From Pseudonocardia autotrophica (GTDB lineage Bacteria > Actinomycetota > Actinomycetes > Mycobacteriales > Pseudonocardiaceae): 64,000 bases of DNA. Position 1 is the first letter of the stretch. Every line of letters begins with the position of its first letter. Position numbers and translations under genes: made by a program. The DNA is taken from the NCBI RefSeq assembly GCF_003945385.1, contig NZ_AP018920.1, forward strand, positions 6,634,001 to 6,698,000. Reading direction: 5' to 3'. The notes beneath the pieces were generated by a model. It had not been told where the DNA came from and did no database searches. It was given only the letters and a program-made list of their open reading frames with translations. This document shows positions 1 through 64,000 of this stretch, piece after piece.

Positions 1-1564
1 AGGTCAGGCCGCCGTGGCTCAGGGCCCCGCCGCCGGACAGCGAGATCGGCCGGACCGAGCCGACGGCGTCCAGCAGGTCCTGCTGCCGGACCTCCTCCAC
101 CTGATCGGCGCCGTCGCCCGCGCCGCGCAGGGCGGCGGCGATCGCCGCCTCGCGACGCACCGCGGCGAGATCGGCGACGACGAACCCGGGGGTCCGGGCG
201 GCGATCGCGCCGAGATCGACGTCCCGGCCGCGTGGCACGTCGGAGAGCAGCCGCTCCAGCAGCGCCCGGCGGGTCGCGGTGTCCGGCAACGACACGGTGA
301 GCTCGCGGTCGACCAGATCGGGAGCGCGCAGCCGTGGATCCAGTGACTCCGGCTCGGCGCTGGTGACGACGAGTGCCGGCCCGCCGGGCGCGGTCGCGGC
401 GCGCAGCTCGTCGAGCACCAGGGTGGCCAGCGGGGGCGGGTTCGACGCGGGCAGCAGGGCGTGCGCGTCGTGCACCAGCAGCACGGCGGGCTCGTCCGCG
501 GTCGGACGTGCCTGCGCGATCGCGGCCCGGACCCGCTCGGCGGCGGCCGCCGGTTCCAGCGCGGCGACCGCGGGGGCGACGAGCTCGACGCAGCGGGCCC
601 CGGCCGCGGCGCCGGCGCTGCGCACCAGCGTCGCCTTGCCCACGCCCTCCGGGCCGCTGACGAGCACGCCGAGCCGCGCGTCCCCGCCGAGCCGGGTGAG
701 CAGCTCGGGACGGCGGAACATCAGCTCCAGCCAGTCCAGGAGCCGCCGGGCGACGGGCTCGTTCGCGGCCAGGTCGTCGATCGACAGCGGCGGTGGTCCG
801 GTCTCCGGCGCCGCCCCGTTCCCGGCAGCCCCGTTCCCGGCAGCCCCGGGCCCGGCGGCGGTGCCGGCTGAGGCGAAGCCCCTGGCGGGGGCGCCTGCCG
901 GGGACCCGGTCGCGCCGCCCACGCCGCCCGGCCCGGCCGTGGCGGTCGCGGCGCCCCGGCCGGCCTGCACCGCGATCGTCCCGGTGTCCGCGCCGCCCTG
1001 CCAGCCGACCACGGTGGACGGCGCCACGACCACCGGGCCGCCGTCCGGGTCGGCGATCGCCACGGTCAGCAGCTCGGAGGTCCACGCGCCACCGACCGCC
1101 GTGGTCAGCGCGCGGCGCACCGAGTGCACGTCGGCGCCGGGCGGCGGGGCGATGTCCTGCGGCAGCAGCGAGACGGCGTCCCCCCGGACCAGTACCTTCC
1201 CCATCAGCGCGAGCCGCAGCGTGGCCGGGCCGACGGTCGCGGTCGCGAGCCGGGAGCCGATCAGCCGGACCTCCCTGGCCGCCGAGACCGCCGCCGGCGC
1301 GACGACGACCGCGGCGCCGTCGGTCAGGCCGGCGTTGGACAGGGTCACGTCGTCGAGCACGGCCTGGCCGTGCGGTGTCGCGGCGTCACCCGCGACGGCG
1401 AGCGCCGCCGTCCGCCGGGAGCCGGTGAGGGTCACCGCGTCCCAGGAGCGCAGGCCGAGCCCGGCGAGCACCTCGGGATGCAGCCGGATCACCCCGCGAC
1501 GGGCGTCGGTGGCCGCCGGGGCCAGGCGTGCGACCAGGGTCAGCGAGGGGTCTCCCACCCGCAT
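1..1564 (-). CDS. CDC48-like AAA ATPase, C-terminal part missing at window edge
   Basis: The frame starts at ATG 1564 and runs off the left edge, leaving about 521 residues. The first 190 or so residues resemble the beta-barrel N domain of CDC48/VAT-type ATPases. A Pro/Ala/Gly linker then leads to an AAA module with a Walker A-like GPEGVGKAT near residue 304 and a Walker B position reading LLVHDAH near residue 359. A second AAA domain, expected from the mycobacterial homologue Rv0435c, would lie outside the window. The place next to pssA-psd-moeA-groEL matches Rv0435c. It begins 11 bases after the pssA stop, so it is probably co-transcribed with pssA and psd. The Walker B lacks the usual catalytic glutamate. 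Likely role is an ATP-driven unfoldase; the substrate is unknown. Confidence 0.85.
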   Translation of the reverse strand, partial: MRVGDPSLTLVARLAPAATDARRGVIRLHPEVLAGLGLRSWDAVTLTGSRRTAALAVAGDAATPHGQAVLDDVTLSNAGLTDGAAVVVAPAAVSAAREVRLIGSRLATATVGPATLRLALMGKVLVRGDAVSLLPQDIAPPPGADVHSVRRALTTAVGGAWTSELLTVAIADPDGGPVVVAPSTVVGWQGGADTGTIAVQAGRGAATATAGPGGVGGATGSPAGAPARGFASAGTAAGPGAAGNGAAGNGAAPETGPPPLSIDDLAANEPVARRLLDWLELMFRRPELLTRLGGDARLGVLVSGPEGVGKATLVRSAGAAAGARCVELVAPAVAALEPAAAAERVRAAIAQARPTADEPAVLLVHDAHALLPASNPPPLATLVLDELRAATAPGGPALVVTSAEPESLDPRLRAPDLVDRELTVSLPDTATRRALLERLLSDVPRGRDVDLGAIAARTPGFVVADLAAVRREAAIAAALRGAGDGADQVEEVRQQDLLDAVGSVRPISLSGGGALSHGGLT

Positions 1565-1575
1565 CACGCTAGTGG

Positions 1576-2616
1576 TCAGCGGCGGCGCAGCCCGAGGCGG
1601 CGCCCGGACCCGCGGGGGGCCGGGGCGACCCCCGGACCGTGCACCGCCCGTCCGTTGCCCGCCCGGCCGGTGTCCGCACGCCCGGCGTCCGCACGGCCGT
1701 TCTCCCGGCGGGCGGCGCCGTCCGGGTCCAGCCTGCGCCGGACCCCCCGCGCCATCGCGCCGGCCCGGCCGGCGACCCGGCGGCGCAGCGGTGGCCGGAG
1801 GCCGAGGTGCCGGGCCGAGCGGGCCGCCCGGGCGACGGCCCGGCGCTGGCGCGTCGGGACGTCCCACGCCTCCGGGTGCCGGGCCAGCCAGCGGTACCGG
1901 TACGCGGTGTAGGGAAGCAGCAGCAGGTAGCCGGTCGCGGCGATCGTGATGCCGAGGAAGGGCACCGTGAACAGTGCCGCCGCGATCACCCCGACACCGA
2001 CGAGCAGCGGGGCGATCGCCCGCTGCGGGACCCGGACCGTCTTGAGCGACACGGTCGGGATCCGGCTGACCATCAGACCGGCGGTGAACAGCGCCCAGAC
2101 CGCGACCACCGGCTCGGCCGACCACCAGCCGGGCCCCAGGTGCAGCCACAGGTAGAGCGGGATGCCTGCCGTCATGGCCGCGGCCGGCGCCGGGACACCG
2201 ACGAAGAACTCCCGCGCGAACGGCGGGGCCTGGTCGTCGTCGAGCAGGGTGTTGAACCGGGCGAGCCGCAGCGCCATGCAGACGGCGAACACCAGCGCGA
2301 CGATCCAGCCGGCCCGGGTGTCCTCGAACGCCCAGATGTAGATCACCAGCGCCGGTGCGACGCCGAACGACACCAGATCGGCGAGCGAGTCCAGCTCGGC
2401 GCCGATCCGGCTGGAGGCGTCGAGCAGGCGGGCGAGGCCGCCGTCCAGGGCGTCGCAGAGCGCCGCCGCGAGCACCGCGCCGATGGCCATGTCGAACCGG
2501 CCCTGCAGGGCGAAATAGACGGCGGACAGGCCCGCGCACAGGTTGAGCACGGTGACCGCGTTGGGCAGCAGTCGCACGCCGGCCGGGTACCCCTTCTCCG
2601 GAGGCCCGATCGTCAT
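1576..2616 (-). CDS. pssA: CDP-diacylglycerol--serine O-phosphatidyltransferase
   Basis: This membrane enzyme transfers phosphatidyl from CDP-diacylglycerol to serine, giving phosphatidylserine. The CDP-alcohol phosphatidyltransferase signature is complete: D55, D58-G59, A62-R63, G72, D76 and D80 in the spacing D-x2-D-G-x2-A-R-x8-G-x3-D-x3-D. Several hydrophobic segments follow. ATG 2616 is chosen because it lies 4 bases after the psd stop; a longer open frame upstream overlaps psd in a different frame. The product is 346 residues, longer than usual because of a basic C-terminal tail of about 90 residues with a short repeat of the type GRA(D/G)xGRA. It works with the next gene, psd, to make phosphatidylethanolamine. 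Confidence 0.93.
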   Translation of the reverse strand: MTIGPPEKGYPAGVRLLPNAVTVLNLCAGLSAVYFALQGRFDMAIGAVLAAALCDALDGGLARLLDASSRIGAELDSLADLVSFGVAPALVIYIWAFEDTRAGWIVALVFAVCMALRLARFNTLLDDDQAPPFAREFFVGVPAPAAAMTAGIPLYLWLHLGPGWWSAEPVVAVWALFTAGLMVSRIPTVSLKTVRVPQRAIAPLLVGVGVIAAALFTVPFLGITIAATGYLLLLPYTAYRYRWLARHPEAWDVPTRQRRAVARAARSARHLGLRPPLRRRVAGRAGAMARGVRRRLDPDGAARRENGRADAGRADTGRAGNGRAVHGPGVAPAPRGSGRRLGLRRR

Positions 2617-2620
2617 CCGC

Positions 2621-3328
2621 TCAGCCCTCCGCCGGGACGACACCGAGCACGGTCTCGGCCCCGACGGTGCGCTGGCCCGGCCGGACCAGCGGCAGTGTCC
2701 CCGGAGGGAGGTAGGTGTCGACCCGGGAGCCGAACCGGATGAGGCCGAACCGCTCGCCGGCCGCGACCTCGTCGCCCGTCGACAGCCCGCAGACGATCCG
2801 GCGGGCCAGCAGGCCTGCGATCTGCACGACACCGACCCGGAACCCGGCATTGGCGGCGTGGAAGGTGATCGCGTTGCGCTCGTTGTCCTCGCTCGCCTTG
2901 TCCAGGTCGGCGGAGAGGAACCTGCCCGGTTCGTAGCGGACGCCGACGACGCGTCCGTGCACCGGTACCCACTGCACGTGCACGTCCAGCACCGTCAGGA
3001 AGATCGACACCCGCGGGTGCGGCACCCGTGGCAGGTCGAGCTCGGCGGGCGGGACGACCTCGGTGACGGTCGCGACGGTGCCGTCGGCGGGCGCGAGCAC
3101 CGCGCCCGGCCGCTGGGTCGGGGTCCGCACCGGATCCCGGAAGAACAGCGCGGTGGCGCCGGTCGCGAGCAGCCCGGGCAGCGCGCCCCGGCCGCTGAGT
3201 GCGCGCACCCCGGCGGCGACGAGCGCGACCGCGGCGACGATCGGCCGGCCCCCTGGGTGCATCGGCGGGATCGCGTCGCGGACCAGACGAACGATGTGGG
3301 TCGGCGAGGTCCCGGTTCCTTCGGCCAT
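2621..3328 (-). CDS. psd: Phosphatidylserine decarboxylase proenzyme
   Basis: The product decarboxylates phosphatidylserine to phosphatidylethanolamine. It is a pyruvoyl enzyme made by self-cleavage; the cleavage motif FGSR is seen with G200-S201, so the alpha chain would be the last 35 residues. One N-terminal hydrophobic stretch suggests membrane association. ATG 3328 gives 235 residues. An in-frame GTG at 3370 would add 14 residues but has no ribosome binding site, while an AGGAG lies some 13 bases before ATG 3328. The stop is 4 bases before pssA, so the two enzymes of one pathway form an operon. The gene order is that of M. tuberculosis Rv0436c-Rv0437c. Confidence 0.93.
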   Translation of the reverse strand: MAEGTGTSPTHIVRLVRDAIPPMHPGGRPIVAAVALVAAGVRALSGRGALPGLLATGATALFFRDPVRTPTQRPGAVLAPADGTVATVTEVVPPAELDLPRVPHPRVSIFLTVLDVHVQWVPVHGRVVGVRYEPGRFLSADLDKASEDNERNAITFHAANAGFRVGVVQIAGLLARRIVCGLSTGDEVAAGERFGLIRFGSRVDTYLPPGTLPLVRPGQRTVGAETVLGVVPAEG

Positions 3329-3472
3329 GGCGGGTCGTCGGCTCCTGATGATCCGGTTGGGGATCGCCACGCTACGCGGGGCCCGACGGCCCTCGTCCGG
3401 CGGGACGACCGCACCCCCGTGCGGACCGGCGACGGCGCACTGGCACGATCGCCCGCTCCCGGGCAGGAAAAG

Positions 3473-3510
3473 GGCCGGGGCCGCCGTCCCCCGAGACGAC
3501 GACCCCGGCC
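3473..3510. terminator. Hairpin with 8-bp GC stem, possible terminator or leader structure
   Basis: GGCCGGGG at 3473-3480 pairs perfectly with CCCCGGCC at 3503-3510 across a 22-base loop. No T-run follows on either strand, so a U-tract terminator is unlikely. It could end moeA transcription late or structure the psd leader. Confidence 0.35.
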
Positions 3511-3558
3511 TTGGAACCGCTCGTCCGCTCCCCAGCGACGGGCGGTGGGTCCTGTGCT

Positions 3559-3579
3559 GTGAAGGGGTTACCCCTTCAC
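3559..3579. promoter_or_regulatory. Perfect 9-bp inverted repeat, operator-like
   Basis: GTGAAGGGG at 3559-3567 and CCCCTTCAC at 3571-3579 are exact reverse complements around TTA. The small spacer and lack of a T-run suit a dimeric repressor site better than a terminator. It lies 231 bases upstream of the psd start and 265 bases beyond the moeA stop. The regulator is not known. Confidence 0.45.
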
Positions 3580-3843
3580 GACAAAAGTATTCCTCCCCGA
3601 CGACCGGCAGTCCAGATCACGATGGATGTCCACCGTGATCTACCTCTTTCGGCCGAACGCCTACACGGATAGACGTCGCTCGCGGTGAGATCGTTGCCCC
3701 GTCTGCCTATGATGTGGGACACACTTTCAGCCCAGCCCTGGCGCCGGGCGGGTGACACCCCATCGCAGAGCGCAGTCCTGCGGCAACGTCACGCCGGACG
3801 CCACCCCGGCCACCGGCGACCGTTCGGCGCGATCAGGGGTCGC

Positions 3844-5106
3844 CTACGGCTCGATCAACCAGGCCGCGACGGGTGATCCGTCGGCCACCGTCGTCACGTC
3901 CGCGGGTACGTCGATCAGGCAGTCGGCGCGGGCCAGCGCCGCGATCAGGTGCGAGCCGGTGGAACCGATCTCCGCGACCGTCCCGGTGGTCGCGTCCAGC
4001 ACGCCGCGCCGGAACTGCCGCTTGTCCGCCGGGGACGACAGCTCCCCCGACAGCCGGACGGTCACCACCGGGCGGTGCGGGGCCGGATGTCCCATCGCGG
4101 CCCGCAGCGCGGGCCGCACGAACGCCTCGAACGACACCAGGGAGCTGACCGGGTTGCCGGGCAGCGTCGCTACCGCGACGGACACCTCACCGAGATCCAG
4201 CCGTCCGCAGCCCTGCGGACCGCCGGGCTGCATCGCGACCTTCCCGAACCGGACACCGTGGCCGGTCATCGCGTCCTTCACGACCTCGTAGGCCCCGGCG
4301 CTCACCCCGCCGGAGGTCAGGACCAGATCGGGGCGCGTGGCGGCAGGCGACGCGATGATCCGCTCGGCCAGCACCGCACGGAAGCGGTCGACGTCGTCCG
4401 GGACGAACGAGAGCAGCTCCGCGGTCGCGCCCGCCTCCCGGACGGCGACCGCGAGCATCGTCCCGTTGGACTCGTAGATCTGCCCCGGTGCGAGCGGCTC
4501 GCCGGGGGCGACCAGCTCCGAGCCGGTGGACAGGACCAGCACGTGCGGCCGGCGGTGCACCGCGAGGTCCGGGCGGCCGACCGCGGCGGCCAGTCCGATC
4601 TGCGGCGCCGCGAGCACCGTGCCGGCGCGCAACAGTACCGCCCCGGCGGTCGTGTCCTCGCCCTCCCGGCGGACGTAGGCGCCGGAATCGGGCGCGGCGG
4701 AGATCCGCACCCGCTCGGTCCCGCCGTCGGTCCGCTCGACCGGCACGATCGCGTCGGCGCCCCCCGGGAGCGGCGCGCCGGTCATGATCCGGGCGACCGT
4801 GCCCGGCGCCAGCGGCGGCACCGACGTGCGCCCGGCCGGGATGTCCTCGGCGACCGGCAGCGTCACCGGGGTGTCGTCCGATGCGCCGGTGAGTTCGGCG
4901 GCCCGCACCGCGTAACCGTCCATCGCGGAGTTGTCGAACGGCGGCAGCGCCACGCCGGCGGTCATGTCCTCGGCCAGCACCCGCCCGCTCGCCTCCGCCA
5001 GCGGGACCCGCTCCACGCCGGTCGGCGGGAGCAGCGCGGCGATCGCGGCGGCGTGCTCGGCAACCGATCGCGGACCGGAGTTCGACCAGGTGGGTGCGGT
5101 GGTCAT
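3844..5106 (-). CDS. moeA: Molybdopterin molybdenumtransferase MoeA
   Basis: The enzyme inserts molybdate into adenylylated molybdopterin, the last step of basic molybdenum cofactor synthesis. The 420-residue protein has the family order: an N-terminal lobe with NSAMDGYA, a domain with PxGADAIVPVE, the central MoCF-binding fold with VLTSGGVSAG and LPGNPVSS, and a beta-barrel end. ATG 5106 is preferred; an in-frame extension of 21 residues to GTG 5169 would run into the CIRCE operator. It is divergent from groEL, as moeA2 is from groEL2 in M. tuberculosis. It probably serves the same pathway as moaC, mog and moaE at 21769-23167. Confidence 0.94.
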   Translation of the reverse strand: MTTAPTWSNSGPRSVAEHAAAIAALLPPTGVERVPLAEASGRVLAEDMTAGVALPPFDNSAMDGYAVRAAELTGASDDTPVTLPVAEDIPAGRTSVPPLAPGTVARIMTGAPLPGGADAIVPVERTDGGTERVRISAAPDSGAYVRREGEDTTAGAVLLRAGTVLAAPQIGLAAAVGRPDLAVHRRPHVLVLSTGSELVAPGEPLAPGQIYESNGTMLAVAVREAGATAELLSFVPDDVDRFRAVLAERIIASPAATRPDLVLTSGGVSAGAYEVVKDAMTGHGVRFGKVAMQPGGPQGCGRLDLGEVSVAVATLPGNPVSSLVSFEAFVRPALRAAMGHPAPHRPVVTVRLSGELSSPADKRQFRRGVLDATTGTVAEIGSTGSHLIAALARADCLIDVPADVTTVADGSPVAAWLIEP

Positions 5107-5155
5107 GGGGTCATCCTGCCCCCGCGGCCGGGCGGCCGGCATTCGGACCCCGTCG

Positions 5156-5182
5156 CTTGCACTCACCACACCCGAGTGCTAG
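5156..5182. promoter_or_regulatory. CIRCE element 1 (HrcA operator)
   Basis: CTTGCACTC, a 9-base spacer and GAGTGCTAG form the CIRCE inverted repeat with one mismatch. CIRCE is the known binding site of the heat-shock repressor HrcA. It overlaps the predicted groEL -35 and spacer, which fits direct blocking of RNA polymerase. Confidence 0.9.
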
Positions 5183-5185
5183 AAA
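5157..5185 (+). promoter_or_regulatory. Predicted groEL core promoter
   Basis: TTGCAC (5157-5162) and TAGAAA (5180-5185) are separated by 17 bases, a good housekeeping-sigma spacing. CIRCE element 1 covers nearly all of it. The predicted transcript start would lie just before CIRCE element 2. Confidence 0.6.
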
Positions 5186-5200
5186 CGGGCACAGCACCCA

Positions 5201-5227
5201 CTGGCACTCGTGTCCGTGGAGTGCCAG
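5201..5227. promoter_or_regulatory. CIRCE element 2 (HrcA operator)
   Basis: CTGGCACTC and GAGTGCCAG form a perfect inverted repeat with the canonical 9-base spacer. It lies 18 bases after element 1 and 95 bases before the groEL start, downstream of the predicted promoter. Confidence 0.88.
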
Positions 5228-5256
5228 GTCGGGTCGGTGAGGCCGGCGCAGGGTAG

Positions 5257-6951
<1,695 letters not shown>

Positions 6952-6980
6952 TCCAGGCCCCACCCAGCACTGCACCATCC

Positions 6981-7016
6981 GCGAGGGCGGTACCGGTTCA
7001 CCGGTGCCGCCCTCGC
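6981..7016 (+). terminator. Hairpin terminator after groEL
   Basis: Two 16-base arms, 6981-6996 and 7001-7016, pair fully apart from one G-U, around a TTCA loop. No T-run follows, as is common in high-GC actinobacteria. It could also end the convergent regulator transcript. Confidence 0.75.
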
Positions 7017-7040
7017 GGCGTGTGCGGACCGCGATGTGCC

Positions 7041-8117
7041 TCAGTGCGCGGACGGACGCGGGCCCGCGAGCTCCGTGCCCGGCCCGGCACCCGGCTCCGG
7101 GCACAGGCCGGTGCGAGGTGTCGTGGCCGCCGCAGGGGCGAGCGCCGCAGCTGCCGCGACAGCCCGTGCGTGCAACGCGGCGCGCAGCTCGGCGGGCTCC
7201 AGCACCTCGATCTCCGGGACCAGCGACCAGATCGACGCAGCGGCGTGCCGCAGATCCCCGAACGCCGCTGTGACCTCCAGGACGTCGCCGGACGCGCACT
7301 CCGACTCGACGGTCATCGGCTCCAGCCGTTCACGCCGCGCGACTGGCAGCCGCAACCGGACCCGCACTCCCGGGTGCCGGCTCCGGAAGTCGGCCCTCCT
7401 GCGCAGCCACAGCTCCTCCAGATCGACGCCGTCGGGGCGGTGCGCCGGTTCGTCCAGCGGCTCGGCCGCCTCGATCCGGGACACCCGGTAGGTGCGATCC
7501 ACGCCGTCGCGCAGCGCCAGCAGATACCAGCGCCCGGACGCCTGGACGAGTCCGATCGGGTCGACGACACGCTCGGTCGCCCCACCCCGGCCCGCGCCGG
7601 CTGGGCCGTCCGTACCGGCCGGGCCGCCGGGCCGGTAGCGCATCCGTAGCCGGGTACCACCGAACACCGCCTGCTGGACGGCGGTCAGGACCGGGACGGG
7701 ACCGGGATCCGCCGGATCGCGCAGCAGCCCGCCCTGCCGGACCAGCACCCGTTCCGCCGCACCGACGGCCTCGGCACGCGCCCGGTCCGGCATGGCCGCC
7801 ACCACTTTCCGGATGGCCGACGAGAATTCGCTGTGCAGGCCGAGCGCACCGGATGTCGCGGACGATCCCGAGGTCAGTAGAGCCACCGCCTCGCCAGGGG
7901 TGAGGCCGGTGAGATCGATGGAGAAGCCCGGCAGCAGGGCGAAACCTCCGTAGCGGCCACGCTCGGCGTAGACCGGGATGCCGGCGACGGACAGGGCCTC
8001 GACGTCGCGCAGCACGGTCCGCTCCGACACCTCCAGCTCGGCGGCCAGGTCGGCAGCGGTCATCCGGCCCCGGTACCGCAGCAGCAGCACCAGCGAGAGC
8101 AGTCGATCCGCGCGCAC
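7041..8117 (-). CDS. WYL-domain helix-turn-helix transcriptional regulator
   Basis: A DeoR-type winged helix-turn-helix at residues 1-60 (with LAAELEVSERTVLRDVEAL) is followed by a WYL domain containing RWYLLALR and a C-terminal WCX-like region, giving 358 residues. WYL domains are thought to sense small ligands or nucleic acid. GTG 8117 is selected because the frame upstream translates a run of 13-bp DNA repeats and because GGAG precedes it. It is divergent from the DinB-like gene at 8265, the usual place for such a regulator's target. The repeat block at 8141-8206 between them may be its binding region. Confidence 0.87.
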   Translation of the reverse strand: MRADRLLSLVLLLRYRGRMTAADLAAELEVSERTVLRDVEALSVAGIPVYAERGRYGGFALLPGFSIDLTGLTPGEAVALLTSGSSATSGALGLHSEFSSAIRKVVAAMPDRARAEAVGAAERVLVRQGGLLRDPADPGPVPVLTAVQQAVFGGTRLRMRYRPGGPAGTDGPAGAGRGGATERVVDPIGLVQASGRWYLLALRDGVDRTYRVSRIEAAEPLDEPAHRPDGVDLEELWLRRRADFRSRHPGVRVRLRLPVARRERLEPMTVESECASGDVLEVTAAFGDLRHAAASIWSLVPEIEVLEPAELRAALHARAVAAAAALAPAAATTPRTGLCPEPGAGPGTELAGPRPSAH

Positions 8118-8140
8118 GGCTCCGAGCGTTCCAGAGAGGC

Positions 8141-8206
8141 CCGGCAGAGACATCCGGCGGAGACAATCCGGCAGCGACATCCGGCAGCGACATCCGGCAG
8201 AGACAT
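8141..8206. repeat. Five tandem 13-bp direct repeats in a divergent promoter
   Basis: Units at 8141-8153, 8154-8167, 8168-8180, 8181-8193 and 8194-8206 follow CCGGCAGMGACAT. Units three and four are identical; unit two has an inserted A and one substitution. The block starts 24 bases upstream of the WYL regulator start and ends 58 bases before the start at 8265. Regular spacing suggests iteron-like protein binding, or a slipped microsatellite. Confidence 0.85.
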
Positions 8207-8264
8207 CGGACGGCGTGGCCATACCTGACAGGAGATGTCGTGATTCGGCGACAGGGTCGTCGTC

Positions 8265-8885
8265 ATGACGAACGAGACGACGTCCACCATCGCTCCCGAG
8301 ATCCCGGCCGGGGACCCGCGGCCGCTCTACTTCCGGGCCCTGGACTGGGTCGCCGCGCTGGCCGGCGCGGTTCCGCACGACCGGATGGCCGATCCGACAC
8401 CGTGCCACGGGTTCGACACCCGCACACTGCTCGCGCACCTGGTGACCACGGTGCGCCGTCCGGCGGCGATCGCCGCCGGCACCGACCCGATGGCCGCACC
8501 GCTGGTCAGCGAAGACGTCCTGCCCGATCCGGCCACCGCCTACGTGGCCGAGGCCGCCGCGCTCCGCGCCGCCTGGTCGGCACCGGGCGGGGAGGTCCCG
8601 CTCGATCGGACCGTCCGGCTCGCGTTCGGCGAGGTTCCCGTTCGCGTCGCGCTGTGGGCCTTCCTCAACGAGACGCTGGTGCACGGCTGGGACCTCGCCG
8701 TCGCGACCGGGCAGAACCCGGAGGCCGACCCGGACCTCGCGGCCGCGGCGCTCGCCGCGGCACGAGTCCTGCTCCCGGCCGAGCCGCGCGGCGGACCGGT
8801 TCCCTTCGCGGCGGTGGTCGATCCGGCGCCCGGCGCCGGTCCGACCGAGCGCCTCGCCAACTGGTCGGGTCGCCGCCGCCGGTGA
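8265..8885 (+). CDS. DinB-like TIGR03086/maleylpyruvate isomerase-fold protein
   Basis: The 206-residue protein fits the TIGR03086 branch of the DinB/mycothiol-dependent maleylpyruvate isomerase fold, a four-helix bundle that binds a metal with histidines. Candidate ligands are in CHGFDTRTLLAHLV near residue 48 and ETLVHGWDLA near residue 140. Many such proteins act as mycothiol-dependent transferases, but the substrate cannot be read from the sequence. The divergent WYL regulator is the likely controller. Confidence 0.8.
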   Translation: MTNETTSTIAPEIPAGDPRPLYFRALDWVAALAGAVPHDRMADPTPCHGFDTRTLLAHLVTTVRRPAAIAAGTDPMAAPLVSEDVLPDPATAYVAEAAALRAAWSAPGGEVPLDRTVRLAFGEVPVRVALWAFLNETLVHGWDLAVATGQNPEADPDLAAAALAAARVLLPAEPRGGPVPFAAVVDPAPGAGPTERLANWSGRRRR

Positions 8886-8973
8886 CGACCGGGCCGACGG
8901 GCGGTCCGCCGGCCCGTCGAGTCGTCGTCGCCGAGCCGACCGGTCTCCCGTCCGGCGCCCGGCGGCACCGGCC

Positions 8974-9348
8974 TCACCCGACCGGCGCGATCAGCCAGAT
9001 GGCCAGGTAGATCAGCGCCGCGGCGCCGCCGGTGGCCAGGGTCGCCACCAGGAAGAGGATCCGGAGCAGGGCCGGGTCGGCTCCCAGGTCCGCGGCCAGC
9101 CCGCCACAGACCCCGGCGAGCATCTTGTCGGTGGCGCTGCGGCGCAGCCGGAACGAGGCCAGCCGCTCGCCGACGCCGGGGGTCGCGGTGCCCGCGGCGC
9201 CGTCCGTGCGGGGCGGGGTCGTACCGGTTGCCGTACCGGCATCGGGGCCGGTGGTGGGCTCGGGGCCGGCGGCCGGATCGGAGGTGCTGCCTGCGGTGTT
9301 CTGCGTTGTGGTGTTCTGCGTTGTGGTGTTCTGCGCGGTGGTGTCCAT
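8974..9348 (-). CDS. PspC-domain membrane protein
   Basis: The last 60 residues form a PspC domain: FRLRRSATDKMLAGVCGGLA followed by a hydrophobic stretch ending IYLAIWLIAPVG. PspC proteins sit in the cytoplasmic membrane and are linked with envelope stress. The 60-residue N terminus is low-complexity Thr/Pro/Gly, beginning with three NTTTQ-like repeats encoded by a DNA tandem repeat at about 9296-9335. The protein is 124 residues long. No phage-shock operon partner is adjacent. Confidence 0.85.
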   Translation of the reverse strand: MDTTAQNTTTQNTTTQNTAGSTSDPAAGPEPTTGPDAGTATGTTPPRTDGAAGTATPGVGERLASFRLRRSATDKMLAGVCGGLAADLGADPALLRILFLVATLATGGAAALIYLAIWLIAPVG

Positions 9349-9468
9349 GCATCAGAGATTGCCCGGCGCCCGGCCCCGCGGACTCCGGATCGACCCGGAG
9401 ACCGACCCGGACCCCGAACCCCCGGGCTCAGGGACGCCGGACCCGCTCGCCCCGGGTCGGTGTGCCGG

Positions 9469-11130
9469 TCAGCCGGCGTCCGGGAGCGCCGGACCGAGCA
9501 GGTCGTCGGCGTCCACGATCCGGTAGGCGTAGCCCTGCTCGGCCAGGAACCGCTGCCGGTGCGCCGCGTAGTCGGTGTCCACGGTGTCCCGGGAGACGAC
9601 CGAGTAGAAGTGCGCCTGCCGGCCGTCGCCCTTGGGACGCAGCAGCCGACCGAGCCGCTGCGCCTCCTCCTGGCGGGACCCGAAGGTGCCGCTGACCTGC
9701 ACCGCGACCGTCGCCTCCGGCAGGTCGATGGAGAAGTTCGCGACCTTGGAGACGACCAGCCGGTCGATCTCGCCGTTGCGGAACTGGTCGAACAGCCGCT
9801 CCCGCTCCCGGTTGCGGGTCGAGCCCTGCACGATCGGCGCGTCCAGCTTCTCGCCCAGCTCCTCGAGCTGCTCGAGGTAGGCGCCGATGACCAGGGTCGG
9901 CTCGCCGCGGTGCCGGTCCAGGATCGCCTGGACGACGTTCAGCTTGGTGCGCGCCGTCGCCGCCGACCGGTACCGCTCCTCCGAGTCGGCCGTCGCATAG
10001 GTCATCCGCTCGGCGTCGGTCAGCGTGACCCGCACCTCGATGCACTCGGCCGGGGCGATCCAGCCCTGCGCCTCGATGTCCCGCCACGGCGCGTCGTAGC
10101 GCTTCGGGCCGATCAGCGAGAACACGTCGCCCTCGCGGCCGTCCTCCCGGACCAGCGTCGCGGTGAGCCCGAGCCGGCGACGGGACTGCAGGTCCGCCGT
10201 CATCCGGAACACCGGGGCCGGCAGCAGGTGCACCTCGTCGTAGACGACCAGACCCCAGTCCCGGGAGTCGAACAGCTCCAGGTGCCGGTACTCGCCCTTG
10301 GTCTTGCGCGTGACGACCTGGTACGTGGCGATCGTGACCGGGCGGATCTCCTTGCGCTCCCCGGAGTACTCACCGATCTCGTCCTCGGTGAGCGACGTCC
10401 TGGCCACCAGCTCCCGCTTCCACTGCCGCCCGGCGACCGTGTTGGTGACCAGGATCAGCGTGGTCGCCCCGGCGCGGGCCATCGCGGCCGCACCGACCAG
10501 GGTCTTGCCCGCGCCGCAGGGCAGCACGACCACACCCGAGCCGCCGTCCCAGAACCCGTCCACCGCCTGCTGCTGGTAGTCGCGCAGCGTCCAGTCGTCC
10601 TGCACCAGGTCGATCGGGTGCGCCTCACCGTCGACGTAGCCGGCCAGGTCCTCCGCGGGCCAGCCGACCTTGAGCAGCGCCTGCTTGAGCCTGCCCCGCT
10701 CGGAGGGGTGGACCACGACGGTGTCGTCGTCGACCCGGGTGCCCAGCATCGGGCTGATCTTCTTCTGCCGGAGGATCTCCTCCAGCACCGCGCGGTCCAG
10801 CGCCGTCAGCACCAGCCCCTGGGTGGGGTGGTTGGACAGCTGCAGCCGCCCGTAGCGGCCCATCGTGTCGACCACGTCGACCAGCAGCGGCTGGGGCACC
10901 GGGTAGCGGGCCCACCGGACGAGCGCGTCGACGACCTGCTCCGCATCGTGACCGGCGGCACGCGCGTTCCACAGCGCGAGCGGGGTGACCCGGTAGGTGT
11001 GCACGTGCTCCGGGGCCCGCTCCAGCTCGGCGAACGGGGCGATCGCCGCCCGCGCCTCCGCCGAGTCCGGGTGGTCGACCTCGAGCAGAAGGGTCTTGTC
11101 GGATTGCACGATCAGTGGACCGTCGGTCAC
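9469..11130 (-). CDS. XPB/ERCC3-type DNA repair helicase
   Basis: A superfamily 2 DNA helicase of 553 residues that unwinds DNA 3' to 5' in repair. It shows an N-terminal damage-recognition-like region, Walker A PCGAGKT (204-210), DEVH box (298-301), LTAT (322-325), the XPB RED motif (VRED, 327-330), and the C-terminal helicase lobe with motif VI QRLGRLLRPK. GTG 11130 is chosen with AAGGGA upstream; the open frame extends further 5' but reads unlike protein. In M. tuberculosis ercc3 (Rv0861c) is next to Rv0862c, but here the conservon separates their counterparts. Confidence 0.93.
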   Translation of the reverse strand: MTDGPLIVQSDKTLLLEVDHPDSAEARAAIAPFAELERAPEHVHTYRVTPLALWNARAAGHDAEQVVDALVRWARYPVPQPLLVDVVDTMGRYGRLQLSNHPTQGLVLTALDRAVLEEILRQKKISPMLGTRVDDDTVVVHPSERGRLKQALLKVGWPAEDLAGYVDGEAHPIDLVQDDWTLRDYQQQAVDGFWDGGSGVVVLPCGAGKTLVGAAAMARAGATTLILVTNTVAGRQWKRELVARTSLTEDEIGEYSGERKEIRPVTIATYQVVTRKTKGEYRHLELFDSRDWGLVVYDEVHLLPAPVFRMTADLQSRRRLGLTATLVREDGREGDVFSLIGPKRYDAPWRDIEAQGWIAPAECIEVRVTLTDAERMTYATADSEERYRSAATARTKLNVVQAILDRHRGEPTLVIGAYLEQLEELGEKLDAPIVQGSTRNRERERLFDQFRNGEIDRLVVSKVANFSIDLPEATVAVQVSGTFGSRQEEAQRLGRLLRPKGDGRQAHFYSVVSRDTVDTDYAAHRQRFLAEQGYAYRIVDADDLLGPALPDAG

Positions 11131-11537
11131 GGAACGGATCCCTTCGACGTCGGAAATCGGAGCAGTGCAAGACCGCCGGGCGACGAGCGGAGACGAGCGG
11201 TCGACGTGCGTCACGTCACGTGATCGGACGGTGAGGGCCGCTACGCCGCTCGGGACCACCCCGTCATGGGGGCTAGACTCCTGAGCCGTCCGTCCTGCAC
11301 AGACGAGACCCTGCACGATCATATCCGCCCGGTTCCCCCGGAGCGCGGCAACCGCCGCATCCGTGTCGGCGCGGAGACGGTCGGGAGGGTCCGTCGTGAC
11401 CCGAAAGGCGCACCGGACCCGCTGATGCTCCCCCTCCGCGACGCCACACGGCCGCCCCGGCCGCCCGCCGACCGCCGGGACCACCCGGGAGCGCCCATGC
11501 CCGTGCCCGGACCGGAGACCGACAGGGAGACCTCGCC
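11131..11537. other. Divergent intergenic region, XPB helicase and conservon
   Basis: 407 bases with no supported gene. It holds the 8-bp palindrome TCACGTGA (11216-11223) and a TAGACT at 11274-11279 that could be a -10 box for the conservon. Short open frames here lack family resemblance. Confidence 0.45.
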
Positions 11538-14500
11538 GTGACCACCGTGACCAACACGGAACGCCCGAGCACCCTCTCGGAGCGACTCGACCCCCGGAAC
11601 TGGAGCCTGGTCACCAAGCTGGTGGTCGTGGGCCTGGTTCCGACGGTGCTCGCGCTGAGCATCGGTGCGATCCGGGTCGTCGACCAGGCCAACGTCGCCG
11701 AGGAGCTCGGCCGCGGGAGTGGCCTGGTGGACGTCCACCGGCAGATCGACACGCTCACCGGGGCGTTGCAGGCGGAACGGGACGTGGCCGCCACCTTCGT
11801 CGCCGGGAACCGGCTCGGGGACCGCGCGCAGATCGACGGCGCGCAGGCCACGACCGACGAGGCACTGCGGGAGACCACCGCGCAGCTCGACGCCGCGGAG
11901 GAGCAGGAGCCGCAGCTGGCCACCGCCCGCCGGCAGGCCGAGACGACGCTGGGCCAGCTCCCGGTGATCCGCTCGCAGGTCGCGGACGGCCCGACCCCCG
12001 CTGCCGACGTGACCACCCGCTACACCTCGATCGTGCAGCGCACACTCGCGCTGGACCGGGCACTGGTCGGCCGTCTGCAGACCGCCGACACGGCCGGTCT
12101 GACCACCGCGATCGCCGCCGGTGCGACCGCCCGCGAGTCGCTCCAGCTGGAGCGCACGGTCGTGAACGGCGCGCTCGCGTCCGGACAGCTCGACGAGGCC
12201 CAGCGGGCCCTGATGAACTCCGCCGAGGCCGCCTTCCGGACCGCCGCCGGTGACGTCGCGCTCGCGCTGCCCCAGGACCAGGCCGGCGCGTTCGGCGACT
12301 TCGCCGCCGGACCGGCCGACACCGAGCGGACCGCGCTGCGCGACCAGGTCCTCGCCACTCCCGCCGGTCAGGCGCCGCAGGTCGACGCGGCCGCGTGGAA
12401 CGCCGCGGTGGACCGTTCGACGCAGGCGGTCGACGAGTCGACGCAGGCCGCGGAACAGGCGTTCGTCGGCCAGCGGAACGCCGCCGCGGAGCAGGCGGGC
12501 AACACCGCGGGCCTCAACTCGGTGCTGCTGATGCTGACCCTGCTGCTCACCGGCGGCATCATCCTGCTGCTGGGCAGGCAGATGGTCCGCTCGCTGCGGC
12601 TGCTCCGTACCTCGGCGCTGGACGTCGCGGAGCGCAAGCTCCCGGCCGCGGTCGAGGGTATGCGCTCCGGCCAGGCGCCGAACGCGCTGGTGGAGCCGGT
12701 GCCGCTGGACAGCCGGGACGAGATCGGCGAGGTCGCCAGGGCGTTCGACGCGGTGCACGGCCAGGCGATCCGCCTGGCGGCCGACCAGGTCGCGCTGCAA
12801 CAGAACGTCAACAGCATGTTCGTCAACCTGTCCCGGCGCTCGCAGGCGCTCGTCGAGCGCCAGCTGCAGCTGATCGAGCAGCTGGAGAGCAACGAGCAGG
12901 ACCCGGACCAGCTGTCCAACCTGTTCCAGCTCGACCACCTCGCGACCCGTATGCGACGCAACAGCGAGAACCTGCTGGTGCTCGCCGGCACCGATCTCGC
13001 CAAGCGGAACGTGGCGCCGGTGCAGGTGGTGGACGTGCTGCGGGCCGCGGTGTCCGAGGTCGAGCAGTACCAGCGGGTCGTCGTCCAGACCCCGCCGAAC
13101 GCCACGATCGCCGGTCGCGCCGCGAACGACCTCGTGCACCTGCTGGCCGAGCTGCTGGACAACGCGACGAACTTCTCCCCGCCGGACTCCCAGGTCGTCA
13201 TGAGCACGACCCGGACCGCCGACGAGTCGCTGCTGATCGAGATCTCCGACCGCGGTGTCGGCATGCTCGACGCCGAGCTGTCCGACGCGAACCAGCGGCT
13301 CTCCGGCCCGGCCGAGGTCGACGTCTCGGCGTCGCGCCGGATGGGGCTGTTCGTGGTCGGCCGGCTCGCCGCGCGGCACCGGATCGGTGTCCGGCTGGCA
13401 TCGGCGGCCATCGGGGGTGGATCCGGCGGGCTGAGCGCCTCGGTGACCGTCCCGACGAATCTCGTGCCCTCGGCACAGCTGCCCGAGCCGCGCCGCGACG
13501 GTGGCCCCGCCGCCTTCCCGGCGCCGGTCCAGCAGCCCCCGCAGGCACAGCTCCCGCCCGCCCCGGAGCCGCCGGAGCCCGCCACCCCGCGCCCGGCGCC
13601 GGAGGCCGGCGACCGCCGGGTCGCGGTCAACGGCGCAGGCCGCGGTGGGTCGCTGCCGTCGATGGTCGCCGGCTCCGACGGGCCGCTGACCCCGACGTTC
13701 GAGGCCGGCAGCACCGTCACCGGCGGGTCCCGCAACGGCTCCGCCGCGGCACTGCCGACCCGGCGGCCGGGTTCGTCACTGCGCAAGAACGCCCCGGAAG
13801 CCGCCGGTGATGCGGTGAACGGGACGGAGATCGCGCCGAACGGGGCCGCCCCGACCGGGCTGCAGGCGTTCGCGCCGTCCCCGGAGGCACCGGCGACCGA
13901 GGGGCGCACCCCGGCCGACGTCTTCACCCCCATCGACGACACGGCCACCGGCGGATCGGCCACCGGCACCGGCGACACCCCGGCCGGCGGCGGCCTCCCG
14001 CCGCAGGGCCCCGGGCCGGACCGGCCCGGCACGCCGCCGGTCTCCACCGGTGACGACGACGAGCCCGGCCCGGACGAGGACCCCGCCGGGGCCGAGTCCG
14101 ACGCGACCACCCCCGAGGACCAGGACACGCCGGAGCGCTCCGGCGTGGGCCCCGCGGCCGCCCTCGGACTCGGTGGTGCGTTCGCGGCTGCGGCCGCGGC
14201 CCGCTCCGGTGAGCGCGACCTCGACGACACCGTCGTCATGGACGCCGCCACCGGTGACGGCCCGCCGCCCGCCGCGGCCGACGGTGACCGCGACGGCAGC
14301 GACAGCCACGACGGCGACGTCCATGACGGCGATCTCCCCGGCAGCGGTCTCAACAGCAGCGATCCCAACGGCAGCGATCCCAACGGCAGCGGCCAGGACG
14401 CCGGAGCCCACGACACAGCCCGCGACGGCGAGGAGACTCCCGCAGCGGCTGTCGCCGGTACCGGGGCCGCGGCGGAGACCACACTCGAGGCCGCCGAGAC

Positions 14501-15791
14501 GCGCGGGGACACCGCCGACGCGGACGAGGCGACCGTCGCCGACTCCGACCGGTCCGCGGACAGCCGGGACGACAGCGACACCACAGCCGACACAGCAGGC
14601 GCCGCCGCAGACGACACGGCAGACGACACGGCGTACGGCACCGGGGGCGACACCAGGAGCGACGCCGTCGCCGCCGGTACCGCCGACGCGCCCGCCGGGA
14701 CCGGGCAGCCGACGGCAGCCACGCCCGGCCCGGACGCCGAGGGCGAGGCCGAGGGTCAGAACGCCCCGGCCGCTGCTGCTGGTGCTGCTGGTGCTGCTGC
14801 CGTGCCCGGCACGGCGCCGGACATCAGGCCGGGCAGCAGGCCGGATGCAGGGCCCGAGGCCGGTCCCGAGGCGCCCGACGACGCCTCGACCGCGACCACC
14901 TCGATCCCCACGGTCCGGCCCTCGGGCCGGGAGCCGATGGGTGGCCCGCCCGGAACCCGCCCGAACGGCGTCCGGCCCGGCCCGTCGCCGCGACCGGTGA
15001 TGCCCGGTGCGGCACTGCCCACCCGCCGGCCCTCGCCGGGCCCCGGACGGGGCGGCCCCGCGCAGCGCCCGGACGGCCCGCCCACGCACGCCCCGAACGG
15101 TGCCCCGCTGCCCAAGCGGCAGGTCACCGCGCGCGGCCCGGTCGACGGCGGGCCCCCCGCCGGACGTCCGGGGCCGACCCAGGACGAGCTGTTCGCGCCG
15201 AAGGTGCCGGTCGAGGGCGACCGCGGCCAGCTGCGTCGCCCGGGAGCGTTGGAAGCGGCCCGGTCGCAGAACGGCTTCGACATGAGCCAGACCACGCCGA
15301 TCTTCGACGACATCGCCTCGGCGTGGTTCCGTTCGAACCGCTCGGTGCCGGTCCGCTGGCAGGACGGCTCGCCCGCCCAGGCCGACGGCCCGGCCGTGCA
15401 GCCCGATGCGCCGTCCGGGCAGCCCGGTACGGGAGGCGGTTTCTCCTCCCCCGCCGACGACGCCTGGCGGCAGGCCCGCGAGGTCGCCGGCGAGGAGACC
15501 GGGACCGACGATGCGGACGAGACCACCTCGGCCGGCCTGCCCAAGCGGCGACCGCGCGCGCGGTTGCTCCCCGGCAGTGCGGCAGGATCCACCGTGCTCA
15601 GCCCCGCTCCGGCAGGCGAGTCGCGCAACGCGGAGAGCGTGCGCGGCCGGCTGGCGAGCTACCAGCAGGGTGTACGCCAGGGCCGGGAGAGCGCTTCCAG
15701 CAGGCAGTACGCCTCACGTACCACGACCGACGGCACCCCCGAGCCGTCCGGTGACCGAACGAACCAGTCCGACCCTGAGGAGAACCAGTGA
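11538..15791 (+). CDS. cvnA: CvnA-like nitrate-sensor-type histidine kinase with giant tail
   Basis: Conservon sensor of 1417 residues. Visible in order: a transmembrane helix near 27-50, an extracytoplasmic NIT-like helical domain to about 310, a second helix near 328-347, HAMP, a helical dimerisation region with [10 protein letters not shown], and an ATPase domain with [21 protein letters not shown] and [14 protein letters not shown] ending near 645. The remaining 770 residues are Pro/Ala/Gly/Asp-rich and probably disordered, with four LP(T/K)R(R/Q) motifs near 738, 1158, 1190 and 1333. It starts at GTG 11538 after GGGAGA. Known CvnA proteins signal with the next three products as a G-protein-coupled-like membrane complex. 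The tail is unusually long. Its stop overlaps the next start by 4 bases. Confidence 0.9.
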
Positions 15792-16216
15792 GGGCACCGC
15801 AGGCACAGCCCAGCCAGAGCCGTTTCGGCTGGTTGGTCACCAACTTCGCAGAGCGTGTCCCCGGGGTCGCGCACGCGATCGTGGTGTCGGCCGACGGGCT
15901 GCTGCTCACCGCGTCGGACCGGCTCCCCCGCGACCGCGCCGACCAGCTGGCAGCCGTCGCATCCGGCCTGATCAGCCTGACCCAGGGTGCGGCCCGCTGC
16001 TTCGACGCGGGCGGTGTGGTGCAGACCGTGGTCGAGATGGACCGCGGGATCGTGCTGCTGATGTCCATCAGCGACGGTTCCTGCCTGGCGGTGCTCGCGT
16101 CGCCGAGCTGCGACATCGGCCTGGTCGGCTACGAGATGACGCTGCTGGTCGACCGGGTCGGCCAGCTCCTCACCCCGGAGCTCCGCGCGGAGCTGCAGGG
16201 CTCCTTCGGACCCTGA
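15788..16216 (+). CDS. cvnB: Roadblock/LC7-domain protein CvnB
   Basis: A 142-residue single roadblock/LC7 domain, with the family's [18 protein letters not shown] start and central beta-strands. Roadblock proteins act as regulators, often activators of the partner small GTPase. Start GTG 15788 shares GTGA with the cvnA stop, so translation is probably coupled. Second gene of the conservon. Confidence 0.93.
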
Positions 16217-16269
16217 GAACACGTCATGACCCCCATCGCAGCAGGATCGGCCAGGGTAGGTGAGATCCG

Positions 16270-16938
16270 ATGACACAGGACCCGGGTGGGCAGGGGCCCG
16301 AGCCCACGTTCGCCGACGTCATGAACGGGTTCAGCCTGGACTCCAAGCGCAAGCCCAGGAAGCGGCGATGGGGTTGGGGCCGGGCCGACGACGAGGCGCC
16401 GGAGGAGGGCTCCGCGCAGGAGCCACCGCCGTCGCCCGCCGAGATGACCGGGCCGATCGGCGAGCCGATCCGCGGGTCGGCGGCCTACGGGCTGCCGCCC
16501 ACCCCGGGTGAGCGGGACGCGAGTCGCGGCGACCCGGCCACCTCGTACCCGGGTCCGGGACCCGCGGCGGCGACGCCGCCCCCGCCCGCTGCCGGTGGGG
16601 CCTCGTTCGTGCGGCCCTACGCGTGGACCCGTGGCCGCACGAAATCGGGTTACGAGCTGGCCGTCGAGACCCTCGTCTCGGTCAGCAGCCGGGCCCGCAG
16701 CCAGCTCGAACGGCTACCGATGGAGCACCGCACCGTCGCCGACCTGCTGGCCGAGCAGACCCGCTCGGTCGCCGAGGTCGCGGCGCTGCTCTCGCTTCCG
16801 CTGGGCGTGGCCCGGGTGCTGCTCGGGGACATGGCCTCGAGCGGCACGGTGACCGTTCACCAGACCGCGAGCACCCCCGGCAACGTGCCGGACCTCGCGC
16901 TGATGGAAAGGGTGTTGAGTGGACTCCGTCGGCTCTAG
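16270..16938 (+). CDS. cvnC: DUF742 protein CvnC
   Basis: The C-terminal 120 residues form a DUF742 domain, starting VRPYAWTRGRT and continuing through a winged-helix-like LLAEQTRSVAEVAALLSLP segment. The first 100 residues are a charged, Pro-rich linker with a basic KRKPRKRRWGWG patch that might touch membrane or nucleic acid. The product is 222 residues. It lies 53 bases after cvnB and its end overlaps cvnD by 20 bases. The molecular role of DUF742 is unknown beyond membership of conservons. Confidence 0.92.
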   Translation: MTQDPGGQGPEPTFADVMNGFSLDSKRKPRKRRWGWGRADDEAPEEGSAQEPPPSPAEMTGPIGEPIRGSAAYGLPPTPGERDASRGDPATSYPGPGPAAATPPPPAAGGASFVRPYAWTRGRTKSGYELAVETLVSVSSRARSQLERLPMEHRTVADLLAEQTRSVAEVAALLSLPLGVARVLLGDMASSGTVTVHQTASTPGNVPDLALMERVLSGLRRL

Positions 16939-17536
16939 GCCACAGCCGCCACAGCCGCCCAGGCCCGTCGCGCGTGCCGCGACGATGTCGGCCAAGATCG
17001 TCGTGGCAGGTGGGTTCGGCGTCGGCAAGACCACGTTCGTCGGATCGGTCTCGGAGATCATGCCGCTGACCACCGAGGCGGTGATGACCGAGGCGAGTGC
17101 GTCGCACGACGACCTCTCGGCCACCCCCAACAAGCGGTCGACGACCGTCGCGATGGACTTCGGCCGTGTCTCGCTGGACTCCGACCTGGTGCTCTACCTG
17201 TTCGGCACGCCCGGCCAGCAGCGCTTCTGGTTCATGTGGGACGACCTGGTCCGCGGCGCGATCGGCGCCGTCGTGCTGGTGGACACCCGGCGGCTCGCCG
17301 ACTCGTTCGCCGCGATCGACTTCTTCGAGGACCGCAACCTGCCCTACGTGATCGGGGTGAACATCTTCGACGGGCACCTGCAGCACGAGCTGGAGGACGT
17401 CCGGGAGGCGATGTCGATCGATCCGGCGGTCCCGATGGTGGTGTGCGACGCCCGGCACCGGCAGTCGACCAAGGAGACCCTGATCGCGCTGGTCCAGCAC
17501 GCCATGCACCAGCGGATGACCGCCGGCGCCCGCTGA
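16919..17536 (+). CDS. cvnD: Ras-like GTPase CvnD
   Basis: A 205-residue small GTPase of the conservon (MglA/Gtr-like) class. The P-loop is GGFGVGKTT near residues 31-39, G3 is FGTPGQQRF and the base-recognition region reads NIFDG. Its nucleotide state is expected to be set by CvnB and read by CvnA. The start GTG 16919 lies inside the cvnC end; the alternative ATG at 16985 would remove the Pro-rich N-terminal 22 residues and still keep the P-loop. The stop ends exactly one base before the convergent gene's stop begins. No P450 (CvnE) follows. Confidence 0.92.
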   Translation: MDSVGSRPQPPQPPRPVARAATMSAKIVVAGGFGVGKTTFVGSVSEIMPLTTEAVMTEASASHDDLSATPNKRSTTVAMDFGRVSLDSDLVLYLFGTPGQQRFWFMWDDLVRGAIGAVVLVDTRRLADSFAAIDFFEDRNLPYVIGVNIFDGHLQHELEDVREAMSIDPAVPMVVCDARHRQSTKETLIALVQHAMHQRMTAGAR

Positions 17537-19816
17537 CTAACGCTCCACCGGCGCGATCGACGTGATCCGGTGCAGCTGGATCCGGCGCAGCTCACCGTCG
17601 AGCGCGTCGCGGCCCTCGACCACGCCCCCGCCCACCGAGGTGGGGGCGAGTACCCGATCGCCCGCGACGCCGTGGCTGTCGACGAACCCGATCCAGACGG
17701 TCCGGCCCTCACGCACCGCCGCCTGCAACGACGCCAGGTTCCCGGTGGATCCGGTGGCCTCCCGGCGGCCCACGACGCTGTCCCGCACCCCGGCGAGCGC
17801 GTCCCCCGCCCGCAGCCGCTCCACCAGCTCGTCGGTCCGGTCGGCGGTGCCGTCGCTCCCGACGGCCCCGGTACGCGGGGCCGCTCCGCGCCGCCGCGAC
17901 TCCGCCCGCCTGCCCCGGACGGCCAGATCGAGCACCGCGCCGCCGGCGTCCTCCGCGGCCGGGCTGAACCCGGCCGCCCGCAGCCCGTCCAGCACCTCGG
18001 CCAGCGGCAGCGAGCTGACCAGCACGGTCGGCGCGATCCGGCGCAGTCCCAGCTCCGCGGTGCCCTCCTTGGCCAGCACCTCGGAGAGCAGCACCTCGTC
18101 GTCGGAACGCAGGAAGCAGGCCACGGCGGCACCGCGCAGCCGGCCGTGCCGCCGGGCGACGTCGTCGACCAGGTAGGTGAGGGTCTGCGGGACCGGCGTC
18201 CGGGACCGCCGCTCGAGGACGTCCTTCACGTCCTCAGCGGTCCGGCCGGTGTCGAGCGCGCGACGCAGGCTCCGCTCGGTGAACCGGTACACGGTGGCCC
18301 CGCCCGCCGACTCGACCTCGGCCAGCGACGACAGCTCGTGCGCCAGGTCGGCGGACAGCCGGCCGGGCGCGACCGCGGTCAGGTCGGCCTGCAGCAGGAT
18401 CTCCTCGATCGGGGCGGGCAGTGCCGTGTGCAGCGCGGCCGCCACCGCGGTCGGGTTGCGGGCCTCCCGGGTCGCCGGATCGAGCAGCACCCGTCCGGCG
18501 GTGGTCAGCGCGTCGAGCGCCACGACGCCGATGGTGGTCGCCTCGGCGACCGTCCAGCCGACCAGCTCGTCGCGCAGCCGGCCACCGCGCCGCGGCGCCG
18601 CCCAGGCCAGGATCCGGGCCAGGTCCGGTGCAGAACCCACCGAGGTGCCCGCGGGCAGGTCGGCGAGCGACTGCAGGATCCGGCGCCGGTCGCGCGGCGC
18701 CGGCGGCCTGCGTGGCCCGTCGGAGAGCGCGGTGATCGGCTTGTCGGCGTCGTCCCGGCGGCCGACCAGGCCGGGCAGCCGGGGCAGCTCCAGCCAGGTC
18801 CGGGCCAGCACCGCCCAGCGCGACTCCTCCGGTGCGCTGCCCCAGATGTCCGAGGTGGGGGTCGGGAGCCACTCCGGTGTGCTCGACTCGCTCTCCCCGA
18901 TCAGGTCGGCGCCGTGCAGGATCTCCAGGATCAGCGCGGCCGTCGCCTCGTCGGTGCCGGCCTCCTTCGCCGCCCGGCGCAGGTCGCGCACCCCGAACCC
19001 ACCGGACCGCAGCACGCCCGGCCCGTCGGCCGCCAGGAACTCCAGCACCAGATCGACCCGGCGCAGGAACTCCAGCGCCGCACCGGCACCGGTGCCGTCC
19101 ACCACGGACGGATCCCGCTCGCGCAGCGGGACGTCCGGCCGGGACAGATCGAGCGGGCCCATCGGCCGGTCGCCACGCAGCGCGAGCGCGACCTGCCGCG
19201 GCAGCTCCACGGTGTCGGCGTCGCGGCGCAGCAGCAGCCCGCGCGCGACCAGCGCGCCGACCGCGCCGGACCCGTCGCCGGCACTGCGCGAGCGGCCGAT
19301 CGGCGGCCCCTTGGCCAGCACCTCGATCACCTTGCGTTCCTCGGGTGTGGTGTCGGCCAGCAGCGCGTCCAGTTCGGAGGTGGCCGCCGGGCCCGCCACC
19401 TCCCGGCCGAGCCCGGCCGGGAACGGCCCGATCACCTCGGCGGCGGCCGGGACCGCGGAGAGCGCGTCGTCCGGGCCCCACACCAGAGCCCGGTCCCGCA
19501 GCGGGGCGACTCCCTCGGTGAAGGTCGGCCCGTCGACGTCCGGGCCCAGCCAGCCGCGCGGACCGGCCGTCGCCGACGTCCCGTCGACCGGGGAGCGGGT
19601 CGCACCGGCCAGCACGAGCGCCTCCAGCACGGTCAGCGCGACCGTGCCGAGCTCCTCACAGGCACGCTGCACCGACGCCCGGATGGAGGCCCGGGTCGCC
19701 AGCACCGTGAGATCACCGGGCGGGGGGACGGCGAGGTCCGGGCGCGCACGGAGCAACGCGGCGAGGAACCCGTCGTCCTGCCCGCGCAGCCACTCGACCA
19801 GGGACGTCTGCACCAC
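17537..19816 (-). CDS. Helicase-associated XPB-like domain protein (Rv0862c-like)
   Basis: A 759-residue protein resembling Rv0862c, a family annotated by an XPB/Ssl2-type helicase-associated domain. It starts VVQTSLVEWLRGQDDGFLAALLRARPDL. No Walker A or DExx box is visible, so it is not itself a helicase; the region near residues 600-759 resembles the helicase-associated module. It may be a partner of the XPB helicase, from which the conservon now separates it. GTG 19816 fits the strong N-terminal family start. The TAG stop abuts the cvnD TGA without a gap. Confidence 0.82.
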   Translation of the reverse strand: MVQTSLVEWLRGQDDGFLAALLRARPDLAVPPPGDLTVLATRASIRASVQRACEELGTVALTVLEALVLAGATRSPVDGTSATAGPRGWLGPDVDGPTFTEGVAPLRDRALVWGPDDALSAVPAAAEVIGPFPAGLGREVAGPAATSELDALLADTTPEERKVIEVLAKGPPIGRSRSAGDGSGAVGALVARGLLLRRDADTVELPRQVALALRGDRPMGPLDLSRPDVPLRERDPSVVDGTGAGAALEFLRRVDLVLEFLAADGPGVLRSGGFGVRDLRRAAKEAGTDEATAALILEILHGADLIGESESSTPEWLPTPTSDIWGSAPEESRWAVLARTWLELPRLPGLVGRRDDADKPITALSDGPRRPPAPRDRRRILQSLADLPAGTSVGSAPDLARILAWAAPRRGGRLRDELVGWTVAEATTIGVVALDALTTAGRVLLDPATREARNPTAVAAALHTALPAPIEEILLQADLTAVAPGRLSADLAHELSSLAEVESAGGATVYRFTERSLRRALDTGRTAEDVKDVLERRSRTPVPQTLTYLVDDVARRHGRLRGAAVACFLRSDDEVLLSEVLAKEGTAELGLRRIAPTVLVSSLPLAEVLDGLRAAGFSPAAEDAGGAVLDLAVRGRRAESRRRGAAPRTGAVGSDGTADRTDELVERLRAGDALAGVRDSVVGRREATGSTGNLASLQAAVREGRTVWIGFVDSHGVAGDRVLAPTSVGGGVVEGRDALDGELRRIQLHRITSIAPVER

Positions 19817-19915
19817 CGCCAGGGTAGTCGGGTGGCGCGCGCCGCACCGGGGCGGACAGGGGCACCGGACGTCGGCGATACTGGACGGTGACACCGCACG
19901 ATGCTGGAGGAACCG

Positions 19916-20098
19916 ATGGCGTCCAAGCCCGCCGACCCCAACCGGATCGACCCGAACTGGCCGCACCTGCCGGACGGCGGGCATGCGGTCACCGAGCTCA
20001 TGGGCACCGTGCAGGGCAACATGTCGCCGTTCGGCGACGTCGAGTTCCCTGTGGACACCGTGCCCTACGAGCACCCGGTCACCGAGATCAACCGCTGA
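19916..20098 (+). CDS. Small conserved protein (Rv0863-like position)
   Basis: A 60-residue polar protein starting MASKPADPNRIDPNWPHLP and ending HPVTEINR. GGAGG lies 5 bases before ATG 19916, favouring this start over ATG 19901. It occupies the position of M. tuberculosis Rv0863, divergent from the Rv0862c-like gene, and the next gene starts 2 bases after its stop. No domain or function is recognised. Confidence 0.7.
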   Translation: MASKPADPNRIDPNWPHLPDGGHAVTELMGTVQGNMSPFGDVEFPVDTVPYEHPVTEINR

Positions 20099-20100
20099 CC

Positions 20101-20703
20101 GTGGTCGCGGGCCTGCTCCTCGCCGGCGGCGCCGGGCGTCGCATGGGGACTCCGAAGGCGCTGGTCCGGCTGCACGGGGAACCACTCGCCGTCCGCGCGG
20201 TCAAAGCACTGCAGGCGGGCGGCTGCGGACCGGTGACGGTCGTGCTGGGCGCCCGGGCCGACGACGTCACCGACGTGCTGCGCGCGGCCGGCCTCGGCAC
20301 CGCGGGCAGCGACGTCGGGGGGGTCGTCGCCGAGGACTGGGACGAGGGGATGGGCGCGTCGCTGCGGCGCGGCCTGGGGTCGCTGACCCACCTGCCCGGG
20401 ACCGGCGCCGCGCTGGTGCACCTCGTCGATCTGCCCGGGGTGGGCCCGGAGGCGATCCGCCGGGTCGCCGACGGTGCGGGGCACTCGTCGTTGCGCCGGG
20501 CCGCCTACGACGGCGTGCCGGGCCATCCGGTGCTGCTCGGCCGGGACCACTGGTCCGGCGTGGCCGGATCGTCCACCGGGGACGCGGGCGCCCGCAGCTA
20601 TCTGGCGGGGCACCCGGCGCTGGAACTGGTCGAGTGCGGCGACGTCGCCGTCCCCGACGACGTCGACACCCCGGCCCAGCTGCGGCGCCTGGCCGGGGCG
20701 TGA
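20101..20703 (+). CDS. MobA/MocA-like nucleotidyltransferase
   Basis: A 200-residue NTP transferase. The nucleotide-binding signature LLLAGGAGRRMGTPKALV is at the N terminus, followed by DLPGVGPEAI and GVPGHPVLLGR as in MocA, the enzyme that adds CMP to molybdopterin to give the cytosine dinucleotide cofactor. MocA rather than MobA is favoured because XdhC and CoxDE-like genes for that cofactor class lie at 24405-27554. The assignment is by motif and context; an acyl-sugar nucleotidyltransferase remains possible. GTG 20101 follows the previous stop by 2 bases. Confidence 0.8.
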   Translation: MVAGLLLAGGAGRRMGTPKALVRLHGEPLAVRAVKALQAGGCGPVTVVLGARADDVTDVLRAAGLGTAGSDVGGVVAEDWDEGMGASLRRGLGSLTHLPGTGAALVHLVDLPGVGPEAIRRVADGAGHSSLRRAAYDGVPGHPVLLGRDHWSGVAGSSTGDAGARSYLAGHPALELVECGDVAVPDDVDTPAQLRRLAGA

Positions 20704-20715
20704 CGCCTCGTCGGG

Positions 20716-21654
<939 letters not shown>

Positions 21655-21668
21655 CTACGGAAACAGTG

Positions 21669-21682
21669 TGTTGTAAACAACA
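21669..21682. promoter_or_regulatory. TGTTGT/ACAACA palindrome
   Basis: TGTTGTAAACAACA is symmetrical except for its central AA. It lies 3 bases from the CRP-like site on the moaC-distal side, so two dimeric regulators or one pair could bind here. Confidence 0.4.
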
Positions 21683-21685
21683 AAC

Positions 21686-21699
21686 GTGATGCACATCAC
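21686..21699. promoter_or_regulatory. CRP/GlxR-type binding site
   Basis: GTGATGCACATCAC matches the CRP consensus GTGA-N6-TCAC exactly. In M. tuberculosis the CRP homologue Rv3676 is known to control rpfA. Here the site is 69 bases before moaC and 358 before the rpf start. Confidence 0.6.
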
Positions 21700-21768
21700 T
21701 TTTTATCATGCCGCGGGCGGGACGGGCCGACCACGCCGCGTGTCCGGCGCCACCGTAGGGTCGGCCGG

Positions 21769-22266
21769 GTGAGTAGCGAGCTCAGCCACGTCGACGAGGC
21801 CGGGGCGGCCCGCATGGTGGACGTCTCGGAGAAGCAGCCCGGGCGCCGTGCCGCGGTCGCCACCGGGGTACTGCGGACCACCGCCGAGGTCGTCCGCCTG
21901 CTGGAGTCCGACGGCCTGCCCAAGGGCGACGCGCTGGCCACCGCCCGGATCGCCGGGATCATGGGCGCCAAGCGCACCCCGGACCTGGTGCCGCTCTGCC
22001 ATCCGATCGCGATCAGCGGGGTCACCCTGGACCTGGTCAGCGGAACCGACGGCGCGGCCGGACAGGTCGAGATCCGGGCCGAGGTGCGGACGACCGACCG
22101 CACGGGCGTCGAGATGGAAGCCCTCACCGCGGTCGCCGTCGCCGGCCTCACCCTGCACGACATGATCAAGGCGGTGGACCCGGCGGCCGTGCTGGACGCG
22201 GTGCGGGTCGAACGCAAGGACGGCGGGAAGACCGGGCACTGGACCCGGCCGGAGGACCGGTCGTGA
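21769..22266 (+). CDS. moaC: Cyclic pyranopterin monophosphate synthase MoaC
   Basis: The enzyme completes formation of cyclic pyranopterin monophosphate, the first stable molybdenum cofactor intermediate. The 165-residue protein has the family markers PLCHPI, EVEMEALTAV-type core (here VEMEALTAVAVAGLTLHDM) and KAVDP. GTG 21769 is selected from the family N terminus; the frame upstream crosses the AT-rich regulatory region. GTGA overlap couples it to mog. MoaA and MoaD genes are not in the window. Confidence 0.95.
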   Translation: MSSELSHVDEAGAARMVDVSEKQPGRRAAVATGVLRTTAEVVRLLESDGLPKGDALATARIAGIMGAKRTPDLVPLCHPIAISGVTLDLVSGTDGAAGQVEIRAEVRTTDRTGVEMEALTAVAVAGLTLHDMIKAVDPAAVLDAVRVERKDGGKTGHWTRPEDRS

Positions 22267-22739
22267 GCGGCCGGAGCGCGCGGGTCGTCACCGCGTCGAA
22301 CCGGGCCGCCGCCGGCGTCTACGCCGACCGAGCCGGGCCGGTGATCACCGCCTGGCTGCGCGAGCGCGGATACGAGACACCCGATCCCGCGGTGGTCCCG
22401 GACGGCGAGCCGGTCGGTGGGGCGCTGCGCGCCGCGATCGGCGACGGCGTCGACGTCGTGATCACCACCGGGGGCACCGGCATCTCGCCCACCGACGCCA
22501 CCCCCGAGGCCACCCGGGCCGTCATCGACCACGAGGTGCCGGGGCTGGCCGACGCGATCCGGCGGGCCGGTGAGGCGGTCGTCCCGACCGCCGTGCTGTC
22601 CCGTGGCCTGGCCGGTGTGGCCGGCCGGACCCTGATCGTGAACCTGCCCGGCTCCCCGGGCGGGGTCAAGGACGGTCTCGGGGTGCTCGAGCACGTCCTC
22701 GAGCACGCCGTCGACCAGCTGCGCGGAGGTGACCACTGA
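22263..22739 (+). CDS. mog: MogA/MoaB-type molybdopterin adenylyltransferase
   Basis: The enzyme adenylylates molybdopterin before MoeA inserts molybdate. The 158-residue MoCF-fold protein shows TTGGTGISPTDATPEAT (residues about 68-84) and NLPGSPGG near 129. Start GTG overlaps the moaC stop by 4 bases and its stop overlaps moaE by 1 base, so three pathway enzymes form one tight operon. Confidence 0.94.
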   Translation: MSGRSARVVTASNRAAAGVYADRAGPVITAWLRERGYETPDPAVVPDGEPVGGALRAAIGDGVDVVITTGGTGISPTDATPEATRAVIDHEVPGLADAIRRAGEAVVPTAVLSRGLAGVAGRTLIVNLPGSPGGVKDGLGVLEHVLEHAVDQLRGGDH

Positions 22740-23167
22740 TGGGTGCACAGGTGTTGCGCGCCGCGGTCGGCGAGGAGCCGCTCGACGTCGACGAGCACGC
22801 GCGGCTCGTCGAGCACGCGGCGGCCGGCGCGGTCGTGACGTTCGCCGGGGTGGTCCGCGACCACGACGGCGGGAGATCGGTGCACGGGCTGGAGTACAGC
22901 GCCCATCCCACCGCGGCCCGGATCGTCGCCGAGGTGGCCGAGCAGGTCGCCGCGAACACCCCGGGCGTGCGCGCACTGGCGGTCAGCCACCGGATCGGCC
23001 CGCTGGCGATCGGCGAGGTCGCGCTGGCCTGCGCGGTCGCGGCCGAGCACCGCGGCCAGGCGTTCACCGCCTGCGCCGAGCTCGTGGACGAGGTGAAGCG
23101 GCTGCTGCCGGTGTGGAAGCACCAGCGCTTCACCGACGGCACCGACGAGTGGGTCAACTCGACCTGA
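22739..23167 (+). CDS. moaE: Molybdopterin synthase catalytic subunit MoaE
   Basis: The large subunit of molybdopterin synthase transfers sulfur from MoaD thiocarboxylate onto the pterin. The 142 residues show GAVVTFAGVVRDH near the start and the C-terminal catalytic stretch LLPVWKHQRFTDGTDEWVN, where the lysine is the known active-site residue. ATG 22739 overlaps the mog stop by one base. A strong bidirectional hairpin follows. Confidence 0.95.
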   Translation: MGAQVLRAAVGEEPLDVDEHARLVEHAAAGAVVTFAGVVRDHDGGRSVHGLEYSAHPTAARIVAEVAEQVAANTPGVRALAVSHRIGPLAIGEVALACAVAAEHRGQAFTACAELVDEVKRLLPVWKHQRFTDGTDEWVNST

Positions 23168-23175
23168 GCGACGGA

Positions 23176-23217
23176 ACGGCCCGGGCCCCTCCGCGCAGGG
23201 AGGAGGGCCCGGGCCGT
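23176..23217. terminator. Bidirectional hairpin terminator, moaE and rpf copy 2
   Basis: Perfect 13-bp arms, 23176-23188 (ACGGCCCGGGCCC) and 23205-23217, lie between convergent genes. The inner bases can extend the stem with CTCC/GGAG-type pairing. It is well placed to stop both transcripts. Confidence 0.8.
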
Positions 23218-23298
23218 CGTCCGCCGGGGCCGGCGCTGGGGACACCGCTACCCCGTACCGCGGCCCCGGATGGCGGTCCGGGGCGGCGGGAGCACCGA

Positions 23299-23853
23299 TC
23301 AGCCCAGCTTGAGGGTCTGCCCCACACTGATCACGTTCACGTTCGAGATGCCGTTCAGCGAGGCGAGCCGCGAGACGGAGGTGCCGTTCGCCGCGGCGAT
23401 CCGGCCCAGCGTGTCGCCGGACTTGACGGTGTAGCCGCCGCCGGACGCCGCCGGAGCGGCGGGCGCGGCCGGGGCCGACGCCTTCACACGCTTGCCCGGG
23501 TCGGCCGAGTGGCCGCGGATGCCCAGCTTCGAGGAGCAGGCGGGCCAGGCTCCCCAGCCCTGCGAGGCGAGCACCCGCTCGGCGACCGCGATCTGCTCGG
23601 ACCGGCTGGCGTTGTGCGCCGAACCGGTGCCGCCGAAGGCGCGCCAGGTGCTCGGCGCGAACTGCAGCCCGCCGGAGTACCCGTTACCCGTGTTGATCGA
23701 CCAGTTGCCACCGCTCTCGCACTGCGCGAGCTGGTCCCAGACGCTGTCCGGGGCGGCGTTGGCGGTCCCGGCGATCGCAGCCGTGGCGCCGACCGTGACA
23801 AGTCCCGCCACGGCCACGCGCAGGAGACTTCGGCCCTTGGGTCCCTGAGACAT
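23299..23853 (-). CDS. Resuscitation-promoting factor with LysM domain, copy 2
   Basis: A paralogue of the product at 20716, with the same layout in 184 residues: signal sequence ending near ANA33, Rpf domain with C45-E46-SGGNW and a second cysteine in WPACSSK, an Ala/Pro linker, and LysM (YTVKSGDTLGRI) at the end. The [11 protein letters not shown] core is identical in both copies, so a duplication is likely. It is convergent with moaE, placing moaC-mog-moaE between two rpf genes on the opposite strand. Confidence 0.93.
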   Translation of the reverse strand: MSQGPKGRSLLRVAVAGLVTVGATAAIAGTANAAPDSVWDQLAQCESGGNWSINTGNGYSGGLQFAPSTWRAFGGTGSAHNASRSEQIAVAERVLASQGWGAWPACSSKLGIRGHSADPGKRVKASAPAAPAAPAASGGGYTVKSGDTLGRIAAANGTSVSRLASLNGISNVNVISVGQTLKLG

Positions 23854-24404
23854 TGCTGTGCTCCCACCGCGCCGGCCCGATCAGGTCGCACGTCCGCGCA
23901 AGTGGTCCCCGGGCACAGATGTGCCCACCGTTCGTCGCGGGGGAGCGTCGATCGGGACCGGGGAGCGACGTCGATGACGCCCGCGGAAGTACTTGCTGTC
24001 GTCCCCGTCCCGTTCCTGGTCCTCGACGGACCGGGCTGCCGCAGGACGGGGATGTTCGGCGCGGCGGGCCCGGATGTTGGCTCGTTCAGCTGGCCGTTCC
24101 GGTCGGACCGGCCGCCGAGAAAGGTGAATGCACAGAAAGAATTCGTCAAACAGCGAGAGGGTGAGCGAAATCATGGTTACATGCTTGTGATTATCAGATC
24201 CGCCCTAAAGGTGCTGGTCAACGACGTCACATCACGTACGTATCACGCGAGTATGAACTGTTCCTGATCGGAAGCATCTCGAACCTTCCGGGCCGCTCGT
24301 TCGTCTGTACGGGGATGGGGTGGAGTCGTCCGCCCCCACCGGTGGCGGGGGCCCGCGGCCGCCTGCTGTGGCCCAACCCAGTCCCCGTCCGGCATGCTGG
24401 TTCG
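23854..24404. other. Long intergenic region upstream of rpf copy 2
   Basis: 551 bases with no supported gene. It is relatively AT-rich at 24120-24260, where promoters for the minus-strand rpf and the plus-strand MoxR gene could lie. One clear palindrome sits at 23911-23926. Open frames across it resemble no family. Confidence 0.5.
23911..23926. promoter_or_regulatory. Inverted repeat in the rpf copy 2 leader
   Basis: GGGCACA and TGTGCCC are exact reverse complements around GA, 58 bases upstream of the rpf start. It may be an operator or a small leader hairpin. Confidence 0.4.
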
Positions 24405-25310
24405 GTGAACGACTCCGCACCCGCCGGTGCCGGCCCGACCGGACCGGCCGAGCTCGCCGCCGCACTGCGCGCGACCGGCTACCTGGCCGACGACGGGCTC
24501 GCGACGGCGACCTATCTGGCCATGCAGATGAACCGGCCGCTGTTCTGCGAGGGCGAGCCGGGCACCGGGAAGACCGCTCTCGCGCAGGCACTGGCGCAGA
24601 CCCTCGACGCCCCGCTGATCCGGCTGCAGTGCCATGACGGCATCGACGCCGCGCAGGCCCTCTACGACTGGGACTTCCCCCGCCAGCTGCTGCACCTGCG
24701 CACCCTCGAGGCCACCACCGGCACCGGCGGCGCACTCGACGCCGACGCCGTCGAACACAGCCTCTACGACGAGCGCTTCCTGCTCGCCCGCCCCATCCTG
24801 CGGGCCCTGCGCACCAGCCCCTCGGTCCTGCTCATCGACGAGATCGACCGCGCCGACGACGAGTTCGAGGCCTTCCTGCTGGAGGTGCTCACCGAGCACG
24901 CCGTCACCATCCCCGAGCTCGGTGAGATCCGCGCGCAGACACCACCGATCGTCGTCCTCACCTCGAACCGGACCCGTGAGGTGCACGACGCGCTCAAGCG
25001 CCGCTGCCTCTACCTCTGGCTGGAGCACCCCTCGATCGAGCGCGAGATCGAGATCCTGCACAGCAGGCTGCCGGAGGTGCCCGAGCGGCTCGCCGCCGCC
25101 GTCGCGCGTGCGGTGCAGAAGCTGCGCAACTCCGACCTGATCAAGCCGCCGGGCGTCGCGGAGACCCTCGACTGGGCGCGCGCCCTGCAGCTCATCGGGG
25201 CCCGGCACCTCGACCCGGAGTCCGCCGCGCGCACCCTCGGCGCCGTGCTCAAGTACCGGGAGGACGCCGACCGCGTGCACAAACAGCTCGACACGCTGCT
25301 GGCGTCCTGA
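24405..25310 (+). CDS. MoxR-family AAA ATPase, CoxD-like
   Basis: A 301-residue MoxR/CoxD ATPase. Walker A GEPGTGKT is at 50-57 and Walker B VLLIDEID at 141-147, with the sensor region VVLTSNRTREVHDALKRRC. CoxD proteins are known to help assemble the active site of molybdenum CO dehydrogenases and relatives. GTG 24405 is the preferred start because the frame upstream lacks family resemblance. It forms an operon with the VWA gene 2 bases later. No coxMSL structural genes are present. Confidence 0.88.
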   Translation: MNDSAPAGAGPTGPAELAAALRATGYLADDGLATATYLAMQMNRPLFCEGEPGTGKTALAQALAQTLDAPLIRLQCHDGIDAAQALYDWDFPRQLLHLRTLEATTGTGGALDADAVEHSLYDERFLLARPILRALRTSPSVLLIDEIDRADDEFEAFLLEVLTEHAVTIPELGEIRAQTPPIVVLTSNRTREVHDALKRRCLYLWLEHPSIEREIEILHSRLPEVPERLAAAVARAVQKLRNSDLIKPPGVAETLDWARALQLIGARHLDPESAARTLGAVLKYREDADRVHKQLDTLLAS

Positions 25311-25312
25311 CC

Positions 25313-26446
25313 GTGCCGGCGGTCGAACAGCTCGACGCCGACACCCTGCTCACCGGGCTGGTCGGCTTCACCGAGGTGCTGCGCACCGCGGGGGTCCCGG
25401 TGACCGGGGACCGGGTCGCGGCGTTCGTGGAGGCACTCGACACCCTGGACGTGACCGACCGGGAGCAGGCCTACTGGGCCGGTCGGCTGACGCTGTGCGC
25501 CGACCCGGACGACGTCCTGCGTTACGACCTGGCGTTCCCGGCCTGGTTCGAACCGTCCCAGGGGCGCCGCGCGACCAACCGCGACGAGCGCCCACCGGCC
25601 CCGCCGAAGCTGGCAGCGCTCGTCCCCGGCCGGGAGGGTTCCGGCGACGACGACACCGACGACGGCCCGCAGATCAAGGCCGCCGCCACCGGCACCGAGG
25701 TACTGCGCAACCGCGACCTGGCCGAACTCTCCCCGGCCGAGCGCGAGCACCTGCGCCGGCTGATGACGCTGCTCCGGCCGGAGCCGCCGACCCGGGCGTC
25801 CCGCCGCAAACACCGCGCGCTCCGGGGCGTGCCGGACCCGCAGCAGACCCTGCGCACCGCGCTGCGCAACCAGGGCGAGCTGTCCTCGATCCGGCGCCGG
25901 AACGCGTCGCGGCGGCCGCGCAAGGTCGTCCTGCTGATCGACGTCTCGGGATCGATGGAGCCCTACGCGGATGCGCTGATGCGCTTCGCCCACGTGTTCG
26001 TGCGCCGCGCACCGCGCTCGGTGGAGGCGTTCACACTCGGCACCCGGCTCACCCGGATCACCCGCGAGCTGCGCCAGCGCGATCCCGAGCGCGCCCTCGG
26101 GGCCGCCGGGAAGGCGATCCCCGACTGGTCGGGCGGGACCCGTCTGGGTGAGGTGCTCAAGGCGTTCGTGGACCGCTGGGGACGCCGCGGGGCGGCCCGG
26201 CGCGCGGTCGTCGTGGTCTTCTCCGACGGCTGGGAGCGGGGCGGGACCGAGCTGCTCGGCGAGCAGATCGAGCAGCTGTCCCGGCTGGCCCATCGGCTGG
26301 TCTGGGTGAACCCGCACGCGGGCAAGGACGGCTACTCGCCGGTCCAGGGCGGAATAGTTGCGGCCCTCCCGCACTTGGACGATCTACTGGCCGGGCACAG
26401 CCTGGACACGCTCGAGAAACTGCTGAAGGTGGTCAGAGATGCGTGA
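25313..26446 (+). CDS. VWA-domain protein, CoxE-like
   Basis: A 377-residue protein of the CoxE/VWA family. The MIDAS metal site DVSGSM begins at D210 and a later acidic element is FSDGWERGG. A long N-terminal helical region includes a charged GDDDTDDG stretch. VWA proteins of this family act as partners of the neighbouring MoxR ATPase in metalloenzyme maturation. Start GTG 25313 is 2 bases after the MoxR stop; the end overlaps xdhC by 8 bases. Confidence 0.88.
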   Translation: MPAVEQLDADTLLTGLVGFTEVLRTAGVPVTGDRVAAFVEALDTLDVTDREQAYWAGRLTLCADPDDVLRYDLAFPAWFEPSQGRRATNRDERPPAPPKLAALVPGREGSGDDDTDDGPQIKAAATGTEVLRNRDLAELSPAEREHLRRLMTLLRPEPPTRASRRKHRALRGVPDPQQTLRTALRNQGELSSIRRRNASRRPRKVVLLIDVSGSMEPYADALMRFAHVFVRRAPRSVEAFTLGTRLTRITRELRQRDPERALGAAGKAIPDWSGGTRLGEVLKAFVDRWGRRGAARRAVVVVFSDGWERGGTELLGEQIEQLSRLAHRLVWVNPHAGKDGYSPVQGGIVAALPHLDDLLAGHSLDTLEKLLKVVRDA

Positions 26447-27554
26447 CGTCATCGACCAGTTGGAAGGCTGGTGGCGCAAGGGCGAGCCCGCGGCGCTGGC
26501 GACGGTTGTCGGTACCTTCCGCTCCGCACCGCGCCAGCCCGGTGCGTCGATGCTGGTCGGCCCGGGCGGCGAGGCGGTCGGATCGGTGTCCGGCGGCTGC
26601 GTCGAGGGCGCGGTCTACGAGCTCGGACAGCAGGTGCTCGCCGAGGACCGGCCGGTGCTGCAGCGCTACGGAGTCTCCGACGACGACGCGTTCGCGGTCG
26701 GCCTGACCTGCGGCGGGATCCTGGACATCTTCGTGGAGAAGGTGACCCCGCAGACGTATGACCAGCTCGGCCGGATCAGCGAGGCGATCCGGGCCGAGGA
26801 GCCGGTGGCGGTCGCCACCGTCGTCGCGGGCCCGGTCGAACGGCTCGGCACCCGGCTGATCGTGTGGCCGGACCGGGTCGAGGGCGGTACCGGCTCGGAC
26901 CGGATCGACGACGCCGTCCGGGACGACGTCCGCGGGCTGCTCGACTCCGGCCGTAACGCCACCCTCACCTACGGCGTCAACGGCGAGCGTCGCGGCGAGG
27001 GCCTGCAGGTCTTCGTCGAGTCGTTCGCCCCGCCACCGCGGATGATCGTGTTCGGCGCGATCGACTTCGCCGCGGCGGTGGCCAGGATGGGCTCGTTCCT
27101 GGGGTTCCGGGTGACCGTCTGCGACGCCCGTCCGGTGTTCGCGACGGCGAGCCGGTTCCCCGGCGCGAACGAGGTCGTCGTCGAGTGGCCGCACCGCTAC
27201 CTGCAGGCGGAGGCCGACGCGGGACGGATCGACCAGCGCACCGCGCTGTGCGTGCTCACCCACGATCCGAAGTTCGACGTGCCGCTGCTGGAGGTCGCGC
27301 TGCGGCTGCCCGCGGTCGGCTACATCGGGGCGATGGGCTCGCGGCGCACCCACGACGACCGGATCGAGCGGCTGCAGGAGCGGGGCGTCACCGACGCCGA
27401 GATCGCCCGGATGTCGTCGCCGATCGGACTCGACCTGGGGGCCAGGACGCCCGAGGAGACGGCCGTGTCGATCGCCGCCGAGATGATCGCGCAGCACTGG
27501 GGCGGAGCCGGGATTCCGCTGGCGGAGCGGGAGGGACCGATCCACGCGTCCTGA
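26439..27554 (+). CDS. XdhC/CoxF-family molybdenum cofactor insertion protein
   Basis: A 371-residue XdhC/CoxI protein: N-terminal XdhC domain with SVSGGCVEGAV and a conserved cysteine in GLTCGGILDIF, then a Rossmann-like C-terminal half (FGAIDFAAAVARMGSFLGF). XdhC binds molybdenum cofactor and delivers it, often sulfurated, to xanthine dehydrogenase-family enzymes. The overlap with the VWA gene shows one operon of MoxR-VWA-XdhC, the coxDEF set. Its client enzyme must lie elsewhere in the genome, if present. Confidence 0.88.
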   Translation: MRDVIDQLEGWWRKGEPAALATVVGTFRSAPRQPGASMLVGPGGEAVGSVSGGCVEGAVYELGQQVLAEDRPVLQRYGVSDDDAFAVGLTCGGILDIFVEKVTPQTYDQLGRISEAIRAEEPVAVATVVAGPVERLGTRLIVWPDRVEGGTGSDRIDDAVRDDVRGLLDSGRNATLTYGVNGERRGEGLQVFVESFAPPPRMIVFGAIDFAAAVARMGSFLGFRVTVCDARPVFATASRFPGANEVVVEWPHRYLQAEADAGRIDQRTALCVLTHDPKFDVPLLEVALRLPAVGYIGAMGSRRTHDDRIERLQERGVTDAEIARMSSPIGLDLGARTPEETAVSIAAEMIAQHWGGAGIPLAEREGPIHAS

Positions 27555-27647
27555 TCCGCCCCTGCTTTCGGACAGGGCGTTGTACTCCCCCGACCTGCGG
27601 ATCTCCCTGTACCGTGGGCCGTACGCTCGAAGCGGGAGGAGGGCAGC

Positions 27648-28928
27648 GTGGTCCTCACCGGTACATCCGGAAGCGCCGCGCGGGACACCGTCCTGGTGTT
27701 GGACGGCGGTCCGGCGCATCCCGGTTCCGACGGCGGCTACACGGTCCGCTCGCCGGAGTGTCCGCGCGAGGCGCGTCCGCGGCTGTCGAAGTTCCACGCC
27801 CCGGAGATCGTCTTCGGGCCCGACTCGCTGCCCGAGTCGGCACATGCGGCCGTCCGGCTGGGTGCCCGCCGGCCGTTCGTGGTCACCGACCCGGGCGTCA
27901 CCGAGGCGGGCTGGCCGGCCGAGCTGCTGCGCTACCTGCGCTCCGCCGGGCTGCAGCCGCAGCTGTGGAACGACATCACCCCGAACCCCAAGGACCACGA
28001 GATCCAGGCCGGGTTCGAGCGGTATCAGAGCTCCGGCTGCGACGTCGTCGTCGGTATCGGTGGCGGCTCGGTGATCGACGCGGCGAAGGGCGTCGCGCTG
28101 CTCGCCGCGAACGGCGGCACGATCCTGGACTACGAGGGCATCGACCGGATCTCCAACCCGATCCCGCCGCTGGTGATGGTGCCCTCGACCTCGGGGACCG
28201 GGGCCGACGTCTCGCAGTTCTGCATCATCACCGACACCGAACGGCTCACCAAGATCACCATCATGGGGCGGGCGCTGGTCCCGGACGTCTCGGTGATCGA
28301 CCCGCGGCTGCTGGTGACGATGCCGGACTGGCTCAACGCCGCCACCGGGCTGGACGCGCTGACCCACGGCATCGAGGCGTTCGTGTCGCTGGCGCACGGC
28401 CCGCTGACCGACACGCACGCACTGCACGCGGTCGCGCTGGTGCACGCCAACCTGCCGACCACGATGATCCGCCGCCACGACGACGGCCCGCGCACCGCGA
28501 TGGCCCAGGCCGCGCTCGAGGCCGGTCTCGCCTTCACCAACGCGATCCTCGGCGCCACGCACGCGATGAGCCATCAGGTCGGCGGCATGCTGGATCTGCC
28601 ACACGGACTGATCAACGGGGTGCTGCTACCACACGTGATCCGGTTCAACGGGGCCCAGGAGCCCACCCGGTTCGTGCCGATCGCGCAGGCCATGGGGCTG
28701 CCGGCCCGCCCGGGGATACCCGGTGACGAGGCCGTCGACATGGTCGCCACCGAGGTCCGCAAGCTCGCCGACGAGGTGGGCGTGCCGACCGGGCTGGGCG
28801 CGATCGGGGTCCGGGAGGCGGACGTGCCGCGGCTGGCCCGGCTCACCCTCGGCGACGCCTGCCTGACCACCAACCCGCGCACGGCGACCGTCGCCCAGAT
28901 CGAGGACCTGTTCCGGGAGGCCTTGTAG
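27648..28928 (+). CDS. Iron-containing alcohol dehydrogenase, ErcA-like
   Basis: A 426-residue group III (iron-dependent) alcohol dehydrogenase. The NAD site is GIGGGSVIDAAK; expected metal ligands are the D and H of GLDALTH, H of AMSHQVGG and H of DLPHG. About 45 residues precede the usual family start. Downstream genes encode a sensor kinase and a response regulator, an arrangement seen for ErcA-type dehydrogenases of alcohol-oxidation regulons, so a regulatory or small-alcohol role is suggested. GTG 27648 follows GAGGAGGG by 4 bases. Substrate unknown. Confidence 0.87.
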   Translation: MVLTGTSGSAARDTVLVLDGGPAHPGSDGGYTVRSPECPREARPRLSKFHAPEIVFGPDSLPESAHAAVRLGARRPFVVTDPGVTEAGWPAELLRYLRSAGLQPQLWNDITPNPKDHEIQAGFERYQSSGCDVVVGIGGGSVIDAAKGVALLAANGGTILDYEGIDRISNPIPPLVMVPSTSGTGADVSQFCIITDTERLTKITIMGRALVPDVSVIDPRLLVTMPDWLNAATGLDALTHGIEAFVSLAHGPLTDTHALHAVALVHANLPTTMIRRHDDGPRTAMAQAALEAGLAFTNAILGATHAMSHQVGGMLDLPHGLINGVLLPHVIRFNGAQEPTRFVPIAQAMGLPARPGIPGDEAVDMVATEVRKLADEVGVPTGLGAIGVREADVPRLARLTLGDACLTTNPRTATVAQIEDLFREAL

Positions 28929-28953
28929 TGCTGCCCGCCATGTCCCCCGCCCG

Positions 28954-30324
28954 ATGACCGCCGCGGCACGTTTCCCGAGCCGCCGGACCCCCTCGCCCCA
29001 TGCGGATCGGAGCGCGGGGCCCCGGCCGCGGCCCGATCTCGACGCGCTCACCGGGCTCCGCTCGGGCAAACCGTCGTTCTACTCGGAGTACCGGGTCAAC
29101 GCCGAACGGCTGCGGCGGGTGATCGGCTCGCTGGACCGGATCTCTGCCGCGCTGGTGCGCACGATGGAGGGTTCCGAGGCGCTGGTCCGCGCCGTCGCCG
29201 ACGCCGCAGCGGACCACCTGTCGGCGGACTGGGTCGTGCTCGCGCTGGTCGACGGCGAACTGACCGACGCCGTGCCCCGGCACGTGGTGATCGGGCCGGA
29301 CGGAGTCGAGTGGGCCGACCTGCGGATGGTGCCGGACCGGGTGCGCAGGCACATCGCGCTGCTGCAGGGCGGGACCGGCGCCGAGGACGACTCCGGCCGG
29401 CGGCACCTGCACGTCCCGATCCGGTTGAACGGCCGCACCGTCGGCGGGTTCGTCGCCTGGACCCCGCCGGACCGGGAGATCGACGACACCGACCACTCGG
29501 TGCTGCGCATCCTGGCCGGCCAGACCGCGTCGGCACTGCAGAACTGCGCACTGCTGGACCGGGCGGAGCGGCTGCACGCCCGCACCGCGGCGCAGGCCGA
29601 GGACCTGCGCACCCGCAACGACGAGCTGATGCGTACCCAGCAGGCGCTCGGGGCGGCCCGCCAGCGCGAGGTGCTCGACAACGAGCGGCACCGGATCGCC
29701 CGCGAGCTGCACGACAGCGTCACCCAGTACGCGCTGTCCGCCGGCATGCACATCGAGCTCTGCCGCAGCGAGATCGACGATCCCCGCCTGCTGGAGCACC
29801 TGAGCACCGCCAAGGACCTGACCCGCCGTGCGGTGGAGCAGCTCCGCTCGGCGATCTACGCCCTCAACGACGACGACCACGCCGACAAGGACCTGCCCTC
29901 GATGCTGCGGCAGCTGTCCACCGTGCACATGCCCGACGAGCTGCGGGTCGAGGTCACGATCGGCGGCACCCCGACGGCGCTGCCGCACGAGCACGAGCAG
30001 TCGCTGTTCCGGATCGCCGGCGAGGCGCTGTTCAACACCGCGATGCACGCGTCGGCGTCCCGGGCGGTGGTCCGGCTGGCCTACCAGCCCGACCGGGTGC
30101 GGCTCTCGATCTCCGACGACGGCGGGGCGTCGCCCGACCAGATCCGCCGCACGCTGCGCGCGGCGTCGGTCCGCGGCCCGTCGGGCGAGCACCGCGGTCT
30201 GGTCAACATGGACGCGCGGGCCCGGGAGATGGGTGGCACGCTGCGGTTCCGCCGGTCCCGGATCGGCGGGTTGCAGGTGCAGGTGGACGTCCCGTCCGGG
30301 GCGGCCGGGAGGGAGATCCCGTGA
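28954..30324 (+). CDS. GAF-domain sensor histidine kinase (HisKA_3 type)
   Basis: A soluble 456-residue kinase: a GAF sensor domain at about 60-205, a coiled segment, the HisKA_3 phosphoacceptor block ERHRIARELHDSVTQ with H253, and a C-terminal ATPase domain with SISDDGGASPDQI and RGLVNM. No transmembrane helix is seen, so it senses a cytoplasmic signal. It starts 25 bases after the dehydrogenase gene and shares GTGA with the response regulator, forming one three-gene unit. The family resembles MadS/ErcS-like kinases; that naming is tentative. Confidence 0.88.
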   Translation: MTAAARFPSRRTPSPHADRSAGPRPRPDLDALTGLRSGKPSFYSEYRVNAERLRRVIGSLDRISAALVRTMEGSEALVRAVADAAADHLSADWVVLALVDGELTDAVPRHVVIGPDGVEWADLRMVPDRVRRHIALLQGGTGAEDDSGRRHLHVPIRLNGRTVGGFVAWTPPDREIDDTDHSVLRILAGQTASALQNCALLDRAERLHARTAAQAEDLRTRNDELMRTQQALGAARQREVLDNERHRIARELHDSVTQYALSAGMHIELCRSEIDDPRLLEHLSTAKDLTRRAVEQLRSAIYALNDDDHADKDLPSMLRQLSTVHMPDELRVEVTIGGTPTALPHEHEQSLFRIAGEALFNTAMHASASRAVVRLAYQPDRVRLSISDDGGASPDQIRRTLRAASVRGPSGEHRGLVNMDARAREMGGTLRFRRSRIGGLQVQVDVPSGAAGREIP

Positions 30325-31013
30325 GCACCACGGACGTACGGGGTGGTGGGACGGCCCGCCGGGAGCGACCGGCTGTCCGGCCGATCCGGATCGTGTTGGT
30401 GGACGACCACTCGATCATGCGGCAGGGCCTGCGGGCCGTGCTGGAACGCGAGGAGGACCTGCGGGTGGTCGGCGAGGCGGGCAGCGCCGCCGAGGCCATC
30501 GCCGCCGTCGCCGCGAGCCGCCCGCAGGTGGTGCTGCTGGACCTCAAACTGGCCTCGGGCCCGCAGACCGACGGGCTGGAGGTCTGCCGCAAGCTGTGCG
30601 CCGACCACCCCGGGATCGGGGTGCTCGTGCTGACCACGTTCGCCGAGGACCGGCTCGTCGTCGAGTCGGTGCAGGCCGGGGCGCGCGGCTATGTGGTCAA
30701 GGACGTCGACACCACCGAGCTCGTCCGGGCGATCCGGGCGGTCTCCCGCGGGGAGAGCGCGTTCGACGCCCGCTCGGCCTCGGCGATGGTGCGGTCGCTG
30801 TCCGGTGGGATGCCGGACCGGGAACGGCTCACCGACCGGGAGCTGGACGTACTGCGGCTGCTGGCCCGTGGGCTGTCCAACCGCGCGATCGGCACCGAGT
30901 TGTTCATCTCCGAGACCACGGTCAAGTTTCACGTGGGGAACCTGATGCGCAAGCTCATGGTGTCCCGCCGAGCCGAGGCGGTCTACGCCGCCACCAAGCT
31001 GGGACTGCTGTAG
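30321..31013 (+). CDS. LuxR/NarL-family response regulator
   Basis: A 230-residue response regulator with a receiver domain (VDDHS near 32, phosphorylated D74 in LLDLKLA, K in VVKDVD) and a C-terminal LuxR helix-turn-helix (LTDRELDVLRLLARGLSNRAIG). The start GTG 30321 overlaps the kinase stop, so the pair is co-translated. The last 78 bases (30936-31013) have a degenerate second copy at 32657-32734. The nearest target is presumably the dehydrogenase operon. Confidence 0.92.
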   Translation: MSTTDVRGGGTARRERPAVRPIRIVLVDDHSIMRQGLRAVLEREEDLRVVGEAGSAAEAIAAVAASRPQVVLLDLKLASGPQTDGLEVCRKLCADHPGIGVLVLTTFAEDRLVVESVQAGARGYVVKDVDTTELVRAIRAVSRGESAFDARSASAMVRSLSGGMPDRERLTDRELDVLRLLARGLSNRAIGTELFISETTVKFHVGNLMRKLMVSRRAEAVYAATKLGLL

Positions 31014-31018
31014 CCCGA

Positions 31019-31136
31019 CGCGTTCCGCGGAACGCGGCTGGTGCTCTCCAGCGCGTTCCGGTGCAGTACGCGGACCCCGGCCCGGTGCGTGCCGCGGAAC
31101 GCAGCCCGAGGCGTTCACGTGCGTTCCGCGGAACGC
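31019..31136. repeat. Palindrome array A (GCGTTCCGCGGAACGC family)
   Basis: Perfect copies at 31019-31036 (18 bp, CGCGTTCCGCGGAACGCG) and 31121-31136 (16 bp), one near-perfect copy at 31087-31102, and half copies at 31052-31060 and 31111-31116. They follow the response-regulator stop by only 5 bases. The order and intervening sequence (AACGCAGCCCGAGGCGTTC) recur in array B, so the arrays are related by duplication. Confidence 0.88.
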
Positions 31137-31144
31137 GGCCGGCC

Positions 31145-31172
31145 CTGCCCCTGCCCCTGCCCCTGCCCCTGC
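31145..31172. repeat. CTGCCC hexamer tandem repeat
   Basis: Four full CTGCCC units and a partial fifth directly follow palindrome array A. No equivalent follows array B, so it arose after or independently of the duplication. Confidence 0.85.
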
Positions 31173-31584
31173 GGCGGTGAGGTGCGATCGGGCCGTGAGT
31201 GGAGATCATCAGTTCTGACGATCTCCTCCGGCGCTCCCGCGCTCCGGGATGACGCTGCGCTCGCCGGAACCGGTAGTCACGCGGTGAAGGTCTCCCCCCG
31301 TCTCCTCACCTCTGCCCGTTCGGCACCGACGATCACCGGATATGGCGCGGCGCCACCGCCGGCAGTCGAGGAGATGCCGCCGAACGTGGCCACAGCAAAC
31401 GTGGCTGTAACAGATGTGGCCGCAGCGGACATGGCCGCGGCGGCACCTCGATTCGGCCGGGCGAGATCGTGACGACCGGGTCCGACCCGATGCGGCTGGC
31501 CGGGCCGCCGGGCGGATTCACCTCGGCGATGTCGTTCACCAGCTCACAGGTGCCGGTCGAGCGGACGCCACCGGAGCGGTCGCT

Positions 31585-32469
31585 GTGAACAACGCCCGCC
31601 GGCGTCTCCGCGACGACGACTACTGGCGTGCCCACCGCCACCAGCCGTGGCTCGTCCTCGGTGGGTTCCTGCTGCTGATATCGGTCCTCGCCGCGATCAC
31701 CGGCCAGGACGAGGAGACCCTGGCCGGAACGGGTGGACGCACAGCAGCCGGCGCGACAGGGGGCTCGACGGAACCGGCGCTCTCCCGGGCAGGGATTGCG
31801 CCGGAGCTGTCGAGCCCGGTATCGGCGGAGACCACCGGGGCGGACCTTCCTGGGACGGTGACCGGTCAGCGGCGCGTGTCGCAGATCATCGACGGCGACA
31901 CGATCGTCCTCGCTGCCGGCGACCGGGTCCGGGTGCTGGGCATCGATTCCTGCGAATCGGGCACGTCCGGCGGCCTCGCCGCAACCATCGCCGCGCGCGA
32001 TGCCCTGCGTGGAAAGACCGTGACGCTACGGGCCGAGCCGGGCGTCGACCGCGATCGTCACGACCGCCTGCTGCGCTATGTGGAAGCTCCCGGAGTAGGA
32101 GACTTCGGCAGGTACATGGTCTCCCATGGCACCCATACCGGCGTCTACGACGGCCGGAACGATGCCGCCTCGACCTACCTCGCATCCCTGCGCGCGCTGG
32201 GCGCGGAGAGAAGCTGCGGCGCAGAGCTGAGCACACGACAGCAACCCGCGGCCCGGGCACCGGCACCGGTGGATGCTCCCGCACCCGCGCCGCCCCGAAC
32301 CGCATCACCTCCGGCCGCGCCCGCCCCGGCGAGGGCTCCCGCCGGCGAGGCGTTCAAGAACTGCGCCGCCGCCCGCGCAGCCGGCGCCGCCCCCGTCCAT
32401 CGCGGACAACCCGGATACGGCCCGCACCTGGACCGGGACAACGACGGGATCGGCTGTGAGTGGTCCTAG
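31585..32469 (+). CDS. Membrane-anchored SNase-like nuclease with Excalibur domain
   Basis: A 294-residue protein: one N-terminal helix (about 22-38), a staphylococcal nuclease-like domain at 97-213, a Pro/Ala linker, and a C-terminal Excalibur calcium-binding domain (257-294) ending DRDNDGIGCEWS. Nuclease residues can be matched to the SNase pattern: D103-G-D105, R116, D121, E124 and D160-R161. It likely acts outside the cell or at the wall on DNA or RNA. GTG 31585 is chosen, with GGAG 8 bases upstream. The gene lies between two copies of a response-regulator fragment plus palindrome array, so it may be an acquired insert. Confidence 0.82.
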   Translation: MNNARRRLRDDDYWRAHRHQPWLVLGGFLLLISVLAAITGQDEETLAGTGGRTAAGATGGSTEPALSRAGIAPELSSPVSAETTGADLPGTVTGQRRVSQIIDGDTIVLAAGDRVRVLGIDSCESGTSGGLAATIAARDALRGKTVTLRAEPGVDRDRHDRLLRYVEAPGVGDFGRYMVSHGTHTGVYDGRNDAASTYLASLRALGAERSCGAELSTRQQPAARAPAPVDAPAPAPPRTASPPAAPAPARAPAGEAFKNCAAARAAGAAPVHRGQPGYGPHLDRDNDGIGCEWS

Positions 32470-32656
32470 CCGGACAGCGACATGCCCGGCGCACGATGGT
32501 GGCACCCCTCGCTCGAGGAAGGACGGCACCGCGCACGAGACGGTCCAGGGCAGCGTGGCCGGGCCGAGCGAGATCCGGGAGTCCAGCGAGCGACCAGCGC
32601 ACGGGCTCGGCAATGCAGTTCGGCTCCGGGGCCGCCGCCACAGCCACGGCCACCCG

Positions 32657-32734
32657 GGAAACCTGATGCGCGAGCTCCTGGTGTCCCACCGTGCCGAGGC
32701 GGGTCTCGTGGCCACCGGGCCAGGGCGGCTGTAG
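32657..32734 (+). pseudogene. Degenerate copy of the response-regulator 3' end
   Basis: These 78 bases align codon for codon, without gaps, with 30936-31013, matching at 61 positions by hand count. The fragment encodes GNLMRELLVSHRAEAG and shares the same in-frame TAG stop. Weaker resemblance may extend about 40 bases upstream (GLGN against GLSN). There is no receiver domain, so it is a remnant. The next bases match the sequence after the true gene and lead into array B. Confidence 0.85.
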
Positions 32735-32750
32735 CCCGGCGCCATCGGTC

Positions 32751-32884
32751 GGAACGCGACCCGGTGCGTTCCGGTGTGCTCCGCAGAGACCTGACCCGGT
32801 GCGTTCCGATGCGTTCCGCGCAACGCAGCCCGAGGCGTTCCAGTGCCCTCCGCGGAACGCGGCCGGCGCGTTCCGCGGAACGCG
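32751..32884. repeat. Palindrome array B (GCGTTCCGCGGAACGC family)
   Basis: A perfect 18-bp copy at 32867-32884 is identical to the first copy of array A. A one-mismatch copy is at 32811-32826, a partial copy (CCGCGGAACGC) at 32850-32860, and half copies at 32751-32757, 32766-32773, 32801-32808 and 32835-32841. It ends 94 bases before the DUF222/HNH gene. Confidence 0.86.
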
Positions 32885-32978
32885 AAACCGGAGTCGGCGG
32901 CCGCTCGTTGTCGGACCCCTGGTGCACTCTTGTGCGAACACACGTTCGACGACGGACGTCCCGACGCAGGGGGAACCG

Positions 32979-34703
32979 ATGAGCACCGACCACGGCACAG
33001 GGCCCGATCCGCTGCTACCGCCGAAGCCGCTGCCCGAGCTGGAGTCGGAGCTCCTGGGGCTGGCCGGGCACATCGCGGCGGCGGAGTGCCGGTTCCTGCA
33101 GCTCCTGGCCGAGTTCGACCGCCGCGACGGCTGGGGCGGCGTCGGCGTGCGTTCCTGCGCCCACTGGCTCTCCTGGCGGGCGGGAATGAGCATGCGGACG
33201 GCGACGGAGCACCTGCGTATCGCCCACGCCCTGGAGAACCTCCCGCGGATCCGGGCCGAGTTCGCGGCCGGGCGGATCTCCTACTCGAAGGTCCGGGCGA
33301 TCACCCGGGTGACCGGCTCCGACACCGCGGCGCTGGCCCGCATCGCCGACCGGATCACCACACCGGGAGCGGCCGGATCCGAGGCCCCCGGATCCCGGGC
33401 AGCCGCTCCCGGCGGCGGCACCCCGCAGGCGGGCGGCCAGGTCGTGCCCGGTGGCTCCGACGAGGGCACCGCAGGCGCCCCGTCCGTCGACACGGACGAC
33501 GACGCCCCCCATGCCGGACCCGGCCGGGCTGTCGATCCCGCTGCCCATCCCGCCGTCGAGCCTGCCCTCGGCCACACCACCGGCACCGCTCCCGAGCCCG
33601 GCCTCGATCCCACCGGCGACGGCCCCCACCCGGCTCTCGACCCGGATGCCGAGTCCGACCCGGACCTCGACGTCAGCACCGGCACCGGCACCGGCACCGG
33701 CACCACGACAGCACCGGCCGGCGTCTCCGTCGCCGATCCCGACGTCGCGGAACAGATCCTGCTGAACCTCGCCCGCTCCGGCACCGCGAGCCACGTCGAG
33801 ACGGTCGTCCGGGCGGTCCGCCGCCGCGCGACCCCGCCCACGGTCACCGCCGCCCGCCGCACCCTGAGCTGGTACCACGACACCGACGGGTCCCTGGTCG
33901 TCCGCGGCCGGTTCACCCCCGAGGACGGCGCGGAGCTCGTCGCCGCCCTCACCGCCCTGGTCCCGGCGCCCATCCCGGTCGGGCAGGACCCCGAACAGGC
34001 CCCCGGCCCGGCCGCCGCCCCGGACGGGGCCCGGCGGGCCGACGCACTGCTGGAGCTCGTCCGCAGGCAGGGCACGGACGCACCCGTGGTCGCCCGTGGC
34101 GAGGCCCGGGTCGTCGTGCACATCGACGCGAGCACCGGGACCGCCCGGCTCGCGGACGGGCCGGAGATCCCCGGCCCCACCGCGGAACGCCTGGCCTGCG
34201 ACGCCCGCAGCCGGGCCCTGCTCGACGATCGCAGCCGGAACCGGCTCTACCTGGGCCGCTCCCGGCGGCTCGCCTCCCCGGCACAGATCGCCGCACTCAC
34301 CGCCCGCGACTGCGCGGACGGTGGGGGTTGCCGGTTCCCCGCCTGCGGCAGCACCCGGTACCTGCACGCCCACCACGTACAGCACTGGCTGCGCGGCGGA
34401 AACACCGACATCGACAACCTGGTCCTGCTCTGCGGGTTCCACCACCGGCTGGTGCACGACCACGGCTACCTGATCCGCTACACCGACGGGCGCTGGGAGT
34501 TCCGGCGTCCGGACGGCGTGCCGGTCACCGGGGCCGGTGCACCCCTGAGCGGTGACCAGAAGGTTCTGGTCGACCGGAACACGAGCGCCGGCCTGGGGAT
34601 CGACGGTCGCACGCTCACCCCCGACTGGTACGGCGACCGGCTCGATCCCGGGCTGTTCCTGGACGCCCTGCTCCCTCCGGTGGTCCCCGCCGCGGCGGCC
34701 TGA
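32979..34703 (+). CDS. DUF222/HNH endonuclease-like protein (13E12 family)
   Basis: A 574-residue protein with a DUF222 domain over most of its length and a C-terminal HNH motif, visible as CRFPACGS, HAHHVQHW, GGNTDIDNLVLLC and HHRLVHDHG at about 453-495. Its middle has a low-complexity insert encoded by repeats, including a GTGTGTGT run. Members of this family are frequent in actinobacteria, vary in copy number, and include the REP13E12-associated mycobacterial proteins. ATG 32979 follows GGGGGAA. Its activity is not established; DNA cleavage is inferred from HNH. Confidence 0.87.
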   Translation: MSTDHGTGPDPLLPPKPLPELESELLGLAGHIAAAECRFLQLLAEFDRRDGWGGVGVRSCAHWLSWRAGMSMRTATEHLRIAHALENLPRIRAEFAAGRISYSKVRAITRVTGSDTAALARIADRITTPGAAGSEAPGSRAAAPGGGTPQAGGQVVPGGSDEGTAGAPSVDTDDDAPHAGPGRAVDPAAHPAVEPALGHTTGTAPEPGLDPTGDGPHPALDPDAESDPDLDVSTGTGTGTGTTTAPAGVSVADPDVAEQILLNLARSGTASHVETVVRAVRRRATPPTVTAARRTLSWYHDTDGSLVVRGRFTPEDGAELVAALTALVPAPIPVGQDPEQAPGPAAAPDGARRADALLELVRRQGTDAPVVARGEARVVVHIDASTGTARLADGPEIPGPTAERLACDARSRALLDDRSRNRLYLGRSRRLASPAQIAALTARDCADGGGCRFPACGSTRYLHAHHVQHWLRGGNTDIDNLVLLCGFHHRLVHDHGYLIRYTDGRWEFRRPDGVPVTGAGAPLSGDQKVLVDRNTSAGLGIDGRTLTPDWYGDRLDPGLFLDALLPPVVPAAAA

Positions 34704-34713
34704 GGACCGGCGG

Positions 34714-35574
34714 TCACGGCTCGTCCAGGAACCGCACGATCCGCGGGACCTGGCCCAGCACAGCGTGTCCGGCGCCGGGCACCAGCTCGACCCGCGCGTC
34801 CGGGCAGAGCCGCACGAGCCGCTCCCGGGTCCGCACCGGATCGAAGACGCGGTCCCGCTCGCCCAGCAGGGCGAGCATCGGCATCGTCAGCCGACTCAGG
34901 GCGGCGTCGTCGAACAGCGGGAAGCGGGCGGTGCGCGGGCGGAAGTGCTCGAAGAGCAGGCAGATCTCATCCAGCACCTCAGGATGTTCGTGACCGTCCA
35001 GACCCGTGACGATCTCCGCTGAGCGCCGCCGTCCGCGCGACCCGAACGCGCTCAGCAGGAACGCCGGGGCGACCTTCCGGAACGTCTGGTCCCCGATCCC
35101 CGCGGGGCACACCAGGGCCAGCCGGTTCACCCGTCCCGGATGCCGCGTCGCGAAGTCGGTCGCGGTCCATCCGCCGAGCGAGATGCCGGCGATGTCGGTG
35201 GCACCGATCTCGAACTCGTCCAGGATCCCGGCGAGCCAGTCGGCGGTCGCCGGCGTCGTGAGATCGAGCCGGACCGGGTCGCTGAGCCCGGGCTCGCCGA
35301 GCAGATCGACCAGCAGGACGCGTCGGGTGGCCGCCAGGAGCTCGACGCCGTCCCGCCACACCGCGCTGTTCGCCCCGGAGCCGTGCAGCAGCACCAATGG
35401 GCTGCCCGTCGGATCCCCGCAGGTCAGCACGGCGGTCGTGCCGTGGCCGGTCGCGATGCGGTACCGCTGCACCGGCACCGGCCAGGCGTCCAGCTGCTGT
35501 TCGTAGCGCTCGCGGACGACGGTCGCTCCTGCCTCGCTGTGGTAGATGCCCGTCGTCGCGCTGGTTCCTCCCAT
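34714..35574 (-). CDS. Alpha/beta-fold hydrolase
   Basis: A 286-residue hydrolase with oxyanion HGSGAN, nucleophile motif GISLGG, acid in GERDRVFD and histidine in GAGH, so a complete catalytic triad. It is predicted cytoplasmic; no signal peptide is seen. It is convergent with the HNH gene (10 bases apart) and divergent from a membrane protein. Substrate is unknown; such enzymes cleave esters, lactones or C-C bonds. Confidence 0.85.
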   Translation of the reverse strand: MGGTSATTGIYHSEAGATVVRERYEQQLDAWPVPVQRYRIATGHGTTAVLTCGDPTGSPLVLLHGSGANSAVWRDGVELLAATRRVLLVDLLGEPGLSDPVRLDLTTPATADWLAGILDEFEIGATDIAGISLGGWTATDFATRHPGRVNRLALVCPAGIGDQTFRKVAPAFLLSAFGSRGRRRSAEIVTGLDGHEHPEVLDEICLLFEHFRPRTARFPLFDDAALSRLTMPMLALLGERDRVFDPVRTRERLVRLCPDARVELVPGAGHAVLGQVPRIVRFLDEP

Positions 35575-35639
35575 GCGCCGATCGCAGCACGCCCGGCCCT
35601 GCCCGCGCGATCGGGTTTCGGGGCCGGTAGACAGTGCCG

Positions 35640-36239
35640 ATGCGCTGGTATGCCGAACGTCCCGCTCGTCTGGCCCGGCAGGTCGTCGCCGATCTGCTCG
35701 CCGTGCTGTGGGCGGCGCTGGCGGTGCTCGCCGGGATCGCGGTGCACGACGGCCTGCGCACCCTGGAGGGCCCCGGCCGCTCGCTCGTCGCGGCGGGCGG
35801 GCGGATGTCGGAGGTGTTCACCGGGATGGCCGGCGCGGTGTCGTCGCTCCCGTTCGTCGGGGCCGATCTCGCCGTCGCGCTCGACCCGGCGACCCGGGCC
35901 GGTGCCGATCTCGCGACCGCGGGCCACGAGTTCGGACGGACCGTCGGGACGTTGGCGACCGGGTCGCTGGTGGTGGTGCCGCTGCTGATGCTGATGCCGG
36001 TGCTGCTGGGCTGGCTCCCGCTTCGGCTGAACTACGCCCGCCGGGCCGGGGCCGCGGTGGCCGCGCGGGCGAGTGCCCCGGACCTGCTCGCCGTGCGCGC
36101 GCTGGCCCGGGTGCCGGTCTCCCGGTTGACCCGGATCGCTCCCGATCCGGCGGCCGCGTGGCGGGCCGGGGACCCGGCCGTCGTCGCCGGCCTCGCCGCG
36201 CTGGAGCTCACCGCGCTGGGCCTGCGACCCCGGGTGTGA
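35640..36239 (+). CDS. Hypothetical membrane protein
   Basis: A 199-residue protein of unknown family. Two hydrophobic segments are clear: about 14-36 and 107-128 (SLVVVPLLMLMPVLLGWLPL), with a soluble loop between and an Arg/Ala-rich C-terminal region. A GTG two codons upstream (35634) is an equal start candidate. It is divergent from the hydrolase and 22 bases from the convergent CPBP gene. Confidence 0.72.
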   Translation: MRWYAERPARLARQVVADLLAVLWAALAVLAGIAVHDGLRTLEGPGRSLVAAGGRMSEVFTGMAGAVSSLPFVGADLAVALDPATRAGADLATAGHEFGRTVGTLATGSLVVVPLLMLMPVLLGWLPLRLNYARRAGAAVAARASAPDLLAVRALARVPVSRLTRIAPDPAAAWRAGDPAVVAGLAALELTALGLRPRV

Positions 36240-36261
36240 CTCCGCCGCGGAGCCGGGCGGT

Positions 36262-37128
36262 TCAGCTGCGCAGCAGCTCACCAGCCGCGATGCCCACCTC
36301 GGGTGCGCAGTGCGCCAGGTAGGCGAGCCAGACCGAGCCGGTGTAGGCACGCACCCAGCCCAGCAGCAGCCCGGCGAACCCGGTCAGCACGATCGCCGCC
36401 GGGTCGAACAGCAGCCCCTCGCCGGTGACCAGCAGGCCGTGCCCCAGGCCGAATCCCACGCTGGTCAGCACCAACCCCCAGCCGACCCGCGCTCCGAAGA
36501 AGCGCCACGGCGCGCCCAACGCGCGATCCAGCACCGCCAGCAGCACCCCGCGCCACAGCAGCTCTTCGACCAGGTTCGGATGCGCGACGTCGAACAGCAT
36601 CCGCTCGCCGTCGACCGGACCGAAATCGGCCAGGGAGAACGCCACCAGACAGGCGACGACCAGGAACCAGCCGACGATCAGCCGTAGAGCCGGGCCGAGC
36701 GTGCCCGGCTCTGGCCGCCGCAGCCCCGCAGCGGTTCGCGCCCACCGATGCAGGACCAGCAGCAGCACCGCCAGCCACAGCAGTTCCAGGGTCTTGCCCT
36801 GCCAGTTCCAGTCGAGCCCGGCGAAGACGCCGACCCGGGGCAGGGTGTGGACGACGTGGGTGAGCACGACGAGCCCGCCCGCGACGACCAGCGCGCGCCC
36901 CGCCCCCGGCCGTCCACGGGCCGCGAACAGCGCGAGCGGCGCCAGCACCGCGACCGCCAGCAGGCCGGAGAGCAGCGCGGGCCCGCCCGCAGCAGTGAAC
37001 GCCGCCGGCCCGGCGATCAGGGTGACGAGGCAGATCCCCGCACCCACGACGGCGAGCACCGGGACCACCCACCGTGCGGTGTCCACCGGCGACTCCGTCA
37101 CCCCGGTCCGGCTCTCCCCGATCCCCAT
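36262..37128 (-). CDS. CPBP-family intramembrane metalloprotease
   Basis: About 288 residues with seven or eight hydrophobic helices. The CPBP (Abi/CAAX protease-like) motifs are visible: NLVEELLWRGVL, FGLGHGL and WLAYLAHC. These glutamates and histidines form the expected intramembrane metal site. ATG 37128 gives a sensible start; GTG 37149 would add 7 residues. The substrate is unknown; relatives process prenylated or other membrane proteins. Confidence 0.83.
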   Translation of the reverse strand: MGIGESRTGVTESPVDTARWVVPVLAVVGAGICLVTLIAGPAAFTAAGGPALLSGLLAVAVLAPLALFAARGRPGAGRALVVAGGLVVLTHVVHTLPRVGVFAGLDWNWQGKTLELLWLAVLLLVLHRWARTAAGLRRPEPGTLGPALRLIVGWFLVVACLVAFSLADFGPVDGERMLFDVAHPNLVEELLWRGVLLAVLDRALGAPWRFFGARVGWGLVLTSVGFGLGHGLLVTGEGLLFDPAAIVLTGFAGLLLGWVRAYTGSVWLAYLAHCAPEVGIAAGELLRS

Positions 37129-37203
37129 GGAACCGACGCTAGGGATCACCGACCGCGGCGGGGAGTGCCACCCGTCACGGGTGTGCCCGTCAGCCGTCAG
37201 CCG

Positions 37204-39346
<2,143 letters not shown>

Positions 39347-39360
39347 GGAACTTCCACCTC

Positions 39361-39450
39361 ACTCCCTGCGCCGGCATGACCCGGATCAGGTTCGACGGTC
39401 GGGACCGCGACCGGGTCCCCTCTCAGCCCGCTCGCCGGGCTCCCGTGGTT
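39361..39450 (-). ncRNA. TPP riboswitch (THI element)
   Basis: Read on the minus strand, the conserved CTGAGAGGGG (39417-39426) and ACCTGATCCGGGTCATGCCG (ending near 39372) are in the correct order, followed by GGCGCAGGGAG. The element ends 15 bases before the thiO start, so thiamine pyrophosphate probably blocks translation of thiOSG. Confidence 0.93.
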
Positions 39451-39481
39451 CATCTCGTACCGCCCCAGGCTACGCCGTACC

Positions 39482-40165
39482 GTGCTGGCCGTGTCCCACA
39501 CCGATACCCGCTCCCGACGCCTGGACAGGCTCGCGGACGCCCGCCTGTACCTGTGCACCGACGCCCGCTCCGAGCAGGGCGATCTGGCCGCCTTCGCCGA
39601 CGCGGCGCTCGCCGGCGGGGTGGACATCGTCCAGCTCCGGGACAAGGGCGGCCCGGAGGGCCCGCTGGAGGCACGGGCCGAGCTGGCGGCCCTGGAGATC
39701 CTCGGCGACGCCTGCCGCAGGCACGGTGCGCTGCTCGCGGTGAACGACCGGGCGGACGTCGCGCTGGCCGCCGGCGCCGACGTGCTGCACCTGGGCCAGG
39801 ACGACCTGCCGGTGCACTGGGCCCGCCGGGTGGTGGGCGACGACGTGATCATCGGCCGGTCCGCGCACAGCGCCGACGAGACGCTCACCGCGGCGCGCGA
39901 GGACGGTGTCGACTACTTCTGCGCGGGCCCGTGCTGGCCGACGCCGACCAAGCCGGGGCGTCCCGCACCGGGGCTGCATCTGGTGCGCACGGTCACCGAG
40001 CGCGCGCCGGAGCGGCCGTGGTTCGCGATCGGCGGGATCGACGAGCAGCGGCTCGACGAGGTGCTCGACGCCGGAGCCACCCGGATCGTGGTCGTCCGAG
40101 CGATCACCGGCGCCGAGGACCCGCGGGCCGCAGCCGAACGGCTGCGGGCCCGCCTGCCCCGCTGA
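39482..40165 (+). CDS. thiE: Thiamine phosphate synthase ThiE
   Basis: The enzyme joins the pyrimidine and thiazole phosphates to give thiamine phosphate. The 227-residue TIM-barrel shows [33 protein letters not shown], the phosphate-binding [11 protein letters not shown] and AIGGID. GTG 39482 or GTG 39491 could start it; neither has a strong binding site, so a leaderless transcript is possible. It is divergent from thiO and not covered by the TPP riboswitch in sense orientation. Confidence 0.94.
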
Positions 40166-40166
40166 G

Positions 40167-41378
40167 TCAGTTGTTGCCGCCGGTGTTGCCGCCGCCGGTG
40201 TTGCCGCCGTCCTGCCCGGACTGCTGCCGGCCGGACTCGGGCTGCTCGGTCGGGAGCACCCGGTTCAGCCGGTCCTGCAGCGAGCCGCCCTGATCGGAGC
40301 CGGAGCTGCCCTGCTGACCGGGCTCGGAGGTGCCGGTGCTCTCGGTCGACTCCGAGGTGGAGGTGCTGCTCTCGGACTCGCTGGTCGAGGTCTCGGATCC
40401 GGTCGAATCGGTGTCACCGGAGCCGGTGCCGTCGTCCTGCTCGGTGGTCTCCTGCGGCGGCGGGCCGCCGACGGCGCGGCCGATCGAGGTGCCTTCGCCG
40501 CCGCCGCCGATCGGCGAGCCCTTGAGGAACTCGAACCCGGTGATCAGGAACATCGACACCGCGAAGGTGACGACGCCGATCACCGCGGACACGATCATCG
40601 TCTTGCGGGTCAGCCGCACCCGCCGGATCCGGCCGGGCTTCGCATCGGACGCGGCCCGTTGCGTCCGGCCCGGTGCCTGCGCGGGATCGAGCAGGACGGT
40701 CTCCTCGCCGGTCGGGCCGGCGACCGGGCGACCACCCGGCTCGCGCGCCGCGATCACGGTGCCCTTCTTCGCCAGCTCGACCGCCTTCTCCTTGCTCACC
40801 TCGATCGAGCGGGTGAACAGGGTGGTGGCCAGTGTCGAGATGATCGACCCGAGCGCGGCACCGATCACCGTGCCGACCGCGCCGAGGAACGACCCGAGGA
40901 TCGCCGTGACGACGGCGGCGCCGGCGCCCGCGGCGATCTTCGTGGGGCTGAGGTCCGCCTTGAGCGACGATGTCTCCCCGCCGGCCGGCTCCTTGCCGTC
41001 GCCTGTGCCACCGGTACCACCGCCACCGCCGGGACCGCCGCCCACCGGGCCGTGCGGGCCGCCGGGGCCGGCCGCTCCCGGACCGCCCGGGTAGGCCCGG
41101 GTCTGCGGGTGACCGCCGGGCGGTGTGCCCTGCGGGACGCCCGGCCCCGGCACGACCCGGGTGGGCCGCTGCGCGGCCCGCGACGGCCGCACCGGCGGGA
41201 CGCCGGGGGGCGAGCTCTGCGGGGGCCGGGACGGGGCGGTACGGCGCTGGACCGGGACGCGTGGTGCGTCGGGTGCGACGGGACGGCCGGTGGGCAACGG
41301 ATGAGCCGTGCGGTGTCCGCCGGGGACGCCGCGCGGGTCGTCACCGGGTCCGGGCTCGGGGGGGCGTTGCTGAGGCAT
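40167..41378 (-). CDS. Hypothetical membrane protein with Pro-rich and Ser-rich ends
   Basis: A 403-residue protein. Residues 1-135 are Pro/Gly-rich with basic residues; about 140-180 is a glycine-rich hydrophobic pair ([20 protein letters not shown] and [17 protein letters not shown]); a single helix near 262-282 ([19 protein letters not shown]) precedes a Ser/Thr/Glu/Gly tail ending NTGGGNTGGNN. No family is recognised; the layout suggests a wall- or envelope-associated protein. ATG 41378 has AGGAG two bases away, which is close. It is tail-to-tail with thiE, one base apart. Confidence 0.72.
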
Positions 41379-41506
41379 GGCTCCTTGCAAGGGTCGTGGT
41401 CCGGCGGATCCGCAGTGGAGAACGTCCGGGAGCGCGCGAACGCACCCGATGATCACCTGAAGTGGCAGCCCTCACACGGGTGAGTGAAAGTCACGTTGTG
41501 ATCACG

Positions 41507-41512
41507 ATTCTA
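41507..41512 (-). promoter_or_regulatory. Possible -10 element for the membrane protein gene
   Basis: On the minus strand this reads TAGAAT, 128 bases before ATG 41378. A GTGATCAC palindrome lies just inside it (41499-41506). No clear -35 is seen, so this is tentative. Confidence 0.3.
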
Positions 41513-41535
41513 GCGTCACCGGTCGTTGCGTCGCG

Positions 41536-42204
41536 TCACCGGGGGTGACGAATCCCCGGGTGATCGTCCGGCAGCGCCGTACGCAGCAACGGCCACGACG
41601 CGAGCACGCTCAGACCCACGAGCACCGGGCTCAGAACGGTCCGTGCCAGCCCCAGCAGCACGACCTGATCCGCGGCCCACAACGGCAGGAACACGGCGAG
41701 CCGCACGACGTACTGGGACACCCACGCCCAGGACGCCCGCTGGTAGCCGCGCAGCAGATCGGGATCGCGGCGCCAGCGGGTCCGCTGCCCCAGCAGCCCG
41801 CCGACGACGACCCCGAGCAGCGGCCAGCGCACGACGATCGAGATCGCCCAGGCGAGCGCGCTACCGGCGTTCGACACGATCTGGACCAGGAAGAAGTCCG
41901 ACGCCCGGCCGGTGATCAGCACGATCGCGGCCGCGGCCACCACCCCCGCGAGCCCGAACAACACCGCGCGCGGCTTTCGCCCGGCACGGATCCGCCAGCC
42001 CGCCACCACCGCACCGGCCACGATCGCCGCACCGGCACCCCAGTTGATCGGGTACACCGCACCGGTCCAGCCGGTGATCAGCCAGGTCACGACGAAGGCG
42101 GCCACCGGGACCGAGGCGTCCACGGCTCCGGCCCGGCCACCGAGCAACTCGGCCAGGCCGGGGTCCTGTCGGGGCGCTGCACGGGGGGCGGGATCGGGGG
42201 CCAC
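41536..42204 (-). CDS. DUF3159 membrane protein
   Basis: A 222-residue DUF3159 protein, a family of actinobacterial membrane proteins of unknown function. Five or six hydrophobic segments are visible, with RWPLLGVVVGGLLGQRTRWRRDP in the middle as a typical family stretch. GTG 42204 is the start. It is separated from ectD by about 70 bases without a clear terminator, so its relation to the ectoine genes is unknown. Confidence 0.83.
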   Translation of the reverse strand: MAPDPAPRAAPRQDPGLAELLGGRAGAVDASVPVAAFVVTWLITGWTGAVYPINWGAGAAIVAGAVVAGWRIRAGRKPRAVLFGLAGVVAAAAIVLITGRASDFFLVQIVSNAGSALAWAISIVVRWPLLGVVVGGLLGQRTRWRRDPDLLRGYQRASWAWVSQYVVRLAVFLPLWAADQVVLLGLARTVLSPVLVGLSVLASWPLLRTALPDDHPGIRHPR

Positions 42205-42275
42205 CCGGTAAGGGTGCCCTATGCCTTGCCTGCGCGTCGACGGATCGGGCAGCCCCGCAGTGCCGGGGGCCCCGG

Positions 42276-43202
42276 TCAGCGCACCGGGGTGACGTCACGC
42301 GCGCCGATGTACTCGGGACGCGGCTTCGGCGCGTAGAAGGGCTCCACACAAGCGTTCTCGACGCTGTTGAACACCAGGAAGATGTTCGACCGCGAGTACG
42401 GGGTGATGTTGTCCCCCGAGCCGTGCAGGCAGTTCGAGTCGAACCAGGTCGCGGAACCGGCCCGGCCGGTCATCATCGCGATCCCGTGCCGGTCGGCCAT
42501 CGCCGTGATCGAGTCCGGATCAGGGGTCCCGATCTCCTGCTCCGTCAGCGACGTCCGGTAGTAGTCCGCCGGCGTCTCGCCGACGCAGGACACGAACGTC
42601 CGGTGCGAGCCCGGCATGATCATGAGGCAGCCGTTGTAGGGGTGGTTGTCGGTCAGCGAGATCGAGCAGCTGACCGCACGCGGGGTGGGCATGCCGTCCT
42701 CGGCGTGCCAGGTCTCGAAGTCGGAGTGCCAGTAGAAGCCGCCCCCACCGAAACCGGGCTTGTAGTTGATCCGGCTCTGGTGGAGGTAGACGTCGGACCC
42801 GAGGATCTGGCGGGCCCGGGACAGCACCCGCTCGTCCCGGACGAGCCGCGCGACCGCCGCCGAGATCCGGTGCACCTCGAAGATCGAGCGCACCTCGTCG
42901 GACGACTTCTCGATCACGCACCGCTCGTCCGCGCGGACGGCCGGATCGTTCGCGAGACGGTCGAGCTCGGCCTGGTGGAAGGCGACCTCGTCGCCGGTGA
43001 GCAGATCGGGAACCTGGACGAAGCCGTCCCGGGAGTGCGCGGCGAGCTCCTGCGCACCGAACATCCCGGCGCTCCCGGGGTCCCCCCACACGGTGGGCTC
43101 CACTCGCTCGATGAACGCGGGCTCCCGCGAGACGCGCGTGTGGTAGCGGTCACCCGTCTCCTGCGGACGGGTCAGGTCGTCGCTGCCGGCCACGGCAGTC
43201 AT
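42276..43202 (-). CDS. ectD: Ectoine hydroxylase EctD
   Basis: A 2-oxoglutarate and Fe(II)-dependent dioxygenase that converts ectoine to 5-hydroxyectoine. The 308-residue protein has the metal and substrate motif FYWHSDFETWHAEDGMP and the later iron ligand in CLHGSGDN. ATG 43202 is preferred because AGGAGG is 7 bases upstream; for ATG 43208 it would be only 1 base away. It follows ectC after 131 bases that contain a strong hairpin, so hydroxyectoine production may be set separately from ectoine. Confidence 0.95.
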   Translation of the reverse strand: MTAVAGSDDLTRPQETGDRYHTRVSREPAFIERVEPTVWGDPGSAGMFGAQELAAHSRDGFVQVPDLLTGDEVAFHQAELDRLANDPAVRADERCVIEKSSDEVRSIFEVHRISAAVARLVRDERVLSRARQILGSDVYLHQSRINYKPGFGGGGFYWHSDFETWHAEDGMPTPRAVSCSISLTDNHPYNGCLMIMPGSHRTFVSCVGETPADYYRTSLTEQEIGTPDPDSITAMADRHGIAMMTGRAGSATWFDSNCLHGSGDNITPYSRSNIFLVFNSVENACVEPFYAPKPRPEYIGARDVTPVR

Positions 43203-43271
43203 GGACATTCCTCCTTGCGGTGTTGCTCGCTATCCCTTCGGACGGGGGTCGGTCGGACCTGACGGACCGAA

Positions 43272-43308
43272 AGGGGCGTTCCCGCTGCGATGCAGCGGAA
43301 ACGCCCCT
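43272..43308 (-). terminator. Attenuator-like hairpin between ectC and ectD
   Basis: Arms 43272-43288 and 43292-43308 give a 16-bp stem with one C-A mismatch and a GAT loop. It lies 25 bases after the ectC stop and 70 before ectD. Partial termination here would lower ectD relative to ectABC. Confidence 0.7.
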
Positions 43309-43333
43309 ATTCGGAAGTGCGCCGGGAAGAGCC

Positions 43334-43732
43334 TCAGCTCTCCTCGGTGATGAGCGGGTACACGCCGTTCTCGTCGTGCACCTCGCGGCCGGTCACCGGC
43401 GGGTTGAAGACGCAGACACACTTGATCTGGGTCTTCGGACGCAGCTGGTGCCGCTCGTTGCCGTTCAGCACGTAGATCGAGCCGGGCTTGAGCGGGTACG
43501 TGACGTCGTTGTCCTTGTCGTAGATCTCGCCCTCACCCTCGGTGATGAAGACGGCCTCGATGTGGTTGGCGTACCAGAAGTCGTTGATCGTTCCCGGCTG
43601 CAGGGTGGTCTCGTGGACCGAGAACCCGATCTTGTCGTCGGCGAGCACGATGCGCTTGCTGCGCCACTGCCCGTTCTCGGACTCGACGTCCCGCTCGGTT
43701 CCGGTGATCTCGTCGATGGTGCGGACGATCAT
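43334..43732 (-). CDS. ectC: L-ectoine synthase EctC
   Basis: A cupin-fold enzyme that cyclises N-gamma-acetyl-diaminobutyrate to ectoine. The 132-residue protein has MIVRTIDEI at its start, [18 protein letters not shown] with metal-site residues, and [12 protein letters not shown] 43732 is 7 bases after ectB; a longer frame overlaps ectB and is rejected. Third gene of ectABC. Confidence 0.96.
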
Positions 43733-43739
43733 GTGGGTA

Positions 43740-44993
43740 TCAGCTCCCGATGACGCTACGGACGGACTCCCCGATGATCGCAAGCCCCTCGTCGATCTCG
43801 TCATCGGTGGTGGTGAGCGGCGGCAGGAGCTTGAGCACCTCGTCGTTCGGGCCGGCGGTCTCCAGCAGCATCCGGTGCTCGAAGGCCTTGCCCGCGATCT
43901 TCTCCGCGAGCCCCTCGCCCTCGAACTGGATGCCCCGCGCCAGGCCCCTGCCCTTGGCGAACATCTCGGTGCCCTGGTTGTCGGCGATGATCTTGTGGAA
44001 GCCCTCTTCGATCTTCTCGCCCTTGCGGATGGTGTCGCGCTCGAGCGTGTCGTCGGACCACCAGTTGCGCAGCGTGTGGGTCGCGGTGACGAACGCCGGG
44101 TTGTTGCCGCGGAACGTTCCGTTGTGCTCGCCGGGGCCCCACTGGTCGTACTCCGGCTTGATCAGCACCAGCGCCATCGGCAGGCCGTAGCCCGAGATGG
44201 ACTTCGAGATCGTGACGATGTCCGGCTTGATGCCGGCGATCTCGAAGGAGAAGAACGGGCCGGTCCGGCCGCAACCCATCTGGACGTCGTCGACGACCAG
44301 CAGCAGGCCCTTGCGGCGGCACAGGTCCTCGAGACCCTGCAGCCACTCGATGCGGGCCGGGTTCAGGCCGCCCTCGCCCTGCACCGTCTCGACGATCACC
44401 GCGGCCGGCTCGTTGAGGCTCGATCCGGTGTCGTCGAGAACCTTCTCGAACCACAGGAAGTCGGGCATCTTGCCGTCGAAGTAGTTGTCGAACGGCATCG
44501 GGGTCGAGTGCACCAGCGGGATACCGGCGCCACCGCGCTTCATCGAGTTACCGGTCACCGACAGCGCGCCCAGGGTCATCCCGTGGAACGCGTTGGTGAA
44601 GTTGATCAGCGCTTCCTTGCCGGTGATCTTGCGGGCCAGCTTCAGCGCGGACTCGACGGCGTTGGCGCCCGTCGGGCCGGGGAACTGGACCTTGTACTCC
44701 AAGCCGCGCGGAGCCAGGATCTTCTCCTGGAAGGTGTTCAGGAACTCGCCCTTGGCCGTGGTGTACATGTCCAGGCCGTGGGTGATGCCGTCGCGGCCGA
44801 GGTACTCCAGCAGCGGTTTCTTGAGCACCTCGGGATTGTGCCCGTAGTTGAGCGCCCCGGCGCCACCGAAGAAGTCGAGGTAGGAGTTGCCGTCGACGTC
44901 GGTCAGCCGGCTGCCCTTGGCCGTGTCGAAGACGACCGGCCAGTTTCGGCAGTAGCTCCGGACCTGGGACTCGAGATCCTCGAAAACGGTCAT
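43740..44993 (-). CDS. ectB: Diaminobutyrate--2-oxoglutarate transaminase EctB
   Basis: A PLP enzyme that makes L-2,4-diaminobutyrate from aspartate semialdehyde and glutamate. The 417 residues carry the class III aminotransferase pattern: [30 protein letters not shown] and the PLP lysine in [15 protein letters not shown] 44993 overlaps the ectA stop by 4 bases. Confidence 0.96.
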
Positions 44994-45592
44994 GTGTTGT
45001 CAACCTTCTCTGCTGCGATCGGGCCGATGCGGTACAGGTGCTCCGGCTCGTGCTCGTCACCGAGCAGGTCGGGACCGAACAGGTCCTCCCGCTCGATCGT
45101 CGTGTCGTGTCGTCGGGCGAAGGAGCTGAACAGCCGGATGGACGACTCGTTGTCCGGGGTGATGGTCGTTTCCATCCGGTCCGTGGCCGCGTCCTGCGCG
45201 GTCCGGTCCCACACCGCGTCCAGCATCCGGCCGGCGAGACCGGCGCCACGGGCGACCGGGTCCACGCACACCTGCCAGATGAACAACGTGTGCGGACGCT
45301 CCGGGCGCAGGTAGCCGGTCACGTAGCCGACCGCCCGGCCGTCGTTCCGGCGGGCGATCACGGACGCGCCTGCGAAATCGCGGCACCAGAGGACGTAGGC
45401 GTAGCGGGAGTTCGCATCCAGCGTCTGCGACTCCACCGCCAGCCGCCACATCTCGACTCCGTCGGCCTGGTCCGGCGACACGATCTCGTACGAAGGGTCA
45501 CCATCGGCATCGGCGTCGGTCTTCTCCGCAGGGCTCGTTGCCCCGGAGAACGACGTCGACGCCCGAGGCTCGGCCTGCTCGGGTGCGATCAT
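44990..45592 (-). CDS. ectA: Diaminobutyrate acetyltransferase EctA
   Basis: A GNAT-family acetyltransferase that acetylates diaminobutyrate with acetyl-CoA. The 200-residue protein contains the acetyl-CoA region VCVDPVARGAGLAGRMLDAV and TITPDNESSIRLF. About 30 residues of acidic, Ser/Ala-rich N terminus precede the domain. ATG 45592 is chosen as the first sensible start. First gene of ectABC-ectD; its promoter should lie within 45593-45720, where a CTGCAA and a TAATCT with 17 bases between read on the minus strand. Confidence 0.94.
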   Translation of the reverse strand: MIAPEQAEPRASTSFSGATSPAEKTDADADGDPSYEIVSPDQADGVEMWRLAVESQTLDANSRYAYVLWCRDFAGASVIARRNDGRAVGYVTGYLRPERPHTLFIWQVCVDPVARGAGLAGRMLDAVWDRTAQDAATDRMETTITPDNESSIRLFSSFARRHDTTIEREDLFGPDLLGDEHEPEHLYRIGPIAAEKVDNT

Positions 45593-45917
45593 GTCGGTCG
45601 AGATTAACGGCCCGGACGACCGGTTGCAGCCGCTGACGGCCCGGAGCACCGACTCGGGCCATCACCATTGTGACCACGGGCACATCGGGCAACCGGCCGG
45701 ACGAATCGGACGTCCTCCCAGCAAGCGGCCGGGTTCCGGGGGCCGCCGGGACCCACCGCCGCGCGCCCCGGAAGCCGCGCAGAATCCGTCGTGGTGTCGC
45801 TCGCCACGCTCCGCGACAGGGCCGAGTCGGATTCGGCCGTTCGTGCGGATGCACTTGCATCTGCACGGCGCCGGGGTGACCATGGATATTCCGCCGCACA
45901 TCAACCGGAGGAGAACC
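45593..45917. other. Divergent intergenic region upstream of ectA
   Basis: 325 bases without a supported gene. An open frame runs through it into the next gene but reads unlike protein. The ectoine promoter and any osmotic-response element must be here; no EctR-type regulator gene is adjacent. Confidence 0.5.
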
Positions 45918-46244
45918 GTGTCGGTACCGCCCGCAGGTGCGCGTCAGGTGCCGTCGCCGACCCTCCCGGCCGAGCCATCCGCTCCGGCACCCGAACAGAA
46001 TGTGGCGGTCACCTGCGCCCGCGACGGGTTCAGCCACGTCGTCCCGCACGCGGTGCTCGCCGACTCGCTGGCCTCCGGGGCCGGGCAGTGCACCGCGATG
46101 TGCGGGCACGTCGTACTCCCGGCCTCGCTCGCCTCACCCCCGGGCGACCGCTGCCTGTTGTGCGCGGAGACCTCCGGGATCGGGCGCCGCGCTCCGCGCC
46201 GGCGCTCGTGGGCGTCACTGGCGCGCTCGGTGCGCAGCTCCTGA
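45918..46244 (+). CDS. Small cysteine-rich conserved protein
   Basis: A 108-residue protein. GGAGGAG at 45907-45913 decides for GTG 45918 over a longer frame. Cysteines and histidines occur as VTCARDGFSHVVPHAV, CTAMCGHVVLP and RCLLCAE, consistent with a small zinc-binding fold, and the pattern CGxxVLPASLxxPPGxxCxxC recurs in actinobacterial small proteins. The C terminus is arginine-rich. Function unknown. Confidence 0.7.
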   Translation: MSVPPAGARQVPSPTLPAEPSAPAPEQNVAVTCARDGFSHVVPHAVLADSLASGAGQCTAMCGHVVLPASLASPPGDRCLLCAETSGIGRRAPRRRSWASLARSVRSS

Positions 46245-46266
46245 TCCGTCCGCTCCCCCCGGCGCC

Positions 46267-47007
46267 CTACCGGCCGCCGGCCACGTCCAGCACCGCGCCG
46301 GTCACGTAGCTCGCCTCGTCGGAGAGCAGCCAGGCCACCGCGGCCGCCACCTCGTCCGGACGCCCGGCCCGGCCCATCGGGATCGACGGCGCCATCCGGG
46401 CCGCCCGCCCCGGCTCACCGGCCCTGGCGTGGAAGTCGGTGTCGAGCAGTCCCGGCCGGACCGCCGCCACCCGGATACCGTCCGCGGCGACCTCCTTGGC
46501 CAGGCCCACCACCAGCGCCTCGACGCCCGCCTTGGCCGCGGCGTAGTCGTTCCACTCGCCGGGCGAGCCGAGCACCGCGGCCCGTGACGTCACGTGCACC
46601 AGCACCCCACCCGTGCCGCCGTGCCGCGGGGACAGCGCGCGCACCGCGGCCCGCGAGCAGATCAGCGCGGCCCGCAGGTTCAGCGCGAGGACACCGTCGA
46701 TCCGCTCGTCGCTCATGTCCTCCAGGCGCTGCCGGGACGGCGCACCGCCGGCGTTCACCACCACTCCGGTGAGCGGGGCCGGCATGTCCGCCGCGGCGGC
46801 GAACAGCTGCTCGACGCCGTCGGTGCCGGTCACGTCGGCGGCGACCGCGCGGGCCTGCACGCCCGCCGCACGGCAGTCGGCGACCACCTGCCCGGCCGCA
46901 TCGGGCGAGGCCCGGTGCGCCACGACGACGTCCCGGCCCCGGGCCGCCAGCAACCGGGCGGTGGCCGCGCCGACCCCGCGGGAGGCACCGGTGACGAGAA
47001 CGGTCAT
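46267..47007 (-). CDS. Short-chain dehydrogenase/reductase
   Basis: A 246-residue classical SDR, FabG-like: cofactor motif TGASRGVG near residue 6, NAGG near 90, active-site Ser in VTS, and Y-x3-K in YAAAK. The tail ends ASYVTGAVLDVAGG as in 3-oxoacyl reductases. Basic residues after strand 2 (HRAS) suggest NADPH. It is divergent from the 2OG oxygenase, 148 bases apart, so joint control is possible. Substrate unknown. Confidence 0.87.
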   Translation of the reverse strand: MTVLVTGASRGVGAATARLLAARGRDVVVAHRASPDAAGQVVADCRAAGVQARAVAADVTGTDGVEQLFAAAADMPAPLTGVVVNAGGAPSRQRLEDMSDERIDGVLALNLRAALICSRAAVRALSPRHGGTGGVLVHVTSRAAVLGSPGEWNDYAAAKAGVEALVVGLAKEVAADGIRVAAVRPGLLDTDFHARAGEPGRAARMAPSIPMGRAGRPDEVAAAVAWLLSDEASYVTGAVLDVAGGR

Positions 47008-47155
47008 GCCCCGCAGTGTGCCCTGGCCCGCCGGGGGACACCGACCCTGATCGTCCGGTCACTCCCCGTGGACAGTGCGCGCCGGCAGCGGTTTGGATGG
47101 GGGTGACCATCGACGGGCGGCGCCGGCGCCGCCAGGGGGCCGAAGGAGCTGATCG

Positions 47156-48004
47156 GTGCGACCGAGCCTGGAACCGGTCGATCTGACCCGCTACCCGCTG
47201 CACGAGCCGGGATCGCCGCGCTGGACGGCCGCGGTGCACGAGGCCCGGGACTCCCTGGAATCGGACGGCTGCGCGGTGCTCACCGGCTTCGTGCGGGCGT
47301 CCTTCCAGGACCGGCTGCGCGCCGAGGGTGAGGAGATCGCCCCGCTGGCCCACCACGAGACCCGGGTGGTGAACGTCTACAACACCGAGCCGGATCCGGC
47401 GCTGCCCGCCGACCATCCCGCCCGGGTGCCGCTGGAACGGGGCAACGCCTTCGTCGCCCGGGACCGGATCCCGGCCGCGGGGCTGATCCACCGGCTCTAT
47501 CCCGATCCGGCGTTCCGCGCGTTCCTCGCCGCCTGTGTCGGGGTGCCGGAGCTGCACGAGCTCGCCGATCCGCTGGCCGGGCTGTGCCTCAACGTCGTCG
47601 CCGACGGTCGCTCGCACCCCTGGCACTTCGACACCAACGAGGTCGCGATCAGCCTGCTCACCCGGGCGCCGGAGCAGGGCGGGATCTTCGAGTACGTCCC
47701 GGGGATCCGGTCCGCCGACGCGGAGAACACCGCCGAGGTCGCCGCCGTGCTGGCCGGGGACGGCGGGGACCGGGTGCGCAGGCTCCGGCTGCGGCCCGGG
47801 GACCTGCAGCTGTTCCGCGGCCGCTACTCGCTGCACCGGGTCACGCAGGTGCGCGGCGCGACCGCCCGGCACACCGCGATCTTCTCCTACAGCGGTCGCC
47901 CCGGGGTCGTCGGCAGCGCCGAGCGCACCCGGCAGCTGTTCGGGCGGGTACTGCCCGCGCACGGGGGGCCACGTTCGGTCCGGGTCGACGGACTGATGGA
48001 CTGA
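47156..48004 (+). CDS. 2-oxoglutarate/Fe(II)-dependent oxygenase, ArpA-like
   Basis: A 282-residue jelly-roll oxygenase. The iron triad is H157-F-D159 in HPWHFDTNE and H227 in SLHRVT, with R238 as the likely 2-oxoglutarate ligand. An intact HxD indicates hydroxylation or related chemistry rather than halogenation, since the BesD-type halogenases have HxG. GTG 47156 follows AAGGAG by 7 bases. It is 4 bases from the acyltransferase gene, so the two probably act on the same metabolite. Confidence 0.83.
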   Translation: MRPSLEPVDLTRYPLHEPGSPRWTAAVHEARDSLESDGCAVLTGFVRASFQDRLRAEGEEIAPLAHHETRVVNVYNTEPDPALPADHPARVPLERGNAFVARDRIPAAGLIHRLYPDPAFRAFLAACVGVPELHELADPLAGLCLNVVADGRSHPWHFDTNEVAISLLTRAPEQGGIFEYVPGIRSADAENTAEVAAVLAGDGGDRVRRLRLRPGDLQLFRGRYSLHRVTQVRGATARHTAIFSYSGRPGVVGSAERTRQLFGRVLPAHGGPRSVRVDGLMD

Positions 48005-48008
48005 TCGC

Positions 48009-49805
48009 GTGACGGAGCAGACACCCTCGACCTTCGCGGCGGACGACGGCCTCCCGAAGGTTCCGCTGCCCACCGTGTCCGCCTCGGTGGACCGGTTCCT
48101 CCAGTGGTGCGCACCGCTGCTCACCCCGGACGAGTACACCCGCACCGCCGACGCAGCGGCCGAGCTGCTCGTCCCCGGCGGCACAGCGTCGGTGCTGCAG
48201 GCCGACCTGGAGCGGTTCGACGCCTCGGCCCACAGCTGGCTCGACGAGTTCTGGCCGTCGCGCTACCTGGGCCGCCGGGACCGGATCGCGCTGAACGCGA
48301 ACTTCTTCTTCCTGTTCGGACCGGGCACGTCCGACCAGTGCCTGCGCGCGGCGGAGCTCGCGACCGCGGCGATCGGGCACAAGGTCGACCTCGACGCGGG
48401 CACCTTCGCCGCGCCGGCCGGGCGGGGCGGGCCGCAGTCGATGGACCAGAGCAGGCACGTCTTCTCCACCACCCGGATCCCGGGCGACCCGCAGGACACC
48501 GTCCGCACCCCCTACAGCGACGCGTGGCCGGGCCCGTCCACCGAGCGGCACGTCGTCGTGCTGAGCCGGGGCCGGATCCACCGGCTCGACGTGTTCGGCC
48601 CCGACGGGGCGCTGCACACGGTGGACGAGATCGCCGCCGCGCTGCGCGCGATCCGTTCCGCGCACCCCGCGCGCACCGGGCTCGACGAGGCGGTCGGCTC
48701 GCTGACCACGCTGGCCCGCGCCGAGTGGGCGGCCGTGCGGGACCGGCTGACCGGGCTCGACCCGGCGAACGCCGGCGCGGTCGATCTCGTCGAGCGTGCG
48801 CTGTTCGCGATCTGCCTGGACGACGACGTCCCGGCCGACGAGAGCGCCGCCGCCCGGACGCTGCTGGCCGGGGACTCCGGGAACCGCTGGTTCGACAAGG
48901 CGCTGTCGATCGTGGTGCTGCCCGACGGGACCGCCGGGGTGAACATCGAGCACTGCGAGCTGGACGGCACGACCGTGCTCACCCTGGTCGACGCGATGTT
49001 CGCGGACACCGTGGCGGTGCACGCCGAGCGGGCCGGGGCCCGCCCCCAGGGTGCGCCCGCCGTCGCCGAGCTGGGCTTCGTGCTCGACGACGAGCTGCGC
49101 GGCACCGTCCGCCGGGCGCACGACGAGTTCGCCGCGTTCCTCGCCGGTACCGCGACCACGCTCGTCTCCTTCGACGACTTCGGCGCCGACACGGCCAAGG
49201 CGCTGGGCTTCTCACCGGACGCCTTCGTGCAGGCCGCCTATCAGGTCGCGCACCGGCGGGCGAAGGGCCTCACCGGGGCCACCTACGAGTCGATCGCGAC
49301 CCGGCAGTTCCGGCGCGGCCGGACCGAGGCGATGCGGGTGGTGACCCCCGAGATGGTCGCCTTCGTCGACCGGATGCAGGACCCGCATGCCTCCGGTGAC
49401 GACCGGCGCGCCGCCTTCCGGGCCGCCGCGGATGCGCACGTCGCCCGCGCCCGGCAGTGCCAGCAGGGGGACGCGCCCGAGCAGCACCTGTGGGAGCTGG
49501 AGTGGATCCAGCGCCGGCGCGGCGCGCAGCTCGGTGCGACCGAGCCGCTCGCGGTGTTCTCCTCCCCCGGCTGGACGATCATGCGCGACGACTGGCTGTC
49601 GACCAGCTCGGCGCCGTCGCGCAACGTCCGGTACTTCGGTTTCGGCTCGACCAGCTCGCGCTGCATCGGGGTGGCCTACGTGCTGCTGCCGGACCGGTTC
49701 CACCTGCACCTGTCCACCCCGGCCGATCAGGCCGGGCCGATGGAGGCGTTCGCGCGGGAGCTGCGCGTGGTGATCGGCGAGCTGGTGGCCCTGCTGGAGC
49801 GGTAA
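48009..49805 (+). CDS. Carnitine/choline O-acyltransferase-family protein
   Basis: A 598-residue protein with the full layout of the carnitine acyltransferase fold: LPKVPLPTVSASVDRFLQWCAPLL at the start, NANFFFLF, the catalytic histidine H315 in GVNIEHCELDGTT, and an STS-like LSTSS near 530. The fold is common in eukaryotes but scarce in bacteria, where it occurs mostly in secondary metabolism. The usual EHS reads EHC here. It likely moves an acyl group between CoA and a hydroxyl; carnitine itself need not be the acceptor. Operon with the 2OG oxygenase. Confidence 0.83.
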   Translation: MTEQTPSTFAADDGLPKVPLPTVSASVDRFLQWCAPLLTPDEYTRTADAAAELLVPGGTASVLQADLERFDASAHSWLDEFWPSRYLGRRDRIALNANFFFLFGPGTSDQCLRAAELATAAIGHKVDLDAGTFAAPAGRGGPQSMDQSRHVFSTTRIPGDPQDTVRTPYSDAWPGPSTERHVVVLSRGRIHRLDVFGPDGALHTVDEIAAALRAIRSAHPARTGLDEAVGSLTTLARAEWAAVRDRLTGLDPANAGAVDLVERALFAICLDDDVPADESAAARTLLAGDSGNRWFDKALSIVVLPDGTAGVNIEHCELDGTTVLTLVDAMFADTVAVHAERAGARPQGAPAVAELGFVLDDELRGTVRRAHDEFAAFLAGTATTLVSFDDFGADTAKALGFSPDAFVQAAYQVAHRRAKGLTGATYESIATRQFRRGRTEAMRVVTPEMVAFVDRMQDPHASGDDRRAAFRAAADAHVARARQCQQGDAPEQHLWELEWIQRRRGAQLGATEPLAVFSSPGWTIMRDDWLSTSSAPSRNVRYFGFGSTSSRCIGVAYVLLPDRFHLHLSTPADQAGPMEAFARELRVVIGELVALLER

Positions 49806-49845
49806 TCCGCTGGTCACCGGCGGGTGGCCGTGCTGGGCTCCGCCG

Positions 49846-50814
49846 ATGGAGAGATTCCTCGTCACCGGCAGCTCGGGGCACCTCGGGGAGGCCCTGGTCC
49901 GCACGCTGCGCGCCGACGGTGTCCCGGTCACCGGGCTGGACCGGGTGCCGTCGCCGTGGACCGACGTCGTTGCCCCGCTGGCCGACCGGGACGCCCTCGC
50001 CGCTGCCATGACCGGCGTCACGCACGTCCTGCACACCGCGACGCTGCACAAGCCACACGTCGGGTCGCACACTCGGCAGGACTTCGTCGACAGCAACGTC
50101 TCCGGCACGCTCGCGGTACTGGAGTGCGCGGCGGCGGCCGGTGTCACCGGCGTGGTGTTCACCTCGTCGACCTCGGCCTTCGGCAGAGCACTCGTCGGGG
50201 ACGGGGCGGTGACCTGGATCGACGAGAGCGTCGTGCCGCGGGTGCGCAACGTCTACGGCGCCACCAAGACCGCCGCCGAGGAGCTGTGCGAGCTGGCGGC
50301 GCAGGATCCGGGGCTGCCGGTGGTGGTACTGCGGACCTCGCGGTTCTTCCCGGAGGCCGACGACCGGGAGGAGATCCGGCTGCGGTTCGACGACGCGGCG
50401 TCCAAGCTGGTCGAGTTCTGCCACCGGCGGGTCGATCTCGCCGACGTCGTGTCGGCGCACCTGGCGGCGGCCCGGCGGGCGCCGGAGCTCGGGTTCGCCC
50501 GGTACGTGATCAGCGCACCCACCCCCTTCACCCGCGACGACCTCCCCGAGCTCGGCCGGGACGTTCCCGCGGTGCTCGCCCGCCGGGCGCCGGAGGTGGC
50601 CGCGCTGCTGCGCGAGCGGGGCTGGGCGGTGCCGGAGGTGGACCGCGTCTACTCGTCGGCGCGCGCGGTCGCCGAGCTGGGCTGGCGGCCGCGGTGGGAC
50701 GCCGGAGCGATCGCCGCACGGCTGCGCTCCGGGGCCGGTCCGGGCAGCCCGCTCGCCGCGGCCGTCGGGGCGAAGGGTTACCACGCAGAGCCGACCGGCG
50801 TGTACACACCGTGA
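49846..50814 (+). CDS. NAD-dependent epimerase/dehydratase-family protein
   Basis: A 322-residue extended SDR: cofactor motif VTGSSGHLG near residue 6, TSSTSAFG with the serine, and Y-x3-K in YGATK. The C-terminal region (SARAVAELGWRPRW) matches sugar-nucleotide epimerase/dehydratase relatives. It starts 40 bases after the acyltransferase stop on the same strand. Substrate unknown. Confidence 0.85.
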   Translation: MERFLVTGSSGHLGEALVRTLRADGVPVTGLDRVPSPWTDVVAPLADRDALAAAMTGVTHVLHTATLHKPHVGSHTRQDFVDSNVSGTLAVLECAAAAGVTGVVFTSSTSAFGRALVGDGAVTWIDESVVPRVRNVYGATKTAAEELCELAAQDPGLPVVVLRTSRFFPEADDREEIRLRFDDAASKLVEFCHRRVDLADVVSAHLAAARRAPELGFARYVISAPTPFTRDDLPELGRDVPAVLARRAPEVAALLRERGWAVPEVDRVYSSARAVAELGWRPRWDAGAIAARLRSGAGPGSPLAAAVGAKGYHAEPTGVYTP

Positions 50815-50943
50815 GATCGGCTCACCGGACCAGGTGACTGTAGGCCGCAGGGGCTAACGCCGTGGGTGTGTGCGGCGGTATGGGTGTCACAGCAGTCGGA
50901 GTCACCGCAGCACCGAGCCGCAGCACTCACACCGGAGGTCCGC

Positions 50944-52107
50944 ATGACCGGCCCGCAACAGCCCCGGCCCCATCCCGCCGACGGGACCGCCGGTGCACGG
51001 CCCTCCCCGCAGGCCCGGCACGGCCGCTCCGAGCACGACTTCTTCCCGGACGACTCGTACCAGGGCGAGCAGCACGCCGGCGGCTACCCGGATCTGCGGC
51101 CCTCGCGTCCGGTCGAGCGGCCCGTCCCGGCCGCCGACGGCCCCGACGACCTGTACGGCGAGCGCCCGGCCGAGATGCACCGCGGCGCGGACCCGGGTGG
51201 CTACGGCGACCCGGGTGGTCACGGCGACCCGGGTGGCTACGGCGATCCGGGGGGCTACGGCGATCCGGGCAGGCACGGCCAGCCCGCCCCGCACGGGCGG
51301 GGTGATCTGGACCAGCGTGGCTACGGCGGCGAGGTGCCCGAGCAGCCGGCCGGTGGCGCCGGACAGCCTGCCCACCTCGAACCGTCCCCGGGTGCGGCCC
51401 GGCAGCCCGCGCACGGCACCGGCCCGGCCTACGGCTCCGGCCCTGCCTACGGCTCCGGGCCCGGGTCCCGGCCGGGTTACGGCGAGTACGGCGATCCGGC
51501 GTCGCGTGGCGGCACGGCCATCGACGGCGGCCCGCCCTACTCCACCGAACCGGCCCGGACGGCGTCGCGCTACGGCTCCGCCGACGACCGGGACGAGGCC
51601 CCCGGCGGTCCGGGAGCGGTGACGGCGGTGACCGAGCGGGCCGACCCCGACCCCGCGCGGGCCGGCTCCGAGCGGACCGATGCCGGACCGACCGACTCCG
51701 AACTGGCGACCGGGCCGACGGCGGCCGTACCCGTGCAGCGCGCTGCGCCTGCGGTCGCGGCCCGGCCGGCCGGGGGTGCGGGCAACCGGCCGGCCACCGT
51801 CGCCGAGGCCGCCGCCGCCCGGTTCGGCACCTCGGGGAGCACACCGGCCACCGGATCCGCGCCGGCTGCGGCCGCTGCGCCTGCCCAGCAGCAGCCGCAG
51901 CAGCAGTTCCAGCAGCCGATCCAGCAGCGGCCGCCGACGGTGGCGAAGGACCCGGCCGCCCTCACCGTGCTGCGGGTGATCACCTACGTGCTGGTGTCGC
52001 TGTCCTGCCTGATCTTCCTCGCGGGTGCGGTGTACGGGTTCGTCGCCTGGCTGGAGCTGCGCGACGCGCTGAGCACCTCGCCGTTGTTCGGCGGGATCGG
52101 GGGCTGA
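50944..52107 (+). CDS. Hypothetical single-pass membrane protein with Gly/Pro repeats
   Basis: A 387-residue protein with a long low-complexity cytoplasmic region and one C-terminal helix near 343-368 (VLRVITYVLVSLSCLIFLAG). Residues 80-110 contain five DPG(G/R)(Y/H)G units encoded by a DNA tandem repeat, followed by GPAYGSGPAYGSGPG and a Gln-rich block. ATG 50944 is chosen; an upstream in-frame extension is unlike protein. No family recognised; similar proteins occur in actinobacterial envelopes. Confidence 0.72.
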   Translation: MTGPQQPRPHPADGTAGARPSPQARHGRSEHDFFPDDSYQGEQHAGGYPDLRPSRPVERPVPAADGPDDLYGERPAEMHRGADPGGYGDPGGHGDPGGYGDPGGYGDPGRHGQPAPHGRGDLDQRGYGGEVPEQPAGGAGQPAHLEPSPGAARQPAHGTGPAYGSGPAYGSGPGSRPGYGEYGDPASRGGTAIDGGPPYSTEPARTASRYGSADDRDEAPGGPGAVTAVTERADPDPARAGSERTDAGPTDSELATGPTAAVPVQRAAPAVAARPAGGAGNRPATVAEAAAARFGTSGSTPATGSAPAAAAAPAQQQPQQQFQQPIQQRPPTVAKDPAALTVLRVITYVLVSLSCLIFLAGAVYGFVAWLELRDALSTSPLFGGIGG

Positions 52108-52114
52108 TCCGCGC

Positions 52115-53073
52115 TCACAGCCTTGCGAGCACCTCGCGCAGTCGCGCGTCGAACGCGGCGGGATGCTCCATGAACCCGACGTGCCCGCCGGGGAACCGTT
52201 CGGGCGTCACCCCGAGCCGGTCCGCCAGTGCGCGCGACGTCAGGTCGCACAGCCGGCCGTCGGAGTCCTCACCGATCCCGACGGTCACCCGGCCGCCGCG
52301 CAGGGCGCCGGGATCGGGCACCCAGCGGACCGTCTCGCGCATCTCGTACAGGAAGAAGTGCCGCTCGTCGGCGTCCTGGCGTTCCCGGTCCGCGCCCGGG
52401 CCGTCCGCGCCGGGCAGCCCGGTCCCCGCGCCGTGCACACCAGCGGCGCTGTCGGCCCCGTCGGCGCGATCGGCAGGCTCAGCACAGTCGGCAGGCCCGG
52501 CCCCCTCGGTGACTCCGGCCGCACCCCGTCCCCGGGTCCCTCCGGCGGCCCGCCGGGCAGGTTCGCCGCCGCCATGAACAGCGCCCAGGCCGCAGCCGCG
52601 CCCTGCTCCCGGTAACGCCGCACGATCTCGTCGCCGGTGGCGCGGCGGGCGGCCGCGTCGGGCAGGAGCTCCTGCAACGGCGGCTCGTGCGCGACGACCG
52701 CGCGCACCAGCTCCGGGCGCGTCTGCAGCAGCGCGAGCGCGACGACGGCGCCGCCGCTGGACCCGACCAGCGTCGCCGGGCCCTGACCGAGATGCTCGAC
52801 GAGCGCCGCGAGGTCCGCGGCGCGCACCGCGACCGGAGAGCCCGCGTCGGCGTCGTCGACCGGGCTGCGGCCGGTGCCGCGCGGATCGAACGTGACGACG
52901 GTGTGATCGGCCGCGAGCAGCCCGGCCGTCGCGGCGAACCCGTCCGCACCCATCGGGGAGCCGACCAGCACCAGCAGCGGGCCGGTCCCGCGGACGTCGA
53001 AGTGGATGCGGGCACCGGCGAGGTCCAGTACGGCGTCGGTGAGGGTGCCTGCGGTGTCTGCGGTGCCGTTCAC
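52115..53073 (-). pseudogene. Alpha/beta hydrolase split by a frameshift
   Basis: Two frames are needed. From GTG 53073 one frame encodes an alpha/beta hydrolase with DPRGTGRSPVDD and nucleophile GSSGGAV, to about MAAANLPGG. The C-terminal part, with RHFFLYEMRETVRW and the histidine in FPGGHVGFMEHP, is in another frame ending at 52115. The switch lies between about 52380 and 52570 and equals one missing base or two extra. Either the gene is broken or a base is wrong in the GC-rich stretch. Confidence 0.68.
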
Positions 53074-53151
53074 GGGAACCTCCGGTCGGGTCGGCCTGCA
53101 CCGGATCCGACCGGCCGCGCGTCCGGAACTCATCGCCGTACGCTGGAGATC

Positions 53152-53748
53152 GTGCCGAGAACGGTGGGCCGACGCATCGCCGGGTTGCTGGGCGTCCTCC
53201 TGGTGGTCGTGCTGCTCGGTGGCGCGCTCGTGTGGTTCGCCGAGCGCCGCGGGCTGACCACCGACGACCTGTGGGAGCTCGTCGATCCGCCTCCTCCGGA
53301 GGAGTGCACCGAGGACGATCCCACGTCGACGGGCTGTCTCACGCCGAGCGCGCTGCGTCTGCACGACGCCGCGGTGGCCCGGTTCGGGGAGCCGGGACCG
53401 GGTGCCCCGGTCCGATCACTCAGCTGCTGGTCCGAGCACGCCTGGAACCCCTCCAGCGACCATCCCGCCGGCCGGGCCTGCGACTTCTTCCCCGCCGGGT
53501 ACGGCGAGTTCCCCGCCGGGACCGACCTGGAGCAGGGCTGGGCGGTCGCGGACTGGCTGCGCGAGAACTCCGCCGAGCTGCGGGTGCGGTACGTGATCTG
53601 GCAGGGCCGGATCTGGTACCGCGGCACGGGCGATACCGGCGACGGCCGGGCCGGCTGGGGCCGGCCCTACGACGGCGGCGGGGTCTACGACCCCGACGAC
53701 GCCACCGGCGGGCACTTCGACCACGTGCACGTCAGCGTCCGGCCGTGA
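53152..53748 (+). CDS. Exported ARB-07466-like domain protein
   Basis: A 198-residue protein with an N-terminal signal anchor (GLLGVLLVVVLLGGALVWF) and the ARB-07466-like C-terminal domain: CWSEHAWNPSSDHPAGRACDFF, then GWAVADWLREN and a final GGHFDHVHVSV. The SxHPxGxAxD-like pattern and HxH end resemble metal sites of D,D-carboxypeptidase-like folds, so a wall role is likely. GTG 53152 precedes the anchor correctly. Divergent from the broken hydrolase. Confidence 0.82.
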   Translation: MPRTVGRRIAGLLGVLLVVVLLGGALVWFAERRGLTTDDLWELVDPPPPEECTEDDPTSTGCLTPSALRLHDAAVARFGEPGPGAPVRSLSCWSEHAWNPSSDHPAGRACDFFPAGYGEFPAGTDLEQGWAVADWLRENSAELRVRYVIWQGRIWYRGTGDTGDGRAGWGRPYDGGGVYDPDDATGGHFDHVHVSVRP

Positions 53749-53834
53749 ACGGGCTTCCCCGTGCCGGAAACCGGGCTCCCGGTGGCAGCGGGACTCGGGT
53801 TCGCTGATCGGCGAGCCCGACGAGGGGAGCCGCC

Positions 53835-54740
53835 GTGACCGTGCCCGACCCGGTGTCCGTGCCCGAACCAGTGCCCGAACCAGTGCCCGAGGCAGGGTCT
53901 GTGCCCGGTGATCGGACGACCGCTGCGGACCTGAGCTACCTGGCACCGGACTCGACGGTGCTGCGTCGCTTCACCGCGCCCGGCGCGAGCGTCAACACCG
54001 GCCGGTACGAGACCCACCGGGTGACCGTGCGGGACGGGCGAGCCACCGACGAGGCCTTCGACGTCGACGTGCACGGCTTCACCCTCGCCCGGCACCGCAG
54101 CGCGGTCACCGACTTCACCGATCCCGAGCAGGTCCAGCGGATCTACCGGAGCGAGGTGACCGATCTCGTGCAGGAGCTGCTCGGTGCCGACGCCGTGGTG
54201 TCCCGGGGCGGCGTGCTGCGCCGCTCGGCCGATCCCGGGAGCTCCGGCTCGCAGCCGCAGGCCGGGCTGGTGCACTGCGACTACGCACCGGAGGGCGCGC
54301 CCCGCGCGGCCGCGGCCGCCTACGCCGAGGCGTTCCCGGACGGCCCGGGATACCGCCGGGCGGTCGCGACGAGCACCTGGCGGGTGTTCAGCCCACCGCC
54401 GCAGGACTGGCCGCTGGCGCTGTGCGACTTCCGCAGCGTCGCCGACACCGACGGGCTCCCGAACACGCTGTACTTCGTCGACGAGCTGCCCGCCGACCCG
54501 TTCGGCCCGGTCGACGGGCTCGAACCGGTCACCCACGGCTCGGAGTTCCACCGGAACCCGGACCACCGCTGGTGGTACTTCCCCGGCATGGACTCCGACG
54601 AGGTCCTGTTCTTCAAGTTCCACGACTCCGACCGGTCCCGCGCCTGGCGGGTGCCGCACTCGGCGTTCCACGATCCGGCGGCGGGCGCCACCGGTCCGCG
54701 GCACTCGATCGAGTTCCGGACCTTCGCCTACTGGCACTGA
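53835..54740 (+). CDS. CmcJ/NvfI-family putative oxygenase
   Basis: A 301-residue protein of the CmcJ/NvfI (GA4 desaturase-like) family, non-heme iron oxygenases of secondary metabolism. Candidate iron ligands are H and D in VHCDYAPEGAP and the histidine in RHSIEFR. The first 20 residues are VPEP repeats from a 12-bp DNA repeat, so the true start could be later, though GGGGAG precedes GTG 53835. The stop lies inside a 14-bp tandem repeat. Substrate unknown. Confidence 0.78.
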   Translation: MTVPDPVSVPEPVPEPVPEAGSVPGDRTTAADLSYLAPDSTVLRRFTAPGASVNTGRYETHRVTVRDGRATDEAFDVDVHGFTLARHRSAVTDFTDPEQVQRIYRSEVTDLVQELLGADAVVSRGGVLRRSADPGSSGSQPQAGLVHCDYAPEGAPRAAAAAYAEAFPDGPGYRRAVATSTWRVFSPPPQDWPLALCDFRSVADTDGLPNTLYFVDELPADPFGPVDGLEPVTHGSEFHRNPDHRWWYFPGMDSDEVLFFKFHDSDRSRAWRVPHSAFHDPAAGATGPRHSIEFRTFAYWH

Positions 54741-54787
54741 AGCACTGTCACTGAAGGACTGGCACTGAAGCACTGGCACTAAAGAAC
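54732..54787. repeat. Four 14-bp tandem repeats across two convergent stop codons
   Basis: Units 54732-54745, 54746-54759, 54760-54773 and 54774-54787 follow TGGCACTGAAGCAC with few changes; units one and three are identical. The stop of the CmcJ-like gene is in unit one and the stop of the VOC gene in unit four. Confidence 0.88.
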
Positions 54788-55288
54788 GTGCTCGCCGTAC
54801 ATCTCGCCGAGCGGGTCGGCGATCAGCTCGATCCGGGCACCGTCGGGATCGCGGAAGTAGACCGAGACCCCGGAGTGCACCTCGTGCTCGACGCCGGCGG
54901 CGGTCAGGCTCGCGACGAGCGCCTCCCACCGCTGCGGCTCGACGCTGATCGCGATGTGGTGCAGCCCGCCGAGCACCTCGGCGTACGGGCCCACGTCGAG
55001 CCCCGGGAAGTCGAAGAACGCGAGCAGGTTCCCGTTGCCGATGTCGAAGAAGAAGTGCGACGAGCCCGGGTAGTCCCGGTTCTCGATCAGCTCGGTCAGC
55101 GGGAACCCGAGCACGTCCTGGTAGAAGCGCACGGTCCGCTCGACGTCCGAGCTGACCAGCGCGGTGTGGTGCAGCCCGCGGGCGGTCGACGACGGCCGCT
55201 CGCCGGTGGGCTTCAGGTGCGTCCGGCGGATCCGGTCGCGCTCGGCGTCGAGGGCCGGGACGCCGGTGCCGGCTTCGGTGGAGCTCAT
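54779..55288 (-). CDS. VOC-family (glyoxalase/extradiol dioxygenase-like) protein
   Basis: A 169-residue protein with two VOC beta-alpha modules. Metal-site candidates are the histidine in GLHHTALVSSD, the histidine in GGLHHIAISV and the glutamate in RIELIADP. ATG 55288 is preferred because AAGGG sits 9 bases upstream; ATG 55297 would abut it. About 40 bases separate it from the LLM gene, so they are probably one operon. Substrate unknown. Confidence 0.84.
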   Translation of the reverse strand: MSSTEAGTGVPALDAERDRIRRTHLKPTGERPSSTARGLHHTALVSSDVERTVRFYQDVLGFPLTELIENRDYPGSSHFFFDIGNGNLLAFFDFPGLDVGPYAEVLGGLHHIAISVEPQRWEALVASLTAAGVEHEVHSGVSVYFRDPDGARIELIADPLGEMYGEHVL

Positions 55289-55338
55289 GATGCTCATCCC
55301 TTCAGCAGTGCGGTGACGGTGTGCGAGGACGACGGCCG

Positions 55339-56445
55339 TCAGGCGGCCTCCGTCTCCTTGTCCTGGGTGCCCGCGGCCTTCGCCGCGACCAGCGTGGCGT
55401 GCGTCGGCGCGTCCGGCACGCCGGGCCCGCGCAGCGCCGCGAACTCCTTGCGCAGCACCGGCACGACCTCCTCACCGAGGATGTCCAGCTGCTCCAGCAC
55501 GGTCTTCAGCGGCAGGCCGGCGTGGTCGATCAGGAACAGCTGGCGCTGGTAGTCACCGACGTAGTCGCGGAACCCGAGGGTCCGGTCGATGACCTGCTGC
55601 GGGCTGCCGACGGTCAGCGGGGTCTCCCGGGTGAAGTCCTCCAGCGACGGCCCGTGCCCGTAGACCGGCGCGTTGTCGAAGTAGGGCCGGAACTCGCGCA
55701 CCGCGTCCTGCGAGTTGGACCGCATGAACACCTGACCGCCGAGCCCGACGATCGCCTTCTCGGCCAGGCCGTGGCCGTGGTGCTCCCAGCGCTTGCGGTA
55801 GAACTCGACCATCCGCTTGGTGTGCGACGCCGGCCAGAAGATGTGGTTGTGGAAGAAGCCGTCGCCGTAGAAGGCGGCCTGCTCCGCGATCTCCGGGCTG
55901 CGGATCGAGCCGTGCCAGACGAACGGCGCGACGTCGTCGAGCGGGCGCGGGGTCGAGGTGAACCCCTGCAGCGGGGTGCGGAAGCGCCCCTCCCAGTCGA
56001 CCACCTCGGTGTCCCAGAGCCTGCGCAGCAGCGCGTAGTTCTCGATGGCGAGGTTCATCCCCTGCCGGATGTCCTGGCCGAACCACGGGTACACCGGGCC
56101 GGTGTTGCCGCGGCCGAGCGTCAGATCGATCCGCCCACCGGACAGGTGCTGCAGCATCGCGTAGTCCTCGGCGATCTTCACCGGGTCGTTCGTGGTGATC
56201 AGCGTGGTCGCGGTGGACAGCTGGAGCCGCTCGGTCAGCGCCGCGATGTAGCCCAGCGTCGTCGTCGGCGAGGACGAGAAGAACGGCGGGTTGTGGTGCT
56301 CGCCGAGCGCGAACACGTCCAGCCCGACCTCTTCGGCCTTGCGTGCGATGGCGATGACGTCGGAGATCCGCTGCGCTTCGGTCGGCGTCCGGCCCGTGGT
56401 CGGGTCGGTCGTGATGTCGCTGACCGAGAAGATTCCGAACTGCAC
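55339..56445 (-). CDS. LLM-class flavin-dependent oxidoreductase
   Basis: A 368-residue luciferase-like monooxygenase fold protein starting MQFGIFSVSD. Characteristic stretches are GEHHNPPFF, TTLITTNDPVKIAEDYAMLQHLSGGR and LGRGNTGPVYPWFG. GGAGG 5 bases before GTG 56445 fixes the start. Divergent from marR across an operator region with paired sites, so MarR probably controls it. May use FMN or F420; which cannot be told. Confidence 0.87.
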   Translation of the reverse strand: MQFGIFSVSDITTDPTTGRTPTEAQRISDVIAIARKAEEVGLDVFALGEHHNPPFFSSSPTTTLGYIAALTERLQLSTATTLITTNDPVKIAEDYAMLQHLSGGRIDLTLGRGNTGPVYPWFGQDIRQGMNLAIENYALLRRLWDTEVVDWEGRFRTPLQGFTSTPRPLDDVAPFVWHGSIRSPEIAEQAAFYGDGFFHNHIFWPASHTKRMVEFYRKRWEHHGHGLAEKAIVGLGGQVFMRSNSQDAVREFRPYFDNAPVYGHGPSLEDFTRETPLTVGSPQQVIDRTLGFRDYVGDYQRQLFLIDHAGLPLKTVLEQLDILGEEVVPVLRKEFAALRGPGVPDAPTHATLVAAKAAGTQDKETEAA

Positions 56446-56461
56446 GACTACCTCCGAGATG

Positions 56462-56511
56462 GTTGATCTGTCATCTACATTCTCTCCCAACATAGATGAC
56501 GCGTCAACTAT
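56462..56511. promoter_or_regulatory. Paired inverted MarR-type operator sites
   Basis: GTTGAtctGTCATCTA (56462-56477) and TAGATGACgcgTCAAC (56493-56508) are mirror images with a 15-base spacer. The second also forms a near-perfect 20-bp palindrome (56492-56511). Both lie in the 83-base gap between divergent LLM and MarR starts, so autoregulation and LLM control are likely. Confidence 0.72.
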
Positions 56512-56528
56512 TCCGGTAGGCTGGGCCC

Positions 56529-57017
56529 GTGACACGGTGGCTGGACGACCGCGAGCAGGCGGCGTGGCGGGGGTACCTGCGGATGCAGGCGAGATTGCAG
56601 GCCGAGCTGCACCGCAGGCTGCAGGCCGAGTCGGGGCTCTCGATCGCGGACTTCGACGTGCTGGTGGCGCTCACCGACCGGCCGGACGAGCGGGTCCGGG
56701 TACTGGAGCTGGCGAGCTCGCTGGAGTGGGAGAAGAGCAGGCTGTCCCATCACCTGGCGCGGATGCAGCGGCGCGGGCTGATCACCCGCGAGGAGTGCGA
56801 CGACGACGGCCGCGGCAACTTCGTCGTACTCACCGAGCAGGGGCGGGCCGCCATCGAGGAGGCCGCACCCGGTCACGTGGAATCGGTCCGCGAGCTGGTC
56901 TTCGACATCCTCACCGACGACGACGTGGACGCACTCGCCCGGATCGCCGGCACCGTCGGAGCACAGCTGGACCGGGCACGATCGGACCGGGCGCAACCGG
57001 ACCGGGCGCGGCGCTGA
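56529..57017 (+). CDS. MarR-family transcriptional regulator
   Basis: A 162-residue winged-helix regulator. The DNA-binding region reads RVLELASSLEWEKSRLSHHLARMQRRGLI followed by the acidic wing EECDDDGRGNFVVLTEQG. It is divergent from the LLM flavoenzyme. GTG 56529 lacks a good binding site. Its own TAGATGAC operators lie directly upstream. The end carries a short RARSDRAQPDRA repeat. Confidence 0.9.
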   Translation: MTRWLDDREQAAWRGYLRMQARLQAELHRRLQAESGLSIADFDVLVALTDRPDERVRVLELASSLEWEKSRLSHHLARMQRRGLITREECDDDGRGNFVVLTEQGRAAIEEAAPGHVESVRELVFDILTDDDVDALARIAGTVGAQLDRARSDRAQPDRARR

Positions 57018-57029
57018 GCGCGGGAGCGT

Positions 57030-57173
57030 TCAGAGCCTGCGCACGCAGGAACCCACCCACACCCCGCCGAGCAGCACCACGATCACGCCGGTCACCAGCG
57101 CCCCCACGACGAGCAGGGCCACCCCGCCCGCGAGGACGAGGGCGGCGACGAGGAGCTCGAGCCACAGCAGCAC
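57030..57173 (-). CDS. Small hydrophobic membrane protein
   Basis: A 47-residue open frame from GTG 57173 to TGA 57030. Residues 2-40 are almost entirely hydrophobic (WLELLVAALVLAGG, then GALVTGVIVVLLGG), enough for two short helices, and the end is basic (CVRRL). It is convergent with marR, 12 bases apart. No binding site is clear, and no family is known, so it may be chance. Confidence 0.4.
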   Translation of the reverse strand: MLLWLELLVAALVLAGGVALLVVGALVTGVIVVLLGGVWVGSCVRRL

Positions 57174-57478
57174 CGCCCCAGAATTGCACCGCGCACACCC
57201 ACAGGGACACCACCGGCGTGCCGGGCGGCGCGTCCGGTGCCATCATCGGTGCAGCGGGCAACGGCGCCCACCAGGGCTGGTCGGCCGATGACACTCGACC
57301 GATCGGACGTGGCATCGACGCCCGTCCGGCCGCTCCTGCGCCGACCGGGGGAACCTGTCCCACCCCCGGGACGTCACACGTGGTGACGGGTGGCGTCCGG
57401 CCCGGTGGCACGGGGCGGCGTCCGGCCGCATCGGGGGGCAGGGCACCATTTCCGGGTGGTACCTGATCGGAGGCTTGC
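57174..57478. other. Intergenic region upstream of the DedA-like gene
   Basis: 305 bases in which no gene or clear regulatory element is seen. A short GTCACACGTGGTGAC-like symmetry (near 57370-57385) is the only notable pattern. Confidence 0.4.
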
Positions 57479-58099
57479 GTGATCGGACTGTCGGACACCG
57501 TGGCCGCGTTGCTGGCCGCGATTCCGGCTGCGCCGATCCGGTCGCTCCTCGTGATCGGCCTCGGAGCGTTCCTCGAGGGTCCGGTGGTCACCGTCGCCGC
57601 GGCCGCGCTGGCCGGGGCCGGGCAGCTGCCCTGGTGGGGAGTCTGGCTGGCAGCGGTGGTCGCGGACGTCGTCGGCGACACCCTGCTCTACGCACTCGGC
57701 AGGCACGGCGACCGGCCGGCCGTCGCGCGGGTGCTGGTCCGGCTCGGGCTGACCGACGCCCGCCGCGAGGCCCTCACCCGCGAGGTGCACACGCACCTGC
57801 CCCGGATCGTGATCGGGGCCAAGCTCGTCGACATCGGCGCGATCCCCGCCTATCTCGCTGCCGGCCTGGCGAACGTCGGCTACCAGCGCTTCCTGTCCTG
57901 GGTGATCCCGGCGACCGCGGTGCGGGCCGCGGTGCTCGTCGGCATCGGGTACGCGGCGGGCGACCGGCTCGCCGCCGACCTGGAGAGCCGGCCGTGGCTG
58001 CTGCTCGTCGCCGGGATCGCGGTCGGGGTGGCACTCGTGCTGGGCAGGCTGGTGATCGTCCGGGCCACCGCCGGCCGCCGGCGCGTGCACGCCCGCTGA
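57479..58099 (+). CDS. DedA-family membrane protein
   Basis: A 206-residue protein of the DedA/VTT superfamily. Seen are an acidic membrane-entry region (GAFLEGPVVTVAAAALAGAG), DTLLYALGRHGDRP, and KLVDIGAIPAYLAAGLANVGYQRFL. Relatives flip polyprenyl or phospholipid carriers and affect membrane potential. GGAGG lies 4 bases before GTG 57479. No partner is evident. Confidence 0.83.
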   Translation: MIGLSDTVAALLAAIPAAPIRSLLVIGLGAFLEGPVVTVAAAALAGAGQLPWWGVWLAAVVADVVGDTLLYALGRHGDRPAVARVLVRLGLTDARREALTREVHTHLPRIVIGAKLVDIGAIPAYLAAGLANVGYQRFLSWVIPATAVRAAVLVGIGYAAGDRLAADLESRPWLLLVAGIAVGVALVLGRLVIVRATAGRRRVHAR

Positions 58100-58125
58100 G
58101 GAGCCGCGCGCGCCGACGGCCCGCG

Positions 58126-59835
58126 TCAGCCCCGCAGCTCGGGGAACGCGTCGTCGCGCCACTCGACGGCGGCGACCGCACCCGGGTCGTCCGTCTCGCG
58201 CGTGCGCAGCTCGACCCGGCGGATCTTCCCGGAGATCGTCTTCGGCAGCTCCGCGAACTCCAGCCGCCGCACCCGCAGATAGGGGGCCAGGTTCGCGCGG
58301 GCGTGCGCGAGGATCCCCAGTGCCGTCTCCCGGGTCGGCTCGAAGCCGGGGGCCAGCGCCACGTACGCCTTGGGCACCGCCAGCCGCACCGGATCCGGCT
58401 GCGGCACCACGGCCGCCTCCAGCACCGCCGGATGCTCCACCAGCACGCTCTCCAGCTCGAACGGGGAGACCTTGTAGTCCGACGCCTTGAACACGTCGTC
58501 GGTGCGTCCGACGTAGAACAGGTAGCCCTCGGCGTCCCGGGTCGCGGTGTCCCCGGTGTGGTAGAAGCCGCCGGCCATCGCCTCCGCGGTCCGCTCGGGC
58601 ATGTCCAGGTAGCCGGTCATCAGGCTGATCGGGCGCCGGGCCAGGTCGATGCAGATCTCGCCCTCGGTGTCCGAGACCTCGCCGGTGGTCTCGTCGACGA
58701 GCACCACCGGGACGCCGGGCAGCGGACGCCCCATCGACCCGGGCTTGACCGGTGAGCCGGGGGTGTTGCCGACCGACGCGGTGGTCTCGGTCTGCCCGAA
58801 CCCGTCGCGCAGGGTCAGCCCCCAGTGCTGCCGGACCTGCTCGATGATCTCCGGGTTCAGCGGCTCGCCCGCCGCGATCACCTCGCGCAACGATCCGGGC
58901 CCGCCGGACAGGTCCGCCTTGATCAGCATCCGCCACACGGTGGGCGGCGCGCAGAACGTGGTGACCTGCCGGGTACGCAGCGTCCCGAGCAGCGCCGCGG
59001 CGTCGAACCGGGTGTAGTTGTAGAGGAAGATCGTCGCCCCGGCGATCCACGGGGCGAAGAAGCAGCTCCAGGCGTGCTTCGCCCAGCCCGGCGAGCTGAT
59101 GTTCAGGTGCACGTCGCCCGGGGCGAGCCCCAGCCAGTACATCGTGCTCAGGTGCCCCACCGGGTAGGACGCCTGGGTGTGCTCGACCAGCTTGGGCCGG
59201 CTGGTCGTGCCGGAGGTGAAGTAGAGGAGCAGCCGGTCCTCGGCGGTGGTGCCGGGGTGCTCGAGCGGGGCCTCGGCCTCCGCGGCCGGCGCGGTGTCCG
59301 CGTCGGTGTAGTCCAGCCAGCCCGGCGCCGATCCGCCGACGGCCACCAGCACCCGGCCGTCGTGCAGGCCCTCGAACCGGTCCGCGCAGGAGACGTCGGC
59401 GATCACGAATCTGGCGTCGCCGCGTTCGAGCCGGCCGGGCAGGTCGACCGCCCCGAGCGCCGTCGTGGTCGGCATGATGACCGCGCCGAGCTTCATGACG
59501 GCGAGCATCGACTCCCACAGCTCGACCCGGTTGCCGAGCATGACCAGCACGCTGTCGCCGCGCGAGACACCGTGCGAGGCGAGCCAGCGGGCGACCCGGT
59601 TGGAGCGGCGGCGCAGCTCGTCGAAGCTCCAGGAGCCGGCGCCGCCGTCCTCCTCGACGATCTGCAACGCCGGCCGGTCGTCGCCCTCGGCGATCACGTC
59701 GAACCAGTCGTGGGCCCACTGGAACGGGCCGGAGAGCTCGGGCCAGCGGAAGTCGGCGACCGCCTTCTCGTGCTCGCCGTGCAGCGCGACGAGCCGGTCC
59801 CGCGCGTCCCGGAGGATCTCGTGGTTGGTGTTCAT
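58126..59835 (-). CDS. Acyl-CoA synthetase (AMP-forming)
   Basis: A 569-residue ANL-superfamily ligase: P-loop LLLYFTSGTTSRPKLVEHT, acyl-pocket region FGQTETT, hinge YHTGDTATRDAEGYLFYVGRTDD and the catalytic lysine in PKTISGKIRR. It activates a carboxylic acid as acyl-CoA via acyl-AMP. Overlap by 4 bases with the MHS transporter gene suggests that the transporter imports its acid substrate. Medium-chain or aromatic acids fit the family. Confidence 0.92.
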   Translation of the reverse strand: MNTNHEILRDARDRLVALHGEHEKAVADFRWPELSGPFQWAHDWFDVIAEGDDRPALQIVEEDGGAGSWSFDELRRRSNRVARWLASHGVSRGDSVLVMLGNRVELWESMLAVMKLGAVIMPTTTALGAVDLPGRLERGDARFVIADVSCADRFEGLHDGRVLVAVGGSAPGWLDYTDADTAPAAEAEAPLEHPGTTAEDRLLLYFTSGTTSRPKLVEHTQASYPVGHLSTMYWLGLAPGDVHLNISSPGWAKHAWSCFFAPWIAGATIFLYNYTRFDAAALLGTLRTRQVTTFCAPPTVWRMLIKADLSGGPGSLREVIAAGEPLNPEIIEQVRQHWGLTLRDGFGQTETTASVGNTPGSPVKPGSMGRPLPGVPVVLVDETTGEVSDTEGEICIDLARRPISLMTGYLDMPERTAEAMAGGFYHTGDTATRDAEGYLFYVGRTDDVFKASDYKVSPFELESVLVEHPAVLEAAVVPQPDPVRLAVPKAYVALAPGFEPTRETALGILAHARANLAPYLRVRRLEFAELPKTISGKIRRVELRTRETDDPGAVAAVEWRDDAFPELRG

Positions 59836-61193
59836 GCCGGCGTCTCCGTCCGCTCGATCTCGTGTTCCAGGGCGCGGTTGCGGGTCTCACGCAGCATCGA
59901 GACGCTGATCAGCGAGATGACCGCGGTGACCGAGAGCATCACGCCGATCGCGACGCTGCCGAACGACGCGGCCAGGCCGGGTGCGAGCAGTGGCGGGATG
60001 GCGCCACCGAAGACGCCCGCGAGGTTGTAGCCGAGCCCGGCGCCGGTGTAGCGGTGCTTGGCCGCGAACAGCTCCGGCAGGTACGACCCGGCCGGCCCGT
60101 AGGAGACCGAGAAGATCACCAGGGTGACCGAGAGGCCGATCCCGAAGGCCAGCGGCGTCCCGATGTCCAGCACCGGGAACAGCGCGAGCGCCCAGACGAT
60201 GCCTGCGATGCAGGAGACCCGGATGACGTTCCGCCGCCCGAAGCGGTCGGACAGGATCCCGGAGATCACGATGCCGGCACCGAAGATCACCGAGGCGCCG
60301 ATGCCCAGGCTCAGGACGACCGGGCGGGACAGCGCGGCACCGTCCGGGTTGGTGCCGTAGGCGGTCAGATAGGCGGTGCCCATGTAGAAGAACGCGAACA
60401 GCATGGTCAGCGCGCCGGCCGACAGCATGACCTCGCGCGGCTGGGCGCGGACGGCCTCCAGGAACGGCAGCCGCTTGCTGCGGTCCAGGGTGGCGGCCTC
60501 GGACTTCGCCCGCCGCTGCGCGTCCTTGAACGCCGGGGTCTCCTCGATCGACAGCCGCACCCAGAGCCCGACGCCGACCAGGGCGATCGAGAGGATGAAC
60601 GGGATCCGCCAGCCGTAGGTCAGGAAGGCGTCGTCGTCGTCGCCCATGATCAGCCCGGTGACCAGGAAGGTGCCGGACGACAGCGCGAACGCGATCGCCG
60701 GGCCGAGCTGCGGGAACACCCCGTAGAAGCCGCGCTTCTCCTTGGGTGCGTACTCCGCGGTCAGCAGGGTCGCGCCGGCCCACTCACCGCCGACGGCGAA
60801 GCCCTGGCAGAAGCGCAGGAACACCAGGATCAGCGGTGCGGCGACGCCGATCGTCTCCGCCGGGGGCAGCAGACCGATCAGGACGGTCGCGATCCCCATC
60901 ATCAGCAGGGTCGAGATCAGCGTGCGCTTGCGGCCGATCCGGTCGCCGTAGTGGCCGAAGATGACGGCGCCGACCGGGCGGGCGAAGAACGCGACGGCGA
61001 ACGTCGCGAACGACGCGACGGTGCCCGCGGTCGCGCCGAGCGCCGGGAAGAAGACCGTCGGGAAGACCAGCGCCGCAGCGGTGCCGTAGATGAAGAAGTC
61101 GTAGAACTCGATCGTCGTGCCGGCGCAGCTGGCCGCGGCGACCCTGCGGAGTGGGACCGGCTTCGTCGTCTCCGGTGGGGACGCGTCGGACAT
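59832..61193 (-). CDS. MFS transporter, metabolite:H+ symporter family
   Basis: A 453-residue permease with about 12 hydrophobic helices. The MHS signature is visible: TTIEFYDFFIYG near the start, FGHYGDRIGRKRTL and GFAVGGEWAGATLL. These transporters import organic acids or compatible solutes with protons. ATG 61193 is used because the long upstream extension does not resemble the family. First gene of a two-gene operon with the acyl-CoA synthetase. Confidence 0.92.
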   Translation of the reverse strand: MSDASPPETTKPVPLRRVAAASCAGTTIEFYDFFIYGTAAALVFPTVFFPALGATAGTVASFATFAVAFFARPVGAVIFGHYGDRIGRKRTLISTLLMMGIATVLIGLLPPAETIGVAAPLILVFLRFCQGFAVGGEWAGATLLTAEYAPKEKRGFYGVFPQLGPAIAFALSSGTFLVTGLIMGDDDDAFLTYGWRIPFILSIALVGVGLWVRLSIEETPAFKDAQRRAKSEAATLDRSKRLPFLEAVRAQPREVMLSAGALTMLFAFFYMGTAYLTAYGTNPDGAALSRPVVLSLGIGASVIFGAGIVISGILSDRFGRRNVIRVSCIAGIVWALALFPVLDIGTPLAFGIGLSVTLVIFSVSYGPAGSYLPELFAAKHRYTGAGLGYNLAGVFGGAIPPLLAPGLAASFGSVAIGVMLSVTAVISLISVSMLRETRNRALEHEIERTETPA

Positions 61194-61288
61194 GGCTGGG
61201 CTCCTCGTCGAGCGGATGGGGGATCGGCCACGGTGGGGTCGAGCCCGATGGGTGGACGAGAGAGTCACCGAGCGGCCCGCAGCGCCGC

Positions 61289-61328
61289 TACCCACTGAAG
61301 TAGGGATACCCACTTCGGGGGGTAGTGG
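61289..61328. promoter_or_regulatory. Direct repeats TACCCACT in a divergent promoter
   Basis: TACCCACT occurs at 61289-61296 and 61307-61314, 18 bases start to start, followed by the inverse-like GTAGTGG at 61322-61328. The group sits between the divergent MHS transporter and GAF-LuxR genes, a plausible binding region for the regulator. Confidence 0.45.
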
Positions 61329-61423
61329 TGCCGCAGGCGGCTTGACGCCGACCGGGACACATGCGACAACGCATCCGGGACGCGGATGAGAAGCACATTC
61401 GCGCGCACCGATGGAGGGCACCC

Positions 61424-62290
61424 GTGGTCGACGGTGATCCGGCGTGGACAGCGGCCGCCGACGCGTCCGAGGACGTCGTGGCCCGGTCGCTCGAGGCCTC
61501 GCTGGCGCGGCGGCTCGGCGAGCTGCACCGCAGCACCGGCCTGCCGGTGGTCTTCGGGGGCGCGACCCGGAGCGCGGTGACCGGGCAGAAGCTCACGATC
61601 ACCCGGCTCGCGGGCACGCTGGGCGACTCGCTGCGCCAGCTCGACGTGGTGTCCGGGCGTGGCCTCGGCGGCGTCGCGATGCTGCGCAAGCGTCCGTGCC
61701 GGGTGAACGACTACGCGTCGACGTCCGGGATCACCCACGACTACGACCTGCCGGTCGTCGAGTACGAGAAGCTGACCTCGATCCTCGCCTATCCGATCAT
61801 GGTGGGCGGGGCGGTCCGCGGGATGGTCTACGGGGCCGTCCGTGAGGACCGACCGATCGGGGACGTCGCGGTCCGCCGGACCGGTGCGATCGCCACGCAG
61901 GTCGCCCGGGACGTGACCGCGATGCTGGAACCGGCCACCCCCGGCCCGGGTGGCGGGGCGGGTTCGGAGCGCAGCACGGCGCTCGACGAGCTGGCGGTGC
62001 TCGCCCGCACGACCGCCGATCCGGGGCTGCGGGCCAAGCTCGACCAGATCCACCGGGCGCTCGCCGGTTCCCGGCCGTCCCCGGACGCACCCCCGGGGAC
62101 CCTGCTCGCTCCGCGGGAGGCCGAGGCGTTGCGGCTGGTGGCGGTCGGTGCGAGCAACGCCGAGATCGCCGCCGACATGGGTCTGGCGGTGGACACGGTG
62201 AAGACCTACCTGCGCAGCGCGATGCGCAAGCTCGGCGTGCACAACCGGACGAAGGCCGTCCTCGCCGCCCGCTCCGCCGGCCTCCTCTGA
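61424..62290 (+). CDS. GAF-domain LuxR-family transcriptional regulator
   Basis: A 288-residue regulator with a GAF-like sensor domain at about 25-160 and a C-terminal LuxR helix-turn-helix (PREAEALRLVAVGASNAEIA, then VKTYLRSAMRKLG). No receiver domain is present. GGAGGG five bases upstream decides for GTG 61424; an in-frame ATG at 61361 has none. Such regulators often control adjacent acyl-CoA ligase and MFS genes for aromatic or organic acids. Confidence 0.87.
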   Translation: MVDGDPAWTAAADASEDVVARSLEASLARRLGELHRSTGLPVVFGGATRSAVTGQKLTITRLAGTLGDSLRQLDVVSGRGLGGVAMLRKRPCRVNDYASTSGITHDYDLPVVEYEKLTSILAYPIMVGGAVRGMVYGAVREDRPIGDVAVRRTGAIATQVARDVTAMLEPATPGPGGGAGSERSTALDELAVLARTTADPGLRAKLDQIHRALAGSRPSPDAPPGTLLAPREAEALRLVAVGASNAEIAADMGLAVDTVKTYLRSAMRKLGVHNRTKAVLAARSAGLL

Positions 62291-62358
62291 GGAGCGCCGC
62301 CGGGGACGGGGTGGGTCCTGCGACCGTGGAACGGCGCCGGGGAGCATGATGCCCAGAC

Positions 62359-63753
62359 ATGAGCCGGGTGCATGCGTTCTCCGACGACGCTCTGGGTGAT
62401 GCCGACGCCGTCGAGCTGGCGGATCGGGTCCGACGGCGCGAGACCTCCGCCGCCGAGCTGCGGAACGCGGTCGCCGAGCGGGCCGCGCTGGTGGATCCGC
62501 AGCTGCGCGGCCTGGCCCTGGACCGGATCGCCGATCCGGTGTCCGGGGAGCGGGCCGGACCGCTCGCGGGCGTCCCCACCCTGGTCAAGGACAACACCGA
62601 CGTCCGCGGCTGGCCGGTCGGCAACGGCACCACCGCGTACGTCCCGGCACCGGCGCGGGAGCACGCCGAGGTCACCCGGCAACTGCTGGCGACCGGGTTG
62701 GACGTGCTGGGCCTGACCCGGATGCCCGAGTACGGCCTGAACGCCTCCACCGAGTACGCCGTCGCCGAGCCGACCCGCAATCCGTGGGATCCCCGGTTCT
62801 CGGCCGGGGCGTCGTCCGGCGGGTCGGCCGCGCTGGTCGCCGCCGGGGTGGTGCCGGTGGCGCACGCGAACGACGGCGGCGGATCGATCCGGATCCCGGC
62901 GGCGGCCTGCGGGCTGGTCGGGTTGAAGCCGACCCGGGGCAGGCTCGCGCCGAACGCGAACGGCGCCCGGATGCCGATCGACCTGGTCGCCGACGGGATC
63001 GTCTCCCGGTCGGTGCGCGACACCGCGACCTTCCTCGCCGCCGCCGACCGGTACCGCCGCAATCCGGCGCTGCCGCCGGTCGGCCTGGTCGAGGGCCCGG
63101 CCCGGCGCCGGCTGCGGATCGGCCTGGTCCTGGACTCCCCGACCGGTGCGCAGATCGACGCCGAGACCCGGACCGCGGTCACCGAGATGGCGGAGCTGCT
63201 CGGCAAGCAGGGGCACCTGGTGGAGCCGGCGACGACCGGGATCGGCTCCCGGTTCGTCGATGACTTCCTGGACTACTGGGGACTGCTCGCGTTCTCGGTG
63301 GTCACCGGCGGGCGATGGCTGCACGGCCGCACGTTCGACCCGGAGCGGCTGGACGCGCTCACCCACGGCCTGGCCGACCACTACCGCAAGGCGATGGCCC
63401 GCACCCCGGTTTTCCTGCACCGGCTGCGCCGGGTCGCGCAGTCCTACACCGAGCTGTTCACCCGGCACGACGTGCTGCTCTCACCGGTGCTGGCGCACAC
63501 CCCTCCGGAGATCGGGTGGCTGAGCCCCACGGTCGGGTTCGACGAGCTCACCCGGCGGCTGCTCGACTACGTGGCGTTCACCCCGCTGTGCAACGTCGCG
63601 GGCGCACCGGCGATCGCGGTACCTGCCGGGACGGCGGCCAACGGGCTGCCGCTGGGGGTGCACCTGTCCACCGCCGCCGGGGACGAGCGCACCCTGCTGG
63701 AGCTGGCGTTCGCGCTGGAGTCCGACCGGCCGTGGCCGCGGATCCAGGGCTGA
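62359..63753 (+). CDS. Amidase signature enzyme
   Basis: A 464-residue amidase with the Ser-Ser-Lys triad: K in TLVKDNTDV near residue 77, the cis-serine in SAGASSGGSAA, and the nucleophile serine in DGGGSIRIPAAACG. It hydrolyses an amide of unknown structure to acid and amine or ammonia. ATG 62359 is chosen. It follows the GAF-LuxR gene by 68 bases on the same strand. A GatA of tRNA amidation is unlikely because no gatB/gatC neighbours occur. Confidence 0.9.
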   Translation: MSRVHAFSDDALGDADAVELADRVRRRETSAAELRNAVAERAALVDPQLRGLALDRIADPVSGERAGPLAGVPTLVKDNTDVRGWPVGNGTTAYVPAPAREHAEVTRQLLATGLDVLGLTRMPEYGLNASTEYAVAEPTRNPWDPRFSAGASSGGSAALVAAGVVPVAHANDGGGSIRIPAAACGLVGLKPTRGRLAPNANGARMPIDLVADGIVSRSVRDTATFLAAADRYRRNPALPPVGLVEGPARRRLRIGLVLDSPTGAQIDAETRTAVTEMAELLGKQGHLVEPATTGIGSRFVDDFLDYWGLLAFSVVTGGRWLHGRTFDPERLDALTHGLADHYRKAMARTPVFLHRLRRVAQSYTELFTRHDVLLSPVLAHTPPEIGWLSPTVGFDELTRRLLDYVAFTPLCNVAGAPAIAVPAGTAANGLPLGVHLSTAAGDERTLLELAFALESDRPWPRIQG

Positions 63754-63778
63754 GCGGCTTCCAGGTCCGAGCCGGCGC

Positions 63779-64000
<222 letters not shown>

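Follow-up and report, generated by a model that had tools for sequence, protein, structure and literature searches.

The closest described counterparts of the locus reported here are the REP/TnpA-REP (RAYT) systems, or REPtrons, in which short, mostly extragenic palindromes occur in many solitary copies and beside a partner gene. The partner is a Y1/HUH transposase, as set out in parts of two accounts (PMC8266576; PMC3116915), and TnpA-REP processes single-stranded REPs in vitro, according to a portion of the former (PMC8266576). A second related group is the REP13E12 (13E12) family of Mycobacterium, which consists of multicopy genes with DUF222 and HNH domains. In the accessible portions of the respective articles, 13E12 genes are described as repeats and as phage-integration targets (PMC10589994, PMC2323391), REP13E12 loci are reported to undergo frequent gene conversion (PMC13061034), and HNH genes of this family are among the proposed LexA targets in Mycobacterium tuberculosis (PMC4181829). 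Such gene conversion (PMC13061034) would be compatible with a break-inducing protein, but does not amount to evidence of one. The main text of a paper on an M. smegmatis HNH nuclease, as far as it is accessible, does not contain the words DUF222 or 13E12 (PMC9416677). Within the accessible portions of the open-access literature searched, no description of palindromic ends on DUF222/HNH genes was found among the top matches listed. We know of no agreed role for DUF222/HNH genes.

The window, i.e., the whole 64,000-nucleotide stretch of Pseudonocardia autotrophica DNA that was analysed, sits in a 7.25 Mb chromosome (G000:C1) with dnaA near base 764. It contains genes for a MadS-family sensor kinase (madS; 28954–30324, + strand; NF047786, 551 bits against a cut-off of 500) and a LuxR-type response regulator of the MadR family (madR; 30321–31013, + strand, start codon uncertain; NF047785, 348 bits against a cut-off of 300; Pfam Response_reg and GerE). 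Nearly all of the best 28 named or binned matches of the response regulator carry a Pseudonocardia label. Downstream of madR are a nuclease-like gene, a DUF222/HNH endonuclease gene, an alpha/beta hydrolase gene (34714–35574, − strand; assigned by Pfam) and a conserved protein gene (35634–36239, + strand; no Pfam family), which is termed the transmembrane gene here and lies directly 3′ of madR in many relatives.

The 3′ end of madR is present twice. In an ungapped comparison, positions 30936–31013 and 32657–32734 are identical at 61 of 78 bases, precisely the count on which the original prediction was based, and no other place in the window, on either strand, does better than 46 of 78. Gene end and array together form one gapped BLAST match (78% identity, E = 5.6e-36, whole genome searched) that spans the gene end, the stop codon, the post-stop bases and the array, and covers 30935–31143 (copy 1, + strand) and 32656–32867. 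The duplicated gene end is confirmed: for the coding part alone the score of 89 lies far above 300 shuffles (mean 16, maximum 28). No similarity above shuffles was found further upstream in madR (score 21, reached by 188 of 300 shuffles) or beyond the arrays (score 26, reached by 40 of 300). Copy 2 of the gene end (32656–32734, + strand) retains a stop codon identical to that of copy 1, and the post-stop bases TAGCCCG are common to both copies, the other rows of the alignment lacking the full string. Array 1 (31014–31145) contains palindromes at 31020 (exact), 31087 (one mismatch) and 31121 (exact); array 2 (32735–32884) contains palindromes at 32811 (one mismatch), 32845 (two mismatches) and 32868 (exact). 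The block AACGCAGCCCGAGGCGTTC is found in both, at 31098 and 32822, which bears out the claim that related arrays follow both gene ends. As evidence the arrays weigh less than had been supposed, because the palindrome also occurs elsewhere: with 29 exact copies in the genome, array similarity by itself would prove little. A nuclease gene does lie between the copies, as had been stated.

When both copies were aligned with 13 orthologues, 12 sites were found at which every orthologue has the base of copy 1 and not that of copy 2, and no site with the opposite pattern, which identifies copy 2 as a decayed duplicate. Judged from the sequence, copy 2 would most simply be a spare copy that arose in this lineage and has been decaying. 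The 22% by which it differs from copy 1 is comparable to the divergence at fourfold sites that madR and madS of this genome show from eight relatives (0.30–0.44); copy 2 is therefore old, albeit undated, in agreement with the earlier view that the event was not recent. An old tandem duplication with subsequent decay, one of the two origins originally offered, fits this polarity and also the tandem repeats, with 68–85% identity, that include the palindrome at 4 of 10 further loci where it occurs in this genome.

Comparison of 32 madR loci (that of this genome, G002, G014, G009 and L049–L076, including some near-identical records such as L058/L059) places the nuclease gene within 3 kb downstream of madR in this genome only (1/32). 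Among strains of this species, four contigs each encode the nuclease together with the HNH protein. The proposed search for sites without the insert was successful: the loci of P. ammonioxydans (L050), P. parietis (L051) and G002 run from madR through palindrome(s), a DUF222/HNH gene and further palindrome(s) to the hydrolase gene and the transmembrane gene, with the nuclease gene absent; the hydrolase gene occupies the same place in L050 and L051 and is missing from G002. Among the 30 loci with at least 1 kb of downstream sequence (L064 and L072, with less, being omitted), palindrome and HNH gene occur together in 4 and neither occurs in 26. The transmembrane gene lies 15–137 bp behind madR in 14 of 28 HNH-free loci and 319–1086 bp behind it in 4, and was not found in the other 10. 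Since palindromes at madR go with the HNH gene and belong to the duplicated block, the duplication was probably later than HNH insertion behind madR.

The gene between the copies (31585–32469, + strand) is thermonuclease-like and has an Excalibur domain (Pfam, 5e-18) and, by inspection, a hydrophobic N-terminal stretch. The thermonuclease model itself matches weakly (E = 1e-3, far below the cut-off of the model), the homologues bear names such as thermonuclease or micrococcal nuclease, and PADLOC gives a weak SNc+LTD match for this gene and none for the HNH gene. Its GC3 is 0.80, compared with a range of 0.76–0.98, a lower quartile of 0.89 and a median of 0.93 for the 37 long ORFs of the window, and it was overlooked by a simple codon-based gene caller. 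Outside its own cluster, the nearest database protein shares 58% identity over 69%, and DNA similarity among 25 genomes is limited to pieces. The gene looks to be of foreign origin.

The DUF222/HNH gene (32979–34703, + strand; Pfam DUF222, 2.4e-24; HNH, 1.1e-6) begins 111 bases after the start of the exact palindrome at 32868, which is regarded as the left edge of a unit with this gene as its core. Upstream of the gene is the site CGAACACACGTTCGA (32935–32949), which resembles the actinobacterial LexA (SOS) box. The 16-bp palindrome GCGTTCCGCGGAACGC brackets one subclade of DUF222/HNH genes, to which the gene after array 2 belongs. The relatives considered were matches of a 41-genome search, a part of which were given a locus, and further fetched places. 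Among near-full-length copies in palindrome-bearing species, a palindrome with at most two mismatches is present on the left (within 260 bp) in 16/16 and on the right (within 250 bp) in 14/16, and both nearest palindromic ends are exact in 8/16. The two copies without a right palindrome, at variance with a bracketed unit, are that of this genome and the interrupted copy of G014. These 16 copies are that of the window, L216–L222, L237–L240, L260, L261, L050 and L051; L241, L243 and L244 show copies of this set a second time. Left out were L223 (at a contig end, right palindrome present), L259 (internal stop codons, 43–65% identity, palindromes at 2653 and 5811) and the fragments L262, L263 and L178 (palindromes present), the last being an internal-deletion derivative of the unit. 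Also left out were L227 of G006 (partial, no palindrome), L228 of G012 (one site, inside the gene), L225 of G013 (56%, none), L224 of G007, L226 of G024 and L242 of G005 (49–50%, none), and L229–L236 from other genera and G001 (no palindrome).

Sequence similarity between copies tends to end at the palindromes. Of the 16 copies, 14 have both ends; their 87 pairs, four same-site pairs being omitted, were aligned. On the right, 19 alignments reach the palindrome and all 19 stop 0–11 bases past it; on the left, 19 reach it, of which 16 stop 0–7 bases outside and 3 continue for 65–123 bases, so that the left end is not settled. In the remaining pairs, divergence is too great for the alignment to extend to the ends, and it breaks off within the gene region. 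The left flanks form two alike sets, and two copies of G011 match a third copy, L294, at 93–95% as far as 3 bases beyond the right palindrome. Two observations speak against sharp ends: L260 and L261 have in common, beyond the right palindrome, 80 bp of 75% identity whose positions are shifted between them, and the match between L290 and L291 runs 48–50 bases past the right palindrome. By eye, no target-site duplication was seen outside the palindromes; the palindrome itself could be one.

Bracketing is confined to this subclade, more distant DUF222/HNH genes not being bracketed by palindromes. The genome has 22 DUF222 domain matches, some genes matching twice, and the idea that every DUF222 gene is bracketed was rejected: only 1 of 16 other loci here has a two-mismatch site, about 2 kb off, and G028 has none at 14. 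G007 runs against the unit model in having one palindrome and an HNH gene of just 49% identity that is not bracketed. By a pattern of our own, a LexA-type box precedes only 7 of the 16 copies of the unit, which counts against the unit model, and such a box also lies near 9 of 16 DUF222 loci elsewhere in this genome; the former count suggests that some copies may be DNA-damage-inducible. No integrase family was found by Pfam in the nuclease, HNH or hydrolase gene, and no transposase family in the HNH gene. The HNH domain also weakly resembles those of IscB and group II intron maturases (E = 0.007 to 0.06), but these matches cover only about 50–60 HNH positions, and Pfam gives DUF222 and HNH alone.

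The palindrome occurs in 29 exact copies in this genome (reversed control, 0) and in 11 of 25 Pseudonocardia genomes examined; outside the genus, a single copy was found in 1 of 16 genomes of other genera. Its presence is correlated with that of the HNH gene. At E 1e-40, a related HNH gene is found in 11/11 palindrome genomes and 2/14 genomes without the palindrome (Fisher, 2e-5); the corresponding figures are 10/11 and 0/14 at 1e-60 (3e-6) and 11/11 and 4/14 at 1e-20 (5e-4), all for 25 genus genomes with kinship ignored and thresholds picked after the data were seen. Conversely, the palindrome is present in 0/12 genus genomes without an HNH match at 1e-40 and in 1/15 at 1e-60, this one (G006) being an incomplete genome. 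The 37 palindrome loci from G004, G009 and G005 have a single exact palindrome in 35 cases. Clusters of three or four palindromes are also present in G002 and G014, and arrays are thus not unique to this genome. Two further palindrome loci of this genome have other tandem repeats adjoining the palindrome.

The locus therefore shares with REPtrons the abundance of short, mostly extragenic, often solitary palindromes, the bracketing of one gene family (both sides in 14/16 copies here) and the linkage of palindrome and gene across genomes, and differs in that the partner is a DUF222/HNH nuclease-type protein. It shares gene family and multiplicity with REP13E12, for which no palindromic end is reported in the accessible portions of the literature; this distinction is drawn from published descriptions. 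The observed anatomy comprises the two copies and their polarity, the sites lacking the nuclease gene, the palindrome-bracketed HNH genes and the alignments ending at palindromes, and unit copies at different places, solitary palindromes and local duplications beside palindromes accompany it. The reading preferred here, with a probability of roughly 0.55, has two layers: a palindrome-bounded HNH unit behind madR and a later duplication around the nuclease gene. The DUF222/HNH gene with a palindrome at each end, and often a LexA-type box, would be a small transposing unit of Pseudonocardia that entered between madR and the next gene in an ancestor of this genome and some relatives. In this lineage its left-end palindrome would have grown into an array, a block of about 210 bp made up of this array and the madR 3′ end would have been duplicated in tandem, the foreign-looking nuclease gene would have come between the two copies, and the spare gene end would subsequently have decayed. 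Duplication first and nuclease second is the preferred order, because tandem duplications beside palindromes recur in this genome with identities (68–85%) that bracket the 78% of the copies.

By analogy with TnpA-REP, the HNH protein may act on the palindromes and mobilise them, cutting or nicking there so that repair would spread the unit and cause local duplications. A broader form of this idea is put forward tentatively, as a possibility well short of even odds: DUF222/HNH proteins might mobilise a palindromic repeat family as an HNH-based counterpart of REP/RAYT, perhaps under LexA induction, with the hairpin cut or nicked, repair copying the unit or a bare palindrome, and gene ends being duplicated as a by-product. 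Such a unit could explain duplicated gene ends and arrays like those described here, and the widespread DUF222/13E12 genes would, if the idea is true, be assigned the role of selfish elements. Some actinobacteria have many DUF222/HNH genes, and a palindrome-edged subclade with its matching repeat allows a direct test of the protein on the palindrome.

The main rival to duplication before insertion is a single event in which the repair of a break, or of staggered nicks, at the palindromes captured the nuclease DNA and copied the left flank to its far side. The two copies do flank the insert, and a parallel exists in a gene that is present in G009, absent from G005 and flanked by a direct repeat of 95/98 bp (93%) starting at a stop codon. 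However, the palindrome there lies in a stretch that is coding in both genomes and is not tied to that insert, and the tandem duplications at other palindrome loci of this genome include no recognised insert, which leaves the single event rather doubtful. As to the insert itself, the original prediction had also offered a mobile insert with the madR 3′ end as its attachment site. The mobile part has proved sound to the extent that a mobile element is probably involved, but this element would be the neighbouring DUF222/HNH unit, edged by palindromes and not by the gene end. Carriage of the nuclease gene by an integrative element accords with the direct repeat of the gene end on either side, but Pfam finds no integrase family in the nuclease, HNH and hydrolase genes that separate madR from the transmembrane gene, the repeat takes in the array, which at madR goes with the HNH gene, and no second madR 3′ end is present in the 28 loci L049–L076 (up to 7 kb downstream, some loci being short). 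The nuclease gene, moreover, has no match in the phage collection and just partial matches in four plasmid records. For lack of a recognised integrase and of recurrence it was rejected as the main reading, and it is considered highly improbable.

Other alternatives bear on the palindromes. These might be ordinary terminators or regulator sites that travel with HNH genes, with nothing mobilised by the HNH protein and the copies spread by general recombination or by another enzyme, such as a RAYT elsewhere in the genome. Several arrays begin 4 to 61 bp after a stop codon, array 1 folds as RNA better than shuffles (z = −4.0), and of 31 intergenic loci only 3 have divergent neighbouring genes, compared with an expectation of about 6 for random positions; against this, palindromes are also found upstream of HNH genes, and DNA similarity between copies stops at them, so this explanation is considered unlikely. 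Still harder to sustain is the proposal that the palindromes are pre-existing REP-like targets into which the HNH unit inserts, doubling the palindrome as a target duplication. Known REP-targeting insertion sequences, described in part of PMC1525189, likewise give elements flanked by palindromic repeats, 54 of 63 partly overlapping palindrome loci have no trace of the ends of the unit at E 1e-3, which also counts against the two-layer reading, and most palindromes lie between genes (31 of the 46 loci classified; about 20% for random positions). Yet the HNH gene has no Pfam transposase, and neither the 26 HNH-free madR loci nor the 12 genus genomes without an HNH match at E 1e-40 contain the palindrome.

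The 46 loci, classed by their first palindrome with two loci at locus edges left out, comprise 31 intergenic sites (15 between convergent, 13 between tandem and 3 between divergent genes) and 15 that fall within called genes; for random positions the share within genes is 78%, on gene calls from a crude model made for this analysis. In L162, L179 and L190, from three species, the palindrome is at the same spot of a conserved stretch called coding, which indicates that some copies are not insertions. None of 25 near-array variants (two or four mismatches) is perfectly palindromic, i.e., compensatory, which again counts against the two-layer reading; an Rfam search gave two matches, both below curated scores. 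At E 1e-40, no relative of the HNH gene was found in plasmids. All 29 exact palindromes of this genome lie within about 1.5 Mb of dnaA. A role as an origin-proximal chromosome-organising site was rejected, because copies are spread along the chromosome in G009, G002 and G014 and over several contigs in G004, dnaA having been placed in the present genome alone. Five stretches in viral contigs contain the palindrome, and one symmetrical variant of it forms the right end of two related copies in G004.

A gene of 735 codons is present in the compared genome G009 (locus L182, 2989-5428) and missing from G005 (locus L189). On both sides of this gene in G009 lies a direct repeat of 95/98 bp (93% identity), which starts at the stop codon of the upstream gene. 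The 735-codon gene with its flanking repeat is a further case of gene-end duplication around an insert. Within the window, another direct repeat was observed in the region 20803-23778, where approximately 20803-21228 matches 23383-23778 (72% over 428 alignment columns).

The palindrome recurs behind another gene for a LuxR-type response regulator (L015, 6616496-6619531), with a pair of copies located a few bases past the stop codon. All 29 exact palindromes of the 7.25 Mb chromosome (G000:C1) are located between 5.76 Mb and 0.78 Mb, an interval that spans dnaA and represents about one third of the chromosome; clustering of this kind was not found in G009, G002, or G014. In G004, G011, and G022, the left palindrome of the bracketed HNH units (DUF222/HNH genes with a palindrome at each end) is preceded by conserved sequence of about 100-150 bp, of which there are two types.

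In G014, a DUF222/HNH gene is in two pieces (L299, G014:C2:4752000-4760500, with L264), and a genome search placed the C-terminal piece about 9.5 kb from the remainder. As judged from its sequence, the ORF at the break reads like a candidate serine recombinase. The Mycobacterium REP13E12 repeats, which contain multicopy DUF222/HNH genes, are a site of phage integration according to PMC2323391, and the split gene with its putative recombinase ORF recalls the integration described there. LexA-type boxes are present in 9 of the 16 loci (L265-L280) containing the other DUF222 genes of the window's genome.
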